Source of the DNA: a virus
Reading direction: 5' to 3' (one strand)
IMG/VR virus record: IMGVR_UViG_3300027983_001080
Location: 1-30,317 of that record
Length of the DNA: 30,317 nucleotides
Within the stretch, counting starts at the first letter, position 1. Each line of letters begins with the position of its first letter. Position numbers and translations under genes: made by a program. Below the pieces are notes generated by a model. It had not been told where the DNA came from. It saw only the letters and a program-made list of their open reading frames with translations, and did no database searches. Positions 1 to 30,317 of this stretch are shown here, piece after piece.

Positions 1-32
1 CACTCCCGTGGCGCCATTTTTAGGAGTTTAAG

Positions 33-590
33 ATGCCGAAAATAGCAGAAATTGAAGACACACCCAATCCGAACGCGGTGAAGTTTATCCTCAAGGAACC
101 GCTGAGTTGGGGGATAACACACTCGTATGACAATGCAGAGCAAGCAAAGGATGATACCCTTGCCTCCACACTATTCGACATCGAACACGTGACCAATGTG
201 TTTTATATCGATCGTTGGGTCACGGTCACACAGGACGGCGAAGCTGACTGGCCAGAATTAGTTCGTAAAGTCGCCGTGCCGATTCGAGCCGCACCAGCGG
301 CGGAAGAGCAATCTGCTACCACTGTTGCGGCGGCCTCTGCTGATACTGACCTAAGCCCTGAGGATAGTCGACGCCTTGATGTGATCAACGTGATGTTGGA
401 CGAGCAGATCCGCCCCTCGTTACAAGGAGATGGCGGTGACCTAAAAATAATTAATCTCAACAGTAACCAGCTAACAGTACACTACCAAGGTGCATGCGGA
501 ACCTGTCCGTCCTCAATAGCGGGAACGTTACGTGGCATCGAGAATCTACTTCGATCAATTGAACCTGATATCGAACTTGTGGCTGTTTAA
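33..590 (+). CDS. Nfu-type iron-sulfur cluster carrier (Nfu_N + NifU C-terminal domain)
   Basis: The 185-residue protein has two recognisable parts. Residues 1-88 match the Nfu N-terminal domain (opening MPKIAEIEDTPNPNAVKF). After an Ala-rich linker (about 88-105) comes a NifU C-terminal domain with the cluster-binding CxxC in GACGTCPSS. Proteins of this family hold a 4Fe-4S cluster at the interface of a dimer and pass it to target enzymes. TAGGAG 7 bases upstream supports the start. G+C is high for the window: bases 241-360 count 70 of 120 (58%), against 24 of 60 at 4321-4380 in nrdA, although part of that stretch encodes the Ala-rich linker. This suggests fairly recent acquisition from a bacterial host. 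The next gene is also an Fe-S carrier derivative. The family call is firm; the function in a phage is inference. Confidence 0.88.
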   Translation: MPKIAEIEDTPNPNAVKFILKEPLSWGITHSYDNAEQAKDDTLASTLFDIEHVTNVFYIDRWVTVTQDGEADWPELVRKVAVPIRAAPAAEEQSATTVAAASADTDLSPEDSRRLDVINVMLDEQIRPSLQGDGGDLKIINLNSNQLTVHYQGACGTCPSSIAGTLRGIENLLRSIEPDIELVAV

Positions 591-615
591 GTTATTAACT
601 CTGACAAAATAATAG

Positions 616-643
616 TTGACATTATTAAAAAATCGTGTAAAAT
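616..643 (+). promoter_or_regulatory. sigma70-type promoter
   Basis: TTGACA (616-621) is followed by a 16-base spacer and TAAAAT (638-643). It lies in the 108-base gap between the Nfu gene and the chimeric gene at 699 and would give a leader of about 50 bases. The perfect -35 box and AT-rich spacer match the other strong promoters in this window. Confidence 0.65.
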
Positions 644-698
644 TGTATTAAATAGAACTTATCCTACGTAGTAACACATTAAAAATCAAGGTCACTGT

Positions 699-1109
699 AT
701 GATAACACATAAATTTGATTATAAAGAATTAACTAGAACAACCACAGAACAACAACGGTTATATCATTGTCCAGATGGTAATGCCCTTGTCAGTGTAACA
801 ACTATCTTAGATAAAACAAAATCAGCAGAAAAAACTAAAGCATTAGCAAATTGGCGTAGGAGCATAGGTGTAAAAACTACAGGGTGTAGTGGCATGGCTT
901 ATGTATTAGAGTTTGTTGACACTATAGAAGAAGAAATTGACGAAGTGTTTGAAGATCATGGTGTTAAGTTAGTAGTAAGCAAAAAAGATCTAGTGTACCT
1001 TAATGGTCTACAATTAGATTATCAAAAGAAAGGACTCAATGAAGGCTTTGAGTTCATCAATCCAAACGTTAAAGCTGAATGTGGTTGTGGAGAAAGTTTC
1101 ACTGTCTAA
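699..1109 (+). CDS. Chimeric protein: PD-(D/E)XK nuclease N-terminus fused to IscA-like Fe-S carrier
   Basis: Residues 1-57 of this 136-residue protein align with the first 57 or so residues of the nuclease at 2495-3178: both share [17 protein letters not shown] and a closing G. From residue 58 the protein is an A-type Fe-S carrier (IscA/HesB family), with [22 protein letters not shown] and ECGCGESF. The three conserved cysteines are present (C63, C128, C130) at spacings like those of E. coli IscA (C35, C99, C101). About 30 N-terminal IscA residues, including the first helix, are missing and replaced by the nuclease segment. The frame is open across the join and the RBS (AAGG at 687-690) is good, so it looks like a maintained gene and not debris. 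A-type carriers bind Fe-S clusters or iron for transfer to apoproteins; whether this chimera does so is unknown. Confidence 0.85.
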
Positions 1110-1465
1110 TGAAATTTCCCGTAATTGAAATTGTTGATCGATACACCATTGCTGTAGTCAAGCACGAAAAAACCAACGGAGCCAATCAAGAAGAACTTGA
1201 CTTTTATCTTAAGCAAATGCAAGAAGCCAAGATTGACCCGTTAAATTCTAAAGTCTTAGCATTAATAGAACATCATGATTATGTATGGTCATTAGAGGAT
1301 GATTTTAAGAAAGCCAAGATCGATGCACTTCCATTGGATCAAATAGGCGCTCGTGCTTTGCACATACGCGATATTGGGTATAAACGTGTTGATCTTAAAA
1401 ACGCACTAGCTGAAATGCTCAACGACCCAGTCCGTGAAATTAAAGCAGACCACGTTTCAGACTGA
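1109..1465 (+). CDS. DUF6165-like protein
   Basis: A 118-residue soluble protein starting [20 protein letters not shown] and continuing with an EELDFYLKQ helix and a basic IRDIGYKRVDLKNALAE segment. The pattern (IVDRxxIAxxKxEK near the start, IRxIxxKRxxxKN near the end) matches a small family I know as DUF6165. It occurs in cyanophages and near surface-polysaccharide genes; its function is unknown. The ATG overlaps the stop of the preceding gene as TAATG, implying translational coupling. Upstream in-frame ATG 1079 was not used because it lies deep inside the previous gene. It converges with, and overlaps by 26 bases, a glycosyltransferase-like gene, which fits the surface-glycan context. Confidence 0.75.
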   Translation: MKFPVIEIVDRYTIAVVKHEKTNGANQEELDFYLKQMQEAKIDPLNSKVLALIEHHDYVWSLEDDFKKAKIDALPLDQIGARALHIRDIGYKRVDLKNALAEMLNDPVREIKADHVSD

Positions 1466-2453
1466 TCGCATGTTCCAATCCAGATACGACCGAATTTGTG
1501 ATATCAGTTTCTGATATTATCCTTCTATTATGTTCGAGGATATCCAGATTATTAGCGTATAATTCTTTGATCTCACTGATGGGTTTCGATAGAAAATTAT
1601 TGATAACATTGTCGACAGCATAAAGTCTTTGTGCGGGGTCTACGATGCTATCATACCCTTCATCTAGTATATGATTCCAAGTCCTAAACCCTAATTGTCT
1701 TAAATGCGATAAACTATTTGCTGGACCTAGGTAAATGAATATATGATTGTACATCATGGCATTGAATATTTTTTCTGAAAAGTAAACGGGCCCGTCAAAA
1801 TACGTCTCAGTGATGATCGATACATGACAATCATCGATGATGTTTTTGGGAATTTCTGTAAATTCTATAGAGCTATCAAAGCCCTGGATTGGTATCAGAC
1901 CATCAGTGGTACTGACCCTGTCTAGGATTATAGAATGATCATGCTCGCTGTAGTCTCTATTAGATAAATCTTGGTTAACACATTTGTAAGCTAGATATCC
2001 CTCGGAGGAATGGTCGATCAATGTCTTTAAGAGATAACGTCGAGATAGATAATCTTTAGTGCCGCAATACAAGAATTTTTTATTCCTTGTTGCTGTTTGG
2101 TACCCCTGGACAGATTTTTCCTTGCTCAAATGCATGAAAAAATTAATTTGTTTGGTGGGAAAATCCAGATAGCTATTAGTCACATCAATCCCGTTGAACA
2201 ATATCATAGGATTGTTGATGCCGTGATAAAATTCATTGAGTTTCAAAAAACGAACATCGTCGATAGAAATTTTATGATCGACTCCCCATAGGACTATGAG
2301 GCTTCGTTCATCTTTGATTATTAGCTGTTTTAAAAAAGAATCGATGTCAAATATATCATTGGCACTGATCGCGTTCCATGAAAAATCTATGGTATCTGGA
2401 ATATTGAGGTAAACATTATAGTGTTTGGCTGTATTAAATAGACTCATACACAT
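1440..2453 (-). CDS. Glycosyltransferase-like protein (exostosin/GT10-like C-terminus)
   Basis: A 337-residue protein without signal peptide or membrane segment. Residues 211-268 carry the most informative stretch: VSIITET, then YFSEKIFNAMMYNHIFI, then LGFRTWNHILDEGYD. This order (an S-E-K-I motif, a hydrophobic strand, a GF-x-T-x-DExYD segment) is typical of phage and bacterial glycosyltransferases related to GT10 and exostosins, where the SEK region contacts the sugar nucleotide. The N-terminal 200 residues are divergent. No Shine-Dalgarno site is visible; M3 (2447) is an alternative start. An AATAAATA box on this strand lies at 2460-2453, directly before the start. Likely role: modification of a host surface glycan or phage component. 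The acceptor is unknown. Confidence 0.6.
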   Translation of the reverse strand: MCMSLFNTAKHYNVYLNIPDTIDFSWNAISANDIFDIDSFLKQLIIKDERSLIVLWGVDHKISIDDVRFLKLNEFYHGINNPMILFNGIDVTNSYLDFPTKQINFFMHLSKEKSVQGYQTATRNKKFLYCGTKDYLSRRYLLKTLIDHSSEGYLAYKCVNQDLSNRDYSEHDHSIILDRVSTTDGLIPIQGFDSSIEFTEIPKNIIDDCHVSIITETYFDGPVYFSEKIFNAMMYNHIFIYLGPANSLSHLRQLGFRTWNHILDEGYDSIVDPAQRLYAVDNVINNFLSKPISEIKELYANNLDILEHNRRIISETDITNSVVSGLEHAISLKRGLL

Positions 2454-2459
2454 ATTTAT

Positions 2460-2488
2460 TTGACTTCTTTTGTATGAGCATATATACT
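2460..2488 (+). promoter_or_regulatory. sigma70-type promoter overlapping the upstream in-frame ATG
   Basis: TTGACT (2460-2465), a 17-base spacer, then TATACT (2483-2488). The expected transcription start, about 7 bases after the -10 box, falls at or next to the ATG at 2495. The in-frame ATG at 2474 lies inside the spacer and so would not be in this transcript. Confidence 0.6.
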
Positions 2489-2494
2489 ACTAGA

Positions 2495-3178
2495 ATGCTT
2501 ACAAAAAAATACGATTACCCTCCCATATCACGCCAATCAGTCGATGGCAAAAGATTATACTCACTTCCAGATGGTAGCAAGGTGCCCAGCGTCACTACCA
2601 TATTGGATAAAACTAAACCCAGAGAAAAACAACTGGCCCTAGAAAACTGGCGCAAGCGTGTAGGCACTGCTAAAGCCCAAGAGATAACCACAGAAGCCGC
2701 TAACCGTGGCACACGCATGCACAAATGGTTGGAAGACTATGTGCGAAATGACAGGCAGATGGGCGATCCTGGAACCAATCCCTACAGCCAACAGAGCCAC
2801 AAGATGGCACAACAGATAGTTGAGAATGGATTGATAAATGTTGATGAGATGTGGGGAATTGAAGTACCATTGTACGTCCCAGGGCTTTACGCAGGCACCA
2901 CAGATGCTTGCGGAGTATATAAGGGTGCCCCGGCTATAATCGACTACAAACAGACTAATAAACCTAAGAAAACGGAGTGGATTGAAGACTATTTCCTTCA
3001 ATTATGCGCCTATGGTGCCGCACATAACGAAGTCCATGGCACTGATATCAGGCAAGGTGTTATCCTGATGTGTAGCCAAGATTTCCAATTCCAAACTTGG
3101 ACTGTAGAGGGAAGTGAATGGGACAAATGGTTAGATCGCTGGTATGATAGAGTTGAGCAGTATTATAAGTTAGCATAA
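2495..3178 (+). CDS. PD-(D/E)XK nuclease (RecB/Cas4/MGME1-like)
   Basis: Counting from M8 of the longest frame, the protein has 227 residues. Motifs in order: [10 protein letters not shown] and NWRKRVG near the N-terminus; AANRGTRMHKWLE, the helix with the family histidine; GLYAGTTDACG, supplying a metal-binding Asp; IIDYKQTNKPKK, the D-x-K catalytic core; and YFLQLCAYG, the Q-x-x-x-Y motif. These are the landmarks of RecB-like exonucleases, which in phages process DNA ends for recombination, replication or host DNA breakdown. There are three cysteines, so the four-Cys cluster of Cas4/AddB is not evident. ATG 2495 is preferred because it aligns with the start of the chimeric paralogue at 699 and because 2474 lies within the promoter. 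No Shine-Dalgarno site is visible, so translation may be leaderless. Confidence 0.85.
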   Translation: MLTKKYDYPPISRQSVDGKRLYSLPDGSKVPSVTTILDKTKPREKQLALENWRKRVGTAKAQEITTEAANRGTRMHKWLEDYVRNDRQMGDPGTNPYSQQSHKMAQQIVENGLINVDEMWGIEVPLYVPGLYAGTTDACGVYKGAPAIIDYKQTNKPKKTEWIEDYFLQLCAYGAAHNEVHGTDIRQGVILMCSQDFQFQTWTVEGSEWDKWLDRWYDRVEQYYKLA

Positions 3179-3181
3179 ATA
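3174..3181 (+). promoter_or_regulatory. T4-late-type promoter box (CATAAATA)
   Basis: CATAAATA overlaps the stop codon of the nuclease gene and lies 25 bases before the tail-tip/fibre-like gene. It resembles the T4 late consensus TATAAATA. A 7-base AT-rich word arises by chance several times in 30 kb of this composition, so the position before a structural gene is the main support. Confidence 0.4.
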
Positions 3182-3206
3182 CTAGATAACGAACTAAGGT
3201 GATAAC

Positions 3207-3773
3207 ATGGCTGTAATACAAATCTCAAAAGTACAAGTCCGACGTGGCTTGCAAGAAAATTTACCCACACTAAGCAGTGGTGAATTTGGGTGGAGTGTTG
3301 ATCAACGTAGACTCTACATTGGTAATGGCACCCTAGCAGAAGGCAGTCCGACAACCGGCGTTACTGAGATCATAACATCAGTACAACTGGGTAATTTACA
3401 ATCTAACATTACTCTATTAGAATCCAATGTGTCAGCATTAAATTATGCTGTTGGAACTCCAGGACAAACTATTGCATTGTTAGATAATACCACAGCAAAT
3501 ACTAATGTTCGTGTTGAGTCATCAACTACTAACGTTATAGACTATCAGATTAGTAGAGGCACCGATTATAGAGTTGGTCAATTAAAAGTCAGTCAATACA
3601 ACGGTACCCATATTGCAGGTACTGTGGTATACGAGGATGATTACACAGAAACAGCTAGCGTTGGCGTAACATGGGGATTCACTGCAAATGCAAATGCAGT
3701 GGTATTACAATACACAACATCAAGTACCGGCGACAATGCCGAATTCAAATATTACATAAAATCTTTCGCTTAG
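3207..3773 (+). CDS. Phage tail-tip/fibre-like structural protein (Mtd N-terminal-like)
   Basis: A 188-residue protein. The first 60 residues (AVIQISKVQVRRGL, LPTLSSGEFGWSVD, RRLYIGNGTL) match the repeat found at the N-terminus of major tropism determinant and many tail-fibre or virion proteins of cyanophages and pelagiphages, where it mediates trimerisation and attachment to the baseplate. Residues 70-90 form a short heptad-like segment (LQSNITLLESNVSALN). The rest is beta-rich with no recognisable receptor domain. RBS-like AAGGTGA precedes the ATG by 6 bases. A late-type promoter box lies just upstream. The structural call is strong; the exact place in the virion is not resolved. Confidence 0.75.
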   Translation: MAVIQISKVQVRRGLQENLPTLSSGEFGWSVDQRRLYIGNGTLAEGSPTTGVTEIITSVQLGNLQSNITLLESNVSALNYAVGTPGQTIALLDNTTANTNVRVESSTTNVIDYQISRGTDYRVGQLKVSQYNGTHIAGTVVYEDDYTETASVGVTWGFTANANAVVLQYTTSSTGDNAEFKYYIKSFA

Positions 3774-3774
3774 G

Positions 3775-4236
3775 ATGTGGCAAGATTTTTGGAACCTGCG
3801 TATAAACGACAGGCTAACTAAATGGAAAGACTTCCGTCATCAGTTGGACAGGCTTCCATTAGAATCAGCAGTAGTGGAACTAAACAACATGTGGAGCACG
3901 GCTCCATTTGTAACTCACAACCTGTCTCCAGATGATCCAACGAATTGGCCTAATCCGTGGGAACTGTTAGCCGAAAACTACTGGTGCGGCGTTGCTAAAG
4001 CATTAGGAATCCTGTATACTATATATTTTACTAGTCATAAATCTGTTAACTTAGAATTACGTATCTATTATGATTATAAGGAAAAAGAAAGGCATGCAGT
4101 AGCTTGGATAGACAATGGAAAATATATTCTTAATTACTGGCCGTACGAGATAGTAAATACAAAACACATAGAAGAAAAACAGTTAAAGATGTTGCATCGA
4201 TATACAAGTGAGGATCTAAAGTTAGATAATTTTTAA
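3775..4236 (+). CDS. Conserved T4-like phage protein of unknown function
   Basis: 153 residues, rich in Trp and Tyr (WQDFWNLRINDRL, DPTNWPNPWELLAENYWC, HAVAWIDNGKYILNYWP). I recognise the pattern, an N-terminal helical part followed by NPWELLxxNxxCxxAxALGxLYTI and a short beta segment ending in GKYILN, from hypothetical proteins of marine T4-like phages. No catalytic motif is visible. It starts one base after the stop of the tail-tip/fibre-like gene and is likely co-transcribed with it and with nrdA. Confidence 0.7.
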   Translation: MWQDFWNLRINDRLTKWKDFRHQLDRLPLESAVVELNNMWSTAPFVTHNLSPDDPTNWPNPWELLAENYWCGVAKALGILYTIYFTSHKSVNLELRIYYDYKEKERHAVAWIDNGKYILNYWPYEIVNTKHIEEKQLKMLHRYTSEDLKLDNF

Positions 4237-4256
4237 AAAAAAGAGGGTTCAATTAA

Positions 4257-6587
4257 GTGAGTAGTATTCAAGTTAAAAAACGCAGTGGTGCTATAGTTCC
4301 ATTGGATGTAACAAAATGGCAAAATCAAGTAGCAAAAGTGTGTCAGGGCGTGGCAGATGTTAGTCAATCAATGATTGAGATAAAAAGCCAACCACACTTC
4401 TACGATGGGATTACAACAAGAGAAATTGATGAGATCACACTTCGTGCTATAGTTGATCTAATTGATGTAGAACACGAGCCAGAAGTAGGGCATACTAACT
4501 ATCAATATGTGGCAGGTAAACAACGGCTTTCGATGTTGCGTAAAGACATCTATGGCGATTACCAAGTTCCACACTTATATGAAATTGTAAAGACTAATGT
4601 AGCTACAGGGTTATATTCACAAGATCTATTACAATGGTACACTGAAGAAGACTGGAACAAGATGAATGATCTAATAGATCATGAAAAAGATGAGACGTAC
4701 AGTTACGCCGCAATGGCACAAATGATTGAAAAGTATCTAGTAAGAAATAGAAGCACAAAACAGATCTACGAAACTCCACAAGTTAGATATATGGTGGCGG
4801 CCGCAACAGTGTTCCATAATGAGAACCCACAGCAACGTCTAAAGTATATTAAAGATTACTACGCCTGCTCCAGCGATGGATTGTTTACCCTCGCAACTCC
4901 AGTCCTTGCTGGATTAGGCACCCCTACAAAACAATTTAGTTCGTGCGTACTGATCAAATCAGACGATGACCTAGACAGTATTTTTGCGTCAGGTGAGATG
5001 ATGGCCAAGTACGCTAGTAAGCGTGCAGGCATTGGTTTAGAGATTGGTCGAATACGTCCATTAGGCAGTCCTATCCGTGGTGGTGAAATCATGCACACTG
5101 GTATGATTCCGTTCTTAAAGAAATGGTTTGGTGATCTACGTTCATGTTCACAAGGTGGCATCCGCAACGCATCAGCAACAGTATTTTATCCAATTTGGCA
5201 TCATCAGTTTGATGACTTAATTGTATTAAAGAATAATCAGGGCACAGAAGAAACACGTGTACGTCACATGGACTATGGTGTAGTGCTTAACGCTTTCTTT
5301 TGGAGGCGATTCAAAAATAAAGAAAATATTACATTCTTTGACCCCAATGAAGTACCTGACTTGTACGAAGCATTTTACACAGACACAGAACTGTTTGAAG
5401 AATTATATGAAAAGTATGAGAGACAAAAAGGCCTACGCAAGAAAGTACTAACAGCAGAAGAAGTATTTAAGGGCGGCATACTTAAAGAGAGAACAGACAC
5501 AGGTAGAATTTATCTGGTGTTCATTGACAATGTTATGAAGCAAGGCCCATTTGATCCTGCGTTCCACACAATTTATCAAAGTAACTTGTGCTGTGAAATT
5601 CTATTACCAACTAAAGCATTTAAACGCTTAGATGATCCCAATGGCCGCATTGCCCTTTGTACACTAGGCAGTATCAATTGGGGATCTTTCCGTAACCCAG
5701 AAGACATGAAACGTGCTTGCCGTATACTACAACGTAGCCTATGTAATATACTTGATTACCAAGATTTCTTAAGCATACAGAGTAAATTGTCAAATGATGA
5801 GATATCACCATTGGGCATTGGAATTACTAATCTTGCGTACTGGCACGCAAAACGTGGATTACAGTATGGTGAGAAAGATGCCTTGCAAGAAGTTAAAACT
5901 TGGGTAGAGCATCAGGCATTTTATCTAACAGAAGCCACAGTTGAACTTGCTAAAGAACGCGGACCGTGTCTACATAGTGAATTTACTAGATACGGAAAAG
6001 GATTCTTTCCTTGGGAAAACCGTGCCAAAGGTGTTAACAAACTAGCAGACTTTACTCCAACTGGTGAGTTAGATTGGGAACAGTTAAGAAGTGACATGCG
6101 TAGTCATGGTGTTAGAAATGCTACGTTAATGGCTATTGCCCCTGTTGAAAGTAGTAGTGTTGTTATCAACTCAACGAATGGCATTGAAATGCCAATGAGT
6201 TTAATATCAGTAAAAGAATCAAAAGCAGGATCGTTTGTACAGGTAGTTCCCGAATACCATAAGCTAAAAAATAAATATCAACTGATGTGGGAACAAAAAG
6301 ATTGTGTGGGCTATTTAAAAACAGCCGCGGTATTAGCCGCATACGTTGATCAATCAATATCAACTAATACCTTTTACAATCCAGCACATTTTGAGGATCG
6401 TAAAGTTCCAACGACATTAATCGCTAGTAATTTGATGCAGGCACATATATGGGGTTTGAAGACTTTCTATTACAGCTTGATTAATAAGCAAGGTAGCAAG
6501 ACAGTAGACGAGGTAATCGAAGCACAGGCAGAAGCATTACCAACAGACAATTTAGACGATGACGATTGCGAAGGATGCAAATTATAA
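4257..6587 (+). CDS. nrdA: Ribonucleoside-diphosphate reductase, class Ia alpha subunit
   Basis: The 776-residue product is full length (E. coli NrdA has 761). It reduces ribonucleoside diphosphates to deoxy forms for DNA synthesis together with NrdB. Residues 1-90 resemble the ATP-cone, the allosteric activity site. Catalytic landmarks are intact: C230 in FSSCVLI, N443/C445/E447 in NLCCEILLP, C468 in ALCTLGSINW, the tyrosine pair in TFYYSL for radical transfer, and the C-terminal CEGC redox pair that is re-reduced by glutaredoxin. The start is GTG at 4257 behind an AGAGGG ribosome-binding site. The stop overlaps the nrdB start as TAATG. With nrdB and glutaredoxin it forms a complete phage dNTP-synthesis cassette. 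Confidence 0.97.
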   Translation: MSSIQVKKRSGAIVPLDVTKWQNQVAKVCQGVADVSQSMIEIKSQPHFYDGITTREIDEITLRAIVDLIDVEHEPEVGHTNYQYVAGKQRLSMLRKDIYGDYQVPHLYEIVKTNVATGLYSQDLLQWYTEEDWNKMNDLIDHEKDETYSYAAMAQMIEKYLVRNRSTKQIYETPQVRYMVAAATVFHNENPQQRLKYIKDYYACSSDGLFTLATPVLAGLGTPTKQFSSCVLIKSDDDLDSIFASGEMMAKYASKRAGIGLEIGRIRPLGSPIRGGEIMHTGMIPFLKKWFGDLRSCSQGGIRNASATVFYPIWHHQFDDLIVLKNNQGTEETRVRHMDYGVVLNAFFWRRFKNKENITFFDPNEVPDLYEAFYTDTELFEELYEKYERQKGLRKKVLTAEEVFKGGILKERTDTGRIYLVFIDNVMKQGPFDPAFHTIYQSNLCCEILLPTKAFKRLDDPNGRIALCTLGSINWGSFRNPEDMKRACRILQRSLCNILDYQDFLSIQSKLSNDEISPLGIGITNLAYWHAKRGLQYGEKDALQEVKTWVEHQAFYLTEATVELAKERGPCLHSEFTRYGKGFFPWENRAKGVNKLADFTPTGELDWEQLRSDMRSHGVRNATLMAIAPVESSSVVINSTNGIEMPMSLISVKESKAGSFVQVVPEYHKLKNKYQLMWEQKDCVGYLKTAAVLAAYVDQSISTNTFYNPAHFEDRKVPTTLIASNLMQAHIWGLKTFYYSLINKQGSKTVDEVIEAQAEALPTDNLDDDDCEGCKL

Positions 6588-7687
6588 TGAGCAAAGAACA
6601 ATACAACTTAACCACAAAGACAGACTACCTAAATAGAAAGATGTTCCTTGACCCAGCAGGTCCTGTAACTATACAAAGATTTGAGGAAGTAAAGTACAAT
6701 AAGATCGTTAAACTAGAACAGACTGCCCGGGGGTTCTTTTGGATTCCAGAAGAGATCAGTTTGACTAAAGATTCAACTGATTTTAAAGATGCCAGTGATG
6801 CAGTTAAACATATCTTTACATCAAATCTTTTGAGACAGACTGCACTAGACAGCCTACAAGGTCGTGGACCAGCACAGGTGTTTACTCCAGTAGTTAGTTT
6901 ACCTGAATTAGAAGCATTAGTGTTTAATTGGTCATTCTTTGAAACAAATATCCATTCAAGAAGTTACAGTCATATCATACGTAATGTTTACAACGTGCCT
7001 AAGGATGTGTTTAACACCATCCACGATACACAAGAAATTATTGACATGGCATCTTCGATTGGGTCATATTATGATAAACTGCATGTGATTAATTGCCGTA
7101 AAGAAATAGGACATAAAATCAATGAGCAAGATCATATTAATGCTGTATGGTTGGCGCTAAATGCTAGTTATGGTCTTGAAGCATTCCGCTTTATGGTGTC
7201 GTTCGCTACCAGCCTAGCAATGGTAGAAAATAAAATCTTTATGGGCAATGGTAACATTATTAGTTTAATATTGCAAGATGAATTGTTGCACAAAGAATGG
7301 ACGGCTTGGTTAATCAATCAAGTAGTTAAAGAAGACCCACGCTTTGCCAAAGCCAAAAAAGACTGCGAGGCCGAAGTTTACAAGATGTACGAAGAAGTTA
7401 TCACTGAAGAAAAAACGTGGGCAGACTATTTGTTTAAAATGGGACCAGTGATTGGATTGAATGCAAACATCCTTAAAGAATTTGTTGACTATACTGCTGT
7501 GAGTGCATTAAAAGATATTGGCATTAAATATCAAGGCAATGCTCCAAAAACTACTCCCATTCCGTGGTTTAATAAACATTCAGACACAAGCAAGAAACAA
7601 ACAGCATTACAAGAAAACGAATCAACAAACTATGTCATTGGTGTAATGGGCGAAAACGTATCATATGACGACCTACCGGAGTTATAA
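6587..7687 (+). CDS. nrdB: Ribonucleoside-diphosphate reductase, class Ia beta subunit
   Basis: 366 residues. The protein carries the diiron centre and tyrosyl radical that start catalysis in NrdA. All ligands are seen: Asp in RQTALDSLQGR; Glu, His and the radical Tyr in FFETNIHSRSYSH; Glu in GLEAFRF; and Glu/His in QDELLHKEW. This is therefore the canonical Fe-type subunit, not a radical-free variant. The C-terminal tail (YDDLPEL) would dock into NrdA. ATG 6587 overlaps the nrdA stop; the earlier in-frame ATG at 6566 lies inside nrdA and is not needed. Confidence 0.97.
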   Translation: MSKEQYNLTTKTDYLNRKMFLDPAGPVTIQRFEEVKYNKIVKLEQTARGFFWIPEEISLTKDSTDFKDASDAVKHIFTSNLLRQTALDSLQGRGPAQVFTPVVSLPELEALVFNWSFFETNIHSRSYSHIIRNVYNVPKDVFNTIHDTQEIIDMASSIGSYYDKLHVINCRKEIGHKINEQDHINAVWLALNASYGLEAFRFMVSFATSLAMVENKIFMGNGNIISLILQDELLHKEWTAWLINQVVKEDPRFAKAKKDCEAEVYKMYEEVITEEKTWADYLFKMGPVIGLNANILKEFVDYTAVSALKDIGIKYQGNAPKTTPIPWFNKHSDTSKKQTALQENESTNYVIGVMGENVSYDDLPEL

Positions 7688-7688
7688 A

Positions 7689-7955
7689 ATGTTAACAGTA
7701 TATAGTAAAAATAATTGCCCATTTTGCGACAAAGCAAAACATCTATTAAAAACAAAGAACGTTGCCTTTAAGGAATTAAATATTGATGCAGATCCTGGGA
7801 CTCGTGACTGGTTAATAGCACAAGGACATAGGTCAGCACCACAGATCTATTTGGGCGATAAATTATTTGTAGAAGGTGGTTATCAAGGACTTGCAAAATT
7901 ATCAGATGAAGAAATCAATGAAAGACTAGGAGAGTTAAATGTTAGTAGCAACTAA
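7689..7955 (+). CDS. Glutaredoxin (reductant for ribonucleotide reductase)
   Basis: 88 residues with a thioredoxin fold pattern: VYSKNNCPFCDKAK carries the CPFC redox pair (C10, C13), HRSAPQIYL the cis-proline, and EGGYQGL the glutathione-binding end. It plays the part of T4 NrdC, re-reducing the C-terminal cysteines of NrdA. The start is placed at 7689, just after the nrdB stop; the in-frame ATG 24 bases earlier lies inside nrdB. The next gene begins inside its 3' end, so the block is translationally coupled. Confidence 0.95.
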   Translation: MLTVYSKNNCPFCDKAKHLLKTKNVAFKELNIDADPGTRDWLIAQGHRSAPQIYLGDKLFVEGGYQGLAKLSDEEINERLGELNVSSN

Positions 7956-8250
7956 GTATGAGCAAGATGATATAGTAACCTTTAAGATAGTTAATGGCGA
8001 CGAACTAGTTGCTAAGATAGTAGAAGAATCAGATGATGCATACACTGTGACTAAACCATGTACGGTTATGCCTAGTCAACAAGGGATAGGATTGATACAA
8101 AGCCTGTTTACAAGTGACTTAAATACTAGTATAAGGTTAGAAAAAAAACACGTGATGATGCATTCAAATACTATAAAAGAAATACAAAATCACTACATTA
8201 AAACAACCACTGGCATCGAACCAGCTGGTGCAGGTAGCATAGTTACATAG
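7939..8250 (+). CDS. Sm/Hfq-like small phage protein
   Basis: 103 residues; the first 60 form a run of predicted beta strands with the pattern DIVTFKIVNGDELVAKIVEE ... YTVTKPCTVM, which resembles the Sm-like (LSM) barrel seen in small proteins of T4-like cyanophages. The rest is basic and less ordered. It overlaps glutaredoxin by 17 bases. The fold suggestion comes from pattern only; RNA binding is not shown. It may act in regulation or be a virion accessory. Confidence 0.65.
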   Translation: MLVATKYEQDDIVTFKIVNGDELVAKIVEESDDAYTVTKPCTVMPSQQGIGLIQSLFTSDLNTSIRLEKKHVMMHSNTIKEIQNHYIKTTTGIEPAGAGSIVT

Positions 8251-8260
8251 GAAAATAATC

Positions 8261-9952
8261 ATGGCAGACATGATAGCTAGTGCAAGAGCAATGACCACAG
8301 TAGCTGATAACCAATATGTGGCTATCGGCATGCCTAAGGGTGGCCTTACACCTGCAACTATCACTGCCATGGTTGGATTCCAAAGAGGGGGTGGAGAGGC
8401 CATCGATCTATCCTCAAATGTCAAATTGGCCATGGCAGAATTACAGACAGTAGCCGACAGCGGTGACTATCCCGCTAATGTGCAAGCGGCCTCAGCACTT
8501 TCTACATTAACTACGGTTCAGGCAAAATTATTTAATAAAAATGACTGTGGTGGGTTTGGTGCTATTGTAAGTCAGGCACAGTCACATTGTGATGACAGCA
8601 AGAATTTAATGTCAGCGACCAGTTTCCTTAAAGATTCTAACTACAGTGACTTTGGCAGTGGCATCAATGATCTCAGTAGCATGGGCGATCGCGGCATGAC
8701 CAACGTGTTTGGTGATTTACCTGGCGCAGGTGCGGCAATTAATTCAGGTGGGAAACTATGGAACGGCGTTGACGTAAAGAATCTTGGATCGCCTGGCGGA
8801 CTAGTTGAAGCATTCCAAAACAACAAACTAGCCAATGCCACAGGACTAAATCAAAAATTATCTGAAGCTGGAGTTGATCTAAATAATCTAGGTGACCCAG
8901 CATACAAAGATAAGATATCTGGAGTGCTGTCAAACATCAATGACCCAGCGGCACTTGACGCATCAGCAGAGCAGTTTGGGCAAGCAAACCCATTTGCTGG
9001 AATGCCAGCATACACAGGAACAGACTCTAGCATATACAAGAGTCCTAGCTTTTTAACTGGAGAGACTGCACCAGCACCGGTAGCAACGACAACAACATCT
9101 ACTTCATCATTTGGTGCCCCAGCAGTAACAACCAGAAGTTTCTCAACAACAACTGGAACAAGCACAACAGGAACGTCATTTGGAGCCACAACAGCACCAG
9201 CAGTAACAACAGGTGGTATACAGAGCCTTAAAGATCTTGGTGACTACACAAAGACTGCTGACCCAAGCACAACCTCAGGATTAGAAACAGACCTAGCGGG
9301 AGTTGGACTAAAGCTCAGCGACATGGGTGGAGGAAAGATGATAGATGCCACACAGGGATTAGCATTCTTTGGTAACATAAAGAAAGTAGAAACCCCGTTA
9401 ACTAACGCGGCCCACCCAACATTAAACAGTCTTATGATTGATAGTGACACTACATCAGCGATAGAAAGTATGATAGGCCTTCCTAGTGGGTCGACAGCTA
9501 TACCAAACATGCGTGACATATTAGGCCCAGTAGCAGGTAATCCAGAGATCGACGCACTAGCCGGCGGATATTCAGCTGATAAAGTTACAGCATTAGATAC
9601 CAGCCTTACAAAAACCAATGGATTCATCGCATCTGCCCAGCTACAGGCCAGCACAGGAACACCTACGCAAACATTGGGCAAGAACATGGGATTTGCCACA
9701 AACTTACACAAGTATGGAAAGGACATGAGTGAAGGTGGAGTAGGAACTATGTTAAGAAATATGGCCAATACAGCAACCAAGTATGGAGAATCGGTTGCGG
9801 CCAGTCTTGCAGAAGGTGAGAACAACAACTTGTTGGCATTAAATGGCATCGGTCCGTTGCAGACTAACCCATTTGAAGGAACTCCAAGCTATACGGGAAC
9901 AGACGGAAGTCTATACACAAATCCGCAGGTTAAAATGATGGGAGGCAGTTAA
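8261..9952 (+). CDS. Virion structural protein, low complexity, with an internal repeat
   Basis: 563 residues, rich in Gly, Ala, Ser and Thr, without signal peptide or membrane segments. A central Thr/Ser/Ala-rich linker (about residues 270-320: TTTSTSSFG, TTGTSTTGTSFG) separates two alpha-rich parts. A 27-residue unit recurs: QANPFAGMPAYTGTDSS... near residue 241 and QTNPFEGTPSYTGTDGS... at the extreme C-terminus (about 533), which suggests an ancestral duplication. Similar proteins are annotated as structural in marine T4-like phages. It is followed, in TAATG overlap, by a HEXXH protein. Promoters are not seen nearby, so it is probably read through from the nrd operon. Confidence 0.65.
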   Translation: MADMIASARAMTTVADNQYVAIGMPKGGLTPATITAMVGFQRGGGEAIDLSSNVKLAMAELQTVADSGDYPANVQAASALSTLTTVQAKLFNKNDCGGFGAIVSQAQSHCDDSKNLMSATSFLKDSNYSDFGSGINDLSSMGDRGMTNVFGDLPGAGAAINSGGKLWNGVDVKNLGSPGGLVEAFQNNKLANATGLNQKLSEAGVDLNNLGDPAYKDKISGVLSNINDPAALDASAEQFGQANPFAGMPAYTGTDSSIYKSPSFLTGETAPAPVATTTTSTSSFGAPAVTTRSFSTTTGTSTTGTSFGATTAPAVTTGGIQSLKDLGDYTKTADPSTTSGLETDLAGVGLKLSDMGGGKMIDATQGLAFFGNIKKVETPLTNAAHPTLNSLMIDSDTTSAIESMIGLPSGSTAIPNMRDILGPVAGNPEIDALAGGYSADKVTALDTSLTKTNGFIASAQLQASTGTPTQTLGKNMGFATNLHKYGKDMSEGGVGTMLRNMANTATKYGESVAASLAEGENNNLLALNGIGPLQTNPFEGTPSYTGTDGSLYTNPQVKMMGGS

Positions 9953-10629
9953 TGCTCCTAAATTCAATTGACGAATATAAAAAAATCAGTGAGTGGGCAG
10001 ATTCTTTAGTTGGTAAAAAGATGCTGTTAAGAACATTTGGCGGAAAACTCAGTCGATTCTTAAACAGATTAGGGCATCCAGTAAAACTTAAAATACTTAA
10101 AGACTACACCATGGAACCAGATGATTGGACCATCGGAGCTGAATATGATCCAGATCTAGACGAGGCTGGTCGTAAACCATTCCGTATTAATTTTATAATA
10201 AACCATCATCGTATAGTTCCTTGGCAAATAACAAAGAAGGATGCCGATGAACTGTCGATCAGTCTGATAGAAACGTTGGTACACGAATATCAGCACTTAA
10301 AACAGTACAGAGCGAGACTGTTTGAAGTTCCTTCGCACACCTATAAAGGGTCCAACGCCCTGATCGATGACGACATAGAACTAACTTATCTAAGTTGCCC
10401 AGACGAGATAGATTCCTACAGCGCGAACATCGCTATCAGGCTATATATCGAAGAACACATACTCAATATAACACGAGATAAAGAGCATTGGGATTTACAT
10501 ACATACTATAAAGCATTTGGAAAAAAGCACCCTGTAACAAAAGAACTTGAAACTCAGATAGCAATTAAACTAACGATTATCCGGGAGAAAGAACATGGCA
10601 AAGACAAGAGAGCTGTCAAACGAAGTTGA
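9952..10629 (+). CDS. Putative zinc metallopeptidase (HEXXH)
   Basis: 225 residues. LIETLVHEYQHLKQYR gives H111-E112-x-x-H115, the zincin metal site; a plausible third ligand is E152 in CPDEIDSYSANIA, the Glu-helix pattern of several zinc peptidases. No signal peptide or membrane segment is present. The start is supported by GGGAGG 8 bases upstream and overlaps the stop of the structural gene. Because it is coupled to that gene, a role in processing or remodelling a virion component, or as a virion-carried protein, is possible. Substrate unknown. Confidence is high that it is a gene and moderate for peptidase. Confidence 0.65.
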   Translation: MLLNSIDEYKKISEWADSLVGKKMLLRTFGGKLSRFLNRLGHPVKLKILKDYTMEPDDWTIGAEYDPDLDEAGRKPFRINFIINHHRIVPWQITKKDADELSISLIETLVHEYQHLKQYRARLFEVPSHTYKGSNALIDDDIELTYLSCPDEIDSYSANIAIRLYIEEHILNITRDKEHWDLHTYYKAFGKKHPVTKELETQIAIKLTIIREKEHGKDKRAVKRS

Positions 10630-10828
10630 TTGGGAAATGGAAGAGATAGATATAAATGAAGAAACAGGCCCAGAAGATTATGTTTTTGTTGTTACACCAG
10701 CTGGTGGAATTAAAGCAATGTTATTACCTCAAGAAGTAGAAGGTGACATGAGTCAGGGAATTAAAGATCTATTAGCATTTTTTGAAAATCAATATGTAGA
10801 GGGGTCTGTTGGTAAGACGTTACACTAG
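10595..10828 (+). CDS. Small acidic phage protein of unknown function
   Basis: 77 residues, strongly acidic in the first half (DWEMEEIDINEETGPEDY) followed by a short beta-like stretch (VFVVTPAGGIKAMLLP). It overlaps the metallopeptidase gene by 35 bases and ends the plus-strand run, meeting the minus-strand operon with a 9-base overlap. A GGGAGAAAG site precedes the ATG. It resembles small cyanophage proteins but I know no function. Confidence 0.6.
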   Translation: MAKTRELSNEVDWEMEEIDINEETGPEDYVFVVTPAGGIKAMLLPQEVEGDMSQGIKDLLAFFENQYVEGSVGKTLH

Positions 10829-11326
10829 AGCTTCTAACGCACCTATAGTTTCAACAGCATCACCCTTGTGCAATATGGCCTTACCGCCTGCGGCAAGCCA
10901 GTCCTCTATGTTTGACACACGATCATCTATTAATATGTCACCTGAGCGATAGTGATGTTGTTTATCAGTTGAGTAAGGACCAAACCATACAGGGATGCCA
11001 GGGAAGTTTTTCTGTACCCATTCTACCTTATCCCAAAACGCCCATCCTAGATCATTCTCTTTAGGTATCGCTGTTAGAAACTTAACATCATACCGATAAT
11101 AATCAGCAATATCTTTGACCCCAGTAACAATTTCATGGGCATTGGCTAGTACAGGAACATGCTTGTATATCCTATTGTTATAATCTCTAATCTTGCACCA
11201 ATCTTCTTGGCTAAATCTTATCCCTGGTGTTGTCTTGATACCTAATATGGATTCAACGTAGCCATCAAAGTCTGCTACTACTCCATCCATGTCCACGTAT
11301 ATTGTGGGTGTTTGCACTGTCTTCAT
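10820..11326 (-). CDS. 5'(3')-deoxyribonucleotidase-like HAD phosphatase
   Basis: 168 residues with the HAD signatures: DMDGVVADF (nucleophile D12, acid D14), LTAIP with T85 as motif II, Lys near residue 122, and DILIDDR (130-136) as motif IV. This is the NT5C family, common in phages, which dephosphorylates deoxyribonucleoside monophosphates and adjusts dNTP pools. It is the last gene of the minus-strand small-gene operon, one base after its neighbour. It would complement the nearby NrdAB. Confidence 0.88.
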   Translation of the reverse strand: MKTVQTPTIYVDMDGVVADFDGYVESILGIKTTPGIRFSQEDWCKIRDYNNRIYKHVPVLANAHEIVTGVKDIADYYRYDVKFLTAIPKENDLGWAFWDKVEWVQKNFPGIPVWFGPYSTDKQHHYRSGDILIDDRVSNIEDWLAAGGKAILHKGDAVETIGALEALV

Positions 11327-11327
11327 G

Positions 11328-11555
11328 TTAACTCCATATCAATCTAAAATAAGTTGCATCCTTTTTATTCTCAAAACGGAACGCAAATCCCTCATTGGCC
11401 CGCCAACCGTGTAAATGATATCTGCCCCGGGAGCAGTTTCTAACCATTCCTATTATCACGGGCGGTTTATGTCGATCACTCTTTAGCATAGTGTTCCAGG
11501 TTATAACCACTTCTTCCCATTCGGCCGGTGGTGGCCATGTAGATAGCATCATCAT
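11328..11555 (-). CDS. Small phage protein, 'FxFxxxxDAxxF' family (copy C)
   Basis: 75 residues. The start is set at 11555, where ATG overlaps the stop of the preceding gene as ATGA; a longer frame reaching 11639 would lie mostly inside that gene. The C-terminus, FAFRFENKKDATYFRLIWS, matches the ends of the proteins at 11552-11770 and 12611-12817 (F-x-F-x4-D-[AS]-x-[FY]-F-x-L). An EWEEVV segment near the start echoes WNEV and WDKVV in the other two. Function unknown. Confidence 0.7.
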   Translation of the reverse strand: MMMLSTWPPPAEWEEVVITWNTMLKSDRHKPPVIIGMVRNCSRGRYHLHGWRANEGFAFRFENKKDATYFRLIWS

Positions 11556-11770
11556 TCGAACTTCAGCATGAAGTACGTTGAGTCCCGCTCGTCCTGGAAC
11601 ACAAAACAAGGACCACCATACTGCTCCTCTCTTTCCCAATAGTCACATCTATATTTCGTTTTAAGATAGATCATCATGTCATTGTACCACAAGTCAACTT
11701 CGCAGTCGTTCTCGCGTTCAAATTCTGTCACCACCTTGTCCCAGTATGGCTGTAGTGGTAATTCTATCAT
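11552..11770 (-). CDS. Small phage protein, 'FxFxxxxDAxxF' family (copy B)
   Basis: 72 residues: an N-terminal YWDKVVTEFER helix, a central YNDMMIYLKTKYRCDYWE part, and the shared C-terminal motif CFVFQDERDSTYFMLKFE. The ATG directly follows the TAA of the upstream gene with no gap. It is one of three divergent copies of a small family in the same operon. Function unknown. Confidence 0.72.
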   Translation of the reverse strand: MIELPLQPYWDKVVTEFERENDCEVDLWYNDMMIYLKTKYRCDYWEREEQYGGPCFVFQDERDSTYFMLKFE

Positions 11771-11995
11771 TTATTCAAAATCTTTTGGGGTTAGTATAGG
11801 TTGGTCTTTTTTAGCATCTGCAAGCATCATTTCTAATACTCTTATAATTTCTTCTTTGTCATTACCGAGAATAGTATTATCGTCTGAGTAAGCCATTAGC
11901 TTACCCTTTTTGTCATAGTAGACTTCAGTTAATACATAATATGTTTCGCCTGGCTCGGGTGAGTAATGCTCTATTATTCTATAGTTCCAAGTCAT
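11771..11995 (-). CDS. Small conserved protein (MTWNYR family), unknown function
   Basis: 74 residues beginning MTWNYRIIEH, then TEVYYDKKGKLMAYSDDN, then a helical EEIIRVLEMMLADAKK and a closing LTPKDFE. The order (MTWNYRI, EVYYDxxGKxxxYxxxN, L..ML.D...P.L) matches a short family spread through proteobacteria and phages. The ATG overlaps the upstream stop as ATGA. No known function. Confidence 0.75.
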   Translation of the reverse strand: MTWNYRIIEHYSPEPGETYYVLTEVYYDKKGKLMAYSDDNTILGNDKEEIIRVLEMMLADAKKDQPILTPKDFE

Positions 11996-12162
11996 ACGAC
12001 ACCATGCACTTTTTCAACAGCACGAATAAGTCCAATTAAATCTGAATCATAATATTTTATTAACCTTGTTATTTCATCTTGACTTAAAGGCTTTTTATAT
12101 AAGCTACCATTTTTCATTCTATGGATATGTTTTTCTTTTGGAATAGTCAGTAATTTATTCAT
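11992..12162 (-). CDS. Small hypothetical protein, 56 residues
   Basis: The reading frame on the minus strand encodes a 56-residue, basic, helix-rich protein (MNKLLTIPKEKHIHRMKNGS ... LSQDEITRLIKYYDSDLIGL ... VEKVHGVV). AAGGAG 8 bases ahead of the ATG is a strong ribosome-binding site, and the stop overlaps the next start as ATGA. Position and spacing in a compact operon support it as a real gene; no homologue is recognised. Confidence 0.7.
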   Translation of the reverse strand: MNKLLTIPKEKHIHRMKNGSLYKKPLSQDEITRLIKYYDSDLIGLIRAVEKVHGVV

Positions 12163-12163
12163 A

Positions 12164-12316
12164 TCATTTCTCCTTATTTTTTCCCTTCATCCTTTGTTCA
12201 GCTTGTAACCATCCTGCTTTAAAAGATTCAAATCTTTGCATAGCTTTATATTCACCTTCTTCAGTTATAGGAACTTGGTAGGCTTCGTGCTCTCTCCACG
12301 CACTATATATGTGCAT
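12164..12316 (-). CDS. Small hypothetical protein, 50 residues
   Basis: A 50-residue frame on the minus strand (MHIYSAWREHEAYQVPITEE ... YKAMQRFESFKAGWLQAEQR ...), amphipathic and charged, ending one base before the next gene. Upstream AAAGAGAATG is a modest ribosome-binding site. The AW-x-x-H...F-x-S-F-x-A-G-W pattern is like small phage proteins of unknown function. Gene status rests on operon packing. Confidence 0.6.
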   Translation of the reverse strand: MHIYSAWREHEAYQVPITEEGEYKAMQRFESFKAGWLQAEQRMKGKNKEK

Positions 12317-12326
12317 ATCATTCTCT

Positions 12327-12623
12327 TTATTTGTCGACGGCATTCACTTCCTCACATATTTCTTTATCTTCAAGTATGTTGATAGTTTTACAATCTTTAC
12401 CAGTGTATTTACTGATTGCATGGTCAGTTAGTGTTTTTCCTGTATTAGCATAGCTACCAACATCTCCAACTGTTTTTGCTGTGTCTACAGTTTCTGCTAG
12501 CTCAACTGCTGTAGTAGCACCGGCGGCACCTTCTACTGCACCACCCAATCCTAATAGATCAACAGCAAACTTGGCACAGCCTGTTAGGGTGAATATTATT
12601 ACTAGTAGTATTAACTTGCCCAT
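12327..12623 (-). CDS. Small predicted lipoprotein
   Basis: 98 residues with a lipoprotein signal: a short basic start (MGK), a hydrophobic stretch, and the lipobox LTGC with C16 as the lipidated residue. The mature part is Ala/Gly/Val-rich (GLGGAVEGAAGATTAVEL), then TVGDVGSYANTGKTLTDHAI and a C-terminal pair of cysteines (KDCK, EICEE). It would be anchored in a membrane of the host. In an early-type operon such lipoproteins can act in superinfection exclusion; an outer-membrane spanin is another possibility, though no partner inner-membrane spanin is seen. Similar small lipoproteins occur in marine bacteria and phages. Confidence 0.7.
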   Translation of the reverse strand: MGKLILLVIIFTLTGCAKFAVDLLGLGGAVEGAAGATTAVELAETVDTAKTVGDVGSYANTGKTLTDHAISKYTGKDCKTINILEDKEICEEVNAVDK

Positions 12624-12817
12624 CGTAATGCAAAGAACTCTGCGTCTACTTTATTTTTAAATTCAAAGATCATATGCTCTGTTTCAGCATGTGTCGTGTA
12701 ACGATCACCAGGAAGACCAAACTGTTCTAATGCCCAAGCACAAACTTCATTCCAATATCCCATGGTATGGTCATTTTGCCAGGTTATCTTAATGCTAGTT
12801 GCTTGTTTGTTCTTCAT
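12611..12817 (-). CDS. Small phage protein, 'FxFxxxxDAxxF' family (copy A)
   Basis: 68 residues, first gene of the minus-strand operon. Features: SIKITW, GYWNEVCAWALEQFGLPGDR, and the family end MIFEFKNKVDAEFFALRWAS. This arrangement (W-x-x-V-x-x-W-x-x-E-x-F-G-L-P-G-D-R-Y then F-x-F-x4-DA-x-FF-x-L-x-W) is what I recall from small cyanophage proteins of unknown function. The ATG lies just 10 bases downstream of the -10 box of the minus-strand promoter, so the leader would be very short. Confidence 0.75.
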   Translation of the reverse strand: MKNKQATSIKITWQNDHTMGYWNEVCAWALEQFGLPGDRYTTHAETEHMIFEFKNKVDAEFFALRWAS

Positions 12818-12826
12818 ATCTATTAT

Positions 12827-12855
12827 ATTATACAGCCTAAAAATAAAAAAATCAA
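12827..12855 (-). promoter_or_regulatory. sigma70-type promoter of the minus-strand small-gene operon
   Basis: On the minus strand TTGATT (12855-12850), a 17-base spacer, then a perfect TATAAT (12832-12827). It drives genes from 12817 down to 10820. Its -35 box is only 12 bases from the -35 box of the plus-strand promoter, forming a back-to-back pair. Confidence 0.75.
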
Positions 12856-12867
12856 CTAATATTTTGG

Positions 12868-12896
12868 TTGACTTTTGGTTAAATTGGTGTTATAAT
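12868..12896 (+). promoter_or_regulatory. sigma70-type promoter of the plus-strand small-gene operon
   Basis: TTGACT (12868-12873), a 17-base spacer, and TATAAT (12891-12896). It precedes the gene at 12942 and probably the run to the terminator at 14107. Confidence 0.78.
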
Positions 12897-12941
12897 GTAT
12901 TTGTAAGTTAGAAAAGCAGTTAAATTTTAGGAGCAGACAAA

Positions 12942-13247
12942 ATGGAATTAGATAAATTAGTTACTAGATACATGAAAGGACTCGAAAACTCTTTTAACAG
13001 CCGTGGATTATCATTGGTTAGAGGATGGGTAGCTGAGCCAGGTAACAGATACATTAAAATATCATCTGGCTACCTTAAAGACGGTGAATTAACTTCACGT
13101 AGTGTTGACGCTTTCATTGACAAAGCAACAGGTGACGTATACAAACCAGCATCATGGAAAGCTCCAGCAAAAGGTGTTAGATTTAATTTGTTTAAAGACA
13201 TTGATTATTTAGAAAAAAACTGTGGCAGTGGCCACTTATATAGATAA
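12942..13247 (+). CDS. Conserved small viral protein, unknown function
   Basis: 101 residues. The segment SVDAFIDKATGDVYKPASWK followed by APAKGVRFNLF is a signature I know from many viruses of marine microbes (VxxFIDxxxGDVYKxASWKxPAKGxRFNL); the function is not known. TAGGAGCAGAC gives the ribosome-binding site. It is the first gene of a plus-strand operon read from the divergent promoter pair, consistent with early expression. Confidence 0.78.
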   Translation: MELDKLVTRYMKGLENSFNSRGLSLVRGWVAEPGNRYIKISSGYLKDGELTSRSVDAFIDKATGDVYKPASWKAPAKGVRFNLFKDIDYLEKNCGSGHLYR

Positions 13248-13257
13248 GGGGAATATT

Positions 13258-13497
13258 ATGGATATCTCAAAAATGACAATTAGAACAGTACAAGGTCCAG
13301 AAGATGGAACCACTCATGCTCTAGTTAAAGGCGACACTGCTATATTAGTGCCAGCCTATAGCATGGAAGAAGCACAAGAAAGAGTAGCACAAGCTAAGGT
13401 AGCACCCAACAAGGGTTGGGTAGCTAGCACTGAGAAAGCAGTACATATTCCAGGGTTATGGGAATATGAAATGGCAACCTATCAAGGAGCGGCGTAA
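13258..13497 (+). CDS. Small hypothetical phage protein
   Basis: 79 residues (MDISKMTIRTVQGPEDGTTH...). The start at 13258 is chosen because AAGGGG lies 7 bases upstream; the in-frame ATG at 13222 falls inside the preceding gene. The protein is mixed alpha/beta with a helical YSMEEAQERVAQAKV segment. Its stop overlaps the next start as TAATG. Confidence 0.65.
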   Translation: MDISKMTIRTVQGPEDGTTHALVKGDTAILVPAYSMEEAQERVAQAKVAPNKGWVASTEKAVHIPGLWEYEMATYQGAA

Positions 13498-13859
13498 TGG
13501 GATTAGATATGATGGCGTATGCAGTAGATGCGGACTTTGAAGAAACAGCAAAGCCCAACAACGAAACCATTGCAGAGTGGAGAAAGCATCCTAACTTGCA
13601 TGGTTGGATGGAAAGGCTTTGGCGTGAACGTACAGGTAACAAAGAGGATGACTTTAACTGTCAAGAGCTAGAGCTAACTCTTAAAGATCTTAAGACTCTT
13701 GAAATAGATATTAGGATGAGGATACTGCCTAGTACCAGTGGTTTCTTTTACGGCAGTGATGCTGATGATTATTACAAAGGTACAGATCTAGCGTTTATCG
13801 AAGATGCCAGGTCTAAGATTGAAGCTGGCAAGAAAGTTTTTTATAATTCATGGTGGTAG
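13497..13859 (+). CDS. Conserved phage protein (MGLDM family), unknown function
   Basis: 120 residues beginning MGLDMMAYAVDADF, then EWRKHPNLHGWMERLWRER, then NCQELELTLKDLKTLEIDIR and a C-terminal FFYGSDADDYY. The order (MGLDMxAY, a WRKHxxLxGWM motif, then FFxG near the end) is shared by many marine phage proteins, some mislabelled as phosphoglycerate kinase. No catalytic site is visible. It is coupled by TAATG overlap to the gene before it. Confidence 0.75.
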   Translation: MGLDMMAYAVDADFEETAKPNNETIAEWRKHPNLHGWMERLWRERTGNKEDDFNCQELELTLKDLKTLEIDIRMRILPSTSGFFYGSDADDYYKGTDLAFIEDARSKIEAGKKVFYNSWW

Positions 13860-13913
13860 TACAACGAGCCGCAAGGTGACGCAAAACATTTTTAATAAAT
13901 TTAGGAGAATGGT

Positions 13914-14078
13914 ATGTTTGATTTTTGGTTAGGTGTGTTAGTAGGTGCTGTAGTAATTGATGTCCTTTGGGCTAGTCAAATAGGAATTCCACAACGATTT
14001 TTTCAGCGTGTTAGAGAACATTATATATTGTTTAAAGCAGGCATTGTCAACAAAAAAGTTAGGAAGTGGATGCCGTAA
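13914..14078 (+). CDS. Small membrane protein, 54 residues
   Basis: A 54-residue frame with one predicted membrane helix (FWLGVLVGAVVIDVLWA, residues 4-20) followed by a basic amphipathic tail (QRFFQRVREH, NKKVRKWMP). TAGGAG 7 bases before the ATG is a good ribosome-binding site. A terminator follows 28 bases after the stop, so it closes the operon. The topology, one helix plus a basic tail, would suit a small inner-membrane effector; no function is assigned. Confidence 0.65.
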   Translation: MFDFWLGVLVGAVVIDVLWASQIGIPQRFFQRVREHYILFKAGIVNKKVRKWMP

Positions 14079-14106
14079 TTTATAGTTTTTGCTATAGTAA
14101 TATTAG

Positions 14107-14132
14107 AAAGGACCGACGGGTCCTTTCTTTTT
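14107..14132 (+). terminator. Rho-independent terminator
   Basis: A perfect 8-bp stem, AAAGGACC (14107-14114) with GGTCCTTT (14119-14126), a GACG loop, and a CTTTTT tail. It ends the operon begun at 12868. Confidence 0.88.
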
Positions 14133-14134
14133 AG

Positions 14135-14142
14135 CATAAATA
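14135..14142 (+). promoter_or_regulatory. T4-late-type promoter box (CATAAATA)
   Basis: CATAAATA lies directly after the terminator and 18 bases before the ATG at 14161. Its position between a terminator and a new gene makes it one of the better late-promoter candidates here. Confidence 0.45.
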
Positions 14143-14160
14143 TACAAAATAGGAAAAATT

Positions 14161-14373
14161 ATGTCAGCAAACGGAATATCAACACTATCCAGCAAAGAAC
14201 TTAAACAAGTTGGCAAACTTGATTTGGCCGCCATAGATCGTGCGGCAGATGGCAATGCGAGATCAACATATGATATCAATCTATTGCCCACCAAATACAG
14301 TGGTAACACTATAGTTAACAATGACCACGGCGACCCTGTTACTTTAGAACAAGGAAGACCTTGGACTGAATAA
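14161..14373 (+). CDS. Conserved small T4-like phage protein
   Basis: 70 residues: MSANGISTLSSKELKQ, LDLAAIDRAADGNARSTYDI, and a C-terminal EQGRPWTE. I recognise this pattern (MSANGISTLxxKxxRQxxKLxLAxxDR) from cyanophage and pelagiphage genomes, where it often sits near virion genes; the function is unknown. AGGAAA precedes the ATG. It lies behind a late-type promoter box. Confidence 0.72.
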   Translation: MSANGISTLSSKELKQVGKLDLAAIDRAADGNARSTYDINLLPTKYSGNTIVNNDHGDPVTLEQGRPWTE

Positions 14374-14375
14374 TT

Positions 14376-14516
14376 ATGTCAGATAGAGAAAACACAACAG
14401 ACTATACACACCCCCAAGAAACTAATCTTATGAATCTCCATAAGGCCATGGAGTATAATCAGACAGGTAACCCCTGTTCATCAACATTCAACCTAATACT
14501 GATCGATAACGTATAA
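14376..14516 (+). CDS. Possible small phage protein, 46 residues
   Basis: A 46-residue frame (MSDRENTTDYTHPQETNLMN, LHKAMEYNQTGNPCSS...) beginning 2 bases after the previous stop. The LHKAMEYN-x-x-G-x-P portion resembles a short motif in small marine phage proteins, but the last 12 residues look unlike that family, so the 3' end may have changed frame or decayed. There is no good ribosome-binding site; coupling to the upstream gene is possible. Confidence 0.45.
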   Translation: MSDRENTTDYTHPQETNLMNLHKAMEYNQTGNPCSSTFNLILIDNV

Positions 14517-14523
14517 TTATAGG

Positions 14524-14552
14524 TTGACTTTATAATAACTTCTTGTTAAACT
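14524..14552 (+). promoter_or_regulatory. Probable sigma70-type promoter
   Basis: TTGACT (14524-14529), a 17-base spacer, then TAAACT (14547-14552), a weaker -10 box. It lies 28 bases before the coiled-coil membrane protein gene. Confidence 0.5.
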
Positions 14553-14579
14553 AATAGGGTATATCTTAAATAATAAACT

Positions 14580-15767
14580 ATGCAAACATCATTCGCAGAT
14601 AAATTAATTCCATGGATGACCTTATTATCGGGGTTGTCTATATCCACCGTTGCCGTATGGTATTCAGTAGCAGGGCTTGTGGCTATCTTTGCCGCTTCAG
14701 CTACAGCCATTATAATCATGGGTGTTGTACTAGAAGTAGGTAAACTAGTAACAGCTATTTGGTTACATCGAAACTGGACACATGCTGTCCGTTGGCTTAA
14801 AACATACCTAGCCATAGCAGTTGTATTCTTAATGTTTATTACCAGCATGGGTATCTTTGGGTTCCTATCAAAAGCACACATTGAACAAACATCAATGAGT
14901 GGCGAGCAAGTGGCAATGATTGATACTATCAATGAGAAAGTTACTCGCTCAGAAGCAAAAGTTAACCGCTGGCAAGAAGAAATAGATCGCTTACTTAAAA
15001 CTGGTGGCGGTGACATCGTGTTGGCAACAGACCAAGATGCTATTAAAGAACTCAGAGCACAAATTAAAACCGAAAAAGATGTTGTACGTACAGAAGCTGA
15101 CAAGCGTATCAGTGTTGCAGAAAATAGACGTGACAAAGAAGTTGAAGCGGCTAAGCCATTAATAGAAGGATGGGGTGGTGAAGCAGACTATAACAAAGCA
15201 GTTGAAAAAGCTAAGAACGTTGAACGTAACGAATCAAACATTGCACGGACCGAACGTGATAAGAAACTAAAGGCTATCGACAAGAAGTATAGCAAAGAAC
15301 TTAGTACACTAAACAAACGTATTAGCACAGCAAGAATAGGCACTACTAACAAAGCTAAAGATGCTGACAAGCGTATCAAAGAATTAGAAAAGAGCATTGA
15401 ACTTGAACAGGTATCAATGGATGTAGTACGTGAAGATAAAATGGTATATGAAAAAGAATACCGTAAACTAGAAGCAGAAGTAGGCCCTATCAAATACATT
15501 GCGGCATTTATATACGGAGACAATCCGGATAAAAATGTATTAGAAGAAGCAGTTACTTGGGTAATCATTATGATTATATTTGTATTTGATCCGTTGGCAA
15601 TATTATTATTAATAGCAAGCCAGTATTCATTCCAAAGTTTGAGAAATGGTGGCCCAAATACCAAAGTGATTGAAAGATTTTACGAAGTTGAAGCCGATGT
15701 AAATACTGATACACCGGATGACATTGCAAAATTAGAACAAAAACTAAAAACAAGATTGGAGAAATAA
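14580..15767 (+). CDS. Coiled-coil membrane protein conserved in T4-like marine phages
   Basis: 395 residues. Two to three hydrophobic helices at about residues 12-50 and a further one at 75-95 are followed by a long charged coiled coil (about 105-310, with many K/E/R heptads such as KVNRWQEEIDRLLK and KRIKELEKSIELEQ). A strong hydrophobic hairpin follows near 325-350 (TWVIIMIIFVFDPLAILLLI), then a cytosolic acidic tail. The same architecture is found in hypothetical membrane proteins of cyanophages and pelagiphages. It could scaffold phage processes at the inner membrane; no enzyme motif is seen. No clear ribosome-binding site precedes the ATG. Confidence 0.75.
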   Translation: MQTSFADKLIPWMTLLSGLSISTVAVWYSVAGLVAIFAASATAIIIMGVVLEVGKLVTAIWLHRNWTHAVRWLKTYLAIAVVFLMFITSMGIFGFLSKAHIEQTSMSGEQVAMIDTINEKVTRSEAKVNRWQEEIDRLLKTGGGDIVLATDQDAIKELRAQIKTEKDVVRTEADKRISVAENRRDKEVEAAKPLIEGWGGEADYNKAVEKAKNVERNESNIARTERDKKLKAIDKKYSKELSTLNKRISTARIGTTNKAKDADKRIKELEKSIELEQVSMDVVREDKMVYEKEYRKLEAEVGPIKYIAAFIYGDNPDKNVLEEAVTWVIIMIIFVFDPLAILLLIASQYSFQSLRNGGPNTKVIERFYEVEADVNTDTPDDIAKLEQKLKTRLEK

Positions 15768-15768
15768 C

Positions 15769-15954
15769 ATGGCTACACCACAAGATGCGATAGATGCAAT
15801 ATGGATAAAGTATAGAAACTCATTGACGTCTTTATCAGTGTCGTTAGACGAAAATGAAATGTTAAAGAAAGAGTTAGATGTTGACTTTACTATGCCTGCA
15901 GACATTGTTGAATTAGAACAAAGAATTGAAGCTAAATTAGCGAATAATGGCTAA
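15769..15954 (+). CDS. Small helical protein, unknown function
   Basis: 61 residues, mostly helical and acidic. The N-terminus (ATPQDAIDAIWIKYRNSLTS) resembles that of the next gene product (TAKQVLDVVLTKYKTALKQ), and its C-terminal ADIVELEQRIEAKLA echoes the end of the preceding membrane protein (DDIAKLEQKLKTRLE). GGAG precedes the ATG, and its 3' end overlaps the next gene by 8 bases. Confidence 0.65.
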   Translation: MATPQDAIDAIWIKYRNSLTSLSVSLDENEMLKKELDVDFTMPADIVELEQRIEAKLANNG

Positions 15955-16429
15955 CACCGCAAAACAAGTTTTAGATGTTGTATTAACGAAATATAAAACG
16001 GCCCTAAAGCAATTAGATTGGGCTCTCGACGAATTAGAAAAACAGTCAAAAGAAGTAGCAGTTAAACGCCCCCCTAAAAAATCCAACGACTCCGTAACGT
16101 TTGCTATTTCTGATTCAGATGCTGACAATGATCCAACACCTAAGGTAGAATCACAAGCAGGATTTGGTACTGAATTCCCCACCAACCCATCCAAAGGTGA
16201 TATGTTCCTGCGTGTTGATACTTTACCAGGCAGGCAATATAAATGGAATGATAAAAAATGGATAGAAGTGGCCAGGACCTCAACGGATCGATACGTATAT
16301 GAAGAAGATTATATGGTGTATATAATACAGAAGATTACTTCAGGACAACTTGATATAAATGACCTTCCAAAACCAGAACAAGAAGAAGTATTACGCAGAT
16401 TAAACAACGACCAAAAGAGGTACCTATGA
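15947..16429 (+). CDS. Phage protein with N-terminal helix and beta-rich centre, unknown function
   Basis: 160 residues: a helical N-terminus, an acidic linker (ISDSDADNDPTPK), then GDMFLRVDTLPGRQYKWNDK-KWIEV, a pattern seen in phage tail-associated proteins that describe a small beta fold, and a helical C-terminus (EQEEVLRRLNND). It lies in a coupled four-gene run from 14580 to 16743. Function unknown. Confidence 0.65.
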   Translation: MANTAKQVLDVVLTKYKTALKQLDWALDELEKQSKEVAVKRPPKKSNDSVTFAISDSDADNDPTPKVESQAGFGTEFPTNPSKGDMFLRVDTLPGRQYKWNDKKWIEVARTSTDRYVYEEDYMVYIIQKITSGQLDINDLPKPEQEEVLRRLNNDQKRYL

Positions 16430-16743
16430 GTAGATTTATAACATATCCAAGCATGATAACAGAAGACAAGAATCAAACTATAGTGTTAGTTGATGCTACG
16501 GCAGCCGAACTAACACAGGTTGAGAGATTCCTACAGACCAGCAAACAAGATTTTGATGTGTATTTGTACCAAGGCGATTACGGTGATCTAGAATATTTAA
16601 ATGATATCTGTAAAGGTACCCGACCAGTATTAATCAATAGCAGTAGCAAGGTTAGTATAATACCAAGCGGAATTAGATACCAAGATGACCTAATGGATCA
16701 TTTTGAACAGATCGAACAATCTTTGGTTGACAACAATACATAA
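16426..16743 (+). CDS. Small phage protein, unknown function
   Basis: 105 residues, alpha/beta pattern (QTIVLVDATAAELTQVERFL, FDVYLYQGDYGDLEYLN, GTRPVLINSSSKVSII). The repeated strand-helix layout looks like a small Rossmann-type domain, possibly a CheY/receiver-like fold, but no phosphoacceptor or catalytic set is convincing. It overlaps the previous stop as ATGA. The promoter for the next gene starts inside its 3' end. Confidence 0.6.
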   Translation: MSRFITYPSMITEDKNQTIVLVDATAAELTQVERFLQTSKQDFDVYLYQGDYGDLEYLNDICKGTRPVLINSSSKVSIIPSGIRYQDDLMDHFEQIEQSLVDNNT

Positions 16744-16755
16744 TGTATGTATACT
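16727..16755 (+). promoter_or_regulatory. sigma70-type promoter for bS21
   Basis: TTGACA (16727-16732), inside the end of the preceding gene, a 17-base spacer, then TATACT (16750-16755). It lies about 50 bases before the bS21 start. Confidence 0.68.
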
Positions 16756-16766
16756 ATACACTGTAT

Positions 16767-16774
16767 GATAAATA
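16767..16774 (+). promoter_or_regulatory. T4-late-type promoter box (GATAAATA)
   Basis: GATAAATA lies between the sigma70-type promoter and the bS21 start. If both work, this gene would be expressed early and late. Confidence 0.35.
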
Positions 16775-16803
16775 ATATACTAATATAATTAAAAGGTAAT
16801 GTT

Positions 16804-17037
16804 TTGGAAAACGAAAATCCATTAAAAGGAACTGCGGTGTACGTTAGACATGATAACGTAGAACAAGCCTTGCGTAAGTTTAAGAAAAAAGTTATGTCTA
16901 GCGGGTTATTGCAGGAAATTCGTGATCGAGAATTTTATGAAAAGCCAACATGGGAACGCAAACGTAAAAAAGGTGCGGCAAAAGCTCGTTGGCGCAAAGA
17001 ATTATCAAAACAACAGTTGCCAAAAAAACTGTTTTAG
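16804..17037 (+). CDS. rpsU: Ribosomal protein bS21
   Basis: 77 residues that follow the bS21 pattern throughout: [40 protein letters not shown], then a basic C-terminus ([20 protein letters not shown]). In bacteria bS21 sits on the 30S platform near the anti-Shine-Dalgarno end of 16S rRNA and helps initiation. Phage-encoded bS21 is known in marine phages and is thought to exchange into host ribosomes to favour phage messages. The start is TTG at 16804, with AAGG 7 bases before it; the ATG at 16799 is out of frame. Two promoter types precede it and a hairpin follows. Confidence 0.93.
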
Positions 17038-17058
17038 TATGTAAAATATTGTAGTAGT

Positions 17059-17066
17059 GATAAATA
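17059..17066 (+). promoter_or_regulatory. T4-late-type promoter box (GATAAATA)
   Basis: GATAAATA after the bS21 stop and 63 bases before the dnaK start. The hairpin at 17072 would lie at the 5' end of the resulting transcript. Confidence 0.35.
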
Positions 17067-17071
17067 AATTT

Positions 17072-17099
17072 GTAGGATGCCTTAGGGGTCCTGCTTTTT
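17072..17099 (+). terminator. Hairpin with T tail after bS21 (probable terminator)
   Basis: Bases 17072-17081 pair with 17085-17094 (GTAGGAT against GTCCTGC with G-T pairs, one mismatch, then CC-GG around a TTA loop), followed by TTTTTA. It can end bS21 transcription; it also lies in the dnaK leader. Confidence 0.6.
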
Positions 17100-17128
17100 A
17101 GATCTTGCTTAATTAAAGGAGAAACTAT

Positions 17129-19048
17129 ATGTCTAAGATCATCGGTATCGATTTAGGAACCACCAATTCATGCGTGGCTATTCTAGAAGGTAAAAATACA
17201 AAAATAATTGAAAATGCAGAAGGTGCGAGAACCACACCTAGTGTTGTTGCCTATACAGACAGCGACGTCCTAGTAGGTGCTCCTGCAAAACGTCAAGCAG
17301 TAACTAATCCAAAAAATACAATTTACGCATCAAAACGTCTAATAGGACGTAAGTTTGATGAAGAAGCTGTCCAAAAAGATATTGGCCTAATGCCGTACGA
17401 AATCTTTAAGAATTCTAATGGCGATGCTTGGGTTAAGGTAACTGATAAAAAACTAGCGCCACCACAAATATCTGCAGAAGTATTAAAGAAAATGAAGACA
17501 ACGGCCGAAGACTATCTTGGTTACGAGGTCACACAGGCAGTTATTACCGTTCCGGCATATTTCAATGATAGTCAACGCCAGGCGACAAAAGACGCAGGCA
17601 AGATTGCAGGGCTAGAAGTACTACGTATTATCAATGAACCAACTGCGGCCGCACTAGCATTTGGCATGGATAAACAAGAAAAAGGTGATCGTAAGATTGC
17701 TGTATATGACTTGGGTGGCGGTACATTTGATATTTCAATAATTGAAATCAGTAACATTGATGGTGAACATCAATTTGAAGTGTTATCAACTAACGGTGAC
17801 ACATTCTTAGGTGGCGAAGACTTTGACCAACGCCTTATGGACTATCTAGTTGATGAATTTAAAAAAGAGACAGGCTTTGACCTTAAAACTGATATACTTG
17901 CTCTACAACGTCTTAAAGAAGCCGCAGAAAAAGCTAAAATTGAACTGTCAAGCAATACTCAGACAGACGTCAACTTGCCTTATATCACTGCTGACTCTAC
18001 CGGACCCAAACATTTGAACGTAAAAATTACCCGTGCTAAATTTGAGACATTGGTTGAAGATTTAATTAAACGATCAATTGAGCCATGTAAGACAGCCGTA
18101 AAAGATTCTGGCACTAGCTTAGATGATATTACAGATGTTATCCTAGTTGGTGGGCAGACACGTATGCCCAAGGTACAAGAAGCAGTTAAGGCATATTTTG
18201 GCAAAGATCCACGCAAGGATGTTAATCCAGATGAAGCAGTAGCCGCTGGTGCCGCAATCCAAGGTGCTGTATTAGCAGGTGATACTACAGATGTTCTATT
18301 GTTAGACGTTACTCCGTTGTCATTAGGTATCGAAACACTAGGCGGTGTAATGACTAAATTAATCAAAAAGAATACAACTATACCCACCAAAGCTGGGCAG
18401 GTGTTTTCAACAGCAGATGATAACCAACAGGCTGTAACTGTGATAATTGGTCAAGGTGAACGTGAGTTTATGAAGGACAACAAGGTCCTTGGGCAGTTTA
18501 ATCTTGAAGGTATTCCACCAGCACGTCGAGGAGCACCACAAATTGAAATTAGTTTAGACATTGATGCTAATGGCATACTAAAAGTAAGTGCCAAAGATAA
18601 GACCACCGGCAAAGAAAACAAAATTACCATTAAAGCAAACTCAGGACTTACTGATGAGGAAATTGAGAAAATGGTGCAGGATGCAGAACTTAATGCAGAA
18701 GCAGATAAAACAGCAAGAGAATTAGTTGATGTTAAAAACTCTGCAGAAGCACAGCTACACGACATTAAGAAACAGGTAGAAGAACATGGTGATAAGATTA
18801 CCGCAGAACAAAAAACAGCGATCAATGATGCTGTTGCGGTTGTGGAACAAGCAGTTAAGGAAAACAGCAAAGATGCAATCACTGAAGCTGTAACTAAATT
18901 GGCTGAGCCACTAGCACCATTGTTCGAAGCACAGCAGGCAACTGAAAGTGCTACACAGGATTCAGAGAGCAAGGACGACAATGTTGTTGATGCCGAGTTC
19001 ACTGAAGTTAAGAAGGACGATGATGCCGATAAAGGGTCATCAAAATAA
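17129..19048 (+). CDS. dnaK: Molecular chaperone DnaK (Hsp70), full length
   Basis: 639 residues, complete. The ATPase domain has [35 protein letters not shown] and [14 protein letters not shown]; the interdomain linker is [15 protein letters not shown]; the substrate-binding domain has [18 protein letters not shown] and [15 protein letters not shown]; the helical lid and an acidic tail ([14 protein letters not shown]) follow. So the chaperone should be active in ATP-driven folding with J-protein and GrpE partners, which are not in this window and would come from the host. The sequence looks beta/gammaproteobacterial. AAAGGAG precedes the ATG. Full DnaK genes are uncommon in phages. It is followed 28 bases later by hsp20, suggesting one operon for proteostasis during infection. 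Confidence 0.97.
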
Positions 19049-19076
19049 TCTTGCTTATTATTAAGGAGAAAATAGC

Positions 19077-19529
19077 ATGAAAGAAGTATACGTAAACAGT
19101 TTAGGCATTCCAGGCATACATAGATTTGCTGTGGGATTTGATAGAATGTTTGATGAGTTATCAAGGACAGCTGGCACACTTAACAGTTCCAACTATCCCC
19201 CATATAACATTATTAAAAATAACGAAACAACATACACCATTGAAGTGGCAGTAGCTGGCTTTGACGAAACTGAACTTGACGTTGAACTCAAAGACGGTGA
19301 ACTACATGTCAAAGGGGTGAAGGGAGACGACCTTAGCCAGTTAATGAAAGGTATTGATTATCTACACAATGGTATTGCGGCACGCAACTTTATAAGGACA
19401 TTTGCTCTGGCAGAGAATGTAGAAGTTCGTGGAGCAACTGTAAAGAATGGCATACTTTCGGTGACATTGGAACATATAATTCCAGAGTCAGCTAAGCCAA
19501 AAAAGATTGCAATTACTTTTCAGGGATAA
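19077..19529 (+). CDS. Small heat-shock protein Hsp20 (IbpA-like)
   Basis: 150 residues with an alpha-crystallin domain: [64 protein letters not shown], and an AKPKKIAI end holding the I-x-I-like oligomerisation tail. Hsp20 holds unfolding proteins for refolding by DnaK. Hsp20 genes of this type are a hallmark of T4-like cyanophages, so this is strong evidence for a phage genome. AAGGAG precedes the ATG. It follows dnaK with a 28-base gap and ends at a terminator. Confidence 0.93.
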
Positions 19530-19531
19530 TC

Positions 19532-20194
19532 TTAGATTAGGGCAGATTTCCTTGCCCTTTTCTTTTCCCATGTCGCTTTCCGTTTTGCCTTAGTTTCTTC
19601 AGATTGAGTCGCCCCGTACATATGGTTTTGAGTTCCCATTTTTGCAATTGATTGTTTTTGTTTTGTTTCGACACTTACATAATGCCCTTTTTTTGCCATC
19701 GATATCTTTTGCTTAGTAGAATCTGAATGGGGTTTACCTGAATGAAAAGTATTTCCTTTGTTACGTAATGATACGGCTTTTTTAAATTCATCAGACATAA
19801 CTCTGCCTTTATTTGCAACAGATAGGTTGGCTTTATGGTTGATTGATTGAGGACCTAATTTTGTCCCAACTGAATTACCGTCGAGTCCATTCTCGATTTG
19901 CAAATTTGCCCAATTATCGGAATTTACAATATCATGTAATAAGGAAAAAGAAATAGCAGTTTCGACTAATAAATCTATGTCCGTAAATAGTTGACTCCAC
20001 ACTGTGGTTACATCATTTCCGTGTATTGCGAGATGCCTGATCCAGTATAATCCCGAACCTTTATATGCTATAGGATTTTTTCTTGTAGTTTTACAGAAAT
20101 AGTTTAATCTAGTAGTATTGTGCTGTTTAATTATAAGCCAAGTTGGCTTAAAATTTTCTTTAATTGGAGGAGTTGAATTACTATAAATATTCAT
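19532..20194 (-). CDS. GIY-YIG-like/NUMOD3 homing endonuclease
   Basis: The frame is longer, but the likely start is M73 of that frame (20194); upstream sequence overlaps the clpS gene and promoter. The 220-residue product opens with TWLIIKQHNTTRLNYFCKTT, the GIY-YIG core, in which the usual Y-x-G of the second half reads YFC, so the glycine is replaced. KGSGLYWIRHLAIHGND and NANLQIENGLDG-type segments match phage Seg-like endonucleases. The C-terminal 80 residues contain NUMOD3-type DNA-binding repeats (HSGKPHSDSTKQKISMAKKG, SVETKQKQSIAKMG, QSEETKAKRKATWE). It is free-standing, not in an intron, and lies in opposite orientation between hsp20 and clpS. Catalytic competence is uncertain because of the changed motif. 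Confidence 0.78.
   Translation of the reverse strand: MNIYSNSTPPIKENFKPTWLIIKQHNTTRLNYFCKTTRKNPIAYKGSGLYWIRHLAIHGNDVTTVWSQLFTDIDLLVETAISFSLLHDIVNSDNWANLQIENGLDGNSVGTKLGPQSINHKANLSVANKGRVMSDEFKKAVSLRNKGNTFHSGKPHSDSTKQKISMAKKGHYVSVETKQKQSIAKMGTQNHMYGATQSEETKAKRKATWEKKRARKSALI
19539..19568 (+). terminator. Rho-independent terminator after hsp20
   Basis: AGGGCA (19539-19544) pairs with TGCCCT (19553-19558) around an 8-base loop, followed by TTTCTTTT. It overlaps the 3' end of the convergent homing endonuclease gene. Confidence 0.78.
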
Positions 20195-20253
20195 GCTGAC
20201 ATAGTTCCTTATGTTAGAGTAGTTGGTGACGCCAATCACGCGAACTACACTAT

Positions 20254-20261
20254 TATTTATC
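20254..20261 (-). promoter_or_regulatory. T4-late-type promoter box on the minus strand (GATAAATA)
   Basis: GATAAATA on the minus strand, 60 bases ahead of the homing endonuclease start and adjacent to the opposing clpS promoter. Confidence 0.33.
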
Positions 20262-20269
20262 AAAATAAG

Positions 20270-20298
20270 TTGACAGTTGGTATTTGTTTTGTTATAAT
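20270..20298 (+). promoter_or_regulatory. sigma70-type promoter for the clpS operon
   Basis: TTGACA (20270-20275), a 17-base spacer and TATAAT (20293-20298): both boxes are perfect. The leader to the clpS ATG is about 35 bases, with AAGGGA ahead of the start. Confidence 0.83.
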
Positions 20299-20339
20299 AA
20301 ATTATCAACAATAAATTCATTATACACGAAAGGGAATAC

Positions 20340-20648
20340 ATGGGCACAAAAGCAGTTACAAAAACAAAACCACAGCCAAACTTTGACCTTAAAGAACCCA
20401 TGATGTACAAAGTGATCTATATCAATGACGACGTGACCACACTGCAATTTGTTATTGAAACCTTGATGAAAGTATTTGGTCATAATCTTGAAGACGCTAC
20501 AATCATAACAGAAAAGATACACGGTGATGGCAGTGGAGTTGCGGCAGTGTTGCCCTACGAGATGGCAGAACAAAAAGGTGTCGAAGTAACACAAATGGCA
20601 CGCGGCAATGGATTTCCTTTACAGATCAAATTAGAACCCACTGAATGA
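20340..20648 (+). CDS. clpS: ClpS-like adaptor for the ClpAP protease
   Basis: 102 residues: a flexible 20-residue N-terminus, then a ClpS domain (MMYKVIYINDDVTTLQFVIE, VFGHNLEDATIITEKIHGDG, LPYEMAEQKGVEVTQMARGN, GFPLQIKLEP). In bacteria ClpS binds N-degron substrates and delivers them to ClpA. The residues of the N-degron pocket are mostly kept: NDD, the Thr two residues on, the His after the TEKI helix; the Met gate reads Leu. The phage could redirect host protein breakdown or protect its own proteins. No ClpA/ClpP is in the window. It heads a compact operon under a very strong promoter, and its stop overlaps the next start as ATGA. Confidence 0.88.
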   Translation: MGTKAVTKTKPQPNFDLKEPMMYKVIYINDDVTTLQFVIETLMKVFGHNLEDATIITEKIHGDGSGVAAVLPYEMAEQKGVEVTQMARGNGFPLQIKLEPTE

Positions 20649-21103
20649 TATTTAACAACATCAAAGAACTTAAAGCTGATGGAAAAAAGATAGGAATAAC
20701 ATTTTCAACGTTTGACTTGCTACATGCAGGCCATATAGCCATGTTAAGTGAAGCCAAGAATCACTGCGATTATCTTATCGCTGGCCTACAAACAGACCCA
20801 ACCATTGATCGTCCTGACACAAAAAATAAACCAGTACAAAGTATAGTAGAAAGACAGATACAACTTGCGGCCTGCCGTTATGTTGATGAAGTAGTTATAT
20901 ATCAAACTGAACAAGACCTATTAGATTTACTATTAATTTTGCCACTTGACGTTAGAGTTTTAGGTATAGAATATAAAGATAGAGAGTTTTCGGGCAAGGA
21001 AGAATGCGGCACACGTAACATTGAATGTATATTCAATGGCCGTGACCATTCATTTAGTTCGAGTAATCTACGTAAACGAGTCGCAGGAACAGAGGAAAAA
21101 TAA
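20645..21103 (+). CDS. Cytidylyltransferase-like nucleotidyltransferase (TagD/RfaE-C type)
   Basis: 152 residues. GITFSTFDLLHAGHIAML carries the H27-x-G-H30 signature of the nucleotidyltransferase alpha/beta superfamily; a conserved D follows in DYLIAGLQTDP, and the C-terminal SFSSSNLRKRV aligns with the RTxGISTT motif, here without the usual RT. Members transfer CMP or AMP to phosphorylated alcohols or sugars such as glycerol 3-phosphate. Phages often carry such genes, perhaps for surface polymer or cofactor changes. The substrate cannot be read from sequence. It is coupled to clpS and to the exonuclease. Confidence 0.85.
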   Translation: MIFNNIKELKADGKKIGITFSTFDLLHAGHIAMLSEAKNHCDYLIAGLQTDPTIDRPDTKNKPVQSIVERQIQLAACRYVDEVVIYQTEQDLLDLLLILPLDVRVLGIEYKDREFSGKEECGTRNIECIFNGRDHSFSSSNLRKRVAGTEEK

Positions 21104-21633
21104 TGGATATAATGTTAGATTTAGAAACACTAAGCACACGTCCAGATGCTACTATTGTAACATTTGGTGCTATTAAATTTAATCCTTACACTGGTGAACA
21201 AGGTGCAGGAATATATCATAGAATATCAGTAGACGAGCAAATAGCATTAGGCAGGCACATTGATGACAGCACAGTTGAGTGGTGGGGTAAACAAACAGAC
21301 GATGTCCGTGAAGAAGCATTAGGTGACGACAATCGTATATCATTGGACGAGTTCTGTGCCAACTTAAATAGATTTATAGTGGGTGCTGAAAACATCTGGG
21401 CACAAGGTCCCGTGTTTGACATTGTTATATTAGAAAACTTATACAGGCAATTAAGTAAACCATGTCCGTGGCAGTTCTGGCAGATACGCGACAGCCGCAC
21501 CTTGTTAAGCACACACGGTGACCCGAGAGAAAAGAACAAGGCGGGACTGCATAACGCATTAGAAGATGCGGTTAGCCAGGCAGAGGCAGTGCATCACGTA
21601 TTCAAACAGTGCGGCATAACGGGGAAAAGATAA
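21103..21633 (+). CDS. DEDDh 3'-5' exonuclease (Rv2179c-like/RNase T-like)
   Basis: 176 residues with the four acidic residues and the histidine of the DEDDh class: D6 and E8 in MLDLETLSTRPDA, D106 in WAQGPVFDIVILENL, and H150/D155 in LHNALEDAV. The layout, with ATIVTFGAIKFNPYTG following motif I, matches the Rv2179c-like exonucleases found in many phages. T4 uses a related protein, DexA. The product could trim DNA or RNA ends during infection. It starts at the stop of the cytidylyltransferase gene and ends in TAATG overlap with the next gene. Confidence 0.88.
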   Translation: MDIMLDLETLSTRPDATIVTFGAIKFNPYTGEQGAGIYHRISVDEQIALGRHIDDSTVEWWGKQTDDVREEALGDDNRISLDEFCANLNRFIVGAENIWAQGPVFDIVILENLYRQLSKPCPWQFWQIRDSRTLLSTHGDPREKNKAGLHNALEDAVSQAEAVHHVFKQCGITGKR

Positions 21634-21950
21634 TGCAGTTAATATTTGGTAGAGAGAACGCAGAAAAACTCAAAGAAAGATACACGGTATTAGAATTAGA
21701 AACAGTAGAAAAACAAGGAACCAGCATAGAAGTATTTTGCCTAATTCCTGGGGAAAAGATAGGTATACCTGATTTACCAACAGTTGATCAATGGATCAAA
21801 CTACACAACGATTTCCTAAATGGATATCAAACCAATCAATATGAATACTGTCGCCAATGCATTGAACATCTCCGCGGGAAGTTTGGTGGAGAAATGGATT
21901 CATTCTACGATGAAATTGAAAATCGTATCAACAAAGCAGATCCCAAGTAA
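21633..21950 (+). CDS. Conserved phage protein following the exonuclease, unknown function
   Basis: 105 residues: MQLIFGRENAEKLKERYTVL, then ELETVEKQGTSIEVFCLIPG and a helical C-terminus with CRQCIEHLRGKFGG. The opening pattern is one I know from cyanophages and pelagiphages, where it lies near such nucleases. The start is set by the TAATG overlap; an in-frame ATG at 21609 lies in the exonuclease gene. No motif identifies the function. Confidence 0.72.
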   Translation: MQLIFGRENAEKLKERYTVLELETVEKQGTSIEVFCLIPGEKIGIPDLPTVDQWIKLHNDFLNGYQTNQYEYCRQCIEHLRGKFGGEMDSFYDEIENRINKADPK

Positions 21951-21971
21951 AAATCATTAAAACAACCCAAT

Positions 21972-21995
21972 AGTGCGTTAACAGCACTTATTTTC
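21972..21995 (+). terminator. Probable terminator of the clpS operon
   Basis: AGTGC (21972-21976) pairs with GCACT (21984-21988) around a 7-base loop, followed by TATTTTC. The stem is short, so strength is modest; its position between two operons supports it. Confidence 0.55.
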
Positions 21996-22008
21996 TAACG
22001 TCCTCTAC

Positions 22009-22016
22009 GATAAATA
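22009..22016 (+). promoter_or_regulatory. T4-late-type promoter box ahead of the curli cassette
   Basis: GATAAATA, 19 bases before the csgF start and just after the putative terminator. No TTGAC-type promoter is seen in this gap, so the whole curli cassette may be late-expressed. Confidence 0.45.
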
Positions 22017-22035
22017 TGTGTGGAGACAGACGACA

Positions 22036-22482
22036 ATGCGATACTTACTATTGGCGTGTTTGCTATTGACAAGTAGCATATATGCACAACCACTAAAAGA
22101 TTTTACATTTAAGAGTCCAGCCTTCAATGGAAATGGGTACTCGTCACATGTATTAACATTAGAAAATCAAGAACATACACGTAAGCAGGCTCTTGCAGAT
22201 AAAATAGAAGCTCGACTTAAAGAAGCTGAGCGTAATTCCGAAAGCACAAATCTTTCTAAGTTTATAAGTAACCTGGAATCACGTATATATGCACAGATAT
22301 CACAGGATTTAGCCACTGCTATGTTTACAGATGATGAATCATCACCTACTAGCGGAACATTAAATTTTGAAGGGAACATTATTAACTGGTCAAAAACGTC
22401 AGACATTATTAGTTTAAATGTAACAGATTTAGTAGGATCAACAACAAGTATATCTATACCGTTGGGTGATTTTACTTTCTAA
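22036..22482 (+). CDS. csgF: Curli assembly protein CsgF
   Basis: 148 residues. The signal peptide (MRYLLLACLLLTSSIYA) is followed by QPLKDFTFKSPAFNGNGYSS, the conserved mature N-terminus of CsgF that inserts into the CsgG pore and makes its second constriction, then a helical middle (HTRKQALADKIEARLKEAER) and a beta C-terminus ending IPLGDFTF. In bacteria CsgF couples curlin export to nucleation on the surface. The start at 22036 is chosen because it begins the signal peptide, with GGAGACAGA upstream. It overlaps csgG as TAATG, so the two pore components would be made together. Confidence 0.93.
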   Translation: MRYLLLACLLLTSSIYAQPLKDFTFKSPAFNGNGYSSHVLTLENQEHTRKQALADKIEARLKEAERNSESTNLSKFISNLESRIYAQISQDLATAMFTDDESSPTSGTLNFEGNIINWSKTSDIISLNVTDLVGSTTSISIPLGDFTF

Positions 22483-23390
22483 TGAGAACATTATTTTTAT
22501 TATTATGTGTGTTGTTTATATCAGGTTGTGCAACACACCAGACACTTAAAGGTGAATATGAACCACCTACGCTAGTTGAAAAGTCAACAGCAAAGGAGTT
22601 TGATACTATACCAAAACCTAAAATGGGCAAAGTAGTCGTTGCTGTTTATAACTTTACTGATAAAACTGGTCAAAGACGACCAAGTGATACGCAATCAAGT
22701 TTTAGTAATGCAGTTACACAAGGTGCAGATGCTTTCTTAATCAAAGCATTAAAAGATGTTGGCAACGGAGAATGGTTTGAAGTAGTAGAACGTGGAGGAC
22801 TTGCTAACCTTACACAAGAAAGACAAATTATTAGACAGATGCGTGAAGCCTATGATGGGCCTACCGCTAAGAAATTGATGCCAATGAAGTTTGCTGGTAT
22901 GTTAATAGAAGGCGGTATTACAGGATATGACACTTCAACAAGAAGCGGTGGCATTGGTATGCGAGTATTAGGAATAGGACCACAGTCACAGTTTAGTGAA
23001 GATATAATTACTATAAGTCTTAGAGCTGTAAGTGTTAATACTGGTACAGTTATTGCCGCAGTTAATGTACAAAAGACCGTGTACTCTACAGCAGACAGTA
23101 TGGCTATACTAAAGTTCTTTGATTCTGATACACAGATTTTTGAATTTGAGTCGGGTATTACATTAAATGAACCGGCTACATTAGCAGTAAAAACTACAGT
23201 TGAAGCGGCTGTAGTTGAGTTAATAAAAGAAGGTGAACGCAAAGATGTATGGGAATTTGCTGAAGGTGCAACTCCCTATCCAGCATTAATTGCTGATGAT
23301 GACTTGTATTCACTACCACTGACAGATGATAAAGAAACATCTTCAGGAGGTAAAAGTAACAACAATTCGCCCTTTGGCGTAGGAAGGTAG
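22482..23390 (+). CDS. csgG: Curli secretion pore lipoprotein CsgG
   Basis: 302 residues. The lipoprotein signal ends at SGC (C16). Family segments: GKVVVAVYNFTDKTGQRRPS, GADAFLIKALKDVGNGEWFE-VVERGGLANLTQER, KFAGMLIEGGITGYDTSTRS, ISLRAVSVNTGTVIAAVNVQ-KTVYS, and the C-terminal helix region ahead of an extra acidic, Ser/Asn-rich tail of about 45 residues. CsgG forms a nine-subunit outer-membrane channel for unfolded curlin. Length is somewhat above the E. coli protein (277) because of the tail. CsgG in pelagimyophages has been reported, with unclear function; here the cassette lacks CsgE. Confidence 0.95.
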   Translation: MRTLFLLLCVLFISGCATHQTLKGEYEPPTLVEKSTAKEFDTIPKPKMGKVVVAVYNFTDKTGQRRPSDTQSSFSNAVTQGADAFLIKALKDVGNGEWFEVVERGGLANLTQERQIIRQMREAYDGPTAKKLMPMKFAGMLIEGGITGYDTSTRSGGIGMRVLGIGPQSQFSEDIITISLRAVSVNTGTVIAAVNVQKTVYSTADSMAILKFFDSDTQIFEFESGITLNEPATLAVKTTVEAAVVELIKEGERKDVWEFAEGATPYPALIADDDLYSLPLTDDKETSSGGKSNNNSPFGVGR

Positions 23391-23391
23391 T

Positions 23392-24318
23392 ATGAAATTA
23401 TTAAAATTAGTTTTTCTGAGCATGTTATTAATGGCAACGTCATTGACGTTTTCCGCTGATAATAGTATATATATTGATCAGGCAGGTAGTAGTTCTACAA
23501 TCAATATTAAACAGGACGGTAGTGCTTCTAAAATTTATGGAGTAGGTGATTCTGAAGGAACAACCGCACTCTTTACAGGTGACAGTCAAACAGTTGATAT
23601 ACAACAACTAGGTTCAAGTAATGTGCTAGGTATTGATATGAATACCACAGTTACTTCAGGAGTTGGCGTTAACTTAACCTACTATATAACAGGTACTAAT
23701 TCCGTTTCAAGTATTGATATCAATGGCGATGGTCTAGGAATTGCGTCAAACAATAGTATTAATGTTCAGCAAAATGGTAACTACAGTGATTTTATACTTG
23801 ACCTACTAGGCACAGGTAATACAATAATAGCAACAACAACTGGCGGTACTGACAACGACCTGAACTTTACAATCAATGGTGACGGTATAACTCCAAGTAT
23901 TGCTGTATCTGGTGGTGGTAGTAATGGTATAACACTATCGTTATCATCGGATAATGCAGACGTTGATATTACAACAGCTGGTGCTTCAAATGCAGTTACT
24001 CTAACACAAAGTGGAGTTGGAGCTGTTGGCGGATTTGATTATGATTTATCTGTTGGTAGTTCTTCAAACACAATTACATCAACACAAGCAGATGTAGGTG
24101 CTCATGGAACAGACATTAGTATAACTTCTGCAGGCACTGGTAATACAGTTGTTACTAGTCAAACAGGTAGTACAGGATCAGCGGGACATGAAATAGATTT
24201 AGATATCGCAGGTGGAAGTAATAACGTAACTATTACACAAACTGGTGCACAAGACAATGATGCCAATATTGATATAACTGGTAGTAGTAATACCTGGACA
24301 ATTACACAGGAAGATTAA
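23392..24318 (+). CDS. Curlin-repeat amyloid protein (CsgA/CsgB-like)
   Basis: 308 residues. The signal peptide is MKLLKLVFLSMLLMATSLTFSA. The mature protein starts DNSIYIDQAGSSSTINIKQDG, closely like a segment in the PA14 fusion protein (DNSVYIDQAGTSNTIEITQSG). It continues as Asn/Gly/Ser/Thr-rich, about 22-residue repeats with the curlin N-x5-Q-x-G pattern (NSINVQQNGN, NAVTLTQSGV, NNVTITQTGA, NTWTITQED). Such repeats stack into amyloid beta-solenoids outside the cell after passage through CsgG. It begins one base after the csgG stop. It is about twice the length of E. coli CsgA, and the middle repeats are degenerate. Confidence 0.88.
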   Translation: MKLLKLVFLSMLLMATSLTFSADNSIYIDQAGSSSTINIKQDGSASKIYGVGDSEGTTALFTGDSQTVDIQQLGSSNVLGIDMNTTVTSGVGVNLTYYITGTNSVSSIDINGDGLGIASNNSINVQQNGNYSDFILDLLGTGNTIIATTTGGTDNDLNFTINGDGITPSIAVSGGGSNGITLSLSSDNADVDITTAGASNAVTLTQSGVGAVGGFDYDLSVGSSSNTITSTQADVGAHGTDISITSAGTGNTVVTSQTGSTGSAGHEIDLDIAGGSNNVTITQTGAQDNDANIDITGSSNTWTITQED

Positions 24319-24319
24319 A

Positions 24320-24490
24320 ATGCTTAAAGATGAAGTTGTTGTTATACAGAGTTACTACGGTAACAAGACTCTGTCATTTAGAGGATGGCTCAAATTAGAG
24401 CATAACGTAGACATTAATAATTTGACTGGTGAAGACCATGTTAAGTATCAGAAGCTATGGATAACAACTCCCCACTTTCTTGGATCCTAG
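24320..24490 (+). CDS. Small hypothetical protein in the curli cassette, 56 residues
   Basis: A 56-residue frame beginning one base after the curlin stop (MLKDEVVVIQSYYGNKTLSF-RGWLKLEHNVDI...), with AGGAAGA upstream, and overlapping the FecR gene by 34 bases. There is no signal peptide. Its strand-rich pattern looks protein-like, and coupling spacing supports translation, but no homologue is recognised. Confidence 0.5.
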   Translation: MLKDEVVVIQSYYGNKTLSFRGWLKLEHNVDINNLTGEDHVKYQKLWITTPHFLGS

Positions 24491-25575
24491 TAGTACTCCT
24501 TATAATGCCAACATTGGCATGGAGTAATGTTGGATCAGTAACTGACCAATTACACCAACCAGGAAGTATTACTCGCGACAAAGAACTTCTAGAAGCTATT
24601 AAAGGTACCGGCATTGAAATGAATGATGCCCTGCGTACCGGACAAGGCACACTTGAAATTACATTTAAAGATAATACAATAGTGCAGATGACCGAAAGTG
24701 CCAGAATGACTATTGATGACTTTGTCTATGATCCAAAAAATAAAGATTCTGGTAAACTAGTAATTAGAATTGCGGCAGGTACTGCCCGTTATGCATCAGG
24801 ACAAATTGCTAAAGATAAACCACAAGCAGTTAAAGTTAGAACTCCAACAGCAACAATATCAGTTCGTGGTACTGACTTTACAGCCACAGTTGATGAGATT
24901 GGTGCTACTACCGTTATACTTTTGCCTAGCTGTCCTTTTGGATGGGCATCTATAGAAGCAGATTGTAAAACAGGAGCAATTGATGTAGAATCAATGGGCG
25001 GTATAGTACACATGAATAAACCATTTGAAGCTACTCGCGTTCCTAATCTAGATACTAAACCAACTCCTCCGATTATTGTTGATCTAACTGAAGAAATGAT
25101 TAAAAATATTCTTATCCTTGGCCCTCCAAAAGAAATTCAAGAAGAAACAGTTGCAGTAGTGCAGAGCAACTCATTGGACGATAACGCATTAGATCAAGAT
25201 TTATTAGAAAACGAGTTAGACAAAGAAGAAGCGGCACTATACACAGATAGACTAAGTGACAATCTATTAGATAGATCATTCTTACAAAATGTTTTAGATA
25301 TTTTAGAACAACAATTGGCGGCGGCACAAGCAAGAACCTTATCAGCAGAAGAAGCGGATGGTCTACTACCTGACTATATTCCTGATCAAGGTGTTACGGC
25401 TATTGTTGATGTTATCTCAGTACAACTATGTATGGACACTACAGGGAGTGACATATCCTGTATTACTGTACCAACAACTCAGGATACCACAATCAGACAA
25501 ATACAAGGTACTGTTGATATTACAAACAGGGTAAATGATAGTGGAACAACAACTATCACTACGAATCAAAACTAA
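24457..25575 (+). CDS. Secreted FecR-domain protein of the curli cassette
   Basis: 372 residues. A signal peptide (SWILVVLLIMPTLAWS) precedes a FecR-type beta domain at about residues 40-190: LRTGQGTLEITFKDNTIVQM, GKLVIRIAAGTARYASG, VRTPTATISVRGTDFTATVD. The C-terminal half is acidic and helical (LDDNALDQDLLENELDKEEA, LQNVLDILEQQLAAAQ). FecR domains of this secreted kind occur beside curlin and surface-polymer genes in marine bacteria and may bind glycan or assist surface assembly. The start is set by the signal peptide; a clear ribosome-binding site is not seen. It overlaps the next start as TAATG. Confidence 0.85.
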   Translation: MDNNSPLSWILVVLLIMPTLAWSNVGSVTDQLHQPGSITRDKELLEAIKGTGIEMNDALRTGQGTLEITFKDNTIVQMTESARMTIDDFVYDPKNKDSGKLVIRIAAGTARYASGQIAKDKPQAVKVRTPTATISVRGTDFTATVDEIGATTVILLPSCPFGWASIEADCKTGAIDVESMGGIVHMNKPFEATRVPNLDTKPTPPIIVDLTEEMIKNILILGPPKEIQEETVAVVQSNSLDDNALDQDLLENELDKEEAALYTDRLSDNLLDRSFLQNVLDILEQQLAAAQARTLSAEEADGLLPDYIPDQGVTAIVDVISVQLCMDTTGSDISCITVPTTQDTTIRQIQGTVDITNRVNDSGTTTITTNQN

Positions 25576-26903
25576 TGAGACTATTTTTATTCATACTGTT
25601 AATGATGTTCGCCCAACTTGCTTACTCAGCAACTGGGTTAACTTACACGACTTGGTATTGTGGCAGTACTTGGCCTTGTGCCACAAGTGGTACAGCATTA
25701 TCTACTGGAACTATCTCATCTGGAGATGTTAATTATGATTGGGGTAGTGGCACTGTATTAGATTCTGGAAGAAGTGATTATGTAGTAGTTAGACTCGAAG
25801 GATATTTTGTAATGCCTGGAACAACTGGCACAAGTTATTCAGTTACATTTACTAATCAAGATGATGACGGGTCTAGAACTATTATTGGTGGAACAACAGT
25901 CGTTGATGATTGGTCCGGACTCCATCCTGCCGCTGATAGAAGTGGAACAATTACACTAGTTGGTGGAACAACATATTCATATTATAGAATAATGTCTGAA
26001 TGGGGCGGAGGTGCTGTGTTAAGACAATTTTGGTCTATAGATGGTGCAACCAGAACTTACATGAACTTTGCAGACGACTTTACAACAACATCAGGTCCGG
26101 TAACATCAACTACAACAGGTACAAGTCCAGGAGTTACTGCAGGTCAGACATCAAGAATGTCTACGTCAAGAACAAGAGCTACTACGGCAAGTAGTGGAAC
26201 TAATCCAGACAATTCAGTTTACATAGATCAGGCTGGTACTAGTAATACAATAGAAATAACTCAGTCAGGGTCTGCAGGTAATCACATACGTGGTATAGGT
26301 GTAGAAAATTCTGCCATAACAGGTGACTCAAATACCATTGAGCTTAAACAAGGTGATGATTCGGCTGGTGGGGTTAACCTTATTGAATTAATGGTCGACG
26401 GTGACACTAATGATATTAAACTCTGGCAAGATAGAAACGATGATGGCACAAAAGATACTGGTGCTAGTGGAGATCACATTATACAGTTAGATATCGACGG
26501 TAACCTAAACAATATTGATGTTGTTCAACGATCAAATGCTGGTAGTGACGGACATTATGCTGGAATTGATGTAGTAGGTAATAGCAATGCCATTGATCTT
26601 ATACAGTCTGGTAACTATGAAAAACAATTATTCCTTAACATTACCGGTAACAGCAATGTATTAGATCTTGACCAAACTGCTAATTCAAAAAAGTTTGCTG
26701 ATATAACGCTAACTGGCAATGGACACAATGTTACCCTCCAACAAAGAGGAGTTGGTGAACATAATGCCACTATTAATTTAACTTACGGTTCTTCAGCAAG
26801 TACACTTAACTTAGATCAAAATAGTTCAACAGCTCAAACATACAGTTTAGAACAAACCTGTTATACTATAGGTGGGTGCTCAGCAACCGTTACTCAAAAT
26901 TAG
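25575..26903 (+). CDS. Secreted PA14-curlin fusion protein
   Basis: 442 residues in three parts. Signal peptide MRLFLFILLMMFAQLAYS. A PA14-like beta domain occupies about residues 20-165: YVVVRLEGYFVMPGTTGTSY, TFTNQDDDGSRTIIGGTTVV-DDW, and YSYYRIMSEWGGGAVLRQFW, with the DDG and GGGAVLR hallmarks. A Thr/Ser linker (170-210) leads to curlin-like repeats (about 212-442), starting NSVYIDQAGTSNTIEITQSG and ending with a Cys pair (CYTIGGC) and ATVTQN. PA14 domains commonly bind carbohydrate. The fusion suggests a surface-anchored amyloid carrying a glycan-binding head, co-polymerising with the curlin at 23392. It overlaps the FecR gene by one base. Confidence 0.85.
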   Translation: MRLFLFILLMMFAQLAYSATGLTYTTWYCGSTWPCATSGTALSTGTISSGDVNYDWGSGTVLDSGRSDYVVVRLEGYFVMPGTTGTSYSVTFTNQDDDGSRTIIGGTTVVDDWSGLHPAADRSGTITLVGGTTYSYYRIMSEWGGGAVLRQFWSIDGATRTYMNFADDFTTTSGPVTSTTTGTSPGVTAGQTSRMSTSRTRATTASSGTNPDNSVYIDQAGTSNTIEITQSGSAGNHIRGIGVENSAITGDSNTIELKQGDDSAGGVNLIELMVDGDTNDIKLWQDRNDDGTKDTGASGDHIIQLDIDGNLNNIDVVQRSNAGSDGHYAGIDVVGNSNAIDLIQSGNYEKQLFLNITGNSNVLDLDQTANSKKFADITLTGNGHNVTLQQRGVGEHNATINLTYGSSASTLNLDQNSSTAQTYSLEQTCYTIGGCSATVTQN

Positions 26904-27099
26904 GATGAACATAGTATGCCGTTAAGTTGGGTTAAAAGAAAATTTCATTCACCAAAGAATCCTCCAGTACATTCCCTGGTGATCTTGAGAATGGTATAAC
27001 TAACCCAGTTTCTATAGACTTAGATACCCCACAACAGACAACGAATTTAGAATACCCAAAATTAATAAATACTATTATAATCAATCAGGAGTTAGACAA
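26904..27099 (+). other. Gap with a possible frame-disrupted small ORF
   Basis: The 196 bases between the PA14-curlin gene and the EF-hand gene hold a 27-codon frame from ATG 26916 (MPLSWVKRKFHSPKNPP...) ending at 26999. A second frame at offset +2 opens after 26937 and reads protein-like text (TFPGDLENGITNPVSIDL, TPQQTTNLEYPKLINTIIIN) with no start codon. A shift at the AAAA run (26939-26942) would join them. This could be a decayed gene, a sequencing indel or programmed frameshifting. No terminator is seen. Confidence 0.35.
27064..27071 (+). promoter_or_regulatory. T4-late-type promoter box (AATAAATA)
   Basis: AATAAATA, 28 bases ahead of the EF-hand gene start, at a spacing similar to the boxes before the fibre-like and csgF genes. 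Confidence 0.38.
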
Positions 27100-27435
27100 A
27101 TGGCAGACGACAAAACATTTCATCCAGCGGACACCGACGGTGACGGCAAAGTTTCAGCAGAAGAACAGAGAATGTATTTGGAATTCAAGCGTAAGAAGCT
27201 TGAAGATGAAGATGCAATGCGTGATGCTCAAAGAGCAATGACATGGTTTGCATTATTTGGCATGTTACTGTATCCGTTGGCTGTTGTTCTTGCAGTATTA
27301 TGTGGCTTGGATTCAGCGAGTAAAATCCTTGGTGACATGGCGGCCACATACTTTGTTTCAGTTGCGGCGATCGTGATGGCATTCTTTGGTAAGACTGCAT
27401 ACGAAAGTAAAAATAATACACCACCAGCAAAATAA
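27100..27435 (+). CDS. EF-hand membrane protein conserved in T4-like marine phages
   Basis: 111 residues. Residues 11-22 (DTDGDGKVSAEE) form a complete EF-hand calcium loop with D11, D13, D15 and E22. A charged helix follows (MYLEFKRKKLEDEDAMRDAQRA), then two membrane helices (about 48-70 and 78-98) and a short polar tail. The same layout (PADxDGDG, KRKxLEDxDAMRDAQR, two helices) is widespread in cyanophages and pelagiphages without a known function; a holin-like or membrane-remodelling role is possible because of the two helices. CAGGAG precedes the ATG by 8 bases. A terminator follows. Confidence 0.82.
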   Translation: MADDKTFHPADTDGDGKVSAEEQRMYLEFKRKKLEDEDAMRDAQRAMTWFALFGMLLYPLAVVLAVLCGLDSASKILGDMAATYFVSVAAIVMAFFGKTAYESKNNTPPAK

Positions 27436-27456
27436 ACTAGTAAATTAGTAGAAAAT

Positions 27457-27487
27457 AAATCCTCTTATTTTATGTAAGGGGATTTTT
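27457..27487 (+). terminator. Rho-independent terminator
   Basis: AAATCCTCTTA (27457-27467) pairs with TAAGGGGATTT (27475-27485), an 11-bp stem with one G-T pair and a 7-base loop, followed by TT. It separates the EF-hand gene from the omega-subunit promoter. Confidence 0.8.
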
Positions 27488-27508
27488 GTCCATCAATTTA
27501 AATATGTG

Positions 27509-27537
27509 TTGACTTAGTAACACTATTATTGTATAAT
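27509..27537 (+). promoter_or_regulatory. sigma70-type promoter for rpoZ
   Basis: TTGACT (27509-27514), a 17-base spacer, and TATAAT (27532-27537). The upstream in-frame ATG at 27536 lies in the -10 box, confirming that translation starts at 27566. Confidence 0.8.
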
Positions 27538-27565
27538 GTATGTTAACACCAACTTGGAGACTTAC

Positions 27566-27820
27566 ATGGAAAGTAAAATCACAACAGTTAGCCCTAGTTT
27601 AGATGTAGAAAAAGCAGTAGAGATGGTAGGTGGTAGTCGTTTTGAATTGATCTTGATAGCCGCAACAAGAGCGAGAGAAATTGCTCAAAAACGAAATATT
27701 GCTAACGCCGCGGACTCATCATTGAAATTTCGTATGAAACCAAACATTGAAGCACTACAAGAGATAGAAGAAGGAAAAATTGGTCGAGACTATTTGTCTA
27801 AGGTAGCAAAAGCAAGATAA
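27566..27820 (+). CDS. rpoZ: RNA polymerase omega subunit
   Basis: 84 residues. LDVEKAVEMVGGSRFELILI-AATRAREIAQKR matches the core of bacterial omega, which clamps the C-terminus of the beta' subunit; NIEALQEIEEGKI matches the second conserved helix. Length is close to E. coli omega (91). In bacteria omega assists beta' folding and forms part of the site for the alarmone ppGpp. A phage-borne copy could replace host omega and alter promoter choice or the stringent response; that is inference. The start is set at 27566 behind TTGGAG. It has its own strong promoter and is followed 15 bases later by a small gene. Confidence 0.9.
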   Translation: MESKITTVSPSLDVEKAVEMVGGSRFELILIAATRAREIAQKRNIANAADSSLKFRMKPNIEALQEIEEGKIGRDYLSKVAKAR

Positions 27821-27835
27821 TTAAAGGAGTAACGG

Positions 27836-28003
27836 ATGTCAGATGAATTCACTGAAAAAGAATGGGAAGAGGCTATGAAGCGATTTTTAAAAGATGGTGG
27901 TGAAATACAAAAAATTGAAAGAGGCGTTAGTGGCCGTGAAGAAGGGGTTCCACAGTCAGCATGGGGCCGCCCTAAAAAGAAACCAGATGTACCTAAGGAA
28001 TAA
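27836..28003 (+). CDS. Small basic phage protein, 55 residues
   Basis: A 55-residue frame with AAAGGAG 7 bases ahead of the ATG: MSDEFTEKEWEEAMKRFLKD, then GGEIQKIERGVSGREEGVPQ and a basic end (SAWGRPKKKPDVPKE). The pattern FLKDGGEIxxxxxGVSGRxEGxxxSxWG is one I recall from short marine T4-like phage proteins of unknown function. The basic tail might bind nucleic acid. It would be co-transcribed with rpoZ. Confidence 0.68.
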   Translation: MSDEFTEKEWEEAMKRFLKDGGEIQKIERGVSGREEGVPQSAWGRPKKKPDVPKE

Positions 28004-28012
28004 AAGTTTTAT

Positions 28013-28088
28013 GCTCCCATCGTCTAGAGGCCTAGGACACCCGCCTTTCACGGCCGGGAGAGGAGTTCGATTCTCCTAGGGTGTACCA
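28013..28088 (+). tRNA. tRNA-Glu (UUC), with poorly paired stems
   Basis: 76 bases including CCA. The D arm (GTCT/GGAC, loop AGAGGCCTA) is that of bacterial tRNA-Glu, and the anticodon loop CTTTCAC holds UUC. The T arm (AGGAG-TTCGATT-CTCCT) pairs perfectly. The acceptor (GCTCCCA against AGGGTGT) has a T-T and an A-A mismatch plus a G-T end pair. The anticodon stem (CCCGC against GGCCG) pairs at only two of five positions in the standard register; a shifted CCCG/CGGG stem would give an 11-base loop. It may be degenerate or edited in structure. It lies 12 bases before a tRNA-Ser. Confidence 0.75.
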
Positions 28089-28099
28089 ATTTTAGTTTT

Positions 28100-28189
28100 G
28101 GAAGTGTGGCTGAGTGGCTTAAAGCAACAGTTTACTAAACTGTCGACCGGGAAACTGGTCCGTGGGTTCGAATCCTACCACTTCCTCCA
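28100..28189 (+). tRNA. tRNA-Ser with anticodon ACU
   Basis: 90 bases including CCA. The acceptor GGAAGTG/CACTTCC is perfect; the long variable arm (CGACCGGGAAACTGGTCCG) marks a class II tRNA, and the T arm GTGGG-TTCGAAT-CCTAC is sound. The anticodon arm is ACAGT-TTACTAA-ACTGT, with U33, anticodon ACU and A37. Normal bacterial tRNA-Ser for AGU/AGC has GCU, so A34 is unusual. It would read AGU best if unmodified. Confidence 0.88.
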
Positions 28190-28196
28190 ATAAATA
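28189..28196 (+). promoter_or_regulatory. Possible T4-late-type box (AATAAATA)
   Basis: AATAAATA begins at the last base of the tRNA-Ser CCA end and lies 4 bases before the cyclase ATG. If used, the transcript would be leaderless, so this box may be chance. Confidence 0.22.
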
Positions 28197-28200
28197 CGTT

Positions 28201-30240
28201 ATGCTCAAAAAAATATTAATCAGTCCGTGGACAGCCGTCATTACTCTCGCAGTAATCGTTTTCATATCCTTACAACAACCAACGTTCTTAGAAAGTGTCA
28301 AGCTAAGATACTTTGACACACTTATTACATCACAACCAGAACAGCAAACGACTATATCAACAGTTAACATTGATGAATCCGCATTAGAAAAATACGGACA
28401 ATGGCCTTTTAGTCGCGACATCTACGCAGACATAATCCAAGACTTATATGCCAGAGGTGCTGGACTAGTAGTATTCAATGTGCTTATGCCTGAACAAGAT
28501 AGACTAGGCAAGGACTCAGTGCTAGCTAAAACAATGGAAGAGTATCCAGTAGTACTTCCAAACTTTGGTAGTGACAAAACAAAGAACACGCCACGTAACC
28601 CTGGTGCTGTAATGATAGGTGACCCCACTGGCAAAGTAGTTGAGTACCCAGGCATAGTTGCATCAATTGACGAACTAGAAAGCCGTGCATATGGTACAGG
28701 AATATCAACAACATTTCCAGAAGTAGATGGTGTCACTCGTAGGATGCCAATGGTTATTAAAAGTGGTGATACTCTATACCCGAGCATGGCATTAGAAGTA
28801 TTACGTATTCTTGCAGGCGATCCCAGTTTCCAAATCAAGTTCAGTGATATAGGTATAGACAAACTTAGAGTACCTCAGTTTGGAATACTATCCACTGACA
28901 GTGTGGGACGTATATGGATTGATTATCAACAACGACCACAATCATACAGTCTAACTGAATTACCAGAAACATTTGATAGTGGTATAGTTATAGTAGGAAC
29001 AAGTGCTCAGGGTATCGCAAACCCAATAGCAACCAGTCGTGGTGAAGTATGGCCGCAGGACATGCAGGCCTCGGTAATAGCTACCCTAGTCCAAGGTATT
29101 AATATACAAAGACCTGATTGGGCTAGTGGAGCCGAACTATTGGCATTGGTAGGAATCAGCCTATTGTTGCTTATACTAAGTCGATGGGTGTATGTGGGCT
29201 TAGGTGCTAGTATTGTTGTGCTAGGTGCCATTGTGCCAGCCACAGGCTACCTGTATGCCAACTATCTGATGTTGTTTGATGCGACACTTATACTAGGTGG
29301 AGGCATATTAGTTGTGCTACATGCGTACGGTGTTAAGTTTGTTTCTGAGTTCCTACAGAAGCAAGAAATTAAGAAACAGTTTGCTGGTTATGCGTCACCA
29401 ACAGTGGTGCGTATGCTACAGGAAAATCCTGGACTAATCAAAGACGGTATGAAGCGAGAAATTTCAATTTGTTTCTCAGACTTACGTGGCTTTACTCCGT
29501 TAGGCGAGAGCTTTGGGGATGATGTTAAAGGACTTACTAAAATAATGAATGGCTACATGGATGCTATTACACAACCTATACTTGATGCAGATGGCATGGT
29601 AATTAAATACATTGGCGATGCCAGTATGCACGTACACAATGCTCCCAACGATGATCCCAACCATGCTAAGAATGCTGTGCAAACAGGACTAAACATGCTC
29701 AAGGCAGTAGTAAAATTCAATGATAAAATTGTAGCAGAGGGACGTCCACCAGTTGGCATGGGTGCTGGTATTAATACAGGACTAGGTTACTTAGGTGAAA
29801 TGGGGTCAACAGCTAGACATAGTTATGATGTACTTGGTGATGCTGTATCAACTGCCGCACGTATTGAAAGCAAGTGTAAAGAATACGGTTGCGTATTACT
29901 GGTAGGGCAAGCAACCTACGAACAAACTAAAGATGATTTCTTTTATTTAAAAGTAGATGACTTGGCAGTTAAAGGTAAAACTGTAGGAGTTGGTATATGG
30001 ACAGTGTTAGATGATGTAGTCAAACCTTATTATACTAGCCAGAAGAAACATCAAGAGATGTATGTTTTCTATCAGGCACAACAGTTTACAAAAGCAAGTA
30101 CACTATGCCTACAATTGAAGTCGCACTTCGAAGGTAAAATGTCTGGCTATTACGATATGTGGATTGAGCGTTGCGAGTACATGAAAACACAGAACTTACC
30201 TGCGGACTGGGATGGAATCTTTCACGCTTCGACGAAATAA
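28201..30240 (+). CDS. CHASE2-domain class III adenylate cyclase
   Basis: 679 residues. One N-terminal membrane helix (about 10-25) leads to a periplasmic CHASE2 sensor (about 30-290: VNIDESALEKYGQWPFSRDI, GAGLVVFNVLMPEQDR). Three close membrane helices follow (about 306-383), then a cytosolic cyclase domain (about 415-600). Compared with Rv1625c-type enzymes, the metal ligands D427 (FSDLRGF) and D473 (KYIGDASM), the adenine-selecting K469 and D543 (YDVLGD) and the transition-state R554 are present, but the partner Asn is Ser550 (GDAVSTAAR). So the enzyme should select ATP and make cAMP, perhaps slowly. The start is at 28201; an upstream in-frame ATG at 28162 lies in the tRNA. No ribosome-binding site is evident. 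A large sensor cyclase in a phage is unusual. Confidence 0.9.
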   Translation: MLKKILISPWTAVITLAVIVFISLQQPTFLESVKLRYFDTLITSQPEQQTTISTVNIDESALEKYGQWPFSRDIYADIIQDLYARGAGLVVFNVLMPEQDRLGKDSVLAKTMEEYPVVLPNFGSDKTKNTPRNPGAVMIGDPTGKVVEYPGIVASIDELESRAYGTGISTTFPEVDGVTRRMPMVIKSGDTLYPSMALEVLRILAGDPSFQIKFSDIGIDKLRVPQFGILSTDSVGRIWIDYQQRPQSYSLTELPETFDSGIVIVGTSAQGIANPIATSRGEVWPQDMQASVIATLVQGINIQRPDWASGAELLALVGISLLLLILSRWVYVGLGASIVVLGAIVPATGYLYANYLMLFDATLILGGGILVVLHAYGVKFVSEFLQKQEIKKQFAGYASPTVVRMLQENPGLIKDGMKREISICFSDLRGFTPLGESFGDDVKGLTKIMNGYMDAITQPILDADGMVIKYIGDASMHVHNAPNDDPNHAKNAVQTGLNMLKAVVKFNDKIVAEGRPPVGMGAGINTGLGYLGEMGSTARHSYDVLGDAVSTAARIESKCKEYGCVLLVGQATYEQTKDDFFYLKVDDLAVKGKTVGVGIWTVLDDVVKPYYTSQKKHQEMYVFYQAQQFTKASTLCLQLKSHFEGKMSGYYDMWIERCEYMKTQNLPADWDGIFHASTK

Positions 30241-30250
30241 TATTTAGTAG

Positions 30251-30279
30251 TTGACAAATTTTAAGTTTGGTGTTATAAT
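30251..30279 (+). promoter_or_regulatory. sigma70-type promoter reading out of the window
   Basis: TTGACA (30251-30256), a 17-base spacer and TATAAT (30274-30279), both perfect. It starts a transcript whose first gene lies beyond base 30317. Confidence 0.8.
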
Positions 30280-30317
30280 AAACCAGTAACATTTAGTTAA
30301 CATTTACATATATAAAT

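Follow-up and report, generated by a model that had tools for sequence, protein, structure and literature searches.

A Phage-Encoded Homolog of the RNA Polymerase Omega Subunit Paired With a SutA-Like Gene in Uncultivated Phages

Introduction

Phages modify, inhibit or replace the RNA polymerase of their hosts. The multisubunit RNA polymerases of jumbo phages are built from phage homologs of cellular polymerase subunits and contain beta/beta' parts without alpha and omega (PMC7598289). Phages also encode the ribosomal protein bS21, a small subunit of a host machine that has been suggested to take the place of its counterpart in the host complex (PMC9723584). The locus described here resembles both systems in part: it reverses the arrangement of the jumbo-phage enzymes, as it encodes omega without beta', and it differs from the bS21 case in that the target would be RNA polymerase instead of the ribosome. 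Searches of open-access papers yielded no description of a phage omega.

Several properties of the bacterial proteins bear on what such a gene might do. Omega acts as a chaperone for beta' (PMC7700224), and in Escherichia coli ppGpp binds at site 1 of the polymerase, where its phosphates are coordinated by omega residues 2–5 and by R417 and K615 of beta'; loss of this site by itself has a modest effect only (PMC7676912). Host omega is also the subunit through which GafA works in the expression of gene transfer agents (PMC9638019). SutA of Pseudomonas aeruginosa grips the beta protrusion, and activation by this protein requires its acidic N-terminal region (PMC9300723).

The DNA analyzed here, an IMG/VR record of 30,317 bases that may be a fragment of a longer genome, is referred to as the window. 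An initial annotation, based on its letters alone, had proposed a phage-encoded omega subunit behind a strong promoter at positions 27509–27820. Re-reading of the sequence bore out these coordinates, and the features of the locus are collected in Table 1.

Table 1. Features of the omega locus and its surroundings in the window.
Feature	Coordinates	Strand	Evidence
Upstream operon: CsgF-like, CsgG, curlin repeat, FecR-like, curlin repeat	22018..26903	+	Pfam CsgG; Melnitz gene order
Sigma70-type promoter, TTGACT-17-TATAAT	27509..27537	+	11/12 consensus matches; kept before omega in L007–L009
Omega ribosome-binding site, GGAG	27556..27559	+	Sequence
RNA polymerase omega subunit homolog, 84 aa	27566..27820	+	PF01192, TIGR00690, AF2 model, selection in relatives
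Codons for omega residues 10–13, P-S-L-D (register of E. coli A2-R3-V4-T5)	27593..27604	+	RF anchor and structural alignment
Ribosome-binding site of SutA-like gene, AAAGGAG	27823..27829	+	Sequence
55-aa protein with SutA RNA polymerase-binding domain (residues 11–34)	27836..28003	+	PF20661
tRNA-Glu-like sequence, sub-threshold	28013..28085	+	Rfam 23.0 bits (cut-off 29); missed by ARAGORN
tRNA-Ser, anticodon ACT	28100..28189	+	ARAGORN; Rfam 55.7 bits
CHASE2 and adenylate/guanylate cyclase	28162..30240	+	PF05226, PF00211; 52% identity to Melnitz

Identity and Fold of the Phage Omega Protein

The 84-aa product is confirmed as a homolog of the omega subunit of RNA polymerase. It exceeds the curated cut-offs of both Pfam PF01192 (38.9 bits against 26, E 8.5e-10) and NCBIfam TIGR00690 rpoZ (31.9 bits against 23.6) and falls short of the stricter NCBIfam model NF001579 (20 against 58 bits). 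The initial annotation had noticed the resemblance in two conserved helices; the alignment extends beyond these, as PDB omega chains matched residues 13–78 (phmmer, E 1.3e-6) and thus most of the protein. The open reading frame ends with a stop codon at 27818–27820, and an alternative ATG lies upstream at 27536. The 84-aa start is preferred because this alternative sits inside the -10 element of the promoter.

An AF2 model built with 31 phage sequences (pLDDT 85.7) consists of four helices preceded by a disordered N-terminus and has the omega fold when compared by VIA-align and Foldseek. All 50 matches listed by VIA-align were RNA polymerase entries, the best rows being omega (6wmr_E at the top, with Z 8.1, rmsd 2.5 and 70 aligned residues), and the top Foldseek rows for the 84-residue model were omega chains at probability 1.00 with weak E-values of at least 0.03. 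The best structure matches in a viral library, at TM 0.6–0.76, were the BFVD entries A0A6J5T227 and A0A6J7WH19 of uncultured Caudovirales phage, which are named merely "DNA-directed RNA polymerase"; phage omegas have therefore already been deposited.

The phage proteins thus share with bacterial omega (RpoZ) its fold, core motif, length and above-cut-off profile scores. Identity to bacterial omegas is only ~37–49%, the core RF-L-L-A..RAR is kept, and conservation among the phage proteins is highest at omega core positions (G, F, L, A and RxR). The differences from the bacterial subunit are that the phage omegas are encoded beside tRNA genes, are frequently extended at the N-terminus and end in a GRxYLKK tail, have a changed site 1 segment and group separately from the sampled bacterial omegas.

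Relatives in Other Uncultivated Phages

Whether other phages carry rpoZ, a point raised by the initial annotation, was addressed by scanning the viral contigs of IMG/VR with a three-sequence omega alignment, which reported 260 related loci. The best 80 of the 260 were analyzed and, together with the window, yielded 58 different omega proteins. A related omega is present in dozens of further uncultivated phages. Cultured phages gave a different picture. PHROGs contains no omega family, and a tblastn search of INPHARED with the window omega returned six weak matches only, two of them annotated bacterial omegas. Two other phage omegas used as queries gave similar matches and, in addition, rpoZ from records of 240 kb labeled "Acinetobacter phage", taken as likely bacterial. 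No convincing omega was found among the cultured phages of INPHARED.

The neighborhoods of the phage and bacterial genes differ sharply. Among the best 80 of the 260 relatives, at least one tRNA lay no more than 1.5 kb from omega at every locus (median 5) and gmk was never its neighbor, whereas 78 of 80 bacterial loci had both gmk and spoT and only two had any tRNA. In a tree of 71 sequences, a branch with support of 100/97 splits the phage omegas from the sampled bacterial ones and the window groups with relatives L007 and L010 (100/98), on few alignment columns and with long branches. Among pairs of phage omegas at 75–97% DNA identity, the median dN/dS was 0.11 (306 non-independent pairs, drawn from the relatives and not from the window itself), indicating that the omegas of these related phages are under purifying selection.

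A Sigma70-Type Promoter

The claim that a strong sigma70-type promoter precedes omega is supported. Its -35 (TTGACT, 27509–27514) and -10 (TATAAT, 27532–27537) elements are separated by a 17-nt spacer. Sites with this spacer that agree with the consensus at 11 or more of 12 positions occur five times on the plus strand of the window (at 12868, 16727, 20270, 27509 and 30251) and not at all on the minus strand, with 0.32 expected per strand. A looser scan of the window was uninformative, with no excess over shuffles (35 vs. 34.2). In the nearest relatives, L007, L008 and L009, identical hexamers with the same spacing stand 29 bp before the omega ATG, compared with 28 bp in the window, while the spacer sequence itself largely differs. 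Because the promoter is of the sigma70 type, and because such promoters have been classed as early in Melnitz, a related phage (PMC9004378), we infer that omega would be expressed early.

Altered Residues in the ppGpp Site 1 Segment

The register of the site 1 segment was set by stepping backward from RF, a conserved anchor, and granting one residue to the GG variant, and structural alignment agrees (model residues 10..84 to 4jk1_J 2..71). The ppGpp-contacting N-terminal residues, the retention of which bears on the suggestion that a viral omega could blunt starvation signaling, are not kept: the E. coli segment A-R-V-T is replaced by P-S-L-D in the window, K-D-L-D in L007 and E-S-L-D in L010. 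The bacterial comparison set was picked by similarity to the phage profile, is mostly gammaproteobacterial and had its starts set by rule; within that sample, A-R-[VI]-T is present in 88 of 90 omegas, and the window departs from this pattern. The phage segment mostly reads x-x-[ILV]-D. An acidic residue occupies the R3 or T5 position in 83% of the 58 phage omegas and in none of the 90 bacterial ones, and a basic residue is found at the R3 position in 12% of the phage proteins. Two phage omegas keep MA[RK] and five have a shifted ARYT, so loss of site 1 is predicted for most, not all, of them.

These substitutions are compatible with a changed ppGpp response, and site 1 is probably impaired in the phage omega. 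The contacts made by omega at this site may be formed partly through the backbone, and the changed residues would matter only if the host enzyme has a ppGpp site 1.

A SutA-Like Gene Follows Omega

Omega and the gene behind it form an operon-like pair, the second member of which the initial annotation overlooked. The downstream open reading frame begins 15 nt past the omega stop, and its 55-aa product matches PF20661 above the cut-off (36.1 bits against 29.3, E 4.1e-9), while a direct comparison with the PDB chain of SutA (7f0r_G) gave only E 0.59 by phmmer. It shares with P. aeruginosa SutA this domain and a helix followed by GG-x-[IV]-Q. In contrast to that protein, it is only 55 aa long, its domain starts at residue 11, it has no long D/E-rich region at the N-terminus of the kind that activation requires, and it ends in a tail, SGRxEGxxxSAWGRPKK, that is specific to the phages. 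Without this region it is best described as a protein with the SutA RNA polymerase-binding domain (SutA-RBD) and not as SutA itself, and its effect may differ from that of SutA, since it would supply binding without the long acidic region.

Homologs of the SutA-like gene directly follow omega in L010, L030, L052 and L057 and lie ~2 kb downstream of it in L046. A scan of viral contigs with the single SutA-like protein found nothing, and a scan with an alignment found four; G437, a 214-kb contig picked up only by way of the SutA-like protein, turned out to contain omega as well, ~10 kb away. The L221 protein exceeds the Pfam cut-off (33.6 bits), those of L030 and L052 fall below it and that of L010 has no Pfam match, so the kinship of the last three to the SutA-like protein rests on alignment. 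In L221 (3968–4222), the acidic D/E-rich stretch is C-terminal to the binding domain, the reverse of the order in P. aeruginosa SutA. In L007, a gene for a FeoA-domain protein (PF04023; 6259–6483) follows omega in place of the SutA-like gene of the window.

Gene Order Around Omega

The genes surrounding the pair have counterparts in Methylophilales phage Melnitz EXVC044M and Pelagibacter phage HTVC008M (Kyanoviridae), which share with the window the CsgF-CsgG-curlin-FecR-curlin-cyclase operon. In both of these phages the operon runs straight into the cyclase gene; neither genome contains omega anywhere, and neither has a SutA-RBD match. Read from matches to annotated Melnitz genes, the order PDDEXK, NrdA, NrdB, bS21, Hsp20, CsgF, CsgG, curlin, FecR, curlin, cyclase is common to the window and two other contigs, G004 (149 kb) and G005 (72 kb), and in all three omega is flanked by the last curlin gene on one side and the cyclase gene on the other. 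The place of omega is conserved across three diverged lineages. The genes in common between the window and Melnitz are PDDEXK, RNR, bS21, Hsp20, the curli operon and the cyclase; none of the Melnitz matches in the window is a gene for capsid, terminase or DNA polymerase. G004 has matches to gp43 (DNA polymerase), gp44 (clamp loader) and PhoH and none to gp23 or Terminase_6N. Because the latter two were not found in most omega records, these are not all called T4-like.

The cyclase coordinates in Table 1 are those of the longest open reading frame, which starts at GTG 28162 and overlaps tRNA-Ser; the Melnitz alignment begins at 28219, and the start is likely ATG 28203. A tRNA-Ser with the same unusual anticodon is found in L010 (6678–6767), which also has an intact tRNA-Glu where the window has the sub-threshold sequence.

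Elsewhere in the window lie other genes of host type. A bS21 gene (16804–17037; PF01165, 61.6 bits), encoding another small subunit of a host machine, has a TTGACA-17-TATACT promoter at 16727. Full-length DnaK (17129–19048), Hsp20 (19077–19529), ClpS (20340–20648) and a two-domain Nfu-type protein (33–590) are also encoded; this combination of chaperone, protease-adaptor and Fe-S genes of host type is unusual. An open reading frame on the minus strand (19532–20410), resembling by eye a homing endonuclease of GIY-YIG/NUMOD type, overlaps the clpS start as well as the promoter at 20270, a perfect TTGACA-17-TATAAT. A 563-aa protein (8261–9952), slightly downstream of RNR and glutaredoxin-like genes, has no PHROGs match at E 0.1.

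Four omega-bearing records encode HD_4 proteins that resemble small alarmone hydrolases (L059 7742–8278, L070 7542–8078, L071 8786–9322 and G038 61186–61578). The four SpoT-like matches among the omega-bearing records fall, where read, in HD proteins of 178 aa and do not represent SpoT. Such proteins would fit a ppGpp theme; HD-family proteins are frequent in phages that have been cultured (281 records), and finding one beside omega is therefore no proof of a link.

A Proposed Model of Host Polymerase Re-Fitting and Its Alternatives

A viral partner for the phage omega was sought and not found: the beta' domain PF00623 was absent from the window and from 38 omega-bearing records, while the control was positive in 14 of 14 genomes. 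The partner is therefore most likely the host enzyme. In the explanation that we favor, with moderate confidence as a whole, phage omega would be made early from a host-type sigma70 promoter, along with the 55-aa SutA-RBD protein, and would bind host beta', replacing or competing with host omega. It would retain the beta'-binding core. With A-R-V-T, the segment in contact with ppGpp at site 1, gone from the subunit, the starvation signal should have a weaker effect on the hybrid enzyme, and the SutA-like protein would attach to the beta protrusion of that polymerase. Incorporation of phage omega into host RNA polymerase is the step that we regard as probable. A weaker ppGpp response of the hybrid enzyme is put forward tentatively, as somewhat short of an even chance, and joint action of the two proteins is likewise a tentative suggestion. 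That the two genes form a cassette re-fitting the host polymerase, through an omega with a defective site 1 and a beta-anchored protein, for transcription in slow-growing or starved hosts is a more speculative extension and on balance unlikely.

The alternative that survives best, although improbable, is that phage omega is a plain supplement, aiding the folding and assembly of beta' and yielding more active host polymerase with no special effect on ppGpp. The chaperone role of omega (PMC7700224) and the retained RF-L-L-A..RAR core are in keeping with this idea, as is the rise of host rpoZ alongside other polymerase genes during pelagiphage infection (PMC12753301), but it leaves unexplained both the N-terminal change to x-x-[ILV]-D and the pairing with a SutA-RBD gene in several phages. 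Less probable again is that phage omega serves as a docking site through which a phage activator steers host polymerase to phage promoters. GafA provides a precedent for regulation via omega, and the frequent N-terminal extension and GRxYLKK tail could be accommodated; however, the nearest neighbors of the gene are SutA-RBD, tRNAs and a cyclase. We find it hard to credit that the omega fold has been kept for some other job and RNA polymerase binding lost: the low identity to bacterial omegas would allow it, but conservation peaks in the omega core and a second RNA polymerase-binding domain is paired with the protein. Finally, bacterial contamination or a chance assembly passenger useless to the phage can be dismissed as extremely improbable, since, although the source is a metagenome assembly and some database "phage" matches are enterobacterial-like omegas that may be contaminants (e.g., on 1.5-kb fragments), the gmk/spoT neighbor test came out against bacterial origin in loci with tRNA arrays (the best 80 of 260), the phage omegas form a distinct clade whose related members are under purifying selection, and the gene order is common to three diverged contigs, one of them 149 kb long with T4-like replication genes.

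A Mycobacterium rpoZ mutant that resists phage Muddy was considered as support for a role of omega in infection and dropped, the authors of that study having suggested surface changes (PMC8092298).

Implications

A phage supplying a core subunit of host RNA polymerase is, as far as found in open-access papers, undescribed. The occurrence of omega in phages calls for caution where rpoZ is taken to mark bacteria alone in metagenomic data, a use to which it has been put (PMC10134851). If the favored explanation is true, the disputed role of omega would become testable through natural variants, and attention would be drawn to ppGpp as a signal evaded by phages. On the more speculative cassette reading, remodeling of a host machine through subunit exchange would be a strategy of many uncultivated phages. 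These phages may re-fit the transcription machine of the host instead of bringing their own.
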